Source of the DNA: Eubacterium sp. | GTDB lineage: Bacteria > Bacillota > Clostridia > Lachnospirales > Lachnospiraceae | DNA length: 62,659 nt | Reading direction: 5' to 3' | NCBI GenBank assembly: GCA_017459345.1 | Contig: JAFUDC010000098.1 | Coordinates: forward strand, 1-62,659 | Part shown: piece by piece, positions 1 to 62,659 of the stretch | Numbering within the stretch: position 1 is the first letter of the stretch | How the letters are laid out: every line of letters starts with the position of its first letter | Notes under the pieces: model-generated | The model's database searches: none | What the model was told of the DNA's origin: nothing | The model's input: only the letters and a program-made list of their open reading frames with translations | Made by a program: the position numbers and the translations under genes

Positions 1-75
1 GAAGAGGGGGAGCGGATTATCCGCATGGGGCTTGCTGCTTCCCGGGCCATTGATGAGATATTTGAAAGCCTTTAA
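1..75 (+). CDS. C-terminal end of an unidentified protein (partial)
   Basis: An open frame enters from the left edge and ends with TAA after 24 codons; the last residues read AIDEIFESL. Only this tail is visible, so no family can be named. About 160 bp of AT-rich sequence without an obvious T-run terminator separates it from the tannase-like gene. Confidence 0.5.
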   Translation, partial: EEGERIIRMGLAASRAIDEIFESL

Positions 76-237
76 CATGCTTTTTCGGCGTATCTGATAT
101 TTACAATAATCGTAATGTATTATACAAGTATCTACCTGCATTCAGTGATACAATTACAGTGTATTTTAGGTATTTTTTATATATAAATCTATATCTGTGA
201 TGTAGTTTATGCATTGATTAAAAGGTGATTATCAGAT

Positions 238-1845
238 ATGGCGAAATGGGAATTTTTTAAAGGACATAGAGAGAACTGGTTTTCCTGGGATGTCTATAAC
301 TGGGTGGATATGTCAGACCCGGATTCTTATACGGACTATCCGGATCTCATGGACCGGTGCAGTCCGGACCGGGTGCGGAGGGCCTTATCTGCCTGGACGG
401 ACTATATGGTGATGGATGTTCGTTATTATCCCGCCGGAAGCTATAAGGAGCCGGGTAAACCCCTGCTTACCAATGTTCCGGCCTTCTGCCTGGTAAGGTT
501 AAAGGAATTCATATCCGGCAGGCATGTGGCCAACATCAAGCTCTTCCTGCCCCAGCGCTGGAACCGCCGCTTTATGGGGATAGCCGGTGCCGGATCCAAC
601 CTGGAGACAGACTGGGACAAGGAGCAGACCACCAACATCACATCCTGGCCCATGGCGGTACGCAACGGCTTTGCCTGTGTGGTTAACGACGGTGCCACCG
701 GCATGTTTGTGGATGCCTCCTGGGGCTTTTATGGCGGTGACCTGGAGTGGGATATGATTGAGAACTGGGCCTTCTATGGCACCCATCAGGTGACCATGAT
801 GGCCAAGGCTGTGGTGGAGGCTGTGTACGGAGACCGCATCTACAAGAGCTATATGCATGGAACCTCCGGGGGAGCCAGACAGATCATGGCCGAGGCCCAG
901 CGCTTTCCGGAGGACTATGACGGACTCTGGGCAGATGGCCCCCTCTATGATTATTACAATATGATGTTTTCCTGCCTCTGGGCAGCATTGATCTTTTATA
1001 ATGAACCTCACCGGGTGCCCCTTTCCAAGTTTCAGGCGGCGAAAAAGCTGGCCAGAAAGTGGCAGGACGCCAATAAAGTGACCACGGCATTTGACCCGTC
1101 GGAGTCTGACTGGCTGGACTTCCTGGCTCAGCTGATGGAGATATCCACACCGGACGGACGGATCAGCAAGGAAGATCTTCAGGTGATGATCAAGGTGTGG
1201 AACGGTCCCTTGCTTTCAGACGGAACCCGGATCACCTATGGATTCGGACCGGAGATTACCCAGTGGCCGGTAGGGCCAAGACAGTTTGGTTACCTTCGGA
1301 TCAAGGAGAACGGCCATCCATCGCTGATTCCTTTTGCACTTCAGCAGATGCGATGGATACGGAGGGATCCCAACTGGGATTTTACCACCTGTACCTATGA
1401 AGAATTTGAGAAAATGTATCTGGAGCATAAGGATGAATTTGCACGCTATGCCTGCTATGACCCGGACCTGCGCAAGATGGCAGCTTACAATAAGAAGCTG
1501 ATCCTGACCCACGGCACCGGCGACCACATTGTTCCTAACCAGATGTCCCTGGAATACTATAAAAAAGCCTGCGGCTATTTCAGGAGTGAGGCGGAGATGA
1601 AGCGGAATTTCCGGGCCTTTTTCCCAAGATACGGGGGGCATGCCCTTTATGACTGGGACGGTCCCAATGTGACCAACGCTTCCGGCTTAAGCGCCCTCAT
1701 GCGCTGGGTGGAGCAGGAGATTCCACCGGAAGAGCTTACTGCCATGAATTATGATTTCCTGGAGGAGAGGCTTGTCAAGGAATCCTCAGTACCTGTGTAT
1801 ACTCTTCATGAATCGGAGTACGGGACACCCTGGTTCCAGAGATAG
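238..1845 (+). CDS. Tannase/feruloyl esterase family alpha/beta hydrolase
   Basis: The 535-residue protein has the layout of the tannase/feruloyl esterase family (PF07519), which hydrolyses galloyl or feruloyl esters of plant phenolics. The nucleophile elbow HGTSGGARQ places the catalytic Ser near residue 210; the partners are probably Asp 429 in GTGDHIVP and His 468 in GGHALYDW. The following EAQRFPEDYDG segment is typical of the family. There is no signal peptide, so the enzyme should act in the cytoplasm on imported esters, unlike most fungal tannases. An AAGGTGA ribosome site lies about 10 bases before the ATG. A terminator follows, so it is probably transcribed alone, just ahead of another hydrolase and a sugar-type importer. 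The exact ester is unknown. Confidence 0.75.
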   Translation: MAKWEFFKGHRENWFSWDVYNWVDMSDPDSYTDYPDLMDRCSPDRVRRALSAWTDYMVMDVRYYPAGSYKEPGKPLLTNVPAFCLVRLKEFISGRHVANIKLFLPQRWNRRFMGIAGAGSNLETDWDKEQTTNITSWPMAVRNGFACVVNDGATGMFVDASWGFYGGDLEWDMIENWAFYGTHQVTMMAKAVVEAVYGDRIYKSYMHGTSGGARQIMAEAQRFPEDYDGLWADGPLYDYYNMMFSCLWAALIFYNEPHRVPLSKFQAAKKLARKWQDANKVTTAFDPSESDWLDFLAQLMEISTPDGRISKEDLQVMIKVWNGPLLSDGTRITYGFGPEITQWPVGPRQFGYLRIKENGHPSLIPFALQQMRWIRRDPNWDFTTCTYEEFEKMYLEHKDEFARYACYDPDLRKMAAYNKKLILTHGTGDHIVPNQMSLEYYKKACGYFRSEAEMKRNFRAFFPRYGGHALYDWDGPNVTNASGLSALMRWVEQEIPPEELTAMNYDFLEERLVKESSVPVYTLHESEYGTPWFQR

Positions 1846-1873
1846 CATCCGGTTTGGATATTAGATAGGCTTT

Positions 1874-1926
1874 AAGGCTGTCGTACCAAGAACTGATCAC
1901 ACAGTCTTTGGTGGGGCGGCCTTTTT
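1874..1926 (+). terminator. Rho-independent terminator after the tannase-like gene
   Basis: An imperfect inverted repeat (aaggctgtcgtaccaaga pairing with tctttggtggggcggcctt, with G-U pairs) ends in a run of T. It closes the tannase transcript before the next gene. Confidence 0.7.
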
Positions 1927-2025
1927 ATACGTAGAGCACACGGATTCAGATATGTAATCTGTCAGCAAGATGACCCGAATCCGCGCAGGGATTCGCTAGG
2001 GAGTATTGAAAGGAAGTGAAGAAGA

Positions 2026-3252
2026 ATGGAAGAGATTATTCTAACAGTCCCGGAGGAGGTGGGGATGTCTTCTGCCGGGCTGTCTTATATTGATGGAGTT
2101 ATGGAAAGAGCCATCAGGGAGAAGGTAAAAAAGGGGATGGTGACCCTGGTGGCCAGACATGGCAAGATCATTCAGTTTAAGGCCTACGGCCAGGCCCGGG
2201 AGGGGGTTCCCATGAAGAAGAACTGCATCTTCCGCCTGGCCTCCATGACCAAGCCCATCGGAGGCGTCGCCCTCATGCAGCTTTTTGATCAGGGCAAGGT
2301 CATGCCCTCTGACCTGCTTTCTGAATACATACCGGCCTTTGCGGATGTGAAGGTGGCAGAGGAGGGGAAGGATGGCAGTATTATTCTAAGAGAGCCGGAA
2401 AGGCAGATTTCCATCCATGATCTGATGACCATGCGGTCCGGCATCACAGCGGTGGCAAGGCTTGCCGAAGACCATCCCGGGGCAAGATACTGTGCAGGAA
2501 GGTACAAGGAAGCAGGAATCATTGACACCATGCATCCTCTTTCCGAAACTCTGGCCGATGTGGTGGATAAGCTGGCCGGCCTGCCCATAGCCTCAGATCC
2601 CGGCAGCAGGTGGGACTACTCCAACCTGTCCTCAGATGTGTGCGGGAGGATTGTGGAGCTGGTGAGCGGTCTGGATTTTAACACATACATCAACAGATAT
2701 ATTTTCGAGCCCCTGGGCATGAGGGAAACTGCCTTCTATCCTGATGAAAAGCTCTGGGACCGCATCCCTGCAGTCCATGCCTGCGGCAGCCTTGAGGAGC
2801 TTAAGGAACTGGATACGCCGGGTACGGATGATACCAGACTTCCCTTTGCCAGTGAGAAGAGATACTATAATCCGGCCGCCGGACTATGCGGCACGGCCTG
2901 GGATTATTATAAATTCGCTCAGATGCTTGCCAACAAAGGAACCTATAATAACCACAGAATCCTGAGTCCTAATTCCGTTCATCTGATGACACAGAACCAT
3001 ATCGGGGAGGAGAGGACATTTCTTTATGGTCATGGCTGGGGCTACATGATGAATGTGGAGGTGGATTACAATACGGTATTCAATTACATGGGGACCGGAT
3101 CCTACGGCTGGCATGGATACTGGGGAAGCGTATTTAATGTGTGGCCGGAGAAAGACCTGGTTGCCATCTTCTTATCCCAGTGTTCCCCTGTAGGGCCATC
3201 CTGGAAGGTGCAGGAGAGGTTCCTTAATGTGGTGGCGAATGCAGTCTTATAG
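2026..3252 (+). CDS. Serine hydrolase, beta-lactamase/class C esterase family
   Basis: This 408-residue protein belongs to the beta-lactamase-related serine hydrolases (PF00144), which include EstB-like esterases and D-aminopeptidases. The SxxK motif is SMTK at residues 73-76, and a YSN motif (DYSNLSSD) lies near residue 190. It has no signal peptide, so a role in penicillin resistance is unlikely and an intracellular esterase or amidase is more plausible. The ATG follows an AAAGGAAG site. Only 33 bp separate it from the solute-binding protein downstream with no terminator, which suggests it processes the substrate brought in by that importer. Substrate not determinable. Confidence 0.75.
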   Translation: MEEIILTVPEEVGMSSAGLSYIDGVMERAIREKVKKGMVTLVARHGKIIQFKAYGQAREGVPMKKNCIFRLASMTKPIGGVALMQLFDQGKVMPSDLLSEYIPAFADVKVAEEGKDGSIILREPERQISIHDLMTMRSGITAVARLAEDHPGARYCAGRYKEAGIIDTMHPLSETLADVVDKLAGLPIASDPGSRWDYSNLSSDVCGRIVELVSGLDFNTYINRYIFEPLGMRETAFYPDEKLWDRIPAVHACGSLEELKELDTPGTDDTRLPFASEKRYYNPAAGLCGTAWDYYKFAQMLANKGTYNNHRILSPNSVHLMTQNHIGEERTFLYGHGWGYMMNVEVDYNTVFNYMGTGSYGWHGYWGSVFNVWPEKDLVAIFLSQCSPVGPSWKVQERFLNVVANAVL

Positions 3253-3285
3253 GAATTGAAAAACATAATAACGAGGTGAAAGAGT

Positions 3286-4437
3286 ATGATAAGGAGAATC
3301 AGCGCAGTATTACTTGCAGTTACGATGGGACTTTCCCTGGCGGCCTGCGGAAGCGGGGCCGGGGCAGGTGCCGGAGAGAATACGACAGCTAAGATGGATG
3401 TCACGGTCAGTGAGACCGGCGAGAAGGTGAATGAGGACTTCAGCAAGAATGTCAATGTCAACCGTGCCAGTGAGTATGCCAAGAATGAGGTGGCTCTGCC
3501 TATCAGCGGGATCGGAAGGAGTGTCAGTACCAATGTAAAAGCGGCAGAGGATTATAATATCGTTGTGATGACCAGAAACTCAACCAATCCATACATGATC
3601 GGTATGTGGGAAGGCGGCAAACAGGCCGGCCTGGACATGGGCTGTACGGTTCAGACCCTGTCCCCCTCCAACCAGGATGCCATCGATGAGCAGATCACCA
3701 TCATGGAGAATATGATCGAGCAGGGCGTGGATGCTTTCGTCATTCATCCTTCTGACTCCAAGGGAATCCAGCCTGTTGTTGACCTGGCAAATGAGAAGGG
3801 CATCCCGGTGGTTGCCATCGGAACATCCCCGGATACGGGAGCCTTCATGCGGTCCGGCGTGGATTACTATGAGACAGGATACCTGGTAACCAAAGAGCTT
3901 TGCCAGGCCGCAGGCGGCAAGGGCAAGGTTGTGGTTCTGGAAGGACCGGTAGGCGTCCAGAATATGGAAGAGCGTAAGGCCGGCATCCAGGACGCGGTGG
4001 CAGAATTCCCGGATATGGAGATTGTGGCTTCCCAGACTGCCAACTGCAAGAGGAATGAAGGCAATCAGGTTATGGAGAACCTCCTTCAGAATAAGGACGT
4101 TGCAGATGGGCTGAGTGTGGTTGCCTGCTGCAATGACGAGATGGCTCTCGGTGCCATCCAGGCTCTCAAGAGCCAGAATATCACCGATGTTTTGATCGGA
4201 GGGGCAGACGGATCCAAGGATGCTTCCCAGGCAATCAAGTCCGGAGATATGTATGTGACCTACAACACGGATCCTTATGGTTCCACCTATCTTGCCGTGG
4301 CATACCTGGTACAGTATCTCAACGATAAAACTCTGCCGGAGGAATATTTCATTCCCTTCCCGTCAGAAAGAAATAATCCGCTCTTAAAGCAGGATAATGT
4401 ACAGGATTATATTGACAATGACCGCTGGTTTGAATAA
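3286..4437 (+). CDS. Sugar-type ABC transporter solute-binding lipoprotein (RbsB-like)
   Basis: This is a periplasmic-binding-protein type 1 (Peripla_BP_4, ribose/galactose-type) lipoprotein of 383 residues. The signal ends in LSLAACGSG, with the lipid-bearing Cys at about residue 21, followed by a Gly/Ala-rich spacer. The mature domain begins near YNIVVMTRNSTNPYM and has the usual HPSDSKGIQPVVDLANEKGIPVVAI core and an NDEMALGAIQAL hinge-side segment. It should bind the ligand outside the membrane and deliver it to the permease pair encoded downstream. Ligand class (sugar, polyol or aryl-glycoside) cannot be told from sequence alone; neighbouring esterases hint at a plant-derived compound. 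Confidence 0.85.
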   Translation: MIRRISAVLLAVTMGLSLAACGSGAGAGAGENTTAKMDVTVSETGEKVNEDFSKNVNVNRASEYAKNEVALPISGIGRSVSTNVKAAEDYNIVVMTRNSTNPYMIGMWEGGKQAGLDMGCTVQTLSPSNQDAIDEQITIMENMIEQGVDAFVIHPSDSKGIQPVVDLANEKGIPVVAIGTSPDTGAFMRSGVDYYETGYLVTKELCQAAGGKGKVVVLEGPVGVQNMEERKAGIQDAVAEFPDMEIVASQTANCKRNEGNQVMENLLQNKDVADGLSVVACCNDEMALGAIQALKSQNITDVLIGGADGSKDASQAIKSGDMYVTYNTDPYGSTYLAVAYLVQYLNDKTLPEEYFIPFPSERNNPLLKQDNVQDYIDNDRWFE

Positions 4438-5962
4438 GGACAAATCATATAAGGAAAAGCCGATTTTAAGCATCCGGGGACTGACCAAGGTCTTTCCCGG
4501 GGTGAAGGCCCTGGATCAGGTGGATTTTGACCTTTACCCCGGGGAGGTACATATCCTGGTGGGAGAGAACGGGGCCGGGAAGTCCACCCTTTCCAAGTGC
4601 CTGCTGGGTGTCTACCAGCCGGATGAGGGAGAAATCTTCTATGACGGACAGCCGGTACGGTTTTCTTCCCCCCGGGATGCCCTTCAGGCGGGGATTGCCG
4701 CCGTCTACCAGGAGCTCACCATGATTCCCTGGCTGACCGCTCCCCAGAATATCTTCTTTAACCGGGAGCCCAGGATCAAGGGGACTCCCCTGATTGATAA
4801 AAAGAAGATGACAGAGGATTGCAGGGCGCTGCTTGAAGGCCTTCACAGCAGCGCCATCAATCTGTCAGTCCCGGTAAAGAAGCTGGGGGTGGCAGAGCAG
4901 CAGATGCTGGAGATTGCCAAGGCCCTGTCCTTTCATCCCAGGGTACTGATTTTAGATGAGCCCACCGCCACCTTGTCTGCTCAGGAGACAGACTCCCTCT
5001 TTGCCCGGATCGAAAGTCTTACGGAAGCCGGGATAGGGATCATCTATATATCCCACAGGATGAGTGAGTATCGAAGGATCGGCGACCGTATCACAGTCCT
5101 CCGGGACGGGAAAAAGGTTTCCACGGAAAAAAACGGAAATCTCACGGAGGATCAGCTGATCCATCTGATGGTGGGCCGGAGTCTCAGCCAGATCTATCAG
5201 AAGAGCCCCAATACATTTTCCGGAGAGGTACTGCGGGTAGAAGGCCTCAGCGACCGGGCCGGCAAGGTTAAGAACTGCTCCCTGACCCTGAAGAAGGGGG
5301 AGATCGTCGGTCTTTCCGGCCTCGTGGGCTCGGGACGTACTGAGCTTGCCAGGCTGATTTACGGGATTGACCGGCCGGCTGCCGGCAGGGTGATCCTCCA
5401 TGGCAGGGACATGACCCGGTCTTCGCCTAAGGCAAAGGTTGATGCCGGTCTTGGATTTCTGCCGGAGGACCGGAAGCTCAGCGGGCTTACCATCAAGGCA
5501 CCCATCGACTGGAATGTGGTGGCGGCAAGCCTTTCAAAGTACTTCCCCCACCTGTATCTTTCCGAGAGGAAAAATGAAGCGATTGCCAGGGATTACGTGG
5601 ATGAGCTGAAGATCAAGACGCCTGATGTGCACAGACAGACGGAAGACCTGTCCGGAGGCAACCAGCAGAAGGTGGTCATCGCCAAGTGGCTGGCATCCGA
5701 TACAGATATTCTTATTTTTGATGAGCCCACCAGAGGCATCGACATCGGAGCCAGGATGGAAATCTACCGGCTGATGGATGCCCTCACCGCAGAGGGCAAA
5801 TCTATCCTGATGATCTCTTCGGACCTCTCCGAGGTCATCTCCATGAGTGACCGCCTCTATGTAATGCGGGAGGGACAGATTATTTCTGAGATGCAAAAAG
5901 ATGAATTCTCCATGGAGAGGATCGGTCAGCTGATGCTGGCAGATCGCAGTAATAATCAATGA
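4397..5962 (+). CDS. Sugar-type ABC transporter ATP-binding protein (RbsA/MglA-like)
   Basis: Two tandem ABC domains in one 521-residue chain, as in RbsA. The first has Walker A GENGAGKST and Walker B LILDEPTATLS, with a degenerate signature (LGVAEQQMLEIAKAL). The second has the degenerate Walker A GLVGSGRTE and a full LSGGNQQKVVIAKWL signature. This division of labour is normal for the family. The frame opens inside the end of the lipoprotein gene. An ATG at 4397 lies too close to an AGGA for ideal spacing; ATG 4418 or TTG 4430 (giving MNKDKSY) are plausible alternatives. It couples ATP hydrolysis to the two permeases that follow. Confidence 0.88.
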   Translation: MYRIILTMTAGLNKDKSYKEKPILSIRGLTKVFPGVKALDQVDFDLYPGEVHILVGENGAGKSTLSKCLLGVYQPDEGEIFYDGQPVRFSSPRDALQAGIAAVYQELTMIPWLTAPQNIFFNREPRIKGTPLIDKKKMTEDCRALLEGLHSSAINLSVPVKKLGVAEQQMLEIAKALSFHPRVLILDEPTATLSAQETDSLFARIESLTEAGIGIIYISHRMSEYRRIGDRITVLRDGKKVSTEKNGNLTEDQLIHLMVGRSLSQIYQKSPNTFSGEVLRVEGLSDRAGKVKNCSLTLKKGEIVGLSGLVGSGRTELARLIYGIDRPAAGRVILHGRDMTRSSPKAKVDAGLGFLPEDRKLSGLTIKAPIDWNVVAASLSKYFPHLYLSERKNEAIARDYVDELKIKTPDVHRQTEDLSGGNQQKVVIAKWLASDTDILIFDEPTRGIDIGARMEIYRLMDALTAEGKSILMISSDLSEVISMSDRLYVMREGQIISEMQKDEFSMERIGQLMLADRSNNQ

Positions 5963-6957
5963 AAAAACAAGAATCGACTCTACCCGGAACAAATTCTAAT
6001 TTTATAAAGGTAAGGAACATCCTTTTCCGCCTTCCGACAGCTCTCTACATGATGCTTCTGCTTATGTTTTTTTACAGTCTGCTGGTGGATCACTATTTCT
6101 CTTTAAGCAATATGTCCAACATATTAAGCCAGTCAGCGCCTCTGCTGGTCCTTGCCTGCGGTCAGACCCTGATTGTGCTGATGCAGGGAACCGACCTTTC
6201 CGTGGGAGCCCAGGCCAGCGCCATCGGCGTCATCTGGTTTACCTTTCTTAATATGGGCCTTCCCCTGGTCATGGCAGCCCTGCTGGCTGTCCTCATGGGA
6301 GCCTGCTTCGGCTTCCTGAACGGAGTAATCGCAGCCAAAGGGCTGCTGCCGGTCTTTATCGTGACCCTGGGTACCCAGAATATCTTCCGGTCAACGGCTT
6401 TTCTGACATCCCATGACCAGACCCTCTACTATTCCCATCCCATCTTCCGAATCATCGCCAAGACGGGATTTCTGGGTCTTTCCTGGTCAGTATGGATTGC
6501 ACTTGGCTGTTTCCTCTTTACCTGGGTCCTCTTAAGGAAGACTCCCTTTGGGATGAAGGTGACCGGAATAGGCGGCAACCCTGAGGCGCTGACCCTGTCC
6601 GGGGCCAGGATCAGCAAGACGACCATTCTGGCCTTTACCTATACGGGAATCATGGCTGCCATCGGATCTTTGCTCCTGTGCTGCAGGATTGAATCAGGCA
6701 ACCCCAACGCCGGAAACGGCCTGGAATTTAACTCCATAGCAGCGGTTCTCCTGGGAGGCACCTCCATGCGGGAGGGCAGAGGAGGCGTGGAGGGAACCAT
6801 CTTCGGCGTCCTTCTTCTTCAGATACTGAAATCGGGACTGACCCAGGTAGGGATATCCTCCATCTATCAGAATGCCATCATCGGGACAGTGGTTCTCTTT
6901 GCCATTATCCTTGATCAGATATTAAAAAATGTCCGTAACCGACAGGAGGTGATCTGA
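5959..6957 (+). CDS. Sugar-type ABC transporter permease 1 (RbsC-like)
   Basis: A 332-residue integral membrane protein of the BPD_transp_2 family with about eight to ten hydrophobic segments. It contains the family signatures GTDLSVGAQASAIG, GVIAAKGLLPVFIVTLGTQ and AAVLLGGTSMREGRGG. It overlaps the ATPase stop by four bases (ATGA), a sign of translational coupling, and is itself followed by a second, different permease, so the channel is probably a heterodimer. Confidence 0.88.
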   Translation: MKKQESTLPGTNSNFIKVRNILFRLPTALYMMLLLMFFYSLLVDHYFSLSNMSNILSQSAPLLVLACGQTLIVLMQGTDLSVGAQASAIGVIWFTFLNMGLPLVMAALLAVLMGACFGFLNGVIAAKGLLPVFIVTLGTQNIFRSTAFLTSHDQTLYYSHPIFRIIAKTGFLGLSWSVWIALGCFLFTWVLLRKTPFGMKVTGIGGNPEALTLSGARISKTTILAFTYTGIMAAIGSLLLCCRIESGNPNAGNGLEFNSIAAVLLGGTSMREGRGGVEGTIFGVLLLQILKSGLTQVGISSIYQNAIIGTVVLFAIILDQILKNVRNRQEVI

Positions 6958-7892
6958 TGCGGGTTATTAACCGGAAGCTTACTTACATCCTCATCAGTAT
7001 TCTGCTGCTTTCTGTGGTATCCACCATCCTGCAGCCCTCCTTCCTGTCTTTTTCCAATATCATCATTGTGTTAAGGCAGACCAGCATTCTCCTGATCCTA
7101 AGTCTGGGGCTTACCGGAGTGGTTCTGACCGGCAATATCGACCTATCTGTGGGGGCAAATGCAGCTCTGACCGGTTGTATCTGTGCCAAACTGCTGGTCA
7201 GCGGCAGGCCCATAGCCCAGGCTATCCTGTTAAGTCTTATGGTGGGAATAGTCACCGGACTTTGCAATGGCCTCCTGGTCGGATTGCTGAAACTTCCCTC
7301 CTTTGTGGCGACTTACGGTGTCAACATGGTAGCCAGCGGCATCGCCACCATTGTCATGAACGGAGGAATCATCTATGATCTGCCTGCCGGCTTTACCACC
7401 CTGGGGATTGGTTATCTGGGCCCCCTGCCCATTCCCGTGATCCTGGCAGCCATCATGTACGTCATTTTTCTTCTTGTCTATCAGAAAACCACTCTGGGGC
7501 GCAACATTTACATGATTGGATATAACAAGCTAGCCGCAGACTATTCTGCCGTAAACAGTCTGGCCGTTCTCCTTATTGCTTACATCTTCTGCGGCCTTAC
7601 CGGATCCATGGGTGGAATTATCCTGACGGCCCGGCTCAATGCAGCCGATGCCGGGATGAGTGAGGCCTACGGCCTGCAGATTGTGGCCGCTGTGGTTGTC
7701 GGAGGCACCTCACTCTTAGGGGGCGAGGGAGGAGTGACCGGAACGGTTTTGGGGGCCATGATCCTTACCATGATCGTCAATATCATGAATATGAACCGGA
7801 TCAATTCCTCCTGGCAGAGCTTTGTTCTTGGCCTGATCATTCTTGTCATGGCCTGGATCAATATCCGGGCTGACAGGAAGCGTACGGCTTAG
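6957..7892 (+). CDS. Sugar-type ABC transporter permease 2 (RbsC-like)
   Basis: A second BPD_transp_2 permease of 311 residues, beginning on the last base of the preceding stop codon. It carries GNIDLSVGANAALTG, GLLKLPSFVATYG and AVVVGGTSLLGGEGGVTG, matching the equivalent positions of the first permease. It completes the importer (lipoprotein, double ATPase, two permeases). The 267 bp that follow hold no gene; the closest thing to a control element is an imperfect dyad aatgtata-aaaa-tgtacatt near 7979-7998. Confidence 0.87.
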   Translation: MRVINRKLTYILISILLLSVVSTILQPSFLSFSNIIIVLRQTSILLILSLGLTGVVLTGNIDLSVGANAALTGCICAKLLVSGRPIAQAILLSLMVGIVTGLCNGLLVGLLKLPSFVATYGVNMVASGIATIVMNGGIIYDLPAGFTTLGIGYLGPLPIPVILAAIMYVIFLLVYQKTTLGRNIYMIGYNKLAADYSAVNSLAVLLIAYIFCGLTGSMGGIILTARLNAADAGMSEAYGLQIVAAVVVGGTSLLGGEGGVTGTVLGAMILTMIVNIMNMNRINSSWQSFVLGLIILVMAWINIRADRKRTA

Positions 7893-8159
7893 TAATCATT
7901 GAACTATAATGTGATGCTGACTATATCATCCAGGCTGAAAGGAATCCTGAGACATCTAACTTTGTACAAACAAATCAAAATGTATAAAAATGTACATTAT
8001 AGTAAAAATCAGAGCGAAAATTCATCTTAATTTTTCGGATTTTCATCTTTACTAATTGTGACAATTATCTTAAGATATACGTGTAGCTGTTCTTTTAGAC
8101 TGGGCGGCTGCACGTATTACTTTATTATTCTTTCATAAATATGAGGAGGAACAAAGAAA

Positions 8160-9395
8160 ATGAAAAAATTACTCACATTTCTTCTTGCGGCTGTGATGGT
8201 AATTTCCTTAGCTGCCTGCGGTGGTTCGGGATCAGCACCTGCAGAGTCCACAGAGGGTGGAGCTGCAGCAGCAGATGCATCCGCCATCAAGGTAGGTGCC
8301 ATCATGGTCGGTGACGAGAACGAAGGCTATTCAGAGGCTCATCTTAAGGGTGTTCAGGCCATGAAGGAAGCTCTGGGCCTTTCTGATGACCAGGTGATCA
8401 TCAAGACCAACATCGGCGAAGACGAGAGCTGCTATGATGCAGCAGTAGACCTGGCTGACCAGGGATGCAGCATTATCTTTGCCAATAGTTTCGGACATGA
8501 AGATTACATGATCCAGGCTGCAGGGGAGTTCCCGGATGTACAGTTCTGTCATGCTACCGGTTATCAGGCAGCTTCTTCCGGACTTGCCAACATGCACAAC
8601 TTCTTTACCAATGTCTATGAATCCCGTTATGTCTCCGGTGTGGTTGCCGGCATGAAGTTAAATGAGATGATTGACAATGGAGATATCACTGCAGACCAGT
8701 GCAAGATCGGTTATGTAGGTGCCTATCCTTACGCAGAGGTTATCAGCGGATATTCATCCTTCTACCTTGGTGTGAAGTCCGTATGCGAAAGTGCCACAAT
8801 GGAAGTGAAGTTCACCAACAGCTGGGCATCCATGGACTTAGAGAAGGAATGTGCAGAACAGCTTATCGCTGATGGCTGTGTCCTGATCAGCCAGCATGCT
8901 GATACCACAGGTGCTCCCGGTGCCTGCGAGACTGCCAAGGTTCCCTGTGTTGGATATAACATTGACATGATTCCGACTGCCCCCAACTATGCCCTTACTT
9001 CTGCTTCCATCAACTGGGCTCCTTACTACACTGAGGCAGTTCAGGCTGTGATCGATGGCAATACTATTCCTGCTGACTGGTGCCAGGGCTATGCAGAAGG
9101 CGCTGACCTGATCACTCCGATCAACGAGGCAGCTGTTGCAGAGGGTACCGCAGAGAAGGTTGCTGAAGTAGAAGCCGCCATCAAGGACGGTTCCTTAAAG
9201 GTATTCGATACCTCTACATTTACCGTAGGCGGAAAGACCCTGGAAGAGCTGGTTGAGGCAGGAGATGAGACAGCCACTCAGCTGTCCGCTCAGATTTCCG
9301 ACGGTTACTTCCATGAATCCGACGTGGCAGGCGGTTTCGGATCTGCTCCGGCATTCAACTTCACAATTGATGGCATCACCACCATCATGGAATAA
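8160..9395 (+). CDS. BMP-family nucleoside-type solute-binding lipoprotein
   Basis: A 411-residue lipoprotein of the basic membrane protein (Bmp/PnrA/NupN) family, which captures purine nucleosides or related ligands for ABC import. The lipobox SLAACGGSG puts the lipidated Cys near residue 20, followed by a low-complexity Ser/Ala/Glu spacer. The core begins at IKVGAIMVGDENEGYSEAH and includes NSFGHEDYMIQAAGEFPDVQF and the BMP-type RYVSGVVAGM. A good GAGGAGGAAC ribosome site precedes the ATG. The gene heads a four-gene importer and is separated from the ATPase by hairpins that may keep binding protein in excess. No purine riboswitch is visible upstream. Confidence 0.87.
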   Translation: MKKLLTFLLAAVMVISLAACGGSGSAPAESTEGGAAAADASAIKVGAIMVGDENEGYSEAHLKGVQAMKEALGLSDDQVIIKTNIGEDESCYDAAVDLADQGCSIIFANSFGHEDYMIQAAGEFPDVQFCHATGYQAASSGLANMHNFFTNVYESRYVSGVVAGMKLNEMIDNGDITADQCKIGYVGAYPYAEVISGYSSFYLGVKSVCESATMEVKFTNSWASMDLEKECAEQLIADGCVLISQHADTTGAPGACETAKVPCVGYNIDMIPTAPNYALTSASINWAPYYTEAVQAVIDGNTIPADWCQGYAEGADLITPINEAAVAEGTAEKVAEVEAAIKDGSLKVFDTSTFTVGGKTLEELVEAGDETATQLSAQISDGYFHESDVAGGFGSAPAFNFTIDGITTIME

Positions 9396-9449
9396 TAAAA
9401 GACAGGCTCAAGCTGTTTAAGATCTGAATATATCTTGAGCTGTTCATGC

Positions 9450-9479
9450 AGGCAGAGCGGCCTTAGGCCCGCTCTGCCT
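9450..9479 (+). other. Intercistronic hairpin between binding protein and ATPase genes
   Basis: A GC-rich stem (aggcagagcggcc against ggcccgctctgcct, loop tta) follows a weaker dyad (gctcaag ... cttgagc, 9407-9440). There is no T-run, so partial termination or 3-prime end stabilisation of the binding-protein message is more likely than full termination. Confidence 0.55.
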
Positions 9480-9506
9480 ACGTTTATTACTTAAGGAGGA
9501 GCCACA

Positions 9507-11039
9507 TTGGATCAGACATATGCCATTGAGCTTAAGAATATAACAAAACGTTTTGGCAAGGTCGTGGCCAACAACGCGGTCAGTCTGAATGTAAAACACG
9601 GCGAGATCTTATCCCTTTTGGGAGAGAACGGAAGCGGAAAGACGACTCTGATGAACATGATCTCGGGAATCTACTTTCCGGATGAAGGGCAGATATTTGT
9701 GAATGGCAAGGAGGTGTCCATCCGGTCGCCTAAGGATTCCTTCGATCTGGGAATCGGAATGATCCATCAGCATTTCAAGCTGATTGACGTGATGACTGCC
9801 GCAGAGAACATCATACTGGGACTTCCCGGGAAGGCAGTACTCAACATGAAGAAGGTTACCCGGGAGATACAGGATCTGGTGGACCGGTATGGATTTGATC
9901 TGGACCCGTCCCAGAAGATCTACAACATGTCCGTATCCCAGAAACAGACGGTGGAAATCATCAAGGTACTTTACCGGGGAGCCAATATCCTGATTCTGGA
10001 TGAGCCCACAGCAGTTCTGACACCCCAGGAGGTTGACCGGCTTTTTGATGTACTAAGAAAGATGAAGGAGGATGGCCGGGCCATCATCATCATCACCCAC
10101 AAGCTGAATGAGGTGCTGGCGATTTCCGACCGGGTATCCATTCTTAGAAAGGGACGCTATATCGGAACCATGGACACTGCACAGGCCACGGTTTCCACCC
10201 TCACGGAGATGATGGTGGGAGAGAAGATATCTCTGGATATCAACCGTCCCATGCCCCACGACTTAAAGCTCCGCCTTTCCGTTACTGATCTGACCTGTCA
10301 TGGACTGGACCAGGTAAAGGCCCTGGATCATGTCTCCTTTGAGGCCTACGGCGGGGAAATCCTTGGCGTGGCAGGAATATCCGGAGCCGGCCAGAAGGAG
10401 CTTTTGGAATCCATTGCCGGACTGCACCCGGTATCCGAAGGCAGCATCATCTTCCATTCCCCTGAGGGGGAGGATATCGAGCTTTCCGGCTATGATGCCG
10501 CCCAGATCAGCCAGATTGGCGTCAAGTATTCCTTCGTGCCGGAAGACAGGCTGGGCATGGGGCTGGTGGGCTCCATGGGCATGACCGGCAACATGATGCT
10601 GAAAAGCTTCCGGGAGGGCAAAGGATTCTTTACCAGCCTGGAGGAACCCAGACAGCTGGCCGAGGAGATACGGGAGTCCCTTGAGGTAGTCACCCCTTCT
10701 GTCAATTATCCGGTGCGCAGACTTTCGGGAGGAAATGTCCAGAAGATTCTTGTGGGAAGGGAGATCGCTTCAGATCCCTCTCTGCTCATGGTAGCCTATC
10801 CGGTGCGGGGTCTTGACATTAATTCCTCCTACACGATTTATAACCTGCTGAATGCAGAAAAAGAGAAGGGGGTCGCCGTCATCTGTGTTGCGGAGGACCT
10901 GGATATGCTCCTGGATTTCTGCGACCGTATTATGGTACTTTGCGGAGGAAAGCTGACAGGTATTGTCGATGCCAGAAAGACCAGCAAGGAAGAAGTGGGA
11001 TTGCTCATGACGTCCCATACGGGGAGGACAGCTAAATGA
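9507..11039 (+). CDS. Nucleoside-type ABC transporter ATP-binding protein (YufO/NupO-like)
   Basis: A 510-residue double-ABC ATPase of the type that partners BMP proteins. The first half has Walker A GENGSGKTT, Walker B ILILDEPTAVLT and a degenerate signature (MSVSQKQTVEIIKVL). The second has GISGAGQKE, a full LSGGNVQKILVGREI signature and an altered second Walker B (LLMVAYPVRGLD). The start is TTG at 9507, fixed by a perfect AAGGAGGA six bases upstream. The next gene starts inside its stop codon. It should power uptake through the two permeases downstream. Confidence 0.87.
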   Translation: MDQTYAIELKNITKRFGKVVANNAVSLNVKHGEILSLLGENGSGKTTLMNMISGIYFPDEGQIFVNGKEVSIRSPKDSFDLGIGMIHQHFKLIDVMTAAENIILGLPGKAVLNMKKVTREIQDLVDRYGFDLDPSQKIYNMSVSQKQTVEIIKVLYRGANILILDEPTAVLTPQEVDRLFDVLRKMKEDGRAIIIITHKLNEVLAISDRVSILRKGRYIGTMDTAQATVSTLTEMMVGEKISLDINRPMPHDLKLRLSVTDLTCHGLDQVKALDHVSFEAYGGEILGVAGISGAGQKELLESIAGLHPVSEGSIIFHSPEGEDIELSGYDAAQISQIGVKYSFVPEDRLGMGLVGSMGMTGNMMLKSFREGKGFFTSLEEPRQLAEEIRESLEVVTPSVNYPVRRLSGGNVQKILVGREIASDPSLLMVAYPVRGLDINSSYTIYNLLNAEKEKGVAVICVAEDLDMLLDFCDRIMVLCGGKLTGIVDARKTSKEEVGLLMTSHTGRTAK

Positions 11040-12130
11040 TTGACAATAAAGTAAAAGAACCTCTTGTTCATATCGTCAAGAGGGACAATATGGAGCTTTG
11101 GAAAAAATGGACTGTCCGTCTGATTGCCATCCTTCTTTCCCTGATTGTCTGCGCTGCTTTCATCGTGGCTGTCGTCCACATGAATCCGGTTCAGATCTAC
11201 CAGGGTATCATCAGCGGTGCCGTGGGAACCTCCCGCCGGGCCTGGGTCACCATCCGCGATGCCCTGACCCTGCTCCTGGTTGCTGTGGCAGTAACACCAG
11301 CCTTCAAGATGCGCTTCTGGAACATCGGCGCTGAGGGACAGATCCTCATGGGCTGTGCTGCCTCCGCCGCCTTGATGATCTATGCAGGGAATGCCCTGCC
11401 TACCGGTCTGCTCCTGATTCTCATGTTCGTCATGAGCTTTCTGGCCGGCATGATCTGGGCAGTAATACCGGCTGTTTTTAAATCTATCTGGAATACAAAT
11501 GAGACCTTATTTACCCTGATGTTGAATTATATAGCCATGCAAATGGTAACCTACTGCATCGTATTCTGGGAGAATCCCGCCGGATCCAACACGGTAGGTA
11601 TCATCAACGGAGCAACCAGGGCAGGCTGGCTGCCCAAGCTCCTTGGACTTGATTATGGCTGGAATCTTCTGATCGTATTCCTGCTGACCCTCTTCATGTA
11701 TGTTTATCTGAAGAGAAGTAAGCAGGGCTATGAGATTGCTGTGGTGGGAGAGAGCGAAGATACTGCCAGATATGCCGGTATCAACGTGCGCAAGGTTATC
11801 CTGCGGACAGTGGGCATCTCCGGCGGCCTGGCCGGCCTGGCCGGATTTCTCCTGGTGAGCGGATCCTCCCACACCATATCCACAAGCACCGCAGGGGGCA
11901 GGGGTTTTACCGCCATCATTGTCTCCTGGCTGGCCAAGTTCAATGTGTGGGTCATGGCTGTGATCGCCTTCCTTCTTGTTTTCATGCAGCAGGGAGCCAT
12001 CCAGATTGCCACCCAGTATAACTTGAATGAGAACGCATCCGATGTCGTTACCGGAATCATCCTCTTCTTTGTCATCGGCTGTGAGTTCTTTATCAACTAT
12101 AAGCTGGAATTTCGCAAAAAAAGCGCATAG
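11036..12130 (+). CDS. Nucleoside-type ABC transporter permease 1 (YufP/NupP-like)
   Basis: A BPD_transp_2 family permease of 364 residues. A hydrophilic N-terminus with the first helix at about residues 23-47 is followed by the family segments TPAFKMRFWNIGAEGQI, NTNETLFTLMLNYIA and ARYAGINVRKVI. The four-base ATGA overlap with the ATPase and 15-bp gap to the next permease point to one operon. Confidence 0.87.
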   Translation: MIDNKVKEPLVHIVKRDNMELWKKWTVRLIAILLSLIVCAAFIVAVVHMNPVQIYQGIISGAVGTSRRAWVTIRDALTLLLVAVAVTPAFKMRFWNIGAEGQILMGCAASAALMIYAGNALPTGLLLILMFVMSFLAGMIWAVIPAVFKSIWNTNETLFTLMLNYIAMQMVTYCIVFWENPAGSNTVGIINGATRAGWLPKLLGLDYGWNLLIVFLLTLFMYVYLKRSKQGYEIAVVGESEDTARYAGINVRKVILRTVGISGGLAGLAGFLLVSGSSHTISTSTAGGRGFTAIIVSWLAKFNVWVMAVIAFLLVFMQQGAIQIATQYNLNENASDVVTGIILFFVIGCEFFINYKLEFRKKSA

Positions 12131-12145
12131 GAGGGAGAACAGATC

Positions 12146-13126
12146 ATGAGTATACTGATTACATTTTTACAAAAAGCAATCACTCAGGGAATGTGCATGC
12201 TCTTCGGCGCAAATGGCGAGATTCTCACGGAGAAGTCCGGAAACCTCAACCTGGGTGTGCCAGGCATGATGTACATGGGAGGAATCGGCGGTCTGATGGC
12301 AGCCTTCTTCTATGAGCGGAGCACAGAAAGTCCCAATGGCCTTGTGAGTCTGGTTCTGTCTTTCCTGGCAGCCTTTCTGCTGGCCGCCCTGGGAGGACTG
12401 ATTTACTCTGTACTTACTATCACATTCAGAGCCAACCAGAATGTGGCAGGTCTTGCCCTGACCACCTTCGGAACCGGCCTTGGAAACTTCTTCGGCGGAT
12501 CCCTGTCCACTCTGGCAGGAGGTGTAGGACAGATTTCCGTAGCCGCCACGGCAAGTGCCTACCGGGCAAAGATTCCCGGCTTATCAAAAATTCCGGTAAT
12601 CGGGGACATCCTCTTTGATTACGGCTTCCTCACCTACTTTGCCATTATTCTGACCCTGGCCCTGGCCTTCTTCCTGAAGAAAACCCGCTGGGGACTCAAC
12701 CTTAATGCAGTAGGAGAGAATCCCGCCACCGCAGACGCTGCCGGCATCAACGTGACCCTCTATAAATATCTATCCACAGTGATCGGAGGAGGAATCGCCG
12801 GCCTGGGTGGGCTCTACTTTGTCATGGAATACACCGGGGGAACCTGGATCAACAACGGCTTCGGTGACAGAGGCTGGCTGGCAGTTGCTTTAGTTATTTT
12901 TGCCCTCTGGAAACCCATCAACGCCATCTGGGGTTCCATCCTTTTCGGAGGCCTCTACATTCTCTACCTCTATATACCTGGACTGGGACGAAGCATGCAG
13001 GAAATCTTCAAGATGCTGCCTTATGTGGTTACGGTTGTGGTATTGATCCTGACAAGCTTAAGAAAGAAGAGAGAGCAGCAGCCGCCCGCAAGTCTGGGAC
13101 TGGCCTACTTCAGGGAGGAAAGGTAA
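12146..13126 (+). CDS. Nucleoside-type ABC transporter permease 2 (YufQ/NupQ-like)
   Basis: The second BPD_transp_2 permease, 326 residues, with GANGEILTEKSGNLNLGV near the N-terminus and ADAAGINVTLYKYLS in the later half, as in YufQ. AGGAGGGAG sits just before the ATG. It ends the nucleoside importer operon; a perfect hairpin closes the transcript. Confidence 0.87.
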   Translation: MSILITFLQKAITQGMCMLFGANGEILTEKSGNLNLGVPGMMYMGGIGGLMAAFFYERSTESPNGLVSLVLSFLAAFLLAALGGLIYSVLTITFRANQNVAGLALTTFGTGLGNFFGGSLSTLAGGVGQISVAATASAYRAKIPGLSKIPVIGDILFDYGFLTYFAIILTLALAFFLKKTRWGLNLNAVGENPATADAAGINVTLYKYLSTVIGGGIAGLGGLYFVMEYTGGTWINNGFGDRGWLAVALVIFALWKPINAIWGSILFGGLYILYLYIPGLGRSMQEIFKMLPYVVTVVVLILTSLRKKREQQPPASLGLAYFREER

Positions 13127-13140
13127 AAGTTATATAAGTC

Positions 13141-13183
13141 AGACGAAACGAAAAGGGCCAATATGGCCCTTTTCGTTTCGTCT
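13141..13183. terminator. Bidirectional terminator between convergent genes
   Basis: A perfect 20-bp inverted repeat (agacgaaacgaaaagggcca, loop ata, then its complement) lies between the importer operon and the convergent DegV gene. The A-rich left arm and T-rich right arm let it stop transcription from either side. Confidence 0.8.
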
Positions 13184-13206
13184 GTTATTCACTTAAAATA
13201 ATTTAC

Positions 13207-14184
13207 CTACAACCTCTTCACAATTTCACAGGTATCGGTATAGCAGTTGGGCTGCTTACGATGGAAGTTGATATGCACAGAGGTTGGTCCTCCATGTACC
13301 TGGATTCCGGCACTGACATGCCAGTCGGGGCCTACAAGAATGTTTGCCTCAGGCAGAGCTTTTTTTATGCGGTCTGCGATAGTATAGGCAAAGTCCTGCA
13401 CATCACCATGAGCAACAATGATGGTTCCGGTCGGGTCTGTGATTGTCTCTTTGGCAAAGGCTGCAACCAGCTTTGCAAACTTTTCTCTTCCCCGAACGGT
13501 ACTTTTAATGGGGATCAGGAGACGTTCTCCTTCTTTCCGGTCATCATACTCATTGGAGCAGAAAGGCTGAAACTTCAGGGCGCCTCCCAGGAAAGCAGGC
13601 AGAAGACCGACCCTTCCGCTCTTGCGGATAAAGCTGAACTCGCTCCATGAGAAGATATGAGCGATTCCTCCTCTGTTTTCTTCTATAAAAGAGACCAGAT
13701 TCTTTATATCTGTCACCTTCTCTTTTACTATATAATCACAGACATCCATAACCAGCAGGCCCAGTCCGGTTGACATACAATGCGTATCAATACAGATGAC
13801 CTTGCGGTCCGGATATTCCCGGGATAATTCTTTATATAGAGATGACACATGATCGGAGGTTGAGCTTAAGGTTCCGCTCATTGCCATGTAGAGAACATCC
13901 TTACCCTCATCCAGATATCTTCTTGTTATGGACTCTACACAGTAGGATTCATCATCATCGCCCATATAGATATTAGGACAGCTGGTGTGGGCTGAGTAGC
14001 CTTTGTCAACATAAGCTGCAACCTGAGGGAAATCTCCGGGTTTTAACCAATGCATCACGACAGAATCATCCCCCTTGGATACAGTAATCGGAGTATCTAC
14101 GATAGTAATCTCCGGATGTTCCGCAAGCCATATATCCGGCAGATCACTTAATGCGTCGGTGAGGATTTGAAAATTGTATAACAT
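13207..14184 (-). CDS. DegV family fatty-acid-binding protein
   Basis: A 325-residue DegV (FakB-like) protein; family members bind a fatty acid and, with a FakA kinase, deliver acyl phosphate for phospholipid synthesis. Visible landmarks are the N-terminal ILTDALSDLP, the AHTSCPN loop, SGTLSSTSDH and the C-terminal HVSAGIQVHGGPTSVHINFHR. It is somewhat longer than the roughly 280 residues common in the family. AAGGAGA precedes the ATG. No FakA/YloV gene is near, so the partner must be elsewhere, and a role in this organism is inferred from family only. Confidence 0.85.
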   Translation of the reverse strand: MLYNFQILTDALSDLPDIWLAEHPEITIVDTPITVSKGDDSVVMHWLKPGDFPQVAAYVDKGYSAHTSCPNIYMGDDDESYCVESITRRYLDEGKDVLYMAMSGTLSSTSDHVSSLYKELSREYPDRKVICIDTHCMSTGLGLLVMDVCDYIVKEKVTDIKNLVSFIEENRGGIAHIFSWSEFSFIRKSGRVGLLPAFLGGALKFQPFCSNEYDDRKEGERLLIPIKSTVRGREKFAKLVAAFAKETITDPTGTIIVAHGDVQDFAYTIADRIKKALPEANILVGPDWHVSAGIQVHGGPTSVHINFHRKQPNCYTDTCEIVKRL

Positions 14185-14566
14185 AAACTGATATCTCCTT
14201 TCATGACAAGTAAATCATTGTCACATATAATCATATAGAAGCTGCTGTTAACAATAATTGAATGCAGGTCTGAAATAGTATTAAAAACTATATAAAATGT
14301 TAAATATAACCTTACAATAAAACTAAAGCATACATATCATTAGTTTATCAATACGATTGTATATAATTCTAAAGATTTAGTCAAGTAGATATTGAAAATT
14401 AAATCGGCAAAGTATAAGAGAATGTTAGTGATTAATTTTGCACATTGTAATGGCGGGTTTTCCGTGGTATAATTTCTCTCAGCATGTAAAAAGAGAAGAT
14501 TTTCCTAATCATCATTAATACACTAAGATAAAAATTACTATCAAAAAAAGGAAAAGGAGCTGAAGT
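14185..14566. promoter_or_regulatory. Divergent promoter region between degV-like and ACT genes
   Basis: AT-rich, no gene. Toward the ACT gene, TTGTAA at 14445-14450 and TATAAT at 14468-14473 are 17 bases apart. Close to the DegV gene a dyad tgacaa-N8-ttgtca (14204-14223) may be an operator. Nothing else is recognisable. Confidence 0.5.
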
Positions 14567-14971
14567 ATGCTGCAACAGATATCAATATTTGCTGAAAATA
14601 AGAAAGGGACCATGAGGACGATAACAGAGATTCTTGCCAGGGAGCAGATCAGTATTCTGGGATCTGTCACCAATGACAGTGCAGAGTATGGGATTGTTCG
14701 TATGGTGGTGTCTGATCCGGACAAGGCTTTACAAGCCCTAATTGATCATGGTTTCATCTGCAAATCGGCGGATGTGATTGGTGTTGAGATTGAAGATGAA
14801 GTTGGCCATCTCAACAAGGTTCTGGTGGCCCTGGAGGATAGTAATGTTAATGTAAATTACCTTTACCTGTCCTTCAACCGGGAGAACGGAAAACCGATCA
14901 TCGTGCTTCACGCGGAGGATGCAGGTGAAGTGGAAATGTGTCTGGAATCCAGGGATTTTAAGATTTGCTAA
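14567..14971 (+). CDS. Tandem ACT domain protein
   Basis: A 134-residue protein made of two ACT domains: residues about 3-66 (ISIFAENKKGTMRTITEIL) and 70-132 (GVEIEDEVGHLNKVLVALEDSNVNVNY). ACT pairs bind amino acids and act as sensors. No catalytic domain is attached, so it is probably a free-standing regulator or accessory subunit. AAGGAGC lies upstream of the ATG. Ligand and partner are not visible from context. Confidence 0.8.
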   Translation: MLQQISIFAENKKGTMRTITEILAREQISILGSVTNDSAEYGIVRMVVSDPDKALQALIDHGFICKSADVIGVEIEDEVGHLNKVLVALEDSNVNVNYLYLSFNRENGKPIIVLHAEDAGEVEMCLESRDFKIC

Positions 14972-15057
14972 CGATTTATATACCCTGTCATCTTATCATA
15001 TCGAATAATCTACATAAAAATAGAGGAGAACAACTAAATACGTCATTCTCCCCTAAG

Positions 15058-15141
15058 TGCCGGCCGTGGGACTTGAACCCACACGGTGTTGCCACCAACG
15101 GATTTTGAGTCCGTCTCGTCTGCCAATTCCGACAGGCCGGC
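15058..15141 (-). tRNA. tRNA-Leu (anticodon CAA)
   Basis: Reading the minus strand, an 84-base cloverleaf forms. The acceptor GCCGGCC pairs with GGCCGGC followed by discriminator A. The anticodon stem ACGGA/TCCGT encloses CTCAAAA, giving anticodon CAA. A class II variable arm (TGGTGGCAACACC) and a T arm GTGGG-TTCAAGT-CCCAC follow. CCA is not encoded. It decodes UUG leucine codons. Confidence 0.96.
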
Positions 15142-15270
15142 GAACTTCTATATCTTACTATAGTCAGTTCGTTTTGTCAAGAAAGAATTGATTTGCAGCA
15201 GGAACCTTGATTGAAAAAAAGAGGTATCTTTTAGTTGATTCCCGGTGAAATTACTAAGAAATCAGGATGG

Positions 15271-15299
15271 TTGACATATACAAAAAAGGGGATTATAAT
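15271..15299 (+). promoter_or_regulatory. Consensus promoter for the VanW-family gene
   Basis: TTGACA (15271-15276) and TATAAT (15294-15299) are separated by exactly 17 bases. This predicts a leader of about 105 nt before the VanW-family start. Confidence 0.8.
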
Positions 15300-15368
15300 C
15301 ATCAGCAAATACGAAAATTCTTTCGATACTTAAGAGAAAGCGAGGTTTAAGCAGCATCTGTTCTCCGA

Positions 15369-15420
15369 AAGGAACCTGTGAGCTATGGCTGGAGAAGGAA
15401 CTAGTGAGCTATGGCCGAGA
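15369..15420 (+). repeat. 26-bp imperfect tandem duplication over the start region of the VanW gene
   Basis: Two adjacent copies beginning aaggaac carry the same block gtgagctatggc, so each has its own AAGGA and ATG 11 bases apart. The first ATG (15385) opens a 15-codon frame ending TAA at 15432 that overlaps the second ATG (15411) in a different reading frame. It may be a translational control element or a chance duplication. Confidence 0.7.
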
Positions 15421-16925
15421 GCTGTGTCATAAAGTATATGAAAAAACTAAAGATATTCGGAATTGTTCTCCTGGTGCTTCTTGTCCTGGGAGCAGCCGGA
15501 GGAGCGGGCTACTTTGCCTGGTATTATCATACCTATGTTAATATTGATGAGGTTTACCCCGGCATTTCCATCGGCGGTATGGATGTGAGCGGACTGACGA
15601 AGAAGCAGGTGCAGGATAAGCTTGATTCTTATGTTGCGGATGTATCGGCAGAGACGGTGACCCTCAAGGTTGGCAAGAAGGAGAAGACTGTTACCATGAC
15701 GGATCTTGGTATATCCTGCGCCACACCGGAGGTGGCTGACCAGGCTTACGATCTTGGCAAATCCGGCAATGTTGTTGAGAGAATACGCACTGTCTACGGC
15801 CTGACCCTGGATAAGAAGGATTACCCGATTTCTTTTTCCTTTGATGAGAAGAAGGCGAAGAAGAAGCTCAAGAAGGTAGAAAAGAAATTCCTTGCAAAAA
15901 AGAAAGATGCCACCATCAAGCGCAAGGATGGCAAGTTTGTCATTACAAAAGAAGTGAATGGAATCGACATGGATCTGGATAAGAATGCCGACACCATCAT
16001 AGCGGCTCTCACGGATCCGGACTGGGATCAGAAGGCCCTGGTCAGCGAACTGGATTATACAGAAGATAAAGCCAAGCATACAAAAAAGGAACTTTCCGCC
16101 ATTAAGGACATATTGGGTACGTTTACGACTTCCTATTCCGGATCGCCCTCCGGCCGCTGTGTCAATGTGGCAAATGGGGCAAGGCTAATCAATGATACCC
16201 TGCTTTATCCGGGGGATTCCTTCTCCGTTCATGATGCGGTGACGCCTTTTAACGAGGAGAATGGCTACCGTCTGGCCGGGTCTTATGAGAACGGCACAAC
16301 GGTCCAGACCTACGGCGGAGGCATCTGCCAGGTTTCAACCACTCTATATAATGCGGTTCTCCGGTCGGAGCTTGAGGTTCTGGAAAGGTCCAACCACTCC
16401 ATGACAGTCCACTATGTCAAACTGTCAGAGGATGCGGCTATTTCCGGGGAGGATAAGGATTTTCGCTTTAAGAACAGTCTGAAGAATCCTATCTACATCG
16501 TGGGAAGTACCGACAGCGATGATGAGACCATTACATTTACCATATATGGCAAGGAGACCAGGGACAAGGACCGGTCTATCGAGTTCATCTCTGAGACCCT
16601 CTCCACCAATCCTCCCAGCGAAAAAGAGATTAAGGATAACACTCTCGAGGAAGGAAAGAGGATTGTGGAGAAGGAGGGACGGACGGGATACTCTGCAAGG
16701 CTCTGGAAGGTTATCCACGAGAAGGGCAAGGAAGACGTCCGTGAGCAGATCAATACTTCCTATTATATCTCTACCCCGAGAGAGGTTCGGGTGGGAACAA
16801 AGAAAAAGGAAACCAAGAAGGACAACAAGAAAAAAGACCAGACTAAGGATAAGAAAGAGGAGAGTGCCGAGAAGAAGAGCGAAAGCGCTAATCCCGATAA
16901 AAAGGGAGCTGAGGAACCGGAATAA
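15411..16925 (+). CDS. VanW family envelope protein with putative peptidoglycan-binding region
   Basis: A 504-residue protein anchored by one N-terminal membrane segment (about residues 13-33). Next comes a PG_binding_4-type region (about 45-215; VYPGISIGGMDVSGLTKKQV) and a VanW domain (about 235-385) with FSVHDAVTPFNEENGY, QTYGGGICQVSTTLYN and a RSNHS motif. The last 60 residues are Lys/Glu-rich and probably lie in the wall. Family members are cell-envelope proteins of unclear activity; the name comes from vancomycin clusters but most members have no resistance role. The start at 15411 is supported by AAGGA; ATG 15438 (MKKLKI) is an alternative. Confidence 0.85.
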   Translation: MAESCVIKYMKKLKIFGIVLLVLLVLGAAGGAGYFAWYYHTYVNIDEVYPGISIGGMDVSGLTKKQVQDKLDSYVADVSAETVTLKVGKKEKTVTMTDLGISCATPEVADQAYDLGKSGNVVERIRTVYGLTLDKKDYPISFSFDEKKAKKKLKKVEKKFLAKKKDATIKRKDGKFVITKEVNGIDMDLDKNADTIIAALTDPDWDQKALVSELDYTEDKAKHTKKELSAIKDILGTFTTSYSGSPSGRCVNVANGARLINDTLLYPGDSFSVHDAVTPFNEENGYRLAGSYENGTTVQTYGGGICQVSTTLYNAVLRSELEVLERSNHSMTVHYVKLSEDAAISGEDKDFRFKNSLKNPIYIVGSTDSDDETITFTIYGKETRDKDRSIEFISETLSTNPPSEKEIKDNTLEEGKRIVEKEGRTGYSARLWKVIHEKGKEDVREQINTSYYISTPREVRVGTKKKETKKDNKKKDQTKDKKEESAEKKSESANPDKKGAEEPE

Positions 16926-16958
16926 GCACAAACGCACACTTTGAATCTCAGTAGTAAC

Positions 16959-17852
16959 TTATTGCTGCTTTGCACTTATCCTGCTGCGGCTTAGTATCTT
17001 CCTGTCACAGGCTTTAAGCACTTCTTCATCGGAAGCGACGATATAGAAGAAAACGGACACGTTCTGGTCTGGAAAATATCTGGCATAAATACGGCCTTTC
17101 ATCGATGCAGGGGAGAAATCCTCTGCATTTTTTTCTGCCGGTTTACCGTACTGCATATAGGAGAAAATGTCCGGTCTTGCCCTATGGCAGGCTCCGCTTA
17201 CCTGTAAGTCCGCATCCAGGCGGGTCCAGCCGGAGCTTCCGGCATAGATTAGATCCGACTGGGTCTGATTCACCTTCCAGTCAAAAATGAAATCCTCCTC
17301 TCTAAGGCCGAAATCGGCAAGGACAAGCTTCTGATAATCATAGAAAGGAACCTTGGAGACAGCCTCCGGATCAACCTCCATTGCTTCTTCTGTTCCTGCA
17401 TAAGCGCTGTCGGTCGCAGAAGCCTTGAAGCCAAAAGGAATCTCTCCCCCGGACCGAACCAGGTATGCCCCGTAAAAGCTGTTATAGTAGGGAGACTGGG
17501 GATCATAGAGGCGGCTGCAGTGATCCTTTGGGTCGTAGGCAGGGAAATTATAGAGGACGGTAAGCCGGAGGCCCTGATCCCCCATCCAGGCAGAAAAGCC
17601 CTGGTCGGCATTAAAGTTCATTACCAGAGGGAACCAGTCGGATTCCGGCGTGGAAAGTCCTCCGGGGATAGAGAGATCAAGACCGCAGTCTGCCAGGAGG
17701 CTGTCCCTTTTCTGGACAGAGTTCCACCAGGTCATCAGGACCGCAGCCTTAATCTCGGCGCCGTAAAGCATTCCCAGGGGAAAAATAAATAGTAAGATTA
17801 TTAATATAAAAGAGAAGAGCAGGCCTGACCTGCTCTTAGTATGATTATTCAT
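16959..17852 (-). CDS. Membrane-anchored extracytoplasmic protein of unknown function
   Basis: A 297-residue protein I do not recognise. A single hydrophobic segment at about residues 11-32 (FSFILIILLFIFPLGMLYG) anchors or exports it. The rest is soluble, rich in Tyr, Phe and Asp, with a WFPLVMNFNADQGFSAWMG stretch and two or three Cys (in DCGL, DHCSRLYD and GACHRA) that could form disulphides. Its start overlaps the end of the FMN reductase gene by eight bases, so the two are co-transcribed. It converges on the VanW gene with only 33 bp between them and no clear terminator. Confidence 0.65.
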   Translation of the reverse strand: MNNHTKSRSGLLFSFILIILLFIFPLGMLYGAEIKAAVLMTWWNSVQKRDSLLADCGLDLSIPGGLSTPESDWFPLVMNFNADQGFSAWMGDQGLRLTVLYNFPAYDPKDHCSRLYDPQSPYYNSFYGAYLVRSGGEIPFGFKASATDSAYAGTEEAMEVDPEAVSKVPFYDYQKLVLADFGLREEDFIFDWKVNQTQSDLIYAGSSGWTRLDADLQVSGACHRARPDIFSYMQYGKPAEKNAEDFSPASMKGRIYARYFPDQNVSVFFYIVASDEEVLKACDRKILSRSRISAKQQ

Positions 17853-18576
17853 CTTCCTGATATTCCTTATTCACCTTATTGTAGGAGGTAAAGTAGGGGG
17901 CAAAATTCTTATACTTGGAATCCTTGTCATCACCCTGTCCTGCTGCAAGGTCCCGGACAAAGTTGGTTCTGATGTGTCCCTCATTGGGCGGGAGTGCCAG
18001 GCCTGCCTTCTTGCCGGCTTCAATGGATTTAAGCATCCAGGCCATGTTGCGGGCCAGAGTCCTCATAACCATGAGACCCTCGGCATCCTGCTCCACTTCC
18101 TCAGCGTTATTGCCATGAACCATGTTCCAGTATGCTGAAGGTACCAGAGGCATATTATTCATCATAAAGTACTTGTTCAGCTGTTCTAATGCAGAGGTGG
18201 CGCCTCCCCGGCGGCAGCTTACGATGGCAGCACCCGGCTTATAGGGAAATCCTCCGCTGGCATAGAAGAGGCGGTCCATGAAGGAGGTGATATCACCTGC
18301 AGCCCCGCCATAGTGAACCGGTGAGCCAACAATCAGGGCATCTGCAGACTCCATGCGTCCGATAGCGACATTGACCGGGTCATCGCCGTAGATACACTTG
18401 CCCAGCTCGTGGGTCCTACAGGAGCCGCAGCCCTTGCAGCCTCTGACAGAATGCATCCCTACCTGGATCAGTTCGGTCTCAATCCCTTCCTTCTGCAGTT
18501 CGATAATGATTTCTTTCAAGGCACGAAATGTAGCGCCGCTTCGATGGGGACTTCCGTTGATCAGTAAAACCTTCAT
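17845..18576 (-). CDS. NADPH-dependent FMN reductase / iron-sulfur flavoprotein-like
   Basis: A flavodoxin-fold reductase of 243 residues. The FMN phosphate loop is INGSPHRSGATFRALKEI. A Cys cluster (GCKGCGSCRTHELGKC, about residues 49-64) resembles the Fe-S binding segment of Isf-type flavoproteins, so electron transfer through FMN and possibly a [4Fe-4S] centre is likely. SPVHYGGAAGDITSFMDRLFY is the second flavin-contact region. It is the first gene of a two-gene minus-strand unit with the membrane protein that follows. A long dyad element lies in its upstream region. Confidence 0.82.
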   Translation of the reverse strand: MKVLLINGSPHRSGATFRALKEIIIELQKEGIETELIQVGMHSVRGCKGCGSCRTHELGKCIYGDDPVNVAIGRMESADALIVGSPVHYGGAAGDITSFMDRLFYASGGFPYKPGAAIVSCRRGGATSALEQLNKYFMMNNMPLVPSAYWNMVHGNNAEEVEQDAEGLMVMRTLARNMAWMLKSIEAGKKAGLALPPNEGHIRTNFVRDLAAGQGDDKDSKYKNFAPYFTSYNKVNKEYQEDE

Positions 18577-18614
18577 ATCTAAACTCCTGTATAAATGATA
18601 GTTTTCAATTTATA

Positions 18615-18757
18615 TAACTACTCAGAACCCCATCTCGATTTCGCTTCGCTTCATCTCGATGTTGGCTCTCGCCTTATGGAATTTGTCTGAATCATCCTCT
18701 TACAAGCGAGCTTGACGAGTCTGTTTCATACAAATTCCGCATGGTTCTGAGTAGTTA
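18615..18757. repeat. 143-bp intergenic element with 15-bp perfect terminal inverted repeats
   Basis: The ends taactactcagaacc and ggttctgagtagtta are exact inverted copies. Inside are further dyads: ggaatttgt (18678-18686) with acaaattcc (18730-18738), and a small caagc-ga-gcttg hairpin. No coding frame fits. It resembles a miniature inverted-repeat element or a structured leader of the reductase gene. The flanking 18758-18994 is AT-rich leader of the pyruvate carboxylase gene. Confidence 0.6.
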
Positions 18758-18994
18758 CATTTTATCATAAAATATTTAGTATGAACAGAGTAAAATGTTA
18801 AATCTTTTGATATTTGAGTGCAATTTTTTCTTGTTTTATTCAGTATTTCTCTATATACTCAAGAAGAGGATTACACCTCCTGTTTTAGGAAGAAAAGTGA
18901 GATAAACTCAGGAGGGATTCAATCCTTTTTAAAAATCAGTCTCCGGCATAAGCCGGACTTGAATTAAATAGACGTTAATTAGAGGAGCAGCATT

Positions 18995-21900
18995 ATGGAT
19001 TTAAGAATGAAAGAATTTAAAAAAGTGCTGGTTGCCAACCGGGGAGAGATTGCCATCCGGATCTTCCGGGCTCTCCAGGAGCTGGATATTGGTTCCGTGG
19101 GCATCTATTCCAAGGAGGACCGCTATGCCATGTTTCGTTCCAAGGCGGATGAGGCCTACCCCCTAGATCCTGACAAGGGACCTGTTGATGCCTACATGGA
19201 TATCCCCACCATCATCCGCATCGCGAAAGAGAAGAGGGTGGATGCCATCCATCCGGGTTACGGATTCTTATCGGAAAGTCCCGAATTTGCCGATGCCTGC
19301 CGGAAGAATGATATCGTCTTCATCGGTCCCACCGTGGAGGCCATGAACATTATGGGAGATAAGATTTCCGCCAAGCAGGCTGCCCATGAGAGCCGGGTCC
19401 CCATCATCGAGGGCAGTGAGCAGATCTTAAAGGATGCAGAGGAAGCCAAGGAAATCGCCGGACAGATCGGTTATCCGGTCATGCTCAAGGCCTCAAACGG
19501 AGGGGGCGGACGAGGCATGCACCTGGTGGAGAAGCCCGAGGAGATGGAGGAAGCATTTGCCAGGGCCACCAATGAGTCCAAGCGGGCTTTCGGTCAGGCC
19601 AGACTTTTCCTGGAAAAATACCTCCACCATCCCAAGCATATCGAGGTGCAGATTCTGGGAGATAATTACGGCAACATTGTGCATTTGTTCGACCGGGACT
19701 GTTCTCTGCAGAAGAATAATCAGAAAATCATTGAGTTCGCCCCGGCCTGGTCCATTCCGGAGGAAGTGCGGAAGAAAATCATGGATTCCGCCAAGCGGCT
19801 GGCCAGGAGGGTGGGCTATACCAACGCAGGTACCATGGAGTTCCTGGTGGATGAGGAGATGAATCCCTTCTTTATCGAGATGAATCCCCGGATCCAGGTG
19901 GAGCATACCATCTCGGAGATGATCACGGGAATCGACATCGTATGCTGCCAGATACTGGTGGCCCAGGGCTTCCCCTTAAACTCCCCTACCATACATATTT
20001 ACTCGCAAAACGAGGTGAAATGTAACGGCTACGCCATTCAGACCCGGGTTACTACCGAGGATCCGGCCAACAATTTTATCCCTGACCATGGGAAGATCGA
20101 TCTCTACCGGTCAAGCTCAGGCAACGGAATACGTCTGGACGGGGGCAATGCCTACACCGGGGCAGTGATCACTCCCCATTATGACAGCCTCCTGATTAAG
20201 ATTATATCCCATGACCGGACCTTTGCGGGAGCCATGAGAAAGTCCGTCCGGTCCCTGAAGGAATTCCGTATCCACGGGGTGAAGACCAACCTGAACTTTT
20301 TGATCAATGTGCTTCATCATGAAACCTTCCGTGAGGGGAAATGCTTTACCACCTTTATCGCAGAGACACCGGAGCTCTTTGACTTCCACAAGAGCCTGGA
20401 TAGGACCAGCAAAATCCTGGAATTCCTGGCCAATAAGATGGTCAATGTCCATACCGGTAAGAAGCCTTATCTGGAAGACCGAAAAGTACCTGAGATCGAT
20501 ACCAGTCAGAAAATATACGGAACAAGGGATGATTTCCTGAGACTGGGGCCTAAGGAGTTTACCCAGAAGATATACCGGAATAAGAAGCTTTATATCACGG
20601 ATACCACCATGAGGGATGCCCAGCAGTCACTTCTTGCCACCAGGATGCGGACCAAGGAGCTGGCCGGGGCCGCAAGGGCCACCAACCTCTATCTTAAGGA
20701 TACATTTTCCATAGAAGCCTGGGGCGGGGCAACCTACGATACTGCCTACCGCTTCTTGAAGGAATCCCCCTGGCTGCGGCTTGACCTCTTAAGAGAGAGA
20801 ATGCCCAATGTCATGATTCAGGCCCTCATCCGGGCATCCAACATTGTGGGATATTCCACTTACCCGGATAATGTGATCCGTAAGTTCATCAAGGTTTCCA
20901 GCGATCACGGTGTGGACATCTACCGTATTTTTGACAGCCTCAACTGGATCGAAAACATGAAGGTTCCCATTGAGGAAGCCTTAAAATCCGGCAAAGTGGT
21001 GGAAGGCGCCATCTGCTACAGTGGGGACATGCTGGATCCCAGGGAGACAAAGTATACCCTGGATTACTATGTGAAGATGGCCAGGGAGCTTTCCGCTTTG
21101 GGCTGTCACACCATCGCCATCAAGGACATGGCTGCCCTCCTGAAGCCTTACGCCGCTAAGAAGCTGGTGGAGGCTCTCAAGGAGGAACTAAAAATCCCCA
21201 TTCATCTCCACACCCATGACACGACAGGCAACGGCATTGCCACCTATCTGATGGCAGCGGAGGCCGGTGTGGATATCGTGGACTGCGCCATCGGATCCAT
21301 GAGTTCCCTGACCAGCCAGCCCTCCATGAATGCCCTGATTGAGGCCTTGAAGGGGACGGAGAGGGATACCCTGATCGATACGGAAGGACTGGAAGTTCTG
21401 GACCGCTATTATGCCCATGAACGCAAAGTTTATAAGGTCTACGAGGGAGATATTGACTCCCCGATTAACGACACCTACAAGACGGAAATCCCGGGAGGCC
21501 AGTACTCCAATCTGCGGGAACAAATGAAGGCCATGGGGGCCGGCAGCAGCTTTGCCGAAGTACAGAAGCTCTATAAGGAAGCGGATGACTTGCTGGGCCA
21601 TATCATCAAGGTAACTCCCACATCCAAGGTGGTGGGAGACCTGGCCATCTTCATGCTGAAAAACAACCTGACCAGAGACAATATCCTTACTGAGGGGCGG
21701 GACCTGTCCTACCCGGAATCGGTGGTGGACTACTTTAAGGGGATGCTGGGACAGCCCCAGGGAGGTTTCCCGGAAGACCTGCAAAAGATTGTGCTGAAAG
21801 GTCAGGAACCCATCACAGTCCGGCCCGGATCCCTCCTTCCTGATTTGGATTTTGACGCCATTGACGCCTACCTCAGGGAACATTACTACATGGATAAGAT

Positions 21901-22540
21901 GGAAGAGCCGGGAGTTATGGAGCAGAAAACCTTAAGCTTTGCCCTCTATCCCAAGGTATATGAGGACTACTGTGAGCACTTTGAAGCCTATAACGACGTA
22001 TCCAAGCTGGAAAGCCATGTCTACTTCTATGGACTCCGGCCCAATGAGGAAACCACCATCCGTTTAGGAGAGGGAAAGGATACCCTGATTAAGTTCATCC
22101 GGGCCTCCGATCCTGATTCCGCCGGCTACCGGACTCTGGAGTTTGAAGTGAACGGCTTCTACCGGGAGGTAAGGATCCTGGATAGGAACTATGAAGTCAA
22201 GGCAGACCGCCGCTTAAAGACTGACCCAAGGAATCCGGGCCACCTGGGCGCTTCCATGCCGGGTGTCATCTCCGGCATCCGGATAAAAGAAGGGGACCAT
22301 GTAAAGAAGAACACTGCCCTCATGACCATAGAGGCCATGAAGATGGAGACCACGGTCATTTCCAGGGTTTCCGGTATCGTGGACCGGATTTACGTTAAGG
22401 AGGGGGACGAGGTCAATCAGAATGTCCTCCTGGTGTCCTTCATCGTCGACCCGGAAGAGCTTACAGAACCCCACCATCCGGAGCTGCCTGAGATGGACTT
22501 AAGTCTTTTGGATGAGGACGAGTTTACCACGGTGTCGTGA
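18995..22540 (+). CDS. pyc: Pyruvate carboxylase
   Basis: A full-length 1,181-residue single-chain enzyme that makes oxaloacetate from pyruvate, bicarbonate and ATP. Domains in order: biotin carboxylase (about 7-460; VLVANRGEIAIRIFRAL and the glycine-rich KASNGGGGRGM ATP loop), carboxyltransferase (about 530-800; DTTMRDAQQSLLATRMR with metal-binding HLHTHDTTGN), the pyruvate-carboxylase conserved region, and a C-terminal biotinyl domain with EAMKMET (biotinyl Lys about 1116). The gene has its own AT-rich upstream region and an AGAGGAG ribosome site. It is monocistronic; the next promoter starts about 190 bp after the stop. Confidence 0.97.
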   Translation: MDLRMKEFKKVLVANRGEIAIRIFRALQELDIGSVGIYSKEDRYAMFRSKADEAYPLDPDKGPVDAYMDIPTIIRIAKEKRVDAIHPGYGFLSESPEFADACRKNDIVFIGPTVEAMNIMGDKISAKQAAHESRVPIIEGSEQILKDAEEAKEIAGQIGYPVMLKASNGGGGRGMHLVEKPEEMEEAFARATNESKRAFGQARLFLEKYLHHPKHIEVQILGDNYGNIVHLFDRDCSLQKNNQKIIEFAPAWSIPEEVRKKIMDSAKRLARRVGYTNAGTMEFLVDEEMNPFFIEMNPRIQVEHTISEMITGIDIVCCQILVAQGFPLNSPTIHIYSQNEVKCNGYAIQTRVTTEDPANNFIPDHGKIDLYRSSSGNGIRLDGGNAYTGAVITPHYDSLLIKIISHDRTFAGAMRKSVRSLKEFRIHGVKTNLNFLINVLHHETFREGKCFTTFIAETPELFDFHKSLDRTSKILEFLANKMVNVHTGKKPYLEDRKVPEIDTSQKIYGTRDDFLRLGPKEFTQKIYRNKKLYITDTTMRDAQQSLLATRMRTKELAGAARATNLYLKDTFSIEAWGGATYDTAYRFLKESPWLRLDLLRERMPNVMIQALIRASNIVGYSTYPDNVIRKFIKVSSDHGVDIYRIFDSLNWIENMKVPIEEALKSGKVVEGAICYSGDMLDPRETKYTLDYYVKMARELSALGCHTIAIKDMAALLKPYAAKKLVEALKEELKIPIHLHTHDTTGNGIATYLMAAEAGVDIVDCAIGSMSSLTSQPSMNALIEALKGTERDTLIDTEGLEVLDRYYAHERKVYKVYEGDIDSPINDTYKTEIPGGQYSNLREQMKAMGAGSSFAEVQKLYKEADDLLGHIIKVTPTSKVVGDLAIFMLKNNLTRDNILTEGRDLSYPESVVDYFKGMLGQPQGGFPEDLQKIVLKGQEPITVRPGSLLPDLDFDAIDAYLREHYYMDKMEEPGVMEQKTLSFALYPKVYEDYCEHFEAYNDVSKLESHVYFYGLRPNEETTIRLGEGKDTLIKFIRASDPDSAGYRTLEFEVNGFYREVRILDRNYEVKADRRLKTDPRNPGHLGASMPGVISGIRIKEGDHVKKNTALMTIEAMKMETTVISRVSGIVDRIYVKEGDEVNQNVLLVSFIVDPEELTEPHHPELPEMDLSLLDEDEFTTVS

Positions 22541-22731
22541 GGGGAAGATCATAACTGATAAACGCTCCTCGAGTATTAATTCTTCCCGGGTGTGGCATAA
22601 TTGTAGAAAACAGGACAGGAATCTTTTGGAGCAAATGTGGAATATATGTCCACCCAATAAATGACATATCAAAGAATATTGCAAAAATATGTTGTGATAG
22701 GGTAATAATTGAAATATACCACACCGATTTG

Positions 22732-22760
22732 TTGACATTAAATGACAGTCCTGATATAAT
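22732..22760 (+). promoter_or_regulatory. Consensus promoter of the corrinoid-uptake locus
   Basis: TTGACA (22732-22737) and TATAAT (22755-22760) are separated by exactly 17 bases. Transcription should start near 22767, giving an untranslated leader of almost 580 nt that contains the cobalamin riboswitch and its terminator. The stretch from 22541 to 22731 shows no gene. Confidence 0.85.
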
Positions 22761-22863
22761 TTTTCTGACAAATTACTATGTACAGTGCTTATTATTAACA
22801 TTGATAAATATACTCAATAGCATTTTATGCTTTTAGCTATTTATCAATTCCCCAACATCAGGG

Positions 22864-23096
22864 GTTTGGTTAAGGATAAGATAATAGGGAATCAGGTGAG
22901 AATCCTGAACGATCCGGTCACTGTATTCAGGGAGTTTTCCCTACTCTTTTGTCTTTTATTTATAGTGCTGAAGGATAAACCACACTGCAAGTAAGACAGA
23001 GAGATTTACGCCATTGGATGGATACATATTTCTATCGATTCATCTGAGAAGGCTCTGGGAAAGCATTGATCTGTAAGCCAGGAAACCTGCTGTACA
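22864..23096 (+). ncRNA. Cobalamin riboswitch
   Basis: The order of conserved blocks matches the cobalamin aptamer (Rfam RF00174). First is ataataggga-atcaggtgagaatcctgaac (22881-22910), where atcagg pairs with cctga. Next come gatccggtcactgt, then GCCATTGG and CTGAGAAGGCTCTGGGAAAGC. Last is the B12 box aagccaggaaacctgc at 23075-23090 (consensus AGYCAGGAGACCTGCC). Downstream, ctgctgta at the B12-box edge can pair with tacagcag near 23150, and cattgga with tccaatg, giving a possible switching stem ahead of the terminator. Cobalamin binding would normally turn the downstream genes off. Confidence 0.92.
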
Positions 23097-23186
23097 TAAC
23101 ATTGGAAGATTGCTTCCGGGGAAAGTAGATCCAATGCCTATTGCCATTACAGCAGTTGTGATGATTTACAATATAATCATGATCTT

Positions 23187-23224
23187 ATCCCCCGATCTTT
23201 TGTAAAAAAAGCGGGGGATTTTCA
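23187..23224 (+). terminator. Riboswitch-controlled intrinsic terminator
   Basis: A stem atcccccg / cgggggat with a 17-nt loop is followed by TTTTC. It stands about 100 nt after the B12 box and 120 nt before the first gene, the usual place for the expression platform of a transcription-type riboswitch. Confidence 0.82.
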
Positions 23225-23345
23225 TCATTAGGAATAACCCCTCCCAGGGAAGAATCTTTTAATGCGGAGTCAACCTTACATTATATTTTTTCAGGCAGTC
23301 TCATGAATCTGGAAATACTGCCGCCACAAAAAGGGAGGAGTTACA

Positions 23346-24854
23346 ATGGGAAAACATGTAAAACGATCAATGCTTTTGATTCTGTCATTACTGATTATGG
23401 CTGTATTTGGAGGGATGACAGTCTTTGCCTATACAGCTGTGGATGACGATGGAGACAGAGGAAATTATGATGATACCAGTATGCATACAGTATATAGTAC
23501 TATGGGGATGCTGCGCATAGTCGATGATGGAACTAGCGTTACATTAAGTGAAGATCTGAAGACGGTTCACGTTTCAGCAACAACCAGTGAATCCTCAACA
23601 TGGAATAATATCACCAAACTGGCCTTGACAGAAGAGGAAGCATCTCTTGAAGATAAAGAGGCCGCAGCTAACGATATTATTTTTGGAGAGACTGCTGTTA
23701 ATGGTAACAAAGCAATCCGTCATATCAGCTTTGATATCCCTGTTGCTGACATTGGGAAGAAGATTCCTGTGTGCCGCTATCAGAGTGATGAATGGAAACC
23801 ATTCTCCTCTCAGGCTTATTTTATTATTCTTATGACTGATAATCTTTATAATCAGATATCAGAGGCATATGAAACAGCCACTGATTCTGAAGTTAAGACG
23901 GGTCTTGAGACTGCCATGTCAAATGTTGAATTAATTCCCGATGCTGCAAACTCCTATATGTTTAGTCCATCAAAGGTTGCCTTGGTGGATAATGGAAATA
24001 ACTGGATTTTGAAGATAATATATGGCAAGGACACATACAAGAAAGCTTTCCTTGGGTGGATTAGCGAAGCCAATGAAGATGATAGTGCCGCCATTTCCTT
24101 TGAAGGAGAGGATGGGAAAATTAACATTCCTATAAGCGCTCTAAATACAGACATTCCAGTTGCTTTTAAGGGTTCCAGAGGATATACTGCTGACCGCATG
24201 GTAAACGTAAACAAGGCGGCAAAATCAGTATCTTTTAAAGGTTTTACAAAAGCTCAGCAGGATGCTATAACCAGTCTTGAAGAAACCATTAAGACAGATA
24301 ATTACAGCGGCGACGAAAAAACTGCTATAGAGAAAATACTTGAAGATGCGAAAACAGCTATAAATGCTGCGAAGACATTTGATGAGATTGATACAGCAAA
24401 GGCTGAAGCAAATACAGCAGCATCTAAGATTAAGACAAATTCGGTTAAAGCCGCCGAGAAGGCTGCTGCTGAAAAAGCCGCCGCTGACAAGGCTGCCGCA
24501 GCGAAAGCCGCCGCCGAAAAAGCCGCTGCTGAAAAAGCCGCCATCACCGCAGCTCAGAAAGTGAAGGCTGCCATCAAAGCACCCAAGGCTGCCAAGAAAG
24601 CGATCACCGTTAATTGGACAGCTGTTAAGAAGTCTAAAAAGATAACAGGCTATCAGGTAAATTATGCCCTGAACAAGAAGTTTACAAAGAGTGCAAAGAA
24701 TAAGCTCGTCAAGGGTTACTCCAAGAAATCCCTTAAGGTTAAAAAGCTCAAAGCCAAGAAGACCTATTATGTAAGAGTTCGTACTTATACTAAGATCAGC
24801 GGCAAGACTTACTATGGCAAGTGGTCTGCTGTTAAGAAAGTTAAGACAAAATAA
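23346..24854 (+). CDS. Secreted protein with two beta-rich modules, Ala/Lys helix and C-terminal Fn3 domain
   Basis: A 502-residue exported protein; the signal peptide probably ends at VFA (residue 28). Two related modules follow: about 45-160 (ends FDIPVADIGKKIPVCRYQS...W) and 200-300 (INIPISALNTDIPVAFK). These resemble the third module of the next protein and have a distant NEAT-like pattern. A helical stretch at about 300-370 leads into an Ala/Lys/Glu-rich linker (371-398). A fibronectin type III domain (about 408-502; YQVNYALNKKFT, YYVRVRTYT) closes the chain. No sorting signal is present; the very basic Fn3 could hold it on the wall. First gene after the cobalamin riboswitch, so a part in corrinoid capture is inferred. 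Confidence 0.7.
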   Translation: MGKHVKRSMLLILSLLIMAVFGGMTVFAYTAVDDDGDRGNYDDTSMHTVYSTMGMLRIVDDGTSVTLSEDLKTVHVSATTSESSTWNNITKLALTEEEASLEDKEAAANDIIFGETAVNGNKAIRHISFDIPVADIGKKIPVCRYQSDEWKPFSSQAYFIILMTDNLYNQISEAYETATDSEVKTGLETAMSNVELIPDAANSYMFSPSKVALVDNGNNWILKIIYGKDTYKKAFLGWISEANEDDSAAISFEGEDGKINIPISALNTDIPVAFKGSRGYTADRMVNVNKAAKSVSFKGFTKAQQDAITSLEETIKTDNYSGDEKTAIEKILEDAKTAINAAKTFDEIDTAKAEANTAASKIKTNSVKAAEKAAAEKAAADKAAAAKAAAEKAAAEKAAITAAQKVKAAIKAPKAAKKAITVNWTAVKKSKKITGYQVNYALNKKFTKSAKNKLVKGYSKKSLKVKKLKAKKTYYVRVRTYTKISGKTYYGKWSAVKKVKTK

Positions 24855-24864
24855 TCCTCTGAAC

Positions 24865-24899
24865 TGCAGGGAGCCGGGCATAATGCCTGACTTCCTGCA
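24865..24899 (+). other. Intercistronic hairpin between the two secreted-protein genes
   Basis: tgcagggagccgggcat can pair with atgcctgacttcctgca across a one-base loop, with two G-U pairs and one mismatch. No T-run follows, so it is more likely a processing or stability element than a full terminator; it may tune the ratio of the first gene to the rest. Confidence 0.55.
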
Positions 24900-24937
24900 T
24901 CCTGCGTCTATCATAGGTTTTACAGGAGATGATAATT

Positions 24938-27900
24938 ATGAAAAAAAAGTACATTAAACAGGTGATTTCTCTCCTGCTTACCATCATGTTAGTTCTGTCA
25001 CCACTTGCTTCCGTGCATGCCGAAGATTCCTCCACAGCTTCTTCTTCCGGTAAAGTACAGACAGAATCGGTGAAAGATGAGGTAAAAGAGAAAGAGAAAT
25101 CTGAAACAGGCAAATCCGAATCCCAAAAGGAAGAGTCAGATAAGCAGAAAAAGTCTGAAGAAAAAACAGAAGCAAGTAAAAAAACTGAGAAAACAGAAGC
25201 AAAAAAAGAAGAAACGAAAGAATCTGACAAGTCAGAAGATAAAAAAGAGTCAGATAAGCAGAAATCTGATAATCAGGATAACGATAAGGAAGAGAATTCA
25301 AAAGCCGATAACAAAAAGGCTGATTCGGATATAGAAGATACCTCTGATCAGTCAAAAACTGATTCGGATCTCCCCGAAGAAGATAAAACAGAAGCTCACA
25401 ATGATACTATAAGTGACGATTCGGCAGCGACTCAGGAAGATAAGGCTGCTGAAGATTCCAAAGGGACAAGCCAGGAACAAACTGTCAATTCCGGAAAGGC
25501 TGTCTCAGGTGCCGGCAAGAAGGAGAAGAAGAACGCAGTTAATAACTTCAATTTTGACAATAGCACAGATATAGCAGACGGTATCTATGATTCAGACCAG
25601 TTCACATTTTCCTTTACCGGCGGAACCGGTAAGGCAACCATGACCTGCGGCCGGGTTATCGTGGAGAATGGGAAGGCAAGTGCCGTCCTGGAAGCCAGCA
25701 GTGAGAATATGATTCATATTTTTACGGGCACTCCTGCATCCAGTGATGAGGACACTTCCCTTTACAACCCAGCTAATAACACAGTAGGGAAAAATGTCTA
25801 CGTCATAAAAAATCAGAAGGTCACAATCCCTGTTAAGATCAATGCAGAGAGCAAGGTCGGAATCCGCACAACGGCAATGTCTGTGCCTCACTGGGTGACT
25901 TACACTTACAAAATCACCATTGATAAGAATAAGGTTTCCGGAGGAGAACAGTCGGGTACGGATAATGTTACGTCACTGGAAAATGGAACCTATAAGCCGG
26001 ACAGCTTTACATTTACAGGCGGCTCAGGCAAGGCAACAGTGACCTGTGATGAAGTTACAGTGAATAATAACCGTGCCACTGCGGTATTTACCGTAAGCTC
26101 TGAGAATATGACCCACATATATATGGGGCAGGCTCCTTCCACAGCGGAAACCCCTGCTCTCTATGATTCTGCATCTAATACCTGCGGCGCCAATGTGTAT
26201 CCGATTGCGGGGCTTAAAGTAACTGTTCCTGTAAAGCTTAACGTTCAGTCTCCCTGCAGCATTCGTACGACCGCCATGTCAAGCCCTCATTGGGTGAATT
26301 ATAATTATGAGATCGTAGTATCATCCACTTCTCAATCAACTTCTCCCAGTAAAGAGAGCAGCTCCGGCGGAAGTTCCTCAGGCAGCACAGCCGGCAAAGA
26401 TACCCAGACCAGCGACGCTGAGCTTATTGCCGCCGCTTCTTCATCCGGTAAACTGGCAAATGGAACATATAAAGTGAAGTCTACTACAGACCGCAAGATG
26501 TTCTATCTCTATCCTAAGGATACCAATCCGGCATGGAGTATTTTGGTAGTTGATGGAAATAAGATGACGGCAACCATCACCTTAACCGGAGATGGCTATG
26601 ACTATGTATATATGGGGACGCCGGCCCAGGCTAAAAAAGCTGCAAAATCAAGCTGGATAAAGGGGACAGTTGTCAATGGCTATTACACATTTACTATCCC
26701 TGTATCTGACTTGAATAAAAAACTTCCGATCACACCTCATTCAAAAAAATATGAGGAAGACGGTGATCCCTCGACAGAGCCCTGGCGGCCGGATAAGTGG
26801 ATCATATTCTACAGTGCCGGTGCGGTTAAGATCAAAGACGGCACAACGTCTACCGCAGCCAGTGCCAAAAAGAAAAAGAAAACTTCCAGTAAGAAAACCA
26901 GTAATAAAACCTCAGGCAAACAGACTAAGTTTAAGAACGATAATAAGAAGGATAAGGTCTCAAAATGGTCTGATGACAGCAGTAAAAGCACCAGCGCTGT
27001 TAACAGCAGCACAACGTTGAAGGATGGTGTCTATACTCCGGATTCCTTCAGCTGGTCCGGTGGTTCCGGCCGTCTTTCTTACATCCGCTGCAACAAAATC
27101 ACAGTCACCGGGGGTAAGGCCTATGCGACCATCGAGTTCGGAAGCAGCAAATATGATATGCTCCGGGCAAACGGCCGGGTTTACTCCAAAAACGGAGGCG
27201 GAAACTCCACCTTTGTTATCCCGGTCAAGCTTAATGCAAATAATACGATCATCGGCAGAACCACTGCCATGTCCCAGCCTCACTGGGTTAAATATACCAT
27301 CTATATCGGCAAGGCAGAGACAAAGGAAGCTGCCAAGAAGGCAGAACAGGCTAAAAAGGAAGCCGCCGAGGCCAAGGTGAAGCTTACAGAAAAAGCACCT
27401 GAGATACCAGGGCTTTCTTCTGACTCTGCTCAATCAGAAGTAGTGAATGCCAATTATTTTAAGCTGTATGATTATGACCAGGATGTAAAGCTTCTTTCTA
27501 TCGACCTGGCTTCTGATACAGGGCTTGAGGAAGAGTACAAGAAGAACGCCCAGGATGCTCTGGAAAAAAGCCAGTCTGAAGATGATGTGGAATATGATGA
27601 AGAAGGAAACATAATTGCCAGGTCATCTTTTGAGTGGGTGGAAGAGCTCTATCATAACAATGTGGTCAACTATCTGCTTGTCCCGGAAGAGTACGATGTA
27701 CCTGCCGGACTGGATAAGGAGTATATCATCATAAGGGTTCCTTCTGAAAAGACATATATGGCTTCCCAGTCTGGAATCTCCTATATGGAAAAACTGGGCG
27801 TGCTTGATCATATTGCCTTGACGGGAATAGATAAGGACGAGATTGAGTCTGAACAATTGAAAAAGTCCCTGGAGGATGGTAAGATATCCTTCGGCGGATC

Positions 27901-28210
27901 TTCTGAAGATCCTGATTATTCTGCTGTATTAAAAACAAAGACAGATTTAGCCGTAGTTTCTTCCGCAATGCTGCCTGAACAGGATTTGACCGAAACTAAA
28001 GATTCTGATGAAAAGACAGCTTCAGAGGATAAACAGGAGGCTCTTGAGAAACTTGAGAGAAGGTTTACGGCTCTGGGCATTCCGGTACTGGTTGATCGAA
28101 GCGACCAGGAAGAAGACGAACTTGCCAGGGCAGAGTGGATCAAAGTCTATGGAGCCCTTTTTAACTGCAGTGATCAGGCATCCTCTGTTTATGATCAACT
28201 GTCGAAGTAG
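24938..28210 (+). CDS. Large secreted four-module protein with a one-lobe solute-binding domain
   Basis: About 1,090 residues. A signal peptide (ends SVHA) is followed by a 170-residue Lys/Glu/Ser/Asp spacer long enough to cross the wall. Four modules follow (numbered from the upstream ATG at 24929): 216-332, 350-465, 507-638 and 697-793. Modules 1, 2 and 4 share a DG/NGxYxxDxF opening, a GGxG turn and the motif TTAMSxPHWV; module 3 is divergent and resembles those of the preceding protein. After a helical linker, residues 840-1093 match the first lobe of the lipoprotein encoded next (both have IPVLVDRS and EWI.. YG), but the second lobe is missing. No sorting signal or lipobox. ATG 24938 has AGGAG at good spacing. 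Inferred role: corrinoid capture and hand-over. Confidence 0.72.
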   Translation: MKKKYIKQVISLLLTIMLVLSPLASVHAEDSSTASSSGKVQTESVKDEVKEKEKSETGKSESQKEESDKQKKSEEKTEASKKTEKTEAKKEETKESDKSEDKKESDKQKSDNQDNDKEENSKADNKKADSDIEDTSDQSKTDSDLPEEDKTEAHNDTISDDSAATQEDKAAEDSKGTSQEQTVNSGKAVSGAGKKEKKNAVNNFNFDNSTDIADGIYDSDQFTFSFTGGTGKATMTCGRVIVENGKASAVLEASSENMIHIFTGTPASSDEDTSLYNPANNTVGKNVYVIKNQKVTIPVKINAESKVGIRTTAMSVPHWVTYTYKITIDKNKVSGGEQSGTDNVTSLENGTYKPDSFTFTGGSGKATVTCDEVTVNNNRATAVFTVSSENMTHIYMGQAPSTAETPALYDSASNTCGANVYPIAGLKVTVPVKLNVQSPCSIRTTAMSSPHWVNYNYEIVVSSTSQSTSPSKESSSGGSSSGSTAGKDTQTSDAELIAAASSSGKLANGTYKVKSTTDRKMFYLYPKDTNPAWSILVVDGNKMTATITLTGDGYDYVYMGTPAQAKKAAKSSWIKGTVVNGYYTFTIPVSDLNKKLPITPHSKKYEEDGDPSTEPWRPDKWIIFYSAGAVKIKDGTTSTAASAKKKKKTSSKKTSNKTSGKQTKFKNDNKKDKVSKWSDDSSKSTSAVNSSTTLKDGVYTPDSFSWSGGSGRLSYIRCNKITVTGGKAYATIEFGSSKYDMLRANGRVYSKNGGGNSTFVIPVKLNANNTIIGRTTAMSQPHWVKYTIYIGKAETKEAAKKAEQAKKEAAEAKVKLTEKAPEIPGLSSDSAQSEVVNANYFKLYDYDQDVKLLSIDLASDTGLEEEYKKNAQDALEKSQSEDDVEYDEEGNIIARSSFEWVEELYHNNVVNYLLVPEEYDVPAGLDKEYIIIRVPSEKTYMASQSGISYMEKLGVLDHIALTGIDKDEIESEQLKKSLEDGKISFGGSSEDPDYSAVLKTKTDLAVVSSAMLPEQDLTETKDSDEKTASEDKQEALEKLERRFTALGIPVLVDRSDQEEDELARAEWIKVYGALFNCSDQASSVYDQLSK

Positions 28211-28230
28211 TTATTTGGAGGAGATGGAAA

Positions 28231-29556
28231 ATGAGTAAGCAGGAAAAGATATCAAAAATAATCCTGACTCTGATTATGACAGCCCTGATTGCCCTGCTGG
28301 CTATAGGCTGCGGAAGCAGTTCAGGCCAGGGCAAGGGAGGAAGTGTTTCAGAGTCAGATACACAGCAAAGCCAGGAGGTCGATGGCTCACAGGAAGGCCA
28401 GACTGCAGTAAGCTCCGATGACGAATCATCAGCTGATGAGGAGTTGGCTGATCCTGGAAGCTCTGAGGGACAATCCGCTGACAGCGGGACGGATGGCTCC
28501 GGCCAGGCTCCTGTTCTGCAGGGCCTTACCTATGAATCCACCCTGGAGAAATCCTATGCAGAGTGCTTTGATGTATATTTTTATCAGGATGGATATAAGC
28601 TGTTTACCATAAAGAACGGCGGAAGTTTTCTCCTGGTTCCGGAGGGGAAGGAGGCACCTGCAGATCTTCCCGAGGATATCACTCCCCTGATGGCACCGGT
28701 AGGCAATATCTATCTTGCGGCAACCGCCCAGATGGCCCTCTTTTCCAGCATGAACGGCATGGACAGCCTCCGCTTTACCTCCTTAAAACAGGATGGATGG
28801 ACCTTTGACTCTATCAAAGAGAAGATGGATGCCGGAGATATTCTCTATGCCGGCAAGTACAGCGAACCGGATTATGAGATGCTATTAGAGGAGGACTGCG
28901 GTCTGGCCATCGAGTCGACCATGATCAACCACACACCCGAGATTAAGGAGATGCTTGAAGACCTGGATATCCCGGTTCTTGTGGACCGGTCCAGCTACGA
29001 GAGCAACCCTCTGGGCCGTATGGAGTGGATTCGCTTCTATGGCCAGCTGATCGGTCATTCTGATGAAGCCGATGCTTTCTTTGAGGAACAGAAAACAAAG
29101 GTGGCAGAGCTGGATGACTTTGCAAATACAGAGAAAACCGTCGCCTTTTTCTACATTTCCTCTGATGGCAAAGCTGTCGTGAGAAGCAGCAAGGATTACA
29201 TTCCCACCATGATCGAGATGGCAGGAGCCCGGTATATCTTTAAAGATCTGGCGGATGAGACAGGCAAAGCCAATATCCCCATGACCATTGAGAAGTTCTA
29301 CGACGTGGCAGCGGATGCCGATTATATTGTCTACAATGCCAGCATCGATTCTCAGGTAAACAGTATGCGGGCACTCAAAGAAAAAGACCCAATCCTGTCT
29401 GAGTTTAAGGCAGTGAAGGAGGGTAGATGCTTCTCCACCGGAAGCTCCATGTACCAGAGGACTGATATTGCCGGTGATATGATTATGGATTTCCATACTT
29501 TATTTACCGAGGAGAACCCGGAAGGAAAGCTGAAATATCTGACCAAGCTTGAGTGA
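28231..29556 (+). CDS. Corrinoid/iron-type ABC transporter solute-binding lipoprotein (BtuF/FecB-like)
   Basis: A 441-residue lipoprotein. The lipobox LLAIGC places the lipidated Cys near residue 27, followed by about 65 residues of Ser/Gly/Glu/Asp linker. From about residue 95 comes a class III (helical-backbone) binding protein: lobe 1 to about 250, linking helix with MEWIRFYGQLIGHSDEA, lobe 2 from EKTVAFFYISSDGKAVVR to the end. The family binds cobalamin, haem or siderophores. The cobalamin riboswitch at the head of the locus argues for a corrinoid. It is 20 bp after the large secreted protein and 36 bp before the permease. Confidence 0.85.
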   Translation: MSKQEKISKIILTLIMTALIALLAIGCGSSSGQGKGGSVSESDTQQSQEVDGSQEGQTAVSSDDESSADEELADPGSSEGQSADSGTDGSGQAPVLQGLTYESTLEKSYAECFDVYFYQDGYKLFTIKNGGSFLLVPEGKEAPADLPEDITPLMAPVGNIYLAATAQMALFSSMNGMDSLRFTSLKQDGWTFDSIKEKMDAGDILYAGKYSEPDYEMLLEEDCGLAIESTMINHTPEIKEMLEDLDIPVLVDRSSYESNPLGRMEWIRFYGQLIGHSDEADAFFEEQKTKVAELDDFANTEKTVAFFYISSDGKAVVRSSKDYIPTMIEMAGARYIFKDLADETGKANIPMTIEKFYDVAADADYIVYNASIDSQVNSMRALKEKDPILSEFKAVKEGRCFSTGSSMYQRTDIAGDMIMDFHTLFTEENPEGKLKYLTKLE

Positions 29557-29592
29557 TATATAGCAAAATAGTAAAACTAACAGGACCTAAAA

Positions 29593-30666
29593 ATGAGTGA
29601 GAAGAATACACAAACAAATAACCTGCCCGCCGGCAGTTTCAGAGCTGAAAACTTTCGGAGACGGAGCCGTTACTTTATGGTTTTTGTCATATTGCTTAGC
29701 GCATTTGCCGTGATAACCATAATCAATATCAACTCAGGGAATGTACACATTTCCCTGCCGGATATTGCCCACATCCTTCTGACCAGGTCAGGGGAGGGTA
29801 AGGCGGTGGAGATCATATGGAGGATACGTCTTCCGCGTATCCTGACAGCTGCCCTCCTGGGGGGCGGTCTGTCTCTGTCCGGCTTTCTGCTGCAGACCTT
29901 TTTCGAGAATCCCATAGCAGGACCCTTTGTACTGGGAATATCCTCGGGAGCCAAGATGATCGTGGCCTTTATCATGATCTTTGCTCTCCAGTACCATATC
30001 ACGGTTACTTCTTATACCATGATCGGAGCAGCCTTTCTGGGATCCCTGATGTCCATCGGCTTTATCCTCCTGGTGGCCAGACGGATCCAGAACATGGCAT
30101 CCCTCCTGGTGGCCGGTATCATGATCGGCTATATCTGCTCCGCAATTACGGATTTTATGATTACCTTTGCCAGTGATTCGGACATCGCCAATCTTCATGG
30201 ATGGTCCCAGGGTAGTTTCTCCGGCATGAGCTGGTCTAACGTACAGATATCAGCCATTGTGATCGGAATCACATTTGTTCTGACCATGCTCTGCTCCAAG
30301 CCGATCGGCGCCTACCAGATGGGGGAGCACTATGCCCAGAGCATCGGGGTCAATATCCGCTTTTTCCGTATTGCCCTGATCATGCTTTCCAGCATATTTG
30401 CCGCCACGGTTACCGCTTTTGCAGGGCCTATTTCCTTCGTTGGTATTGCCGTTCCCTTCCTGATCAAGGGATTGCTGGGAACATCCAAACCCATCGTTGT
30501 TATCCCGGCAACCTTCATCGGAGGTGCAGTATTCTGTATGTTCTGCGACCTGATTGCCAGGCTTGCCTTTGCTCCTCTGGAGCTGAATATAAGCACGGTG
30601 ACCTCCATCTTTGGTGCACCTGTGGTAATCTATATGATGATTAACAGACGGAGGGGACAGGGATGA
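29593..30666 (+). CDS. FecCD-family ABC permease (BtuC-like)
   Basis: A 357-residue permease of the FecCD family with about ten membrane segments. Landmarks: IWRIRLPRILTAALLGGGLSLSG after the first helices, ENPIAGPFVLGISSGA, and the GPISFVGIAVPFLIKGLLG segment, the ATPase-contact region. It presumably forms the homodimeric channel for the ligand delivered by the lipoprotein encoded just upstream. The ATPase gene starts four bases before its stop (ATGA overlap). Confidence 0.87.
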   Translation: MSEKNTQTNNLPAGSFRAENFRRRSRYFMVFVILLSAFAVITIININSGNVHISLPDIAHILLTRSGEGKAVEIIWRIRLPRILTAALLGGGLSLSGFLLQTFFENPIAGPFVLGISSGAKMIVAFIMIFALQYHITVTSYTMIGAAFLGSLMSIGFILLVARRIQNMASLLVAGIMIGYICSAITDFMITFASDSDIANLHGWSQGSFSGMSWSNVQISAIVIGITFVLTMLCSKPIGAYQMGEHYAQSIGVNIRFFRIALIMLSSIFAATVTAFAGPISFVGIAVPFLIKGLLGTSKPIVVIPATFIGGAVFCMFCDLIARLAFAPLELNISTVTSIFGAPVVIYMMINRRRGQG

Positions 30667-31766
30667 GTAGTAATTATTTTGAATTGGACAATCTGTCTGT
30701 CGGCTATAATCGAAAGACACTCATCCATGATATCTGTCTGGATATCAAGAAGGGCGAGATCGTCACCCTGATCGGACCTAACGGGGCAGGGAAATCCACT
30801 ATTTTAAAGAGCATCACCAGACAGCTGGATATCATCGGCGGCAAGGTTATCTTTGACGCCGGTGACCTGATGAAGATTTCCTTTAAAGAACTATCCCAAA
30901 AAATGGCGGTTGTGCTGACGGAGCGGCTTAAAACAGAGCTTTTAACCTGTCATGATATCGTTGCTACCGGACGTTATCCCTATACCGGAAGACTGGGAAT
31001 CCTGTCCCATGAGGATGAAGATAAGGTAGATGCCGCCCTGGCAGCAGTGAATGCCCAGGAGCTGGGCAGCCAGGACTTTAACGCCATCAGTGACGGCCAG
31101 AGGCAGAGAGTTCTCCTTGCAAGAGCCATCTGTCAGGAACCCGAGGTGATCATTCTGGATGAGCCCACATCCTTTCTGGATATCCGATACAAGCTGGAGC
31201 TGTTAAGCATCCTTTCACGCATGGCCAAGGCAGAGGGCATCATCATCATCATGACCCTCCATGAAATCGATCTGGCACAGAAGATTTCTGATAAGATTGT
31301 CTGTGTCAGCGAGGATCACGTGGTGCATTATGGCAGTCCCGCAGAGATTTTTAAAGAAGAAGTAATCCGTGAGCTCTACGATATAGACAAGGGATACTTT
31401 GACCCCATGTTCGGCAGCATCGAGCTGGCAAAACCCGAGGGTGACAAGCCCGAAGTTTTTGTCATAAGCGCCGGGGGAAGCGGAATTCCGGTATTTCGGG
31501 AACTGCAGAAGACCAACACACCATTCGCTGCCGGAATTCTCTACACCAACGATATGGATTATCAGCTTGCAAGGCTTCTGGCCTGTCAGCTGGTGACGGA
31601 AGAACCTTTTGAAGAAATCAGCGACAGGGCTTATGATCAGGCTGTAAAACTGATAGACACCTGTGAGAGGGTGATCTGTACCAGCTTTCCCATCGGAAGC
31701 TGCAACAGGAGGATTGCCCAACTGATCGAAAAAGCAGAAAGCAAAGGAAAGCTGAATAGGGTGTAA
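30663..31766 (+). CDS. FecE/BtuD-like ABC ATPase with a C-terminal extension
   Basis: A 367-residue ATPase: Walker A GPNGAGKST (38-46), signature ISDGQRQRVLLARAI (about 142-156), Walker B VIILDEPTSFLD (162-173). The canonical domain ends near residue 255. The remaining 110 residues form a separate domain starting PEVFVISAGGSGIPVFRELQ, with a Gly-rich Rossmann-like loop, a GILYTNDMDY segment and a predicted alpha/beta pattern. Such tails occur on some Firmicutes corrinoid/iron ATPases; what they sense is not known to me. It is the last gene of the riboswitch-led operon. Confidence 0.85.
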   Translation: MSSNYFELDNLSVGYNRKTLIHDICLDIKKGEIVTLIGPNGAGKSTILKSITRQLDIIGGKVIFDAGDLMKISFKELSQKMAVVLTERLKTELLTCHDIVATGRYPYTGRLGILSHEDEDKVDAALAAVNAQELGSQDFNAISDGQRQRVLLARAICQEPEVIILDEPTSFLDIRYKLELLSILSRMAKAEGIIIIMTLHEIDLAQKISDKIVCVSEDHVVHYGSPAEIFKEEVIRELYDIDKGYFDPMFGSIELAKPEGDKPEVFVISAGGSGIPVFRELQKTNTPFAAGILYTNDMDYQLARLLACQLVTEEPFEEISDRAYDQAVKLIDTCERVICTSFPIGSCNRRIAQLIEKAESKGKLNRV

Positions 31767-31775
31767 AATAATAGC

Positions 31776-31808
31776 GGGGGCTGTCGACAGCCCCCCTAAA
31801 CTTTTTTT
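31776..31808 (+). terminator. Terminator of the corrinoid-uptake operon
   Basis: A perfect palindrome ggggg-ctgtcgacag-ccccc is followed by ctaaac and a run of seven T. The T-run overlaps the -35 element of the aminopeptidase promoter. Confidence 0.9.
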
Positions 31809-31835
31809 GACGTAAGAAGAGTCATATGCTATAAT
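31807..31835 (+). promoter_or_regulatory. Promoter for the aminopeptidase gene
   Basis: TTGACG at 31807-31812 and TATAAT at 31830-31835 are 17 bases apart, immediately after the operon terminator, so the aminopeptidase is transcribed separately from the uptake genes. Confidence 0.8.
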
Positions 31836-31893
31836 GTAACATTGTTATGCGGAATGTTTCGCATGCAATTATTTGACCAGAAAGGATGACGAC

Positions 31894-33363
31894 ATGAAAG
31901 ATAATGTATGGCTGACTTATTCAGATGAAGATAGACAGGAGCTTAATGCCCTGGCTGAACGATATAAAGCTTTTTTAAGTACCTGTAAGACTGAGAGAGA
32001 ATGCACCGCCTTCTTTCGTAAGGAAGCGGAGAATGCCGGTTATGAGGATCTGAATGACAGGATAGCTTCAGGGACTCCTTTAAAGGAGGGAGACCGGATC
32101 TATGCAGTCTGGATGAACAAAACCATTGCCCTTTTCCAGATAGGATCGGAGCCCCTTAGCAATGGCATGAATATCCTCTGTGCCCATATTGATTCTCCGA
32201 GACTGGACATCAAGCAGGTACCCCTTTATGAGGATACGGAGCTGGCCTATCTGGATACACACTATTACGGTGGGATCAAGAAGTATCAGTGGGTGACCAT
32301 TCCTCTGGCTCTTCATGGTGTTGTAGCCAAAAAGGATGGTTCTGTCATCAATGTTTCCATCGGAGAAGATCCTCAGGATCCGGTTGTCTATATTACAGAC
32401 CTCCTTATCCATCTGGCCGGTCAGCAGATGGGCAAGAAAGCCAGTGAGGTCGTGACAGGGGAAAACCTTGATGTGCTGATCGGGAGTACACCTCTGGATC
32501 CGTCTGAAAAGAGTTCCAAGGATGAGTCCTCTGCTTCTGATAAGAATAGTGAGGAGTATTCCGCTGATAATCATAAAGATGACGAAACAGCAAAAAAGGT
32601 GAAGGAGAAGGTCAAAGCAAATATTCTCCGGATCCTGAAGGAGAAATACGACATAGAAGAAGATGACTTCATCTCTGCTGAGATCGAGGTTGTACCTGCG
32701 GGTCCGGCAAGAGACTGCGGCCTGGACCGGAGCATGATCGCAGGTTACGGACATGATGACCGTGTTTGTGCTTATCCTTCCTTTGAGGCCATGCTGGATG
32801 CCGGATCTGCCGGGCGGACCTTCTGCTGCCTCCTGGTTGATAAGGAAGAGATCGGCAGTGTGGGTGCCACCGGTATGGAGTCCATGTTCTTTGAGAATAC
32901 GGTGGCTGAGCTTGTGGTTCTGACGGGTTATGATTCCAATCTGGCTGTCCGCCGTACCCTGGCCAGATCCAGGATGCTGTCTTCGGATGTGAGCGCAGCC
33001 TATGACCCGGCATACGCGGAGGCCTTTGAGAAGAAGAATGCTGCTTACTTTGGGAAGGGTCTGGTGATTAACAAGTATACCGGAGCCAGGGGCAAGTCCG
33101 GGTCCAATGACGCCAATGCAGAGTATCTGGGACGTCTCAGGGCTATATTTGATGATAACAAGGTGGCCTTCCAGACTGCCGAGCTTGGCAAGGTTGATTT
33201 CGGCGGCGGCGGAACCATTGCATTTATCGCAGCCCTCTATGGCATGGAGGTGGTGGACAGCGGTGTCGCTGTCTTAAGCATGCATGCCCCCTGTGAGATC
33301 ATCAGTAAGGCTGATCTCTATGAGGCCAAGAAGGGTTATGTGGCATTTCTTAAGAATGCCTGA
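31894..33363 (+). CDS. M18 family aminopeptidase
   Basis: A cytoplasmic zinc aminopeptidase of family M18, about 489 residues. Metal and catalytic segments are visible: CAHIDSPRLDIK (His and catalytic Asp), YGHDDRVCAYPSF (bridging Asp), LLVDKEEIGSVGATGM (Glu pair) and SMHAPCEIISKADLYE (C-terminal His). It trims acidic or neutral N-terminal residues from peptides. Between residues about 205 and 240 there is a Ser/Asp/Glu/Lys-rich insertion that looks disordered and is not part of the usual family core. ATG 31894 is preferred because AAAGGA lies seven bases upstream; an upstream in-frame TTG is less likely. Confidence 0.88.
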   Translation: MKDNVWLTYSDEDRQELNALAERYKAFLSTCKTERECTAFFRKEAENAGYEDLNDRIASGTPLKEGDRIYAVWMNKTIALFQIGSEPLSNGMNILCAHIDSPRLDIKQVPLYEDTELAYLDTHYYGGIKKYQWVTIPLALHGVVAKKDGSVINVSIGEDPQDPVVYITDLLIHLAGQQMGKKASEVVTGENLDVLIGSTPLDPSEKSSKDESSASDKNSEEYSADNHKDDETAKKVKEKVKANILRILKEKYDIEEDDFISAEIEVVPAGPARDCGLDRSMIAGYGHDDRVCAYPSFEAMLDAGSAGRTFCCLLVDKEEIGSVGATGMESMFFENTVAELVVLTGYDSNLAVRRTLARSRMLSSDVSAAYDPAYAEAFEKKNAAYFGKGLVINKYTGARGKSGSNDANAEYLGRLRAIFDDNKVAFQTAELGKVDFGGGGTIAFIAALYGMEVVDSGVAVLSMHAPCEIISKADLYEAKKGYVAFLKNA

Positions 33364-33422
33364 TTAAAAAATGTATAAAAGATGCAGCTATATTAAAGAT
33401 TAATGAATCAGAGGAGGACCTT

Positions 33423-36068
33423 ATGCCGGACAAGATCATGCTGCTGGACGGACACAGCCTGTTGAACCGGGCCTTTTACGGGCTGCCGGACCTGACAACT
33501 TCAGATGGCACCCATACAAATGCGGTGCTTGGCTTTTTGAATATCATGCTCCGATATATTGAGGAAGAGCAGCCCACCCATCTTCTGGTCGCCTTTGACC
33601 GTAAGGAGCCCACCTTCCGCCATCTTCGCTATGAAGGCTACAAGGGAACCAGAAAGCCCATGCCGGCTGAGCTCCACGCCCAGGTTCCCCTCACCAAAGA
33701 TGTGCTTGCTGCCATGGAGGTTCCCGTGGTAACCCAGGCCGGTATCGAGGCAGATGACATCCTGGGCACCATCGGCCACAGGGCTGAGCAGGAGGGCTTT
33801 GAAGTGGTGATCGTCTCCGGTGACCGGGACCTTCTGCAGCTGGCAACCGACCATGTTAAAATCAAGATACCTAAGACCAAGGCCGGGGGAACCATCACAG
33901 AGGATTATTATGCCAAAGATGTGAAGGCTCTTTACGGAGTAACCCCTGTAGAATTCATTGACATGAAAGGCCTGATGGGAGATACTTCCGATAACATTCC
34001 TGGTGTTCCCGGCATTGGAGAGAAGACTGCAGGTAAGATCATACAGAACTGGCACTCCATCGAGGAAGCCCATAATCACATTGAGGAGATTAAGCCGAAA
34101 AAGGCCCAGACCAACCTGAAGGAGTATTATGACCAGGCTATATTAAGCAAGGAGCTTGCCACCATCAAGCTGGACTGCCAGCTGGACTACTCCTTCCACA
34201 ATGCTAAGATCGGCAGACTATTTACCAGTGATGCCTATCAGTTATTCAAGAAGCTGGAATTAAAGAGCCTCTTCGGGTATTTTGAGGAAAGAGAGAAAGA
34301 AGATAGCGGGTTGAATATCACTATTGTCAGCCAGGAGAATGAGATAGAGTCAGTACTTGCGAAACTCATTGAAACCCCTGCCCCCGCGATTATGGGTCTC
34401 GGCCTGGTGGGGGAGGCCGGAGCGATGAAAGCCATCTCCCTTACCCTGGGAGAGGAAAGCTGGATCCTGCCGGCCGGAGGATCCTTTGGAGAGGATTCCA
34501 TGAAGGATACCATACTCCGGCTGTTAAAAGAGGGTTGTCATCTTAAAGTGATGGATTATAAGAGACTCCTGCACTTTGTGGAGGATGCCAGAGATTACGA
34601 GACCCGGATTGATGATATAGGCCTGATGGCTTACCTGATCAACCCGATCCAATCCAGCTATGATTACGATGATATTGCCAGAGACTACTTAAAAATGGTT
34701 ACCCCATCCAGAAAAGAGGTTCTGGGGAAAATGTCTCTTGGCGAAGCATTTGACCCGGAAAATGAGAAGGTCTGCCTGATCTGCGCCCTCCTGTCTTACG
34801 TTCCTTATCATGGGGCGGATATACTACATGAAAAACTTACAGGTCTGGGCATGGAGGCCCTCTATGAGGATATTGAGCGGCCTACTGCACCCACCTTATA
34901 TGATATGGAAAAGTATGGCATCGCTGTGGAGAAGGATGCCTTAAAGGAGTACGGAGACCAGCTTGTCGGGAGAATTCAGGAACTGGAAAGCTCCATCCAC
35001 CGGCAGGCCGGGAAGACCTTCAATATCAATTCTCCTAAGCAGCTGGGTGTGATCTTATTTGAAGATCTGAAGATGCCCTTTGCCAAAAAGACCAAAACCG
35101 GTTACTCCACCAGTGCGGATATTCTGGATAAGCTGGCACCGGACTACCCCATAGTGGGGGATATTCTGGAGTACCGGCAGCTTACCAAGCTCAAATCCAC
35201 CTATGCGGACGGGCTCGCAGCCTTCATCCGGGAGGATGGCCGCATTCACGGCCGCTTCCACCAGAAGGTGACAGCCACGGGCCGTCTGTCAAGCTCAGAC
35301 CCCAACCTGCAGAACATCCCCATCCGGATGCCCCTGGGAAGGGCCATCCGAAAGGTTTTCGTTCCGGAAACGGGATATCTGTTTGTCAGTGCAGACTACT
35401 CTCAGATTGAGCTTAGAGTCCTTGCCCATATGGCAGATGACGAAAACCTGATCGAGGCATATAAGCACAATGCGGATATCCATACCGCCACAGCATCCCA
35501 GGTGTTCGGCGTGCCGGTGGAGGAAGTGACCCCGCTGCTTCGGAGAAATGCCAAGGCGGTAAACTTCGGTATCGTTTACGGTATCAGCGCCTTCGGTCTC
35601 TCCCAGGACCTGGGAATCAGCCAGAAGGAAGCAAAGGAATATATCAACCGTTATTTCGCTACCTACCCAGGCATAAAAGCATACCTTGATGGAAATGTGG
35701 CATCTGCAAAGGAGACAGGCATCGCTGCCACCCTGTACGGAAGAATCCGTCCCATTCCCGAATTATCCTCCAGCAATTTTATGCAGAGGAGCTTTGGGGA
35801 GAGGGCAGCCATGAATTCCTCCATCCAGGGCACCGCTGCCGATATCATCAAGATTGCCATGATCCGGGTCAGCCGCAGGCTGCGCGGAGAACAGCTTAAG
35901 TCAAGGCTCATCCTGCAGATCCATGATGAACTTCTGATTGAGGCAAAGGAGGAGGAAGCAGAAGAAGTCAGCCGCATCTTATCGGAGGAGATGACTCATG
36001 CGGCGGACCTGCGGGTTCCCCTGGTTATTGACATTGAGAAGGGCTATAGCTGGTACGATGCAAAATGA
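33423..36068 (+). CDS. polA: DNA polymerase I
   Basis: An 881-residue family A polymerase for gap filling and Okazaki primer removal. The 5-prime nuclease domain (1-300) is intact: LLDGHSLLNRAFYG, AFDRKEPTFRH, SGDRDLLQL and the GVPGIGEKTA helix-hairpin-helix. The middle 3-5 exonuclease-like domain (about 315-480) lacks the DxE motif (GLGLVGEAG instead), so it is probably without proofreading, as in Bacillus Pol I. Polymerase motifs A (SADYSQIELRVLAH), B (RRNAKAVNFGIVYG) and C (LQIHDELLIEA) are present. It starts 60 bp after the aminopeptidase with an AGAGGAGG site. Confidence 0.97.
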   Translation: MPDKIMLLDGHSLLNRAFYGLPDLTTSDGTHTNAVLGFLNIMLRYIEEEQPTHLLVAFDRKEPTFRHLRYEGYKGTRKPMPAELHAQVPLTKDVLAAMEVPVVTQAGIEADDILGTIGHRAEQEGFEVVIVSGDRDLLQLATDHVKIKIPKTKAGGTITEDYYAKDVKALYGVTPVEFIDMKGLMGDTSDNIPGVPGIGEKTAGKIIQNWHSIEEAHNHIEEIKPKKAQTNLKEYYDQAILSKELATIKLDCQLDYSFHNAKIGRLFTSDAYQLFKKLELKSLFGYFEEREKEDSGLNITIVSQENEIESVLAKLIETPAPAIMGLGLVGEAGAMKAISLTLGEESWILPAGGSFGEDSMKDTILRLLKEGCHLKVMDYKRLLHFVEDARDYETRIDDIGLMAYLINPIQSSYDYDDIARDYLKMVTPSRKEVLGKMSLGEAFDPENEKVCLICALLSYVPYHGADILHEKLTGLGMEALYEDIERPTAPTLYDMEKYGIAVEKDALKEYGDQLVGRIQELESSIHRQAGKTFNINSPKQLGVILFEDLKMPFAKKTKTGYSTSADILDKLAPDYPIVGDILEYRQLTKLKSTYADGLAAFIREDGRIHGRFHQKVTATGRLSSSDPNLQNIPIRMPLGRAIRKVFVPETGYLFVSADYSQIELRVLAHMADDENLIEAYKHNADIHTATASQVFGVPVEEVTPLLRRNAKAVNFGIVYGISAFGLSQDLGISQKEAKEYINRYFATYPGIKAYLDGNVASAKETGIAATLYGRIRPIPELSSSNFMQRSFGERAAMNSSIQGTAADIIKIAMIRVSRRLRGEQLKSRLILQIHDELLIEAKEEEAEEVSRILSEEMTHAADLRVPLVIDIEKGYSWYDAK

Positions 36069-36107
36069 GTAACTGCTAAGAGTTACTAAAAAGATATTAA
36101 TAAAACG

Positions 36108-36767
36108 ATGAATGAAGAATATATGACAAGTAAAAAGCCTCCATTGAAAAAAGAAAGCACCATTCCCGTTTTGGGAATCACCGGCGGCGTGGGTTCCGGA
36201 AAAAGCGAGGTAATGAACATGCTGCACGACGAGTTTGGAGGTGCCTTAATTCTTGCCGACCTGGTGGGACATGACCTGATGCAGCCTGGAGAGATCAGCT
36301 ATGAGCAGATTCTTGCCCGTTTCGGCAGGCAGATACTTGATGAGAAAGGGAATATCGACAGAAAGTCGCTGGGGGCAGTGGTATTTGCCGATCCGGAAGC
36401 ACTTAAAGACCTGAATCAGATTACCCATCCAAATATACACGCAGAGATCGTCCGCCGCATTGAGGCCTTCCGGCAGGAAGGACAGGTTCCCTTTATTGCC
36501 CTGGAAGCAGCCCTCCTGATAGAGGGAGGCTACGAGGATATCCTTGATCAGCTCTGGTATGTCCATGTGTCAGAGGAGAACCGGATAAAGCGTCTGATGG
36601 AGGGCAGGGGTTATACCAGGGAGAAGAGCCTGTCCATCATGAGGCAGCAGCTTTCCGAGGAGGAATTCTTCCGGCATGCAGATGTCATCATTGACAATAA
36701 CGGAAGCCTGGATGAGACAAGAGAGTCGGTGAAAGACGCACTATATGACAAAGGATTATATATATGA
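36108..36767 (+). CDS. coaE: Dephospho-CoA kinase
   Basis: The last enzyme of coenzyme A synthesis, phosphorylating the 3-prime hydroxyl of dephospho-CoA. P-loop GITGGVGSGKSEV sits at about residues 18-30; ADLVGHDLMQPG, IALEAALLIEGGYED and EENRIKRLMEGRGYTREK are family segments. At 219 residues it is slightly longer than usual owing to an N-terminal extension; ATG 36123 is a possible alternative start, and no strong ribosome site marks either. polA-coaE adjacency is common in Firmicutes. Confidence 0.93.
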   Translation: MNEEYMTSKKPPLKKESTIPVLGITGGVGSGKSEVMNMLHDEFGGALILADLVGHDLMQPGEISYEQILARFGRQILDEKGNIDRKSLGAVVFADPEALKDLNQITHPNIHAEIVRRIEAFRQEGQVPFIALEAALLIEGGYEDILDQLWYVHVSEENRIKRLMEGRGYTREKSLSIMRQQLSEEEFFRHADVIIDNNGSLDETRESVKDALYDKGLYI

Positions 36768-37552
36768 AACTTGCAAGTATCGGAAGCGGCAGCAGCGGCA
36801 ACTGTATCTACGTGAGCAATGAGGGACATCATTATCTGGTGGATGCGGGTCTGAGCCGCAAGCGGATCGTGGACGGCTTAAAATCGATGGATACCTGTCC
36901 TGAGCAGATAGAAGGTATCTTTATCACACATGAACATATGGATCACATCAGCGGTCTGGGTGTATTCTTGCGAAAATATCCGGTTCCCGTTTTTGCCACC
37001 GGCCCCACCATCGACGCCATTCTGTCTGCCCCTAACCTGGGCAAGATAGATGCAGGGCTTTTCCACTCGGTAAAGGCGGACCGGCCCATGGATCTAAACG
37101 GAATCCGGGTGGAGGCGTCAACAATCTATCATGATGCCGCAGACCCTGTCTGCTATACATTTACTGATGAGGAGTCCAAGGTGGGCATCGCCACGGATTT
37201 CGGCACCTTTGATGACTATCTGGTAGAGAAAATGCAGGGTTGCAGATCTTTGCTGGTGGAATCCAACCATGACCTCAACATGCTGATGGTGGGACCTTAT
37301 CCCTACCCATTAAAGCGGAGGATCATGAGTAATACCGGACATATGTCCAATGAGCGGGCAGGTCAGTTTCTCTCCAAGGTCATCGGAGAAGAATGCCGCC
37401 AGATTTATCTTGGACACCTGAGTAAGGAAAATAATTATGTTGATCTGGCTTATGAAGCCGTCAAGGTGGAGCTGATGATCCATAATATCGACATAGAGAA
37501 GAAAAATATCACCATGAAGGTTGCCAGCAGGACGGAACCCACGGTCTGCTGA
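36764..37552 (+). CDS. Metallo-beta-lactamase-fold hydrolase (YycJ/WalJ-like)
   Basis: A 262-residue MBL-fold protein. The metal-binding motif THEHMDHISG is near residue 49, with later ligands in FGTFDD and GHLSKENNY. YycJ/WalJ members are thought to act as nucleases linking DNA replication and cell division. The sequence MKLASIGSGSSGNCIYV is the classic YycJ N-terminus. It overlaps the coaE stop by four bases, so the two are translated together. Confidence 0.88.
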   Translation: MKLASIGSGSSGNCIYVSNEGHHYLVDAGLSRKRIVDGLKSMDTCPEQIEGIFITHEHMDHISGLGVFLRKYPVPVFATGPTIDAILSAPNLGKIDAGLFHSVKADRPMDLNGIRVEASTIYHDAADPVCYTFTDEESKVGIATDFGTFDDYLVEKMQGCRSLLVESNHDLNMLMVGPYPYPLKRRIMSNTGHMSNERAGQFLSKVIGEECRQIYLGHLSKENNYVDLAYEAVKVELMIHNIDIEKKNITMKVASRTEPTVC

Positions 37553-37633
37553 CTGGCAGCATGAGAGTTACATAAGATTATGCATCTGACAGCTTCAGTC
37601 AGATAATGACATGGGAAATAAGAGGAGGACATA

Positions 37634-37921
37634 ATGGGAGAGAAGAAATTAAAAAAATCAATCATCACGGTAATCGGCAAGGATTCCGTCGGCATCATCG
37701 CCAAGGTCTGCACCTACCTGGCAAGCAATCAGATCAACATTCTTGATATCAGCCAGACTATTACCGGCGGTTACTTTAACATGATGATGGTGGTGGAGTC
37801 CGAGGAGATTGTCAAGACATTTCCTGATATGGCGGCAGAGCTTGACCAGATCGGGGAGGAGATCGGTGTCGTGATCCGGGCCCAGCACGAGGATATCTTT
37901 GAGATGATGCATAGAATCTAA
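37634..37921 (+). CDS. ACT domain protein, UPF0237 family
   Basis: A 95-residue single ACT domain (ITVIGKDSVGIIAKVCTYLA...NILDISQTI) of the UPF0237 family. It is immediately followed by the PFL-family gene, a conserved pairing seen in many bacteria, suggesting a regulatory subunit or sensor for its partner. A perfect AGAGGAGG site precedes the ATG. Confidence 0.9.
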   Translation: MGEKKLKKSIITVIGKDSVGIIAKVCTYLASNQINILDISQTITGGYFNMMMVVESEEIVKTFPDMAAELDQIGEEIGVVIRAQHEDIFEMMHRI

Positions 37922-37942
37922 TACAGCAGGCAGGAGGCAGAT

Positions 37943-39307
37943 ATGTTAAACATTAATGAGGTCATAGAGACCAACAGGATGATCCACGAAATGAATCTCG
38001 ATGTCCGCACCATCACCATGGGCATCAGTCTGCTTGATTGCATCAGCACAGACCTTAATGAGGTCTGCAGCAAAATTCATAATAAGATCGTTTCCAAGGC
38101 AAAGAATCTGGTAAAGACCGGCAAGGAAATTGAGACGGAGTTCGGTATTCCCATTGTCAATAAGCGAATTTCCATCACTCCCATCGCCTTGATCGGCGGA
38201 GCCTGCTGCAAGGGTCCTGAGGACTTTGTCCGCATTGCAAGAGAGCTTGATGCCATTGCCATAGAAGTGGGGGTCAACTTTATCGGGGGCTACTCTGCCC
38301 TGGTAAGTAAGGGGATGACTCCTGCAGATGAGTACCTGATCCGATCTATCCCGGAGGCCCTTTCCGTGACAGAGCGGGTATGCTCCTCCATCAATGTGGG
38401 CTCCACCAAGACCGGCATCAACATGGATGCGGTCAAGCTGATCGGGGAGATGATCGTGGAAACTGCGGAAAAGACCAAAGACAGAGATGGTCTTGGCAAC
38501 GCCAAGTTTGTGGTATTTACCAATGCTCCTGATGACAACCCCTTCATGGCCGGAGCCTTCCATGGCGTCACAGAGGCTGACTGCATCATCAATGTGGGGG
38601 TCAGCGGCCCCGGTGTGGTCAAGAGAGCCATCGAACAGGTAAGAGGAGAGAATTTCGAAGTCCTCTGTGAGACCATAAAGAAAACCGCTTTCAAGGTCAC
38701 CCGTGTGGGTCAGCTGGTGGCAAAGGCAGCATCCGAAAAGCTGGGTGTTCCCTTCGGCATCATCGACCTGTCCCTGGCCCCGACTCCGGCAGTAGGCGAC
38801 AGTGTGGGCGAGATTCTGGAGGAAATCGGCCTGGAATATGCCGGTGCTCCCGGCACAACCGCAGCCCTGGCCCTCTTAAATGACCAGGTAAAGAAGGGGG
38901 GCGTCATGGCTTCATCCTATGTCGGCGGATTGAGCGGAGCCTTCATCCCGGTGAGTGAAGACCAGCGCATGATCGATGCTGTGGAGGCAGGAGCCCTCAC
39001 CCTGGAGAAGCTGGAGGCCATGACCTGCGTGTGCTCGGTGGGTCTTGACATGATCGCCATCCCCGGTGATACACCGGCATCCACAATCTCCGGCATTATT
39101 GCCGATGAGATGGCGCTTGGCATGGTTAACCAGAAGACAACAGCTGTCCGCATCATTCCGGTGATCGGCAAGGGTGTTGGGGAGACGGTAGAATTCGGCG
39201 GCCTGCTGGGTCATGCACCCATCATGCCGGTTAATTCCTTTGACTGCTCTGCTTTTATCAACCGGGGAGGAAGAATTCCGGCACCGATTCACAGCTTTAA
39301 GAATTAA
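37943..39307 (+). CDS. PFL family protein (UPF0210)
   Basis: A 454-residue member of the UPF0210 group, distantly related to pyruvate formate-lyase folds but without a radical-glycine motif that I can see. Typical segments: [41 protein letters not shown] and the C-terminal [20 protein letters not shown]. Biochemical role unknown. It lies 21 bp behind its usual ACT-domain partner. Confidence 0.9.
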
Positions 39308-39416
39308 TGTTAAGAACTTCCCATAACTGTATTTTCTAAAAATCTGCTAACTAATCATATTATCAACGGAGATGGACATATATATAGGATAATCAGTGAT
39401 TTCCAGGAAGTGTCCA

Positions 39417-39752
39417 ATGAATGATCCTCAAACATACCAGAGAAAGCAGAGAGAGCAGATATATCGCGGAAAATACCATCATAAGCCTTATCAGAAGTCT
39501 TATTCCCGAACCGGGGAGGGCGGCATAAAACCCATAGAGCCCTTAGGCTGGCATGCTGTCTTTCGCATAAGGCTTCTGGTCTGCATCATCCTGGCAGGTT
39601 TTTTCGCTGTTCCCGGCAGGATGATTCTTAGTGAGTCAGCCCGGTCAACTATACACGAGAAAATTGAAGAGCCCATGTCAAGACAAAGCCTTGAGGCATG
39701 GGCCCAGGATATCAATGGTCAGATTAGGAAAATCACAGAGGAGATTCGATAA
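39417..39752 (+). CDS. Small membrane protein of unknown function
   Basis: About 111 residues. A basic, Tyr/Gln-rich N-terminus is followed by one hydrophobic segment near residues 51-66 (FRIRLLVCIILAGFFAVPG) and a short polar helix. No family recognised. ATG 39417 has AGGAAG eight bases upstream, better than the GTG at 39396. It ends at a shared terminator hairpin. Confidence 0.6.
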   Translation: MNDPQTYQRKQREQIYRGKYHHKPYQKSYSRTGEGGIKPIEPLGWHAVFRIRLLVCIILAGFFAVPGRMILSESARSTIHEKIEEPMSRQSLEAWAQDINGQIRKITEEIR

Positions 39753-39777
39753 CTGTTCAGATCATCTGAACAGTTAT
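39749..39777. terminator. Bidirectional terminator
   Basis: ataactgttcagat and atctgaacagttat form an almost uninterrupted dyad between the small membrane protein and the convergent Arc-like gene, followed by TTCTTT. It overlaps the stop of the minus-strand gene. Confidence 0.75.
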
Positions 39778-39959
39778 TCTTTATCTTTACTTGATGGAAT
39801 TTTTCCGTATTTTTTCTCATGTTCGGCAATTTCTCTTTTAATCAGATAGACAACTTCCCTGTTCATGGATCTGCCTTCAAATTCTACCAGATACTTAAAC
39901 TTTTCATGGGTTTCAAGATCAATGCGCAGACCCAGGTGTTTTTCGTTCTTTTTGCTCAT
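39774..39959 (-). CDS. Arc-like ribbon-helix-helix DNA-binding protein
   Basis: A 61-residue basic protein, MSKKNEKHLGLRIDLETHEK..., with the Arc/RHH layout: a short beta strand (LGLRID), then helices (HEKFKYLVEFEG and SMNREVVYLIKREIAEHEKKYG). Such proteins bind DNA as dimers and often act as antitoxins or small repressors. No toxin gene adjoins it, so a stand-alone regulator is more likely. An AGGAG site precedes the ATG on the minus strand. Confidence 0.8.
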   Translation of the reverse strand: MSKKNEKHLGLRIDLETHEKFKYLVEFEGRSMNREVVYLIKREIAEHEKKYGKIPSSKDKE

Positions 39960-40165
39960 ATATATGTACTCCTTTCAGAATATTATTCATCTTTTGTATA
40001 CCGGATTGTCAGCACAGCCCTAAAATCATAGTATATTATAGAATTAATATGTACTTGTGTGTTAAAAATAAGTACATAATTAGTACTGAACATTTTGTTA
40101 AATTTAAATATTATTATATTATTAAAAGGGCATTATCCTGAAATAATCCCGTAATGATTGGTAAC

Positions 40166-40194
40166 TTGAAATTCATCAACGGATTTGTTATCAT
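40166..40194 (+). promoter_or_regulatory. Putative promoter of the secreted CxxC-repeat gene
   Basis: TTGAAA (40166-40171) and TATCAT (40189-40194) are 17 bases apart, about 28 bases before the ATG. The rest of the 262-bp gap from the Arc-like gene is AT-rich without other recognisable features. Confidence 0.55.
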
Positions 40195-40221
40195 ATATGA
40201 ATGGATTGAAAGGGAGCAAAA

Positions 40222-41658
40222 ATGCGAAATCGTACTGACTTATTTAGTTTTGACTCAATTAAACACGATTGCATCAAAAAAAGGATGAGAACTGATCTGA
40301 CTCTGTTATTCCTGCTGTTTTTTCTGACTGCCTTATCCTGTCCTTTTACAGTTATGGCTGATACTGTATTCTGTCATGAAGATCAGGAGCTTGCGGAGGA
40401 TATGAGGCCTTATTTTACCCCCTCCTCCTCCTATTATGGGATCAGCTCACAGGGTATGTGTGCAGCCGGGGATTACATCATCTACACACGATATAGTTCA
40501 GACCGGGAGCGCACCACATATGTTGTGCTGGAGGCCGGAAGCAGGAGAGAAGTAGAGCATTCCTCTTTCTTTACCCAGCATAGCAATTCATTGACCTACA
40601 ATCCGGACAGGCAGGAGGTAGTAAGCGTCTCTAATAATCATGCCTATGTATTTTCGTTTTACAACCACCATCTGACATTGAACCGGGATGTGATCATGAA
40701 CCATAACTGCTGTAAGATTGCCTACATTCCATCCAAAAAAGTCTATTATTTGGGAACCAGCAATACCATCTATGAGACCACGGATTTCACTTATCTGAAC
40801 AAGGCTTTTGATGTTCCTCAGTATGCAGTCAACCAGGGAATGGCCTGTGATGGCCGAAGCCTGTATATCGTCTGGTACTCAGTCGGACATAATATACTGG
40901 CGGTCTACGGACTTGATGGAAGTTATCAGGGGGTTTACAGCCTCACTTCGGATAAATACCGGGAAGTGGAAGAAATTGATTTCCTGAACGAATCTATGCT
41001 GGTCAGCATTGCAAACAGCGAGAATTATAATGGTCTCTATCGTGTCGCCTGCAAGCATCAATATTCTTCCTGGGAGATATCCAGGGCAGCCACATGCGAC
41101 CAGACCGGGTTGGAAAGCCGGGCCTGCCGGATCTGCGGCAAGGCAGAGCTTAGGACGATTCCGGCCACAGGCGTCCATGTGCCTGGAAGCTGGGAAGTGA
41201 AGCGGCCGGCCACATGTGAAAATAGTGGATACCGGGTGAAAAACTGCCTTCAGTGCGGCAGGATCATCAGGCAGGAGACATTGCCTGCCGCCGGCCATGA
41301 CTATTCCGGTTGGGAGGAGATGGAGGAGTCCACGGTTCTTACAGCCGGCTACAGAAAGCACCAGTGCAGAATCTGTGAGAAGATAGAGTATAAAGAGTCA
41401 TCATTTCTTCCCGCGACAATACGGATTGTCATAGAGAATGAAAGGAATCAGATCCGGGTCTATCTGAATAAAGGTGACCGGATCACATCCTGGCTTTCTG
41501 ATAATCCTCAGGTTGCAGAGGTGGACGAAAGCGGACATGTCACCCCCAAAGGACATGGACATACCAGGATTACGGTATCTTCTGCAGGCGGAGCATCAAA
41601 AACTGTCAATGTGAAGATCAGTAAGCTGTCTGACGAGATGACCATGACAGTACAATAG
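40222..41658 (+). CDS. Secreted protein with CxxC modules and a C-terminal Ig-like (Big2) domain
   Basis: A 478-residue exported protein. A long basic n-region precedes the hydrophobic core LLFLLFFLTALSC and a likely cleavage after VMA (about residue 46). Residues 60-280 contain repeated short strands and probably form a beta-propeller-like region. Then come three tandem modules of about 45 residues (about 274-395), each with H-x-W-E, ATC and CxxCG-type spacing: ATCDQTG...CRICGK, ATCENSG...CLQCGR, and a third lacking the first Cys, CRICEK. These may bind zinc or form disulphides. A Big2-like domain (WLSDNPQVAEVDESGHVTPKG) ends the chain. GGGAG supports the start. Function unknown; surface or matrix role inferred. 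Confidence 0.65.
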   Translation: MRNRTDLFSFDSIKHDCIKKRMRTDLTLLFLLFFLTALSCPFTVMADTVFCHEDQELAEDMRPYFTPSSSYYGISSQGMCAAGDYIIYTRYSSDRERTTYVVLEAGSRREVEHSSFFTQHSNSLTYNPDRQEVVSVSNNHAYVFSFYNHHLTLNRDVIMNHNCCKIAYIPSKKVYYLGTSNTIYETTDFTYLNKAFDVPQYAVNQGMACDGRSLYIVWYSVGHNILAVYGLDGSYQGVYSLTSDKYREVEEIDFLNESMLVSIANSENYNGLYRVACKHQYSSWEISRAATCDQTGLESRACRICGKAELRTIPATGVHVPGSWEVKRPATCENSGYRVKNCLQCGRIIRQETLPAAGHDYSGWEEMEESTVLTAGYRKHQCRICEKIEYKESSFLPATIRIVIENERNQIRVYLNKGDRITSWLSDNPQVAEVDESGHVTPKGHGHTRITVSSAGGASKTVNVKISKLSDEMTMTVQ

Positions 41659-41767
41659 CAGACAGGAATAGTGTCATAAACTACATCCTCCACTTACATT
41701 CAAGGATGATTTGAGGATACAGTTTTGGTGCTAAGTCAATTTTGAAAAAGGGCAAGTTATAGAAACG

Positions 41768-42835
41768 TTGGATAATAAAAGAAGAGAAAAAGACAATATC
41801 TATAATACCAGCAGCACAAAGAAGGAAACAGGAAGACAAGGGAAGCAAAGGCACCATAAGCCTGTTCGTCTCATCCTGGCTGCCGCCGGCATCCTGCTTA
41901 TTGGCTATATCATCCTGATCAACTTCCTGGTGAGTGCTGCCCTGATCCCCTCCTTTATGAAAAAGCTGCAGATATTCGAGGACATCACCGAGCGCTGCTA
42001 CGGGGAACAGGTACAATCCGATGACATCAGGGAACATCTGAAAAATGGCCAGCAACCCTATCAGGACTGGCTGGAATCGGCAGATATCCGGACTGTTTCC
42101 AGGAAGACAGCAGACGGATATAAGCTGATTGCCTCCGAAATCATGGCGGAGAGAGATAACCATGTATGGGTTCTTCTCCTTCACGGCTATACCGGCTGGA
42201 AGGAGGCTATGTATCCATATGCATTCTGGTATGCCAAACGTGGCTATCACGCCCTGGTGCCGGATCTCCGGGCCCAGGGAAAGAGCCAGGGGGACTACAT
42301 CGGCATGGGATGGACAGACCACTATGACTGTACGCTGTGGATCGATTACATATTAGACCAGGATCCCCAGGCTCAGATCATCATACACGGCCAGTCCATG
42401 GGGGCAAGCACTGCCCTGATGATGAGCGGGGAGCCGGATTTCCCGGATCAGGTGAAGTTTATCGTATCAGACTGTGCCTATACTGATGCCTACTCCATGT
42501 TCGGCCAGAAGGCGCAGGAGTGGTTCCACCTTCCCCCCTTTCCGGTGGTTGATTCCGCCTGCCTCATGCTGAGGCTCCGGGGAGGATATGACCTTAAGAA
42601 GGCGGATGCCCTGGCTGCCGTAAAGAAAAGCCATACGCCGACACTTTTTATTCACGGGGACCAGGATGCCATGATCTCCGTGGAAATGAGCCGGAAGCTC
42701 TACCGGGCAGCAACTTGTGATAAGAAGCTGCTGATTGTGGAAGGAGCAGGGCATGCCCAGGCCCAGGCCAAGGATCCTGATGGATTCTACGGGGCAATAC
42801 TGGAGTTTGTGAATACATACCTGGATTTGTACTGA
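41768..42835 (+). CDS. Membrane-anchored alpha/beta hydrolase
   Basis: A 355-residue alpha/beta hydrolase held by one membrane helix (about residues 34-56). The oxyanion loop LLHGYTGWKEA, nucleophile elbow IIHGQSMGAST, Asp in FIHGDQDAMISVEMS and His in VEGAGHAQ form a complete catalytic set. It resembles the S33/YqkD group of extracytoplasmic esterases. The frame can only begin at TTG 41768 without losing the membrane anchor, although the ribosome site is weak. Substrate unknown. Confidence 0.8.
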   Translation: MDNKRREKDNIYNTSSTKKETGRQGKQRHHKPVRLILAAAGILLIGYIILINFLVSAALIPSFMKKLQIFEDITERCYGEQVQSDDIREHLKNGQQPYQDWLESADIRTVSRKTADGYKLIASEIMAERDNHVWVLLLHGYTGWKEAMYPYAFWYAKRGYHALVPDLRAQGKSQGDYIGMGWTDHYDCTLWIDYILDQDPQAQIIIHGQSMGASTALMMSGEPDFPDQVKFIVSDCAYTDAYSMFGQKAQEWFHLPPFPVVDSACLMLRLRGGYDLKKADALAAVKKSHTPTLFIHGDQDAMISVEMSRKLYRAATCDKKLLIVEGAGHAQAQAKDPDGFYGAILEFVNTYLDLY

Positions 42836-42980
42836 TTTCGAGACTCTGCCATGCTCCGCAGGCTGCATCAGGTGAGAGTCGTGTTTTTTTCCTAAAGAGG
42901 AGAGTCACAATAAAACCTGGTGTTGATTGTGACAAAAAGGAAGATGTATCAAAAAAGATAATAATAGATTGGATTACAAT

Positions 42981-45110
42981 ATGAACCATCGAGAAGATAA
43001 TATAAAGATGCCCCCCGGCAGTATCCCGGATCAGACAGTCAGTCAGACCGAATATGTCATCAGAGAGACGGTGGAGATCACTCCCCCTGCCGGCGGACTC
43101 CTGAATCTTGGTAACGATGAGAATCTGGCTTTGACCGATGAGATTCTCTTAAGTATAGAAAAGCCGGTGCGCTACATTGGCAATGAAGTAAATATGGTCA
43201 GAAAGGATCCGGGGTCCGTAAGTACCCGGATCGTATTCGGCTTTCCGGATGTTTATGAGATTGGCATGTCCCATCTTGGCATGCAGATCCTCTATGATAT
43301 GTTTAACCGCAGAGAGGACATATACTGTGAGCGGGTTTTCTCCCCCTGGGTGGACCTGGATGCCGTGATGCGGAAAGAGCGTATCCCACTGTTTGCCCTG
43401 GAAAGCCAGGACCCGGTCTTCATGTTTGACTTTTTTATCATTACCATCCAGTACGAGATGTGCTATACCAACATCCTTCAGATGCTGGACTTGAGCCAGA
43501 TCGGAATCTATGCAAAAGACCGGCGGGAGGATGCCCCCATGGTGATCGGGGGCGGTCCCTGTACCTACAATCCCGAGCCCCTGGCAGACTTCTTTGACAT
43601 TTTCTATATCGGGGAAGGGGAGACCATCTACTATGACCTGATCGACATGTATCAGGAGCATAAGAAAGCCGGCGGAAGCCGGGCAGAATTCTTAAGAAAA
43701 TGTTCCCATATGCCGGGACTCTATGTTCCCTCCCTCTATGAAACCAGTTATAATGAGGATGGCACCATAGCCTCCTTTGAACCGAAGTACCCGGATGTAC
43801 CCGGAAGGATATTAAAGCAGGTACAGATGGACCTGACCAATACTTACTATCCGGAGCACCCCATTGCCCCCTATATCAAGGTGACCCAGGACCGGTGTGT
43901 CCTGGAGATTCAGAGGGGGTGCACCAGGGGCTGCCGTTTTTGTCAGGCAGGCATGATCTACCGGCCGGTCCGGGAAAGAGGTCTTGCTATGCTTACCGGA
44001 CTTGCCGACCGGATGTTAGGAGCCACCGGCAACGATGAGATCTCCCTAAGTTCCTTAAGCTCCAGCGATTTCACCCGCCTGCCGGAAATATGCAATTACC
44101 TCATCGATCATTACCGAAAGAAGAATATCAATATTTCCCTGCCATCCCTGCGGATCGATGCATTTTCACTTGATGTTATGAGCAAAGTCCAGGATGTCAA
44201 AAAGTCCAGCCTTACATTTGCTCCTGAGGCAGGAACCCAGCGAATGCGGGACGTCATCAACAAGGGTCTGACGGAAGAAGTAATCCGCCATGGGGCCGAG
44301 GAAGCCTTCAAGGGAGGCTGGAATAAGGTAAAGCTCTACTTTATGATGGGCCTTCCCACAGAAACCGAGGAGGACATGAAGGGAATTGCCCATCTCAGCG
44401 AGAATATCGCCATGGACTACTATAAGCTGGATTCGGAGTACCGGCATGGCAGGGTATCTGTGGGAGCCAGCTGCTCCTTCTTCGTACCCAAGCCCTTCAC
44501 CCCATTCCAGTGGGCCTCCATGTGCGAGAAACAGGAATACACCCGCCGGGCCCACCTGGTTAATGACGAGTTTAAGAAACAGCATAACCGCCGCAGCCTC
44601 TCATTTAAATACCATGATGCATCCACCACTGTGGTCGAGGGCATCCTGGCCCGGGGGGACCGGAGATTATGCCCTGTCATCTATGATATCTATAAGAAGG
44701 GAAGCATCTACGATGCCTGGACCGAGTACTTCCACTATGACCGCTGGATGGAAACCATGGAAGAGCATGGCCTTGACTATCACTTCTACACCACAAGGCA
44801 GCGGCCCCTGGATGAGATCTTCCCCTGGGACTTCATCGATATCGGGGTAACCAAGGAATTCCTGAAAAGGGAGTGGAAGAATGCCATGGCAGAGAAAGTG
44901 ACCCCCAACTGCCGGGAGAAATGCTCCGGCTGCGGAGCAGCAAGGTTCGGGGGCGGAGTATGTTTTGAGAAGAGAAATGGGCCAGGCGGAAGTAATATAC
45001 AAATTGCGAAGGCGGATGGAAATGAGACGGATGAGAGTCATCCAGCCGGGAATGATAGAATCAGAAGTTCTGAAAGTGCGGAGGTAGATAGCAGTGAAAG
45101 CCAGAATTAA
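42981..45110 (+). CDS. B12-binding-domain radical SAM protein, TIGR03960 family
   Basis: About 709 residues. An N-terminal B12-binding-like domain (about 55-260; VRYIGNEVNMV, FPDVYEIGMSHLGM) precedes a radical SAM barrel with the cluster motif CTRGCRFC (near residue 310). The C-terminus holds NCREKCSGCGA, a further Cys cluster. Members are conserved in Clostridia beside the TIGR03936 partner and RNase G; a tRNA or rRNA modifying role is often guessed but unproven. The first 50 residues look like a non-conserved extension, so the true start could be later; TTG 42969 is an earlier option. Confidence 0.87.
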   Translation: MNHREDNIKMPPGSIPDQTVSQTEYVIRETVEITPPAGGLLNLGNDENLALTDEILLSIEKPVRYIGNEVNMVRKDPGSVSTRIVFGFPDVYEIGMSHLGMQILYDMFNRREDIYCERVFSPWVDLDAVMRKERIPLFALESQDPVFMFDFFIITIQYEMCYTNILQMLDLSQIGIYAKDRREDAPMVIGGGPCTYNPEPLADFFDIFYIGEGETIYYDLIDMYQEHKKAGGSRAEFLRKCSHMPGLYVPSLYETSYNEDGTIASFEPKYPDVPGRILKQVQMDLTNTYYPEHPIAPYIKVTQDRCVLEIQRGCTRGCRFCQAGMIYRPVRERGLAMLTGLADRMLGATGNDEISLSSLSSSDFTRLPEICNYLIDHYRKKNINISLPSLRIDAFSLDVMSKVQDVKKSSLTFAPEAGTQRMRDVINKGLTEEVIRHGAEEAFKGGWNKVKLYFMMGLPTETEEDMKGIAHLSENIAMDYYKLDSEYRHGRVSVGASCSFFVPKPFTPFQWASMCEKQEYTRRAHLVNDEFKKQHNRRSLSFKYHDASTTVVEGILARGDRRLCPVIYDIYKKGSIYDAWTEYFHYDRWMETMEEHGLDYHFYTTRQRPLDEIFPWDFIDIGVTKEFLKREWKNAMAEKVTPNCREKCSGCGAARFGGGVCFEKRNGPGGSNIQIAKADGNETDESHPAGNDRIRSSESAEVDSSESQN

Positions 45111-45843
45111 ATGGACCAAAACCGGCGTGCTCCGCTTTATCGGCCACCTGGATGTGCAGAGATACTTCCACAAGGCCATCATGCGGGCCGGCCTGCCCGT
45201 AAGCTTTACCAAGGGCATGAGTCCCCACCAGATGATGAGTTTTGCCGCTCCACTGGGATTAGGCATGACCAGCCAGGCAGAATACGTGGATGTCAACTTT
45301 GACTGGTCCTACCCCGGTCAGGAGATGCTTAACCGGCTCAATGCCGTTATGAATGAAGGCATCTCCGTCACCGAGTTTAAACAGATCGATGATAAGGAAA
45401 AAAACTGCATGGCAGTCACCGCCGCCGCAGACTATCTGGTAAGCTTCCGGCCTGGTTATTACTATACCGACGCCTTTACCAAAAGGACGGAGGCCTTCTT
45501 CTTCCAGGAAACCATTCCAATTCTGAAGAAAACCAAGCGAAGCGAGAAGGAGGTAGACATTTCCCCCATGATACTTGAAATCCGGGGTCAGGGGAACGCC
45601 ATCTTCATGAAGCTTGTCACCGGTTCAGCTGAAAACCTCAAACCCCAGCTGGTCATAGAAGCCTTCTGCAAATATCTGGGATACGAATACAACCCTTACG
45701 GATTCCGTTATCACCGGCTGGAAACTTATCTGAAAAAAGACGGTGTACTTGCTCCTCTGGGATCTGTGGGCTGGGATGTGACGGAGATGATTGAGAGACA
45801 GGGGGACGATTCTCTGTCTCCCACTATCGAGAACGAGATGTGA
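45094..45843 (+). CDS. TIGR03936 family radical SAM-associated protein (DUF2344)
   Basis: A 249-residue partner of the preceding radical SAM protein. It starts at GTG 45094 behind CGGAGGTAG and overlaps its neighbour by 17 bases in another frame, indicating coupled translation. The N-terminus KARIKWTKTGVLRFIGHLDVQRYFHKAI is diagnostic of the family. It has no Cys cluster of its own and probably helps bind the substrate of the enzyme; in other lineages the two are fused. Confidence 0.88.
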   Translation: MKARIKWTKTGVLRFIGHLDVQRYFHKAIMRAGLPVSFTKGMSPHQMMSFAAPLGLGMTSQAEYVDVNFDWSYPGQEMLNRLNAVMNEGISVTEFKQIDDKEKNCMAVTAAADYLVSFRPGYYYTDAFTKRTEAFFFQETIPILKKTKRSEKEVDISPMILEIRGQGNAIFMKLVTGSAENLKPQLVIEAFCKYLGYEYNPYGFRYHRLETYLKKDGVLAPLGSVGWDVTEMIERQGDDSLSPTIENEM

Positions 45844-45901
45844 GATATAATTATTCTTCTGAACATCACATTTATCCAGAAAATGAAAAATTAAATTCAC
45901 A

Positions 45902-47233
45902 ATGAATAACAACATAAATAAACTAATCATTACAAGAAAAGAAAATAGAATATATTATGGCTATTTCTGCGATGGCCAGCCTGTTGAACTCTACTGTGAA
46001 ACCGCTGACAGCCAGGATAGCACCCTCTTAGGCAATATCTACGCTGCTCGGGTCGAGCGGGTAGCAGAGGGGATTGGCGGAGCCTTTCTTGAAATTGGTC
46101 CTGGCCAGAAATGCTACTACCCACTGCCAAAGGATGGTTCTAAGCCGGTCAAGCTGTCCCCAGGCCATGAGGACAAGCTCTATGGGGGAGATATCATCCT
46201 GGTTCAGATCAGCAAGGATGCTGTAAAAAGCAAGCTGCCTGTGGCTGACGGCAATATCAGCTTCGCGGGCAAGTACTTTGTCCTGACCTTGTCGGACCGC
46301 AGGTTCGGCATCTCGAAGAAGATTACAGACGGAGAGGAACGGAAGCGGCTGAAGAAAATCGTTGCATATCATTATAATAATCTGTTGAACAACAGATGTG
46401 CCCCAGATGTAGATGAATCTGGATACCTTGATATATGGGATATGGATGATTTAGCTGTAGAAGGAACATCTTGCATCGATATGATGCAAAAACGCCAATT
46501 CGGCCTGATTGTCAGGACCAATGCGGCAGGAGCATCAGAGGAAGAGCTGATCAAAGAACTGACCCAGCTGACTTCCCGCTGCAGCCGTCTGCTGAAAAAA
46601 GCCAGCACCGCCCCGGGCAAGACTTGCATCTACCGGACTCCGGACCACTATATCAGCATGGCCGCAGACCTGCCCAAGCAAGAACTCGGAGAAATTCTTA
46701 CCGACGATCCGGAGATCTATAAAGATCTTAGGGACTACTACAGCAGCATCGGTGATGAGACCATAGAAGGCAAGCTCCGGCTTTATGAGGACCAATACCC
46801 TCTGCATAAGCTCTACTGCCTTAAGACCCACTATGAGCGGGCCCTTAACAAGCATGTCTGGCTCCCTTCAGGCGGCAGTCTGGTCATCGAACAGACCGAA
46901 GCCATGGTGGTCATCGATGTCAATACCGGCAGTGTGACAAAAAAGAAGCGCCAGAATGATGACCTCTTCTATCAGATCAACTGTGAGGCCGCGGAAGAGA
47001 TCGGCCGCCAGCTGCGCCTGCGCAACTTATCCGGCATCATCGTTATCGATTTCATCAATATGAGATATATAGACCAGCAGCAAAAGCTCCTAAAGAAGCT
47101 CCAGGAGGTCTGCAGCAAAGACCGGGTACGAACCAGGGTCATTGATATCACAGCCCTTAATCTGGTGGAAATGACCCGGCAGAAGGTAAGACGACCCCTG
47201 CACGAACAGTGTTCAGAAATCCCTGTTACATAA
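45902..47233 (+). CDS. rng: Ribonuclease E/G family endoribonuclease
   Basis: A 443-residue RNase G-type enzyme. The S1-like RNA-binding domain occupies about 35-125 (LLGNIYAARVERVAEGIGGAFLEIG). The catalytic domain contributes the Mg-binding Asp residues in VVIDVNTGSV (about 338) and IIVIDFINMRY (about 382). RNases of this type process rRNA and mRNA 5-prime ends. The chain stops at RPLHEQCSEIPVT, so only one Cys of the zinc-link CPxC motif remains. In related genomes rng is directly followed by rplU; here 8.7 kb of other genes intervene, starting 13 bp after its stop. Confidence 0.9.
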   Translation: MNNNINKLIITRKENRIYYGYFCDGQPVELYCETADSQDSTLLGNIYAARVERVAEGIGGAFLEIGPGQKCYYPLPKDGSKPVKLSPGHEDKLYGGDIILVQISKDAVKSKLPVADGNISFAGKYFVLTLSDRRFGISKKITDGEERKRLKKIVAYHYNNLLNNRCAPDVDESGYLDIWDMDDLAVEGTSCIDMMQKRQFGLIVRTNAAGASEEELIKELTQLTSRCSRLLKKASTAPGKTCIYRTPDHYISMAADLPKQELGEILTDDPEIYKDLRDYYSSIGDETIEGKLRLYEDQYPLHKLYCLKTHYERALNKHVWLPSGGSLVIEQTEAMVVIDVNTGSVTKKKRQNDDLFYQINCEAAEEIGRQLRLRNLSGIIVIDFINMRYIDQQQKLLKKLQEVCSKDRVRTRVIDITALNLVEMTRQKVRRPLHEQCSEIPVT

Positions 47234-47246
47234 CGATTCACCACTT

Positions 47247-48293
47247 TTACATTTCACCTGTAAGACGATCCTGCCCTCCAGACATATGTCGGATCCGATA
47301 CAGGCTCGGTGACAAACCGGTCTGACTTTTAAAGAAATTCGTAAAACTATCCAGACGGTGAAAACCACAGGCTGCGGCCACATCAGAAACAGAGTTCTTC
47401 TGATCTGCCAGCAGGCCAGCCGCCCTGTTTATAAGCAGCCTGGTCCGGTACTCCTTGACGGTAAAGCCCGTCACTGTCTTAAAAGTTCTTGTAAGCTTGC
47501 TCTTACTCATATGGGCGACAAGGGCAAGCTTATCCAAAGTAATCGCATTATTTATATCTGAATCCAGATAATCAAGAATCATCTGTACCTGCTCTTTATC
47601 ATCATCCCTGATGCCAGATCCTTTTGCGGCTGTCAAAGGGATGCTGCATTTCTCTGAATCCACCATCAGCTCATAGATGAAAAGAGTCAGAAGTTCATTC
47701 ATTTTATTCTTCTGGTATATCTCAGTAAAACCAGGTTTCTTAAAAGGACAGTTCTCCAGCTGCCGGATGATCATTGAAACAGTCTCTGACAAACCAGGCG
47801 CAGGCAGACAGGAGTTAAAATGATCCATGCTGATACATTGCCTGATCTGATCAGAATACATAAAGAATATTCTCTGTGCTGTCTCCGGCAGAAAGAAAAT
47901 ACAGAGACCCTGTATACTGGCCCCAGGCAGAAAATACATTTTCCCGTCATTCTCGGGGAAAGTATCAAAATAAATCGTATCTTTTTTCAGGAGATAATTC
48001 ATCCTTGAAGTGTGGTGTACTGATGAACTCACACACGTAAAGTAAGAAATACTGCTGATATCACCCTGCTCCTTTTCTCGACAAAAATCCGTCCGAAAGA
48101 CTGACTTTTTATAAAAATCCATATCCAGAAGCAACAGAGCCACCGAGTCAAAGGGCAGTATAAAACAGAACCTGCCTGAAAACTCCTCCCTGTCAATCCG
48201 ACAGACTCTGCCTGTCTGAAATGAGTCCTTCCCTGAAGCAATATCCTTTAAAGCTGTAATAATGGATAAAAATGTGTCCTTCTCTCTCTTCAT
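47247..48293 (-). CDS. AraC family transcriptional regulator
   Basis: A 348-residue regulator. The C-terminal 100 residues hold the two helix-turn-helix units of the AraC family: ITLDKLALVAHMSKSKLTRTFK and VSDVAAACGFHRLDSFTNFFK followed by TGLSPSLYR. The first 240 residues form an effector domain I cannot assign. It is divergent from the giant surface-protein gene; the 430 bp between them contain four TTTATCTT half-sites, so it probably controls that gene. It converges on rng with a 13-bp gap, marking one edge of the islet. Confidence 0.87.
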   Translation of the reverse strand: MKREKDTFLSIITALKDIASGKDSFQTGRVCRIDREEFSGRFCFILPFDSVALLLLDMDFYKKSVFRTDFCREKEQGDISSISYFTCVSSSVHHTSRMNYLLKKDTIYFDTFPENDGKMYFLPGASIQGLCIFFLPETAQRIFFMYSDQIRQCISMDHFNSCLPAPGLSETVSMIIRQLENCPFKKPGFTEIYQKNKMNELLTLFIYELMVDSEKCSIPLTAAKGSGIRDDDKEQVQMILDYLDSDINNAITLDKLALVAHMSKSKLTRTFKTVTGFTVKEYRTRLLINRAAGLLADQKNSVSDVAAACGFHRLDSFTNFFKSQTGLSPSLYRIRHMSGGQDRLTGEM

Positions 48294-48326
48294 AATATTT
48301 AGACAATCTCCTTAAAACATATTGGA

Positions 48327-48473
48327 TTTATCTTAACAGAGACCCCTTACACAAAGTCCGGAAATAAGCTGACAAAAATAAATCTGAAGTTTATAAATCT
48401 GCCAAACCATTTTATCTTTTGGATACGTTTCCAAAAGATAAACAAATCCAAATTGAAAATATGTTAAGATAAA
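48327..48473. promoter_or_regulatory. Cluster of four TTTATCTT half-sites (putative AraC operator)
   Basis: A perfect palindrome with 13-bp arms (tttatcttttgga, 48411-48423; tccaaaagataaa, 48430-48442) is flanked by a 12-bp inverted pair, tttatcttaaca (48327-48338) and tgttaagataaa (48462-48473). All four arms contain TTTATCTT. The arrangement suits dimeric binding with looping by the adjacent AraC protein. Confidence 0.6.
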
Positions 48474-48508
48474 AAAGGTTCCTACTGGCCAGGTAGGGAC
48501 ACATTTTT

Positions 48509-48569
48509 GGACAATATGGTTAGTTGTTTCTAATATCCGATTCAAATAACTTACCATGTTGTCCTTTTA
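48509..48569 (+). terminator. Hairpin with T-run in the leader of the surface-protein gene
   Basis: ggacaatatggt (48509-48520) pairs with accatgttgtcc (48553-48564), followed by TTTTAAAG. Placed between the operator cluster and the surface-protein start, it may be an attenuator or the end of a short leader RNA. A smaller hairpin (tcctac...gtaggga) precedes it at about 48479-48499. The remaining 48570-48721 shows only AT-rich leader. Confidence 0.45.
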
Positions 48570-48721
48570 AAGTCAACGATATTCTTTTTCACTAACAATA
48601 TGCGAAAGAAGAGAGTAAATTCAGGATGAGAGGAGGATTGGATGGTTTATTCTTAGTACAGACCAGGCAGAAATATGTGAACATAAGATTTGAATTATAA
48701 AAGATAATGGAGAATATAGCA

Positions 48722-51700
48722 ATGAGAGAAAATGTATCTTTATTAAGAAGATTAGAAAAAAACAGTCTATGGCTGCGACTCATAAGCATCATGATGACAG
48801 CCATCCTGTTCATATCTTTAAACCGAATCCAGGTATCTGCCGTGACCGGGAGCCAGGTAGCAGCAGATGGGGTGTACACAAGTACAGTACGTGCTTATAA
48901 GTACAAAGAAGGTAAGTTAAAGAAATCATATTACGGTACACTTAATGTTGCTGTTATTGATGGAGAGATTGCCGGTCTTTGGATTACGAATGCCAGCGAT
49001 GATAAGATGTCGAAATTAATCACAACCGATGTATATTACAATTATGTGGGGAAGGAAGCTTCAGTAACTAATGCCGGTGGAGTGGATGCTGTTTCAAGTT
49101 CAACGGTATCGACATCCACAACCGGCGGCTCCTACAGCACTGCCAAAAAATATTATACATCAGATCTTGCAGATGCTGTTGTAGCGGCTTTGAATACTGC
49201 ACTCGAAAGAAAAACCAACTCATCGGAAAGCAGCTCCGAACCAGTTCAGACGGTAACAGGTACTGCTTCAGTTGTAGATTCTGAGGGAAGTAAGCTGGTC
49301 TTGAATGTTGGTCTGGATACAGATGGTAAAGTTGTAAGCCTGACTGCGGACAGTGATTCCTGCGTCGGCAGCTGGGATTCCATAATCAGCAAAAATGCAG
49401 AGCACTACATTGGAAAGTCAGCGGATGAGATTGATGCAGTATCCGGTGCAACACAATATTCTGCCGCAGTCCATACAGCATTGACAGAAGCATTGGCAAA
49501 AACGACAAGTGCAGTAGTGGAACCTAAGATTATCGAAGGGGATGGCGTAAGTTGGACCAAAGGAAGCACGACTGGGCTTACATTCCGATCAGATGCAGAC
49601 TATAGCTTATTTTTAAATAAGGTTACAGTAGATGGTTCTACCGTGCCGACAGGAAAATTTACAGCTAAGAGCGGTTCTACAGTTGTTACTTTGGACAGTT
49701 CTTATTTGGAAACATTAGGAACAGGTTCACATAGTGTGGGGATAGTGTCCAGTACAGGTACGGCGAGCGCTACGTTTGCGGTGGCGGCGGATACAGCAAG
49801 TAGTGGAGATAGCACATCTTCAGATGGTGTTCTTGCAGATGGGACATACACCTATACAGAAAATATGAAGCTGTATAGCTATGAATATGATGTTACGGTA
49901 ACACTAACCGTGAGTAACGGAAAATTTACGAGTGTTACGGCAGAACCTTCTGGAAATATTGCAAACAAGGATGAGTATGTATTAAAAAATGCAGTTTACT
50001 CTTTGAACCAAACGTTATCTGGGCAAACTGCTACAACAGATGCAATTAATAATGCAACCTATTCATCATCCGGAGTTCCATATCCTTCATGGGCTGATTA
50101 TAGTAGTTCTGGGACTGCTTTTGACAATATCAAGAGCGCCGCTGCGAAAGCAGAACTAGAAGGTTCTTCAGGAGGTAGTGATGCAGGAAAAACAATATCT
50201 CCTGGAAAAAGTGCCACGATTTATGTAGGGGAAACTCTCACATTGCAAGGAACAAAACCCAGTAGCTATGGAAATTATCATTATTGGTATACTGACGAAG
50301 ATGACGTTGATTATATTGAATGGGATATTGATAATAATGCATCCTCATCTTATTATGCAGGGACTAATATTGCAAATGTTACTGGTATAACAGCGGGCAC
50401 GGTAACTGTATATCATCAATATGTAAGTGGCGGTAGTTGGGTTAACCCGGGAGAAACCTTTACGATTACCGTAAAAGAAAAGGAAGATACAAATAATAAA
50501 GCAAAAATTGAGCTTGATAAATCGGCCGTTACTCTTGAATTGGGCGCAAATGGTTCTGTTAAGGCTACACCTACCGGATGCACAGATCTTACAGTGACAT
50601 CCAGCAACGCTGATGTGGCTACAGCAACTATCAGTGATAATGCCATTTCTGTAACGGGTGTTTCTGCAGGAACGGCTGTCATTACAGTAAATGGAACCGC
50701 CACTAGTGGTTATTCTGCACCTGATTCCGTGACATTTACGGTAACCGTGAATCCTGGTGGCGGTGGAACGGGAACCGGCTCCGGGGGAACAACGGAAACA
50801 ACACCGGGAAATCCTACATATGTAAAATCTATTTCGCCCGAGAACCAGGTCGCGGAAGAATATACCATTTCATTGAATGTAACTGGAGATGACATGGAGA
50901 GTACAACAACGACTCCCGGGATGCAGGGCAAAGGTACGAATCTTGTAATTGTCATTGATATCTCAGGATCTATCGTAGGAAAAGAGACTGCATTGAATGC
51001 TGCAATTAAGTCATTAGTGAATAGCTTACCTAAGAATTCTCAGGTCGGTGTCGTGACATTCAATGACTCTGCAAGTATGAGCAAAGTTTATAGTCCAAGC
51101 ACGATTTCCGGATTAACCTTTAGCGGTGTTGAAAACGCCGGGACAAAAATGGCGACTGGAATTGCAGCTGCAGCAAGTCTTTTAAATGGTTCTGGTTGGT
51201 CGGAGGCTTCAAATGATAAGGCTATGGCTATTATCTCGGATTTTGATATTGATGATTATGCTGATGCCATCAATAATGCAAAAACTGCGAAGTCTGCTAA
51301 TACCAAGATTTATTCTGTTAAGATTGATGCAACGTCAGTTGGGGCAGCAAATAGAACTGAGCTGACAACAGATGAGCGAGTGGCCAGTATAGATCCGGCG
51401 ACTCGTTACATATCGAGTCAGTATCCGGGAGCCAGTGCTGTAAATAATTCTATGTTTGGAATGTTCAATCAGGCAACGGTTACCCCTGGTACCGCTGACA
51501 ATAACGCATCCTATGTTTACGGTGCGGGCGGCGGCAACTGGAGTGAGATTTTCCAGGAAATCAAAGAAACACAAGGCATGACAGAAACATCCACAGTGCC
51601 GATGAAGAATGTGGTAATCACAGACACATTGAGCCCGTATGTGGAACTTTCCGGGACGGGATCGAATTACGGTGTTTTGCTTGAACCTTCAGACAATAGC

Positions 51701-54526
51701 GTATCACTGGGAACCGTCAGTACAAGTAAAGATGCCGATGGAAATACTGTTGTGAGTGCAGCCTTAAATGGAGAACTTACAGATGGAACGACTTATACAG
51801 TCAAGATTCCGGTGAAGCCTACAGAAAAAGCGCAGACAGAAGCAAACGAATCGCCGGATTCTACCAAGTCTTTTATCTCAAACGTTGAAGCCAAGATGGC
51901 TTATGAATATGATGAAGAGAACAAAGGCGAAGTGACCTACGAAGAGATTCCTAAAATTCTCGTAGCAAAGCAGGTAACGCTTACGTATGATGCGAATGCA
52001 GGAGATGATACGGTAGATAATATGCCGAATCCCGCTCAAAGCGCTGCGACAACAGTAAATACAAGCGGGGTTAAGACCGGATATGCAACATTTGATATCA
52101 CTTCTTCAGAACCGTCCCGAGAAGGTTATATTTTCCATGGATGGGCTGAGACCGCTGATGCGACAGAGGCAACCTATAAAAATGAAGCGGGAAAAAATAG
52201 TATAGATATTGATGAAGATACGACTCTTTACGCTGTTTGGGCCAAGCTTGCCGTGAAGATTACCTTTGAAAGAGGTGCGGATGACACCACAGGTGTAATG
52301 GATCCTCAGGAAGAGGAGTATGGTTCTACTTTTAAACTGAAAGAAAACAGTTTTGTCAGAACCGGATACACATTTACTGGTTGGAAAGTTAAAGCAGTAA
52401 CAGATCCGTCAACTTTGTTACAACGTCTCTTCAGTGCAAAAGCAAGAGCAAAAGCAAAAGAGAATGATACCTACAAAGATAAGGAAGAATTGAGTGACGT
52501 AAAGCAGGATATCACACTTGAGGCTCAGTGGACACCCATTGAGTACAAGATCACCTATAATCTTGACGGTGGAAGCGTTTCGGAAACAAATCCTGAGAAG
52601 TATACCATTGAGTCCGAGGATATCACCCTGAACAATCCGACCAAAGACGGATACACCTTCGCAGGATGGAAGGGTACGGATCTTACAAATGCTTCTGATA
52701 ATGTAACTATTGTAAAAGGCTCGACCGGAGACCGTGTTTACACTGCGACATGGACGCAGAACGAGCATAAAGTAACGTATACGGTTAAAGGCGATGTTCC
52801 GGATGGATATTCGGCACCGCCAGAAACCACACAGAAAACAGGTGATTCTGTAACGGTGGAAGCTGCAGGAACAACCGATCAGACAGAAAAAGACGGTGTG
52901 CCGGGAACCTGGGAATTCAGCGGATGGACAACATCTGACGCGACTGTCAACGATGGTAAGTTCTCTATGCCTGATAAGGATGTAACCATGACAGGAACAT
53001 GGACATTCACAGAGGTTACGACCCCTCCGGAACAGGATACATCCTATACCGTTTCCACAGCCTCGAAGCACACCTATGAGATTTATCAGATCCTGAAGGG
53101 CGATTACGAGACATTGGACGGAAAAGATGTTCTTACAAATGCTGAACTCGGCTCTAACGGCAAGCTTCCGACCGGTGAAACCTTGGAAAATGCACTGGAA
53201 GCGTTAAAGGCAGTAGCTGACGAAGCTGCCCATACAGACAAAGAGCAGCTTACAGTAATCGAGAAGTATGTGGATTTAAATAGTACCCCGGTAAAAACAG
53301 TAACGGACGGTACCCCTGCGACAGGTCTTGAAGGCGGATATTATTTGATCAGGGATCTGGAAAACTGGAATGGAAAATATCATGCGTCTACAACCTATAT
53401 CACGCTGATTGTTAAAGACCAGACTTTCACACCAAAGTCATTGCGTCCTACAGTAGATAAGCAGGTGTCTGATGATGAGAATGCGAAAGATGGAACATCT
53501 GATACAAATACAACCAACATTTCATCCAGATGGAATGAAATCTGGGGCGAGTCTGCGGATCACACCATCAATGAGAGTTTCCAGTTCCGATTGATCGCGA
53601 TGATACCGGCATCCGAGCATATGATAGATTATGCTGCATACAAGCTGGTATTCACAGATACGATGTCACCCGGTGTGACCTTTGATAGTATTGCTTCGGT
53701 GACAATTAACGGAAAATCGATTAATTCTGGTAATTATGAAGTTTCCGGCGTTTCACAGGGAGATGCAGGCAAGACATGGACTCTTACGATCAATGATGTC
53801 AAGAAAGCAGCAGACGGATTAAACATTGACGATGATGGGGCAGAGGTGGTTGTAACCTACAACGCACACCTGAATGCTAATGCGATTGCATTTGATGCAT
53901 CGACTGCGGCGGAAGGAATAGATGCTGTCAATAAGAATAGTGTATATCTGGAATACTCTAATAATCCGAATACTGGTCACGATACTGAAATGGGCAAAAC
54001 CGTAGATGACACTGTATGGGTATTCACCTATAAGTTGAATAACACCAAATACGCAGATGAAGCGACACCAGGCAACGAATTAGCAAATGCTGAGTTTGAG
54101 ATAAGAGATAGCACTAACAAAGCCATGAAGCTAATTGAAGGCGATGGCACATATACCGTTGCTGATCAGGATACCACAACAGGTTTCGTTACCACAATGA
54201 AATCAAATTCCAGTGGTAAGTTTGATGTAATCGGTCTGGATGTCGGAGAATATACTTTGGTCGAAACAAAGGCACCTGAAGGCTATAATACTATAGCAGA
54301 CCAGACCGTTTTAATCAGTGCAACTCACAAGGAAACCGATGATACAGCGCATGCGGCACTTAATCTAAATAATGATAGTACAATGAATCTTAACATAGTT
54401 GATCAGAGTGGATCCGTTCTTCCGTCCACTGGTGGAATCGGTACTACAATCTTCTACATTCTTGGTTCTGTCCTTGTTCTTGGTGCTGGAGTGATCCTTG
54501 TATCCAGAAGAAGAATAAGTGTATAA
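48722..54526 (+). CDS. Giant LPSTG-anchored surface protein: FMN_bind-like modules, vWA and pilin domains
   Basis: About 1,934 residues (numbering from the upstream ATG at 48707, five codons earlier; ATG 48722 has GGAG at better spacing). A signal segment (22-45) precedes three FMN_bind-like modules ending in DAVSSST (127-133), DAVSGAT (243-249) and DAINNAT (445-451); the second matches the motif flavinylated by ApbE. Ig-like/Big2 regions follow (about 500-700), then a vWA domain with MIDAS DISGS at 751-755, a DUF11/isopeptide-like domain (about 965-1085), four InlB/Flg_new-type repeats (1090-1445), pilin shaft domains with YEIYQIL and the E-box YTLVETKAPEGYN, and the sorting signal LPSTG (1905) with helix and RRR tail. 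No sortase or ApbE in the window. Likely a redox-active or adhesive surface fibre. Confidence 0.82.
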   Translation: MRENVSLLRRLEKNSLWLRLISIMMTAILFISLNRIQVSAVTGSQVAADGVYTSTVRAYKYKEGKLKKSYYGTLNVAVIDGEIAGLWITNASDDKMSKLITTDVYYNYVGKEASVTNAGGVDAVSSSTVSTSTTGGSYSTAKKYYTSDLADAVVAALNTALERKTNSSESSSEPVQTVTGTASVVDSEGSKLVLNVGLDTDGKVVSLTADSDSCVGSWDSIISKNAEHYIGKSADEIDAVSGATQYSAAVHTALTEALAKTTSAVVEPKIIEGDGVSWTKGSTTGLTFRSDADYSLFLNKVTVDGSTVPTGKFTAKSGSTVVTLDSSYLETLGTGSHSVGIVSSTGTASATFAVAADTASSGDSTSSDGVLADGTYTYTENMKLYSYEYDVTVTLTVSNGKFTSVTAEPSGNIANKDEYVLKNAVYSLNQTLSGQTATTDAINNATYSSSGVPYPSWADYSSSGTAFDNIKSAAAKAELEGSSGGSDAGKTISPGKSATIYVGETLTLQGTKPSSYGNYHYWYTDEDDVDYIEWDIDNNASSSYYAGTNIANVTGITAGTVTVYHQYVSGGSWVNPGETFTITVKEKEDTNNKAKIELDKSAVTLELGANGSVKATPTGCTDLTVTSSNADVATATISDNAISVTGVSAGTAVITVNGTATSGYSAPDSVTFTVTVNPGGGGTGTGSGGTTETTPGNPTYVKSISPENQVAEEYTISLNVTGDDMESTTTTPGMQGKGTNLVIVIDISGSIVGKETALNAAIKSLVNSLPKNSQVGVVTFNDSASMSKVYSPSTISGLTFSGVENAGTKMATGIAAAASLLNGSGWSEASNDKAMAIISDFDIDDYADAINNAKTAKSANTKIYSVKIDATSVGAANRTELTTDERVASIDPATRYISSQYPGASAVNNSMFGMFNQATVTPGTADNNASYVYGAGGGNWSEIFQEIKETQGMTETSTVPMKNVVITDTLSPYVELSGTGSNYGVLLEPSDNSVSLGTVSTSKDADGNTVVSAALNGELTDGTTYTVKIPVKPTEKAQTEANESPDSTKSFISNVEAKMAYEYDEENKGEVTYEEIPKILVAKQVTLTYDANAGDDTVDNMPNPAQSAATTVNTSGVKTGYATFDITSSEPSREGYIFHGWAETADATEATYKNEAGKNSIDIDEDTTLYAVWAKLAVKITFERGADDTTGVMDPQEEEYGSTFKLKENSFVRTGYTFTGWKVKAVTDPSTLLQRLFSAKARAKAKENDTYKDKEELSDVKQDITLEAQWTPIEYKITYNLDGGSVSETNPEKYTIESEDITLNNPTKDGYTFAGWKGTDLTNASDNVTIVKGSTGDRVYTATWTQNEHKVTYTVKGDVPDGYSAPPETTQKTGDSVTVEAAGTTDQTEKDGVPGTWEFSGWTTSDATVNDGKFSMPDKDVTMTGTWTFTEVTTPPEQDTSYTVSTASKHTYEIYQILKGDYETLDGKDVLTNAELGSNGKLPTGETLENALEALKAVADEAAHTDKEQLTVIEKYVDLNSTPVKTVTDGTPATGLEGGYYLIRDLENWNGKYHASTTYITLIVKDQTFTPKSLRPTVDKQVSDDENAKDGTSDTNTTNISSRWNEIWGESADHTINESFQFRLIAMIPASEHMIDYAAYKLVFTDTMSPGVTFDSIASVTINGKSINSGNYEVSGVSQGDAGKTWTLTINDVKKAADGLNIDDDGAEVVVTYNAHLNANAIAFDASTAAEGIDAVNKNSVYLEYSNNPNTGHDTEMGKTVDDTVWVFTYKLNNTKYADEATPGNELANAEFEIRDSTNKAMKLIEGDGTYTVADQDTTTGFVTTMKSNSSGKFDVIGLDVGEYTLVETKAPEGYNTIADQTVLISATHKETDDTAHAALNLNNDSTMNLNIVDQSGSVLPSTGGIGTTIFYILGSVLVLGAGVILVSRRRISV

Positions 54527-54541
54527 CTATATTACTCCGTG

Positions 54542-54571
54542 AGAGGGCAAAATCATTTTGCCCTCTTCTTT
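54542..54571 (+). terminator. Terminator of the giant surface-protein gene
   Basis: agagggcaaaat and attttgccctct form a 12-bp stem with a one-base centre, followed by TCTTTTTCTT, 16 bases after the stop codon. The 54572-54787 gap is AT-rich with no clear gene. Confidence 0.88.
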
Positions 54572-54787
54572 TTCTTAGCACGGCTTTTGTAAAATTGAAA
54601 TATAGAATGTGTTAATATTTAGTAATGCGATAAATATATGGTTGCCTTGTTATCGATTATATGATAAACTTATCTAAACTCTTATTTCCAATCTTCGTAA
54701 GAAAAGATTCCACACTACAAAAGACAACATTTCCCGAATTACTAATGATATCAATACATATAATAGTAGGAAGGAAGTGCGTATTTT

Positions 54788-55786
54788 TTGGCAAGTATGA
54801 AATCATGGGAGGAATTAGAGCTTAAGGATGACTTTATTTTTGGAAAGGTGATGAGAGATCCAGAGTTGTGCCGGCAGATGCTGGAGCGTATTCTGGATAT
54901 ACCCATAGACCATATCGAGTATCCTGAGATTCAGAAGACGATCGATCTGGATCTGGAATCCAAAGGAATCCGTTTGGATGTCTATGTAAAAGACGACCAA
55001 GGAACCGTATATAACATGGAGATGCAGGCCATTAACAAAGATGATCTGAAAAAGAGAAGCCGTTACTATCAGGCTGTGATCGACATGGATCTTCTGGAGA
55101 AAGGGGAATACTATAAAAACCTGAACAGGAGTTATATCATCTTCATATGTAATTTTGATTTATTCTCGGAGGGCAGATATATTTATACTTTTGAGAATAC
55201 CTGTCAGGAAGATCCAAGTATCAGACTTGGAGACGGCACGGCAAAAATTTTCCTGAATGCAGCAGGGAGTACGGGAGAAGTCTCACCGGAACTTAAGGCT
55301 TTCCTGGCATATGTAAGTAACCGGACAGTAGGAGAAGACAGCTTTGTGAAAAAACTTGATCAAGCAGTACATAATGCAAAAGAGAACAGGAAATGGAGAA
55401 ATGAGTATATGAAGATGTATCTTTGGCAAAAGGAGATAGAAAGAGAAAGTCGGGAAAAAGGCCATGCGGAAGGCCATGCTGAAGGTCACGCGGAAGGTCT
55501 TGCTGAAGGTCACGCGGAAGGCCTTGCTGAAGGTCACGCGGAAGGTCTTGCTGAAGGTCTCCTGGAAGGTCGGGCTGAGGGCGAAGTGATAAAGGTAATT
55601 TCTCAGATCAGGAAAAAGATCACAAAGGTCTTACCTGCTGAGGAGATTGCCGATATGTTGGAAGAGGATATTGACTATATCCGTACTCTTTCTGATTTGA
55701 TAAGTGCATACCCAAAGAAAACTGATGAGGAGATATATAAGCTTTATCAGGAAAGCTATACTACAAAGCGGGATAAGAAGGTATAA
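54788..55786 (+). CDS. Rpn family PD-(D/E)XK nuclease / recombination-promoting protein
   Basis: A 332-residue member of the Rpn/TIGR01784 group, nucleases once annotated as transposases that promote RecA-independent recombination. The N-terminal nuclease domain opens ELKDDFIFGKVMRD and has the RLDVYVKD...NMEMQ core (catalytic Asp and Glu about residues 60-76). Residues about 225-264 are ten tetrapeptides of (H/L)AEG type, a repeat region common in this family. TTG 54788 is preferred because AAGGAAG lies ten bases upstream. It is the last islet gene before rplU. Confidence 0.85.
   Translation: MASMKSWEELELKDDFIFGKVMRDPELCRQMLERILDIPIDHIEYPEIQKTIDLDLESKGIRLDVYVKDDQGTVYNMEMQAINKDDLKKRSRYYQAVIDMDLLEKGEYYKNLNRSYIIFICNFDLFSEGRYIYTFENTCQEDPSIRLGDGTAKIFLNAAGSTGEVSPELKAFLAYVSNRTVGEDSFVKKLDQAVHNAKENRKWRNEYMKMYLWQKEIERESREKGHAEGHAEGHAEGLAEGHAEGLAEGHAEGLAEGLLEGRAEGEVIKVISQIRKKITKVLPAEEIADMLEEDIDYIRTLSDLISAYPKKTDEEIYKLYQESYTTKRDKKV
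55460..55579 (+). repeat. Ten 12-bp tandem repeats inside the Rpn-type gene
   Basis: Units such as ggtcacgcggaa and ggtcttgctgaa alternate, making a 24-bp higher-order unit present three times from 55484 to 55555 with one base change. Each unit adds G-(H/L)-A-E. Copy changes keep the frame. Confidence 0.9.
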
Positions 55787-55861
55787 GTTTCCTGCAAGAT
55801 TGATATCAATTTGAATTTTCCGGATCGATGAGAAGAGGGATTGAGACAAACAAAATAATTA

Positions 55862-55890
55862 TTGACACCACCCTTTAAAAATGGTAGAAT
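55862..55890 (+). promoter_or_regulatory. Promoter of the rplU operon
   Basis: TTGACA (55862-55867) and TAGAAT (55885-55890) are 17 bases apart. It makes ribosomal gene expression independent of the islet placed upstream. Confidence 0.8.
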
Positions 55891-55907
55891 ATTTTTCGTA
55901 TGCCGCA

Positions 55908-55957
55908 CAGTTCGGTCTAAGTTCCCTTACATGATCACTTAAGGGACACCAAAACTG
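55908..55957 (+). ncRNA. Structured rplU leader (possible L21 leader)
   Basis: An outer stem cagtt/aactg encloses gttccctta...taagggac with one bulge, located just upstream of the rplU ribosome site. Firmicutes L21 leaders occupy this position and mediate autogenous control; the match to that family (RF00559) is by position and structure only. Confidence 0.55.
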
Positions 55958-55983
55958 GCGAGTAATTATTCAGGAGGTGCCAT

Positions 55984-56292
55984 ATGTACGCTATTATTGC
56001 AACAGGTGGTAAACAGTATAAGGTTAGCGAAGGCGATGTGATCAAGGTTGAAAAGCTTGGCGTGGAAGCTGGATCTGCTTATACATTTGACCAGGTTTTA
56101 GTTGTAAGTGGTGATGAAGTCAAGGTAGGTGATCCTACTGTTGCCGGAGCTACTGTTGAAGCTTCTGTAATTGAAGACGGTAAGGCTAAGAAGGTTATCG
56201 TTTACAAGTACAAGAGAAAAACAGGCTACCACAAGAAGCAGGGCCACAGACAGCCGTATACAAAGGTTAAGATTGAGAAGATCAACGCTTAA
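55984..56292 (+). CDS. rplU: 50S ribosomal protein L21
   Basis: A 102-residue ribosomal protein with the canonical [18 protein letters not shown] start and the C-terminal signature [17 protein letters not shown]. It binds 23S rRNA in the large subunit. A CAGGAGGTG site precedes the ATG. First gene of the L21-Prp-L27 set. Confidence 0.98.
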
Positions 56293-56357
56293 TTCCCCAG
56301 GGATTGGCAGATAAGCAGTCTTATACTTTGTCAGACGACATAACTGGTAGTAATCAC

Positions 56358-56684
56358 ATGATATCTATTACAATTTATAAGTCACCGGAGGGTTCTTATC
56401 AGGGCTTTCAGGTGATTGGACATGCTGACAGCGTGGATGAGGGCGCAGACCTGGTATGCTGTTCTGTATCGGTTTTAACCATCAATACGGTAAACAGTAT
56501 CGAGGCATTTACTTCAGATTCTTTCGGGTTTGAGGAAGATGATGAGACAGGTCTCGTGGAGTTAATATTTGACGGGAAGCCGTCGCCAGAAGCGGAGCTT
56601 CTCATGAAGTCCTATGAGATGGGAGTCTTGTCCATTGCAGATGAGTATGATACCTGGTTGAACGTTATTACGAAGGAGGTGTAA
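56358..56684 (+). CDS. prp: Ribosomal-processing cysteine protease Prp
   Basis: About 108 residues of the YsxB/Prp family, which removes the N-terminal extension of L27 before assembly. The catalytic His is in [16 protein letters not shown] and the Cys follows about 12 residues later, the conserved spacing. A longer reading from TTG 56304 is possible, but [12 protein letters not shown] matches the family start. The gene lies between its target L27 and L21, as in other Firmicutes. Confidence 0.92.
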
Positions 56685-56689
56685 TGACC

Positions 56690-56971
56690 ATGATGAAAAT
56701 GAACCTTCAATTCTTCGCACATAAAAAGGGAGTTGGTTCTACCAAGAACGGACGTGATTCCGAGTCTAAGAGACTTGGTGCGAAAAGAGCAGATGGACAG
56801 TTTGTAAAAGCTGGCAATATTCTTTATAGACAGCGCGGAACTAAGATTCATCCGGGCGTTAATGTTGGACGCGGCGGTGATGATACATTATTTGCCAAGG
56901 TAGATGGTGTAGTTCGTTTCGAGAGAAAGGGCAGAGATAAAAAGCAGTGCTCTGTTTACCCAGTAGCATAG
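56690..56971 (+). CDS. rpmA: 50S ribosomal protein L27 with cleavable extension
   Basis: A 93-residue L27. The N-terminus [21 protein letters not shown] has the NLQFF extension that Prp cuts before A-H-K-K, exposing the functional tail that reaches the peptidyl transferase centre. [20 protein letters not shown] is the conserved C-terminal half. ATG 56690 sits nine bases after AAGGAGGT; ATG 56684 is also in frame. Confidence 0.96.
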
Positions 56972-56989
56972 TGGTATCTATGATTATCT

Positions 56990-57024
56990 GCGGCTTCAAA
57001 TCTTATTTTTGAAGCCGCTTTCTT
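56990..57024 (+). terminator. Terminator after rpmA
   Basis: gcggcttcaaa pairs with tttgaagccgc around a seven-base loop and is followed by TTTCTTTTT. Downstream obgE must depend on read-through or on a promoter inside this short gap. Confidence 0.88.
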
Positions 57025-57049
57025 TTTAAATTCAGAAAGGATGATGTGT

Positions 57050-58339
57050 ATGTTTGCAGATCGTGCGCGCATCTTTATCAGGTCCGGAAAGGGCGGAGAC
57101 GGCCATGTGAGCTTCCGCAGGGAGCTTTATGTGCCTGACGGCGGCCCGGACGGCGGTGACGGAGGAAAGGGCGGAGACCTGATCTTTGTAGTAGATCCGG
57201 GCCTTAATACCTTAACGGATTACCGCCACAAGAGAAAATACAGCGCCGGAGACGGCAAGGAAGGTTCTAAGCGCCGTTGTACCGGTGCCAGCGGTGAGGA
57301 TATGATCTTAAAGGTTCCTGCAGGTACCGTGGTTAAGGATGCGGAAACCGGAAAGGTGATTCTTGACATGGCCAACCGGACGGAGCCTGTGGTTCTTCTT
57401 AGAGGCGGACGGGGCGGCAAGGGTAATACCCATTATGCCACCGCCACCATGCAGGCTCCCAAATACGCCCAGCCGGGCCAGGATGCCAAAGAGCTCTGGG
57501 TGGACTTAGAGCTTAAAGTGATTGCGGATGTGGGCCTTGTGGGCTTCCCCAATGTGGGTAAATCCACCCTTCTTTCCCGGGTGACCAACGCCAAACCCAA
57601 GATTGCCAACTACCATTTCACCACCTTAAATCCCAATCTTGGTGTGGTAGACCTGTCGGATGGCAACGGTTTCGTGATTGCGGATATCCCCGGAATTATT
57701 GAGGGGGCTTCAGAGGGGATCGGTCTTGGCTATGAGTTCCTGCGCCATATCGAGCGGACCAAGGTCATGATCCATCTGGTGGATGCTGCCTCTGTGGAGG
57801 GCCGTGACCCCATCGAGGACATCAAGGCCATCAATAAGGAGCTGGAAGCCTATAACAAGGAACTTGCCTCCCGTCCCCAGGTCATCGCAGCCAACAAGAT
57901 CGATGCCATGACGGAGGAGGACTGTCAGGTTATGGTGGAACTTTTGGAAGAGGAATTCGGACCTGCGGGGATCAAAATTTTTCCTATCTCTGCGGTCAGC
58001 GGCAAGGGTCTCAAGGAACTTCTCTGGTATGTCAACAACCTCTTAAAGGAACTTCCGGAGGAAACGACCACATTTGACCAGGAATTCTTCCTGGATCTTC
58101 AGAAGGAGGAGCCGGAGGAGTCCATCGTAGTTTCCATGGAAAGTCCCGGTGTCTATACCGTGGAAGGCCCCAAGGTGGAGAGGATGCTTGGCTACACCAA
58201 TCTGGAGTCCGAGAAGGGTTTTGAATTCTTCCAGAAGTTCATGAAGACCAATCAGGTACTGGACAGGCTGGAGGAGCTTGGGATCGAAGAGGGGGATACG
58301 GTCAGGCTGTATAATCTGGAGTTTGATTATTATAAGTAA
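57050..58339 (+). CDS. obgE: Obg family GTPase
   Basis: A 429-residue ribosome-associated GTPase. The glycine-rich Obg fold (1-158; SGKGGDGHVSFRRE, PDGGDGGKGG) is followed by the G domain with GFPNVGKST (G1), DIPGIIEGA (G3) and ANKIDAM (G4). A C-terminal OCT domain (about 350-428) completes it. It acts in late 50S assembly and stress control. AAAGGA favours ATG 57050 over ATG 57041. Confidence 0.97.
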   Translation: MFADRARIFIRSGKGGDGHVSFRRELYVPDGGPDGGDGGKGGDLIFVVDPGLNTLTDYRHKRKYSAGDGKEGSKRRCTGASGEDMILKVPAGTVVKDAETGKVILDMANRTEPVVLLRGGRGGKGNTHYATATMQAPKYAQPGQDAKELWVDLELKVIADVGLVGFPNVGKSTLLSRVTNAKPKIANYHFTTLNPNLGVVDLSDGNGFVIADIPGIIEGASEGIGLGYEFLRHIERTKVMIHLVDAASVEGRDPIEDIKAINKELEAYNKELASRPQVIAANKIDAMTEEDCQVMVELLEEEFGPAGIKIFPISAVSGKGLKELLWYVNNLLKELPEETTTFDQEFFLDLQKEEPEESIVVSMESPGVYTVEGPKVERMLGYTNLESEKGFEFFQKFMKTNQVLDRLEELGIEEGDTVRLYNLEFDYYK

Positions 58340-58379
58340 ATGTTTACTACAACGTTGAATTGAGATAAAGGAAAATAAC

Positions 58380-58673
58380 ATGACCAGTAAACAAAGAGCA
58401 TATTTAAAAAGTCTTGCCGCAAATATGGAACCCATTTTCCAGATCGGCAAGGCATCCCTCACCCCTGAGGTCATCCAGTCGGTAAGGGAAGCAATCGATA
58501 AGAGGGAGCTGATCAAGGGCTCCGTGCAGAAGAACTGCCTGGATGACCCAAGAGAGATTGCAGAGGTTCTGGCAGAGCGTACCCGGTCTGTCGTGGTCCA
58601 GGTAATCGGCCGCAAGATCGTCCTTTACAAGCCTGCAAAGGAAGAGGATAAGAGAAAGATCGTGCTGCCATGA
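58380..58673 (+). CDS. yhbY: YhbY family CRM-domain RNA-binding protein
   Basis: A 97-residue CRM domain protein that binds pre-50S particles. MTSKQRAYLKSLAANMEPIFQIGKASLT and the GxxG loop region VQVIGRKIVLYK are diagnostic. It follows obgE by 40 bp and its end overlaps the start of nadD by four bases. Confidence 0.95.
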   Translation: MTSKQRAYLKSLAANMEPIFQIGKASLTPEVIQSVREAIDKRELIKGSVQKNCLDDPREIAEVLAERTRSVVVQVIGRKIVLYKPAKEEDKRKIVLP

Positions 58674-59290
58674 AAAAGATCAGAACAGGCATTATGGGGG
58701 GAACCTTTAACCCCATACATTTCGGACATTTACTGCTGGCAGAGACTGCATTTTATCAATTTAACCTGGATGAAGTGCTGATTATGCCAACCAAGAATCC
58801 TTACTATAAGAAGCTGTCCAACACCGTTACTGAAGAAGACCGGGTGGCCATGGTGAATCTTGCCATCAGGGATAATGAGCACTTTCGGCTTTCTATGGAG
58901 GAGCTTAACCGGGATGGCCCCACCTACACGGTGGAGACTCTGGCGAATCTGACTGCCAGACATCCCGATCATGAGTATTATTTTATCATGGGTGCAGATT
59001 CCTTATATCATATCGAGTCCTGGCGGGAAACGGAGAAGATTCTCTCCATGGCCATCATCCTGGTGGCAGACAGGGGATCCGGAACCTCCAGTTCCTTAAT
59101 GAGTCAGATTGAGTATATCACAGACAAGTACGATGCAGACATCCGGCTCCTGAAAGCACCCTTTATGGAGATATCCTCCAATGATATCCGGCGGAGAACG
59201 GGAGCAGGAGAGAGCATACGGTATCTGACACCCGGGGAGGTTGTAGATTATATCAATGACCATGGCCTGTACAGGGAGGATACGGCATGA
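58670..59290 (+). CDS. nadD: Nicotinate-nucleotide adenylyltransferase
   Basis: A 206-residue enzyme that joins ATP with nicotinate mononucleotide on the way to NAD. The nucleotidyl-transferase motif GGTFNPIHFGHL is at residues 10-21 and the second motif SSNDIRRR near residue 168. It overlaps both neighbours by four bases, so the yhbY-nadD-yqeK set is one translationally coupled unit. Confidence 0.96.
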   Translation: MKKIRTGIMGGTFNPIHFGHLLLAETAFYQFNLDEVLIMPTKNPYYKKLSNTVTEEDRVAMVNLAIRDNEHFRLSMEELNRDGPTYTVETLANLTARHPDHEYYFIMGADSLYHIESWRETEKILSMAIILVADRGSGTSSSLMSQIEYITDKYDADIRLLKAPFMEISSNDIRRRTGAGESIRYLTPGEVVDYINDHGLYREDTA

Positions 59291-59865
59291 CCAGACAGGA
59301 GATAAAGCATGATTTAAAAAAGCTTCTGAAAAAGAGCAGGTATGAACACACACTTGGCGTGGAGTATACTGCCTGCTGCCTGGCTATGCGCTATGGTGCG
59401 GATATGGAAAAAGCCGGCCTTGCAGGTCTGCTTCATGACTGCGCCAAATATCTGAGCCCACAGGAACTGCTGACATACGGTAAGCTGTACGGCCTGTCGA
59501 TTTCTCCATATGAGAAGGCCAGTCCGGAGCTTTTACATGCCCCTGTCGGGGCCTGTATTGCCCGTGAACACTATGGGATAGAGGATGAGGAAATTCTGTC
59601 CGCAATCCGCTGGCACACCACAGGACGGCCACATATGAGCTTGCTTGAGAAAATCCTCTTTGTCGCAGATTATATGGAGCCCAACAGGTACAAGCAGGAA
59701 GATCTGGACCAGGTAAGAAGTCTGGCTTTTGTTGATCTTGACCAGTGCCTGAGAGTGATTCTCACCGATACCGTGGCCTATCTGAAGACCAGAAGCTTTG
59801 TCACCGATCCCATGACGGAAAAGACATGGGATTATTATTGTAAAACAGTAAAAAATAAGGTATGA
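59287..59865 (+). CDS. yqeK: HD-domain diadenosine tetraphosphatase, YqeK family
   Basis: A 192-residue HD hydrolase that splits Ap4A symmetrically into ADP. HTLGVEYTACCLA, LLHDCAKYL (the HD pair) and HAPVGACIAREHYG supply the metal ligands. YqeK after NadD is the standard Firmicutes order. Confidence 0.94.
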   Translation: MTRQEIKHDLKKLLKKSRYEHTLGVEYTACCLAMRYGADMEKAGLAGLLHDCAKYLSPQELLTYGKLYGLSISPYEKASPELLHAPVGACIAREHYGIEDEEILSAIRWHTTGRPHMSLLEKILFVADYMEPNRYKQEDLDQVRSLAFVDLDQCLRVILTDTVAYLKTRSFVTDPMTEKTWDYYCKTVKNKV

Positions 59866-59924
59866 TAATAGAAAGATTTATCACATGAGACAGGATCGGA
59901 TTTTGACAAGAAAGGGGGAAATGT

Positions 59925-60278
59925 ATGGACGAGTCCAGGAAGATGGCTCTGATGGCCGTAGAAGCACTTGAAGATAAGAAGGGAGCAGATATCACCATCC
60001 TTGATATCAGCGGAATCTCCATCCTGGCGGATTATTTTATCATAGCAAACGGTTCTAACCGCAATCAGGTTCAGGCTATGTCCGACGGGGTGGAAGAAGC
60101 ACTTGGACAGGCTGGCTATGTGCCCAAGCAGATTGAAGGATATCAGTCTGCAGGATGGATCCTACTTGATTACAAGGATATCATTGTTCATATCTTCAGT
60201 CCCGAAGACCGCGACTTCTATGATCTTGAAAGAGTGTGGAGAGACGGCAAGGAGATTTCCAAAGAAGATTTGATGTGA
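59925..60278 (+). CDS. rsfS: Ribosome silencing factor RsfS
   Basis: A 117-residue Iojap/RsfS protein that binds L14 and blocks subunit joining during starvation. DISGISILADYFIIANGSNRNQVQAM and GYQSAGWILLDYKDIIVHIFS are the signature. A GGGGGAAATG site precedes it. No LCP/lytR gene sits between it and yqeK, as it sometimes does in relatives. Confidence 0.96.
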   Translation: MDESRKMALMAVEALEDKKGADITILDISGISILADYFIIANGSNRNQVQAMSDGVEEALGQAGYVPKQIEGYQSAGWILLDYKDIIVHIFSPEDRDFYDLERVWRDGKEISKEDLM

Positions 60279-60293
60279 TTATATGATGATAAA

Positions 60294-60338
60294 CAGGCAA
60301 AAGGAAAAGGACCTCTTTGGTCCTTTTCCTTTTGCCTG
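60294..60338. terminator. Bidirectional terminator between rsfS and lexA
   Basis: A perfect 20-bp stem (caggcaaaaggaaaaggacc and complement) with loop tcttt serves both convergent genes. Its design matches the 13141-13183 terminator: purine-rich left arm, 20 bp, tiny loop. Confidence 0.85.
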
Positions 60339-60342
60339 TTAT

Positions 60343-60969
60343 TCACTTAAAGCTTCTGAACAGACCGATTACCTTACCGACGATTGAGAATGGAGCATCG
60401 GCAGCCACATAGATGGGGTCCATGCTGTCATTCTCCGGCTGCAGGCGGATCATCTGTTCTTCCTTGTAGAATGTTTTCACCGTCACGGAATCATCCAGCA
60501 AAGCTACAACAATATCACCGTTTGCCGCGGTACGGCTTTCCTCCACCAGAATATAATCTCCGGAAAAGATACCGGCATTGACCATACTGTCTCCCTTTAC
60601 ATTAAGCATAAAAGTCTGTTTGTTATGAACAAACTCAGGCATAATGGGGAAATAGCCTTCAATATTCTCAATGGCCAGAATCGGCTGTCCTGCGGTAACT
60701 GTTCCGATAATCGGGACATTCACCAGTTCCCTTCTTGTAAGATTGAAATTATCATCAATAATCTCGATAGCTCTTGGCTTGGTAGGATCCTTGCGGATGT
60801 ATCCGTTCTTCTCCAGAGATTCAAGATGAGAGTGAACAGAGGATGTGGACTTCAGATGCACTGCCTCACAAATCTCCCTTACTGCGGGAGGATAGCCTCT
60901 GTTAAGAATGGACTCCTTTAAAAACTCCAAGATCTCCTGCTGCTTTTTCGAAATCTTCCCGTATCCCAT
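60343..60969 (-). CDS. lexA: SOS repressor LexA
   Basis: A 208-residue LexA. The winged-helix N-domain (1-70; YPPAVREICEAVHLKSTSSVHSHLESLEK) binds SOS boxes. The C-domain has the Ala93-Gly94 autocleavage bond in GTVTAGQPIL, nucleophile Ser128 in KGDSMVNAG and base Lys165 in SVTVKTF. RecA filaments trigger self-cleavage and derepression. Its own promoter carries a LexA box, so it is autoregulated, and it is divergent from a yneA-like gene as in Bacillus. Confidence 0.97.
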   Translation of the reverse strand: MGYGKISKKQQEILEFLKESILNRGYPPAVREICEAVHLKSTSSVHSHLESLEKNGYIRKDPTKPRAIEIIDDNFNLTRRELVNVPIIGTVTAGQPILAIENIEGYFPIMPEFVHNKQTFMLNVKGDSMVNAGIFSGDYILVEESRTAANGDIVVALLDDSVTVKTFYKEEQMIRLQPENDSMDPIYVAADAPFSIVGKVIGLFRSFK

Positions 60970-60987
60970 ACGATAAACTCCTCTCCC

Positions 60988-61001
60988 TGAACGTATGTTT
61001 T
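60988..61001 (-). promoter_or_regulatory. LexA box at the lexA promoter
   Basis: On the minus strand aaaacatacgttca matches 10 of 14 bases of CGAACATATGTTCG. It lies just downstream of a TTGTGT-N17-TACAAT promoter and upstream of the GAGAGGAG ribosome site, ideal for autorepression. Confidence 0.75.
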
Positions 61002-61206
61002 ATCTATTGTACCATGAATGTGTAAGAAACACAAGTTTTTTACATCTAATTCAGGTATTTTTTTAACCTCAGAGAAGTGCGGTTTTTTGGATAATCCATC
61101 CTGATGGATGTGCATAGGGAAGCCTGCTTTTATATGGAGCGCTTGTACGCTGCGCAACGAACAAAATCATCAAGATTATTCCTATTTGAATCAACTATTT
61201 GACAAA

Positions 61207-61297
61207 CGAAAATTTGTTCGATAAATTTTGATTTTTATATTGACAACAGAAAGTATGTTCGCTATAATAACCCTACCGATTGATAAACATACGTTCG
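61207..61297 (+). promoter_or_regulatory. SOS promoter of the yneA-like gene with three LexA boxes
   Basis: TTGACA (61240-61245) and TATAAT (61263-61268), 17 bases apart, form a perfect promoter. LexA boxes lie upstream (cgaaaatttgttcg, 61207-61220; 12 of 14), within the spacer (agaaagtatgttcg, 61248-61261; 11 of 14) and downstream (taaacatacgttcg, 61284-61297; 11 of 14). Tight SOS control is expected. The rest of 61002-61206 holds no gene. Confidence 0.85.
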
Positions 61298-61315
61298 CCA
61301 AAGGGGGTTGTTAAG

Positions 61316-61771
61316 ATGACAGCATATACCGCAGATTCATGTAAGGCTTTACATAGGAGTTCATATCGAAAACATTTAAGAAACAGAAGAGCAGAGAGAA
61401 ACTCAGGGAGACAGATTAATACAGCAGGCATCCCCGGTATTCTTTACAGCTATTTGCCGGGATTAGCGGCAGTCCTGCTTATATTATTTCTGACAGCCGG
61501 CCCGCTGGCTTCTTTCTTTTCAGGCGGTGCTGAAGTTGCCCGGGCAAACCAGCAGCTAAGTGAGATTCAGTATAAAGTAATCGAGATACATAAGGGTGAT
61601 AGCCTCTGGTCTATAGCCAATGAGAATATGAGTCCGGGCTTTTCAGACATAAATGCCTATATTAATGAGATAAAAAACTGCAACCAGCTGGAATCCAGCT
61701 CAATCACTTCCGGAAGTTATCTGATGATACCTTATTATGAAGTAGAATCATCAGATTATGCCGCCAGGTAA
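61316..61771 (+). CDS. LysM protein, YneA-like SOS cell-division inhibitor
   Basis: A 151-residue protein: basic cytoplasmic N-terminus, one membrane helix (about residues 42-62; LPGLAAVLLILFLTAGPL), and an extracytoplasmic LysM domain (about 85-140; VIEIHKGDSLWSIANENM). The layout, divergent position next to lexA and triple LexA control match YneA, which delays septation during DNA damage. It is larger than Bacillus YneA because of a longer N-terminus. ATG 61316 follows AAAGGGGG; an upstream TTG at 61280 lies inside an operator and is unlikely. Confidence 0.85.
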   Translation: MTAYTADSCKALHRSSYRKHLRNRRAERNSGRQINTAGIPGILYSYLPGLAAVLLILFLTAGPLASFFSGGAEVARANQQLSEIQYKVIEIHKGDSLWSIANENMSPGFSDINAYINEIKNCNQLESSSITSGSYLMIPYYEVESSDYAAR

Positions 61772-61887
61772 GAATGCAGCCAAGCTAATCTTTTTTATAA
61801 TTATTTCACCTTACTCACAATTTCAACACATTTTTTATTTATGATTAATCTAAATATAATTGACGCAAATTAATATGGTGATTGATC

Positions 61888-62421
61888 ATGGACAGGGATT
61901 CTTCAAGTGTAATATATAAATACTCCAAGAAACAGAAGCGCAGAAACTTGTTTTTCCGCGCTTTTATTGGAGTGTCTCTGAGCCTGTTGTTATTAGTATT
62001 GCTTTCTCTATGTTTTTTCATATATAATATATCTGCTAATAATCTGGTACCTGCTGAAGAGATTTTTAAAGCTGCAGAATACATAAAAGTGGATGACCCG
62101 GGTTACCTGATTTCCTATAAGAAGGAGGATTCGGATATTTATGTCCATATTACGTCAGACGGAGATAAGATTATCAAGAATGGGTATACCTTTCTTTCAG
62201 ATGGTTCCATCAGAACTTATCTTCACAGAATATTTATAGATAAGACTTTAATTGAGAATGTTCTTAATCTGAACATACGTAAAAAGTCAATATTCAGTGA
62301 TTGGGAAGTAAGGCCGGTTTATACGGATATATCTATGCTGTTAAAAGAGAGCTCTCCGCTGATTGCCCATGCCGGGGGAGGATTAAGCAGAATGAATGAG
62401 GAAGGTATAGTAAATAACTAA
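61888..62421 (+). pseudogene. Membrane protein with start of a GDPD-like domain, cut short at an IS border
   Basis: About 177 residues remain. A membrane helix (about 23-48) is followed by a soluble region ending SPLIAHAGGGLSRMNEEG. The LIAHAGGG string is how glycerophosphodiesterase-like domains begin, yet the frame stops 12 residues later, right where AT-rich insertion-sequence sequence starts. A full protein would be expected to continue for 200 or more residues. GGTG lies seven bases before ATG 61888. It could instead be an intact short protein, but the abrupt end at the domain start argues for disruption. Confidence 0.55.
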
Positions 62422-62659
62422 AACTTCCCACACCTAAAAGGTGTGTAGAACCTTGAAAATTCAATAATGTAGGCAATTTAAAAGGCACAGATGCTCTGCC
62501 TTTGGTATAATTGAGTTGACGAAAAAACAAAAAACCAAAAAGGAGATCATCTATGCCAAATACAATTATAACACAAGATAGAGACGGACAGGAACTTTTT
62601 AATGCAATTTCTTCATTTATTTCATTTTTTAAGATTGGAGCTCTTCTTCGAAGATGCAA
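62422..62659 (+). mobile_element. Left end of an insertion sequence (partial)
   Basis: Sequence character changes after about 62420. A short hairpin (cacacct-aaa-aggtgtg) comes first, then a likely promoter (TTGGTATAAT) and a transposase start. The terminal inverted repeat cannot be defined because the right end lies outside the window. Confidence 0.5.
62553..62659 (+). CDS. N-terminus of an IS4-type transposase (partial)
   Basis: AAAAGGAG lies just upstream of an ATG opening a frame to the window edge (35 complete codons). The residues ELFNAISSFISFFKIGALL resemble the beginning of Firmicutes IS4-family transposases, which start with a similar ELF...FxxGxLL helix. Too little is visible to be sure of the family. 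Confidence 0.5.
   Translation, partial: MPNTIITQDRDGQELFNAISSFISFFKIGALLRRC

Follow-up and report, generated by a model that had tools for sequence, protein, structure and literature searches.

A cobalamin-riboswitch-led operon with NEAT-related secreted proteins: a candidate surface relay and importer for a cobalt tetrapyrrole in a Lachnospiraceae genome

We analysed a 62,659-nucleotide stretch of DNA from a Eubacterium sp. of the Lachnospiraceae (assembly GCA_017459345.1, contig JAFUDC010000098.1), here called the window, and it carries an operon that probably relays a cobalt tetrapyrrole of the corrin pathway over the cell surface and imports it, under repression by B12; the ligand would be either a corrinoid or a cobalt-loaded precursor. 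This explanation rests on the riboswitch, the gene order, domain homology, fusion to a substrate-binding protein (SBP), conservation across families, and co-occurrence with corrin synthesis. When corrinoid is scarce, the riboswitch would let transcription through, and the two secreted proteins, ORF1 and ORF2, would be exported into and beyond the wall, where their putatively NEAT-derived A and B domains would catch a ligand presumably of this class. The conserved His of an HxxxY motif in A may replace the iron-binding Tyr of NEAT and ligate cobalt. The half-SBP end of ORF2 may dock near the lipoprotein or permease, and the ligand would then pass to the lipoprotein and be imported by the BtuCD-type ABC pair.

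Operon layout and import genes

An earlier note on this DNA had described a promoter, a cobalamin riboswitch, a leader terminator, and five same-strand genes closed by a hairpin, and all of these elements were confirmed on the + strand. The sigma-70-type promoter (22732–22760), TTGACA-17-TATAAT, matches the consensus at 12/12 positions and has TG before the second hexamer. The cobalamin riboswitch aptamer RF00174 follows at 22850–23108, with a score of 58.2 bits (E 7.5e-12) that is above the gathering score of 31.5 bits. A terminator-like leader hairpin lies at 23187–23219 with four T directly after it, and the 69-base stretch folds at −20.8 kcal/mol, with a z of −3.66 and 0/200 shuffles as good. 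The five + strand ORFs encode, in order, the two secreted proteins ORF1 (23346–24854) and ORF2 (24929–28210), a substrate-binding lipoprotein (28231–29556), a FecCD/BtuC-type permease (29593–30666), and an ABC ATPase with a C-terminal extension (30663–31766). We place the end-of-operon hairpin (31776–31795) on the + strand, where T7 stands a few bases on; the hairpin scan lists it on the − strand only.

The last three genes form a complete BtuFCD-type set, which upholds their earlier reading as a FecCD/BtuCDF-type importer. The lipoprotein, whose lipobox was seen by eye, matches Peripla_BP_2 (PF01497) at 5.5e-33, the permease matches FecCD at 3.8e-72, and the ATPase matches ABC_tran at 5.4e-29. 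BtuC is the best NCBIfam model for the window permease and for 3/3 permeases tested, and the corrinoid ABC transporter ATPase model is the best for the window ATPase, each short of its curated cut-off (196.3 of 334 bits and 204.4 of 537 bits, respectively). The whole window ATPase scores 204.4 bits with the corrinoid model versus 202.3 with FecE, and its extension alone matches the corrinoid model at 6.5e-8; elsewhere, the best model for the whole ATPase is FecE in one relative (L036) and an F420-0 model in another (L154). The sole solved relative of the SBP profile at E 0.01 is Lmo2184 (2.4e-8), and the best weak NCBIfam model for the SBP is IsdE, a haem SBP (1.5e-5). No CbiM (of CbiMNQO) was found among the operon's five genes.

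The secreted proteins and their kinship with NEAT

ORF1 (502 aa) is predicted to be exported from a signal peptide seen by eye. It has a B-like domain at aa 197–296 (about 23934–24233, + strand; B profile E 1.2e-7 in a search of one protein), a doubtful second B-like domain N-terminal to the first (about 23490–23807, +; E only 7e-4), and an FN3 domain (24594–24803, +; fn3 7.9e-8), with an Ala/Lys linker between the B-like region and FN3. In many relatives, the position of ORF1 is occupied by an exported CbiK. ORF2 (1093 aa), predicted to be secreted on the same grounds, has the order A-A-B-A plus a half SBP, all on the + strand. Module alignment and profile place its A domains at 25568–25921 (ending PHWVTY), 25973–26320, and 27014–27310, and the B domain lies at 26450–26842 with a weak NEAT match (E 0.052). 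The C-terminal ~250 aa (27455–28207) correspond to the first lobe of an SBP, by likeness to the operon's own lipoprotein (28.8% identity, 5e-21 in BLAST within five proteins), and match PF01497 at 2.2e-5, below cut-off, over profile positions 33–119 of 235. This half SBP was absent from the earlier note. The modules of the two secreted proteins had been described there as related to each other, which holds clearly within ORF2, where 30 columns are invariant across three copies, and weakly between ORF1 and ORF2 (BLAST 5e-4, within five proteins).

Two related module types, A and B, can be told apart, and by profile both appear to be distant NEAT (haem-binding) domains near the edge of detection, a homology from which they would be beta-rich. 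With hhalign, the probability against canonical NEAT was 95.8 for A and 96.2 for B (E 8e-9 and 2e-9 in a search of one profile). The window modules fall under the NEAT PF05031 cut-off of 32.8 bits, with B alone showing at 14.4 bits, while 26/28 of the relatives' B-A proteins match NEAT at E ≤1, the strongest at 3e-11, and one relative (L057) reaches 28.2 bits (2.8e-6). Among solved structures, the best match to domain A alone is 4qrk at E 0.23, and the B-A profile finds two NEAT entries at E 0.004, with others above 0.6. An orphan fold without relatives is ruled out by the profile comparison that finds NEAT. Membership in DUF4465 is ruled out by the absence of a match, as seven ORF1/ORF2 pieces gave zero matches at E up to 10 with HMMER filters on.

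The earlier note had set a match to a known non-corrinoid family against its corrinoid reading. Such a family, haem-binding NEAT, is reached near the detection edge, and domain A is without its haem ligand motif. That motif is YxxxY in the accessible part of PMC4143258, and it is missing from 154/156 unique A domains (present in 2/156), where HxxxY closes the last strand in 143/156. In the joint alignment, HxxxY of A sits gaplessly on the YxxxY seen in 14/17 NEAT rows listed; in hhalign, the register of that final strand stays loose, and a forced global alignment moves the His by two residues.

The operon may be set beside several known systems. In Isd-type NEAT relays, surface proteins with repeated domains work together with a lipoprotein and an ABC importer. 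The operon shares with them (PF05031) repeated ~110-aa domains on surface proteins, a lipoprotein, an ABC importer, and profile-related domains, but it differs in having a cobalamin riboswitch where they have iron control, in half or whole SBPs fused to the domains, and, in A, in HxxxY for YxxxY and (by eye) GGSG for the SxxxxY segment. The folds of BtuG and BtuH differ from NEAT. As far as the accessible text of PMC6143338, PMC8941943, and PMC13398666 goes, the surface B12-binding BtuG and BtuH of Bacteroides and DUF4465 (BtuJ) likewise belong to loci headed by a riboswitch, in which surface proteins supply BtuCDF, whereas here there is no DUF4465 match, no BtuB, and a Gram-positive envelope. 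The earlier statement that no Gram-positive counterpart is described is not quite safe, since the available part of PMC13398666 says that the DUF4465 family has some Bacillota members. In the open literature, which lacks most subscription papers, we found no description of this system and, among the matches listed, no paper joining NEAT and corrinoid.

Recurrence with riboswitches and corrin synthesis

In 61/73 genomes of the same family, RF00174 lies upstream of A domains on the same strand, at a median distance of 1977 bp and in 60 cases no further than 5 kb away; chance would give about 0.15%, which we calculated ourselves taking 125 riboswitches spread over 73 genomes of ~3 Mb. It lies within 5 kb in 18/20 further genomes of the class, including 15/17 outside the family. 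The association with cobalamin riboswitches in other genomes, which the earlier note had left to a survey, is thus found, and the 61/73 and 15/17 recurrence rules out a chance or local pairing. RF00174 was not upstream in 12/73 assemblies, several of these near contig ends, and was nowhere in 4/72 module genomes.

When loci were retrieved by the SBP rather than by the modules, 74/80 carried modules and 6/80 did not, and in 49/80 a riboswitch preceded whichever module or CbiK gene came first. Nine of the 80 have module genes with upstream DNA yet no riboswitch; seven of these nine are A-SBP fusions with no permease or ATPase match within the stretch. Domain A is fused to the SBP in 16/80 loci, and proteins joining A/B to a partial SBP occur in 28/80, fusions that support the previously proposed hand-over to the lipoprotein as a probable step. 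A or B is also fused to exported CbiK in several families, and no importer adjoins some of the riboswitch-led A/B proteins (L160). One relative (L034) has LRR and FMN_bind domains. Among the retrieved loci, ones labelled Blautia, Roseburia hominis, and Faecalicatena contorta have the system.

The corrin synthesis marker CbiD was present in 56/56 module genomes tested versus 28/80 without modules, and within the family in 38/38 module genomes (Fisher p 3.5e-13), counts that still contain shared ancestry. The CbiD gene lies inside the fetched stretch in 9/20 loci (L153–L172). Plain auxotroph scavenging as a full account is ruled out by the 56/56 versus 28/80. The upstream exported proteins of relatives were dropped as unknowns when 6/10 matched the cobaltochelatase CbiK. 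A predicted exported CbiK was read in 43/56 module genomes, and in 83/94 CbiK ORFs a hydrophobic segment precedes the core (our own count by a crude test, without a signal-peptide predictor). The exported CbiK of L154, the one compared, keeps His145 and His207 of 1qgo. The solved chelatase 2xvx is the periplasmic Desulfovibrio enzyme. Exported CbiK is the sole CbiK-family match in 25/56 CbiD genomes (22 of these with a completeness of 90% or more), a count over the CbiK family as distinct from CbiX and CysG-type chelatases; among cobalt transporters, the search by name was for CbiM. Three module genomes gave zero CbiK matches. Since simple scavenging does not predict CbiD in every module genome tested or a frequent exported cobaltochelatase, the earlier reading of corrinoid capture is only partly supported.

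CbiM at E <1e-40 was found in 18/73 module genomes versus 19/28 CbiD genomes without modules (p 1.4e-4); weaker matches were dropped (six in-family module genomes, one without modules), and keeping them gives 24/73 versus 20/28. CbiM also occurs in 10/43 genomes with exported CbiK. An ABC-2 ATPase and permease follow CbiL in 10/11 loci having that permease. The window genome, a 188-contig assembly, has a single CbiK match, cytoplasmic from its N-terminus (L193), with no exported CbiK found, and two CbiM-family matches outside the operon.

Nature of the cargo and meaning

Two forms of the relay explanation differ in the cargo. It is quite possible that the cargo is a finished corrinoid (B12, cobinamide, or another cobamide), which would make the system a Gram-positive analogue of BtuG/BtuH, as first proposed. 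Control by a cobalamin riboswitch is consistent with this, as is the finding that corrinoid models come closest to the permease and the ATPase extension, and the window genome, with its cytoplasmic CbiK and two CbiM-family matches, may need no other cobalt route. However, all module genomes tested have CbiD, though scavenging should serve non-makers at least equally, and the exported CbiK is without an obvious role in salvage.

For the CbiK-bearing relatives, extracellular cobalt loading is a possible second form, in which sirohydrochlorin or a like macrocycle would exit, exported CbiK would insert cobalt, A and B would hold the product, and the FecCD system would return it for CbiL and the corrin pathway; the window version would be derived, without exported CbiK. 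The hydrophobic stretches and conserved His residues of CbiK, its standing as sole CbiK-family match in many CbiD genomes, the rarity of CbiM with modules, and the ABC-2 genes after CbiL all argue for it, but the direction of ABC-2 transport is an assumption, and we know of no sirohydrochlorin export. Also against it are the exported-CbiK genomes that have CbiM, the three module genomes without a CbiK match, and the window genome with its cytoplasmic CbiK alone. A precedent in its favour comes from Desulfovibrio, where the available text of Rodionov 2004 (PMC545781) places cbiK-cbiL and btuCDF under a single B12 element and gives no known cobalt transporter for CbiK-bearing delta-proteobacteria; relatives of the window likewise hold a B12 element, CbiK, and a BtuCDF-type importer together, unlike the window copy, which has no exported CbiK. 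In CbiK-bearing relatives, we think that a precursor metallated outside the cell is as likely as a finished corrinoid.

A haem or other porphyrin cargo, with ordinary NEAT modules and an exported CbiK acting like haem-binding FetB, is unlikely. FetB (PDB 9b86), a CbiK-family protein named for haem binding and linked to Porphyromonas IhtB, ranks second among the solved relatives of L154's exported CbiK (1.4e-45), and the NEAT homology of the modules and the weak likeness of the SBP to IsdE point the same way, but the upstream cobalamin riboswitch in 61/73 and 18/20 genomes, the co-occurrence with CbiD, and the near-universal absence of YxxxY from A argue against haem. A purely structural or adhesive role in the wall for the two secreted proteins, which would bind no small ligand and simply accompany the transporter, is very unlikely. 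The low-complexity linkers, the FN3 of ORF1, and the LRR and FMN_bind domains of L034 would fit it, but several families fuse A to the SBP and B or A to exported CbiK, which speaks against it.

With this proposed relay for a cobalt tetrapyrrole, Gram-positive gut bacteria gain a candidate system for handling B12-pathway compounds at the surface; as far as the text of the literature was accessible, characterised B12 surface proteins come from Bacteroides and from the DUF4465 family. We tentatively propose that many B12-making Clostridia load cobalt extracellularly, with sirohydrochlorin leaving as a cobaltophore, exported CbiK metallating it, His-ligand NEAT-derived domains holding it, and a BtuFCD-like system re-importing it under a B12 riboswitch; the window operon would represent a branch that retained and expanded the relay, its chelatase having remained within the cell or moved back into it. 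The finding raises the question of why 25/56 corrin-making genomes show only an exported CbiK-family cobaltochelatase. It also suggests that NEAT domains of the haem type were recruited for a different metal tetrapyrrole, His taking over from Tyr as ligand, a clean test case for the evolution of metal-cofactor specificity.

The riboswitch-led operon and its products

The leader, on the + strand, consists of a perfect promoter match at 22732–22760 (promoter search), a cobalamin riboswitch at 22850–23108 (RF00174, 58.2 bits, E = 7.5e-12) and a strong hairpin followed by four T at 23187–23219 (z = −3.66), and ORF calling places five + strand genes downstream. Three of these form the import part, with Pfam matches to a Peripla_BP_2 lipoprotein, a FecCD permease and an ABC ATPase. 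The leader, the five same-strand genes and the FecCD/BtuCDF-type importer described in the earlier note were thus all recovered. A second, near-perfect promoter (11/12) lies directly past the operon at 31807–31835, with an ORF at 31873–33363 downstream.

BtuC was the top model for all three permeases tested, and the ATPase C-terminal extension by itself matched a single model, that of a corrinoid ABC transporter ATPase (6.5e-8), with all BtuC and corrinoid ATPase scores under the curated cut-offs. At full length, the corrinoid model ranks first for the window ATPase by a margin of two bits and does not rank first for the ATPases of the two relatives tested.

The exported proteins ORF1 and ORF2 contain modules of two types, A and B. 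ORF2 has three A modules (54 and 40% identity to the first copy, with 30 invariant columns), one B module and a C-terminal half substrate-binding protein (SBP), which corresponds to the first lobe and shares 28.8% identity with the lipoprotein of the same operon (5e-21). ORF1 has an FN3 domain, one B-like domain and a doubtful second one. Iterated searching placed both module types in a single superfamily (114 domains from 40 loci plus the window). The kinship between the two secreted proteins proposed in the earlier note is weak, ORF1 sharing in it through its one B-like domain.

Kinship of the modules with NEAT domains

No Pfam name was assigned to the window modules, of which B only grazes NEAT (E = 0.052). 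Among relatives, 26 of 28 proteins combining B and A match NEAT with E no higher than 1 (the lowest being 3e-11), and comparing profiles against 19 NEAT stretches gave probabilities of 95.8% for A and 96.2% for B. A tyrosine of YxxxY is the haem-iron ligand of NEAT domains (PMC4143258). When 40 A, 40 B and the 19 NEAT stretches were aligned jointly with MAFFT, PHEIEYT of A fell gap-free on xYDHDYT of NEAT, so that a histidine occupies the place of the first tyrosine of YxxxY, which is present in 14 of the 17 NEAT rows printed; a forced hhalign alignment is offset by two residues from the MAFFT register at this motif. Of 166 unique A rows, 156 span the last-strand motif, with HxxxY in 143, YxxxY in two, other forms in 11 and the second tyrosine in every one. 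B domains end instead in a WY(D/E)(R/H)-like motif (121/173 by a loose pattern). The earlier note had held that a match to haem-binding NEAT with haem data would count against corrinoid capture; this haem family is indeed reached by profile, but its YxxxY is mostly HxxxY in A.

Distribution and linkage to cobalamin riboswitches

Searching with the three A modules of the window gave matches in 73 of 200 Lachnospiraceae genomes, the window's own counted, and RF00174 is present in 68 of the other 72. A same-strand upstream riboswitch lies within 15 kb in 61 of the 73 and within 5 kb in 60 (median 1977 bp); per match, 74/94 module hits have one upstream, and per riboswitch, 64/125 have a module downstream. 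A modules occur in 24/391 genomes of the class sample and 17/398 of the phylum sample. Among 20 class genomes new to the scan, 18 have a riboswitch within 5 kb (15/17 outside the family); the two others have the weakest module matches (E = 6.5e-6 and 5.3e-4), and one of them, G423, encodes a further A-domain protein directly after a riboswitch (locus L166). The six phylum matches examined as loci, L167–L172, all have a riboswitch by DNA profile. The co-occurrence that the earlier note had proposed surveying is therefore found both within the family and outside it.

A second sample was chosen by scanning named genomes with the SBP rather than the modules; it overlaps the first (L033/L113, L034-L035/L102, L040/L088, L062/L146) and so is not fully independent. 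At least 536 relatives were found, and the loci of the best 80 have A or B domains in 74, a riboswitch in 50 and the cobaltochelatase CbiK in 43; in 49 the riboswitch precedes the first module or CbiK gene (48 by DNA profile, L129 by Rfam). The remaining 31 comprise six without a module, 16 that begin at the stretch edge and nine with upstream DNA but no riboswitch; seven of these nine are A-SBP fusions whose stretch shows neither a permease nor an ATPase match, and six of the seven stand alone. A-SBP fusions without riboswitch or transporter in the neighbourhood are L093, L111, L115, L119, L124 and L144, and by eye an ssb-like gene lies close by in L111, L115 and L119.

Relatives most often have the order riboswitch, CbiK, B, A, SBP, permease, ATPase, with B and A often in one protein. 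The best 80 SBP loci include A+SBP fusions (16), A/B with a partial SBP (28), CbiK fused to A/B (2) and CbiK alone (41). One riboswitch-led protein of 1660 aa (L034, 13006–17988) combines A, B, an FMN_bind domain and LRR_5 repeats. Taken together, the sequence data support a B12-controlled, NEAT-derived surface relay that would feed a cobalt tetrapyrrole to a BtuFCD-like importer.

Exported CbiK and the candidate cargo

In the CbiK-bearing relatives the cargo may as well be a precursor metallated outside the cell as finished corrinoid, and co-occurrence with corrin synthesis, an exported CbiK and scarce CbiM, a cobalt transporter component, lean toward the precursor. CbiD, a marker of corrin synthesis, was found in all 56 module genomes tested (38/38 in the family, where 73 have modules, and 18/18 outside) and in 28 of 80 tested module-less family genomes (of 127); within the family Fisher p = 3.5e-13, with one genome per genus and shared ancestry not removed. 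The CbiD gene lies inside the fetched stretch in nine of the 20 loci L153–L172. CbiM (E < 1e-40) occurs in 18/73 module genomes versus 19/28 module-less CbiD genomes (p = 1.4e-4), in 24/73 versus 20/28 when weaker matches are included, and in 7/73 versus 17/28 (p = 3.6e-7) for frames of at most 320 aa, which we take to be the cobalt type.

A hydrophobic stretch precedes the CbiK core in 83 of 94 CbiK ORFs by a crude test without a signal-peptide predictor; among the other 11, three are truncated where a contig ends and the remainder have a cytoplasmic look. Read individually, 43 of 56 module genomes have an exported CbiK, and the CbiK profile search gave no match in three. The exported form is the sole CbiK-family match in 25 of the 56 (22 of them at least 90% complete), and CbiM occurs in three of these 25. 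Among chelatases the search was for CbiK by name, rather than for CbiX or CysG types; the CbiK profile also gives matches in four archaeal control genomes, and since archaea carry CbiX, that enzyme may be covered in part. The exported CbiK of L154, the single one set against solved structures, aligns to Salmonella CbiK (1qgo, 8.9e-51) with His145 and His207 conserved, whose roles are treated in PMC4063343. In G102, two tandem riboswitch-led exported CbiK genes, one with a B domain, lie at L195 14318–18412, with the relay operon elsewhere in the genome.

For the window, finished corrinoid may be the better candidate: its permease and ATPase extension are nearest to corrinoid models, and its genome encodes both CbiM and a cytoplasmic CbiK. 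The latter, its single CbiK match, is truncated at a contig edge, shows no signal peptide at its start and adjoins CbiD. The second cobalamin riboswitch of this genome leads a peptide/nickel-type ABC transporter (L192 7580–13497, contig C12; by eye a 537-aa binding protein, two permeases and two ATPases), perhaps a separate cobalt or corrinoid route.

NEAT domains, BtuFCD, the cobalamin riboswitch and exported CbiK are each already a known kind. For Desulfovibrio, Rodionov 2004 (PMC545781) describes a single B12 element heading both CbiK and a btuCDF importer, and reports that delta-proteobacteria with CbiK have no known cobalt transporter; an old link between CbiK, a BtuCDF-type importer and cobalt fits that account. 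Among the open-access matches listed, we found no description of the combination, the HxxxY form or the SBP fusions, and by term counts cobalamin, Roseburia, Blautia and Lachnospiraceae are absent from the 2014 NEAT-domain survey. The earlier note knew of no Gram-positive counterpart to surface corrinoid capture. That would stand for this combination, absent from the open-access matches listed, but not necessarily for Gram-positive B12-binding surface proteins as such, which may not be new since DUF4465 B12-binding proteins are reported to include some Bacillota members (PMC13398666).

An ABC-2 type ATPase and permease (PF01061, 1.7e-19 in L157 and 5.7e-21 in L035) come immediately behind CbiL at L157 10658–12222 and L035 7238–8820, where an A-domain protein is also close by. 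Among 140 loci, 11 have that permease and in 10 of them the pair follows CbiL; of the 11, L035 and L102 are one contig and four supplied the profile; all 11 have an A-domain protein, the loci having been picked for the A/B system beforehand. This pair is a possible tetrapyrrole exporter, and if it exports the precursor, a direction that we assume, the cycle of extracellular metallation would be complete.
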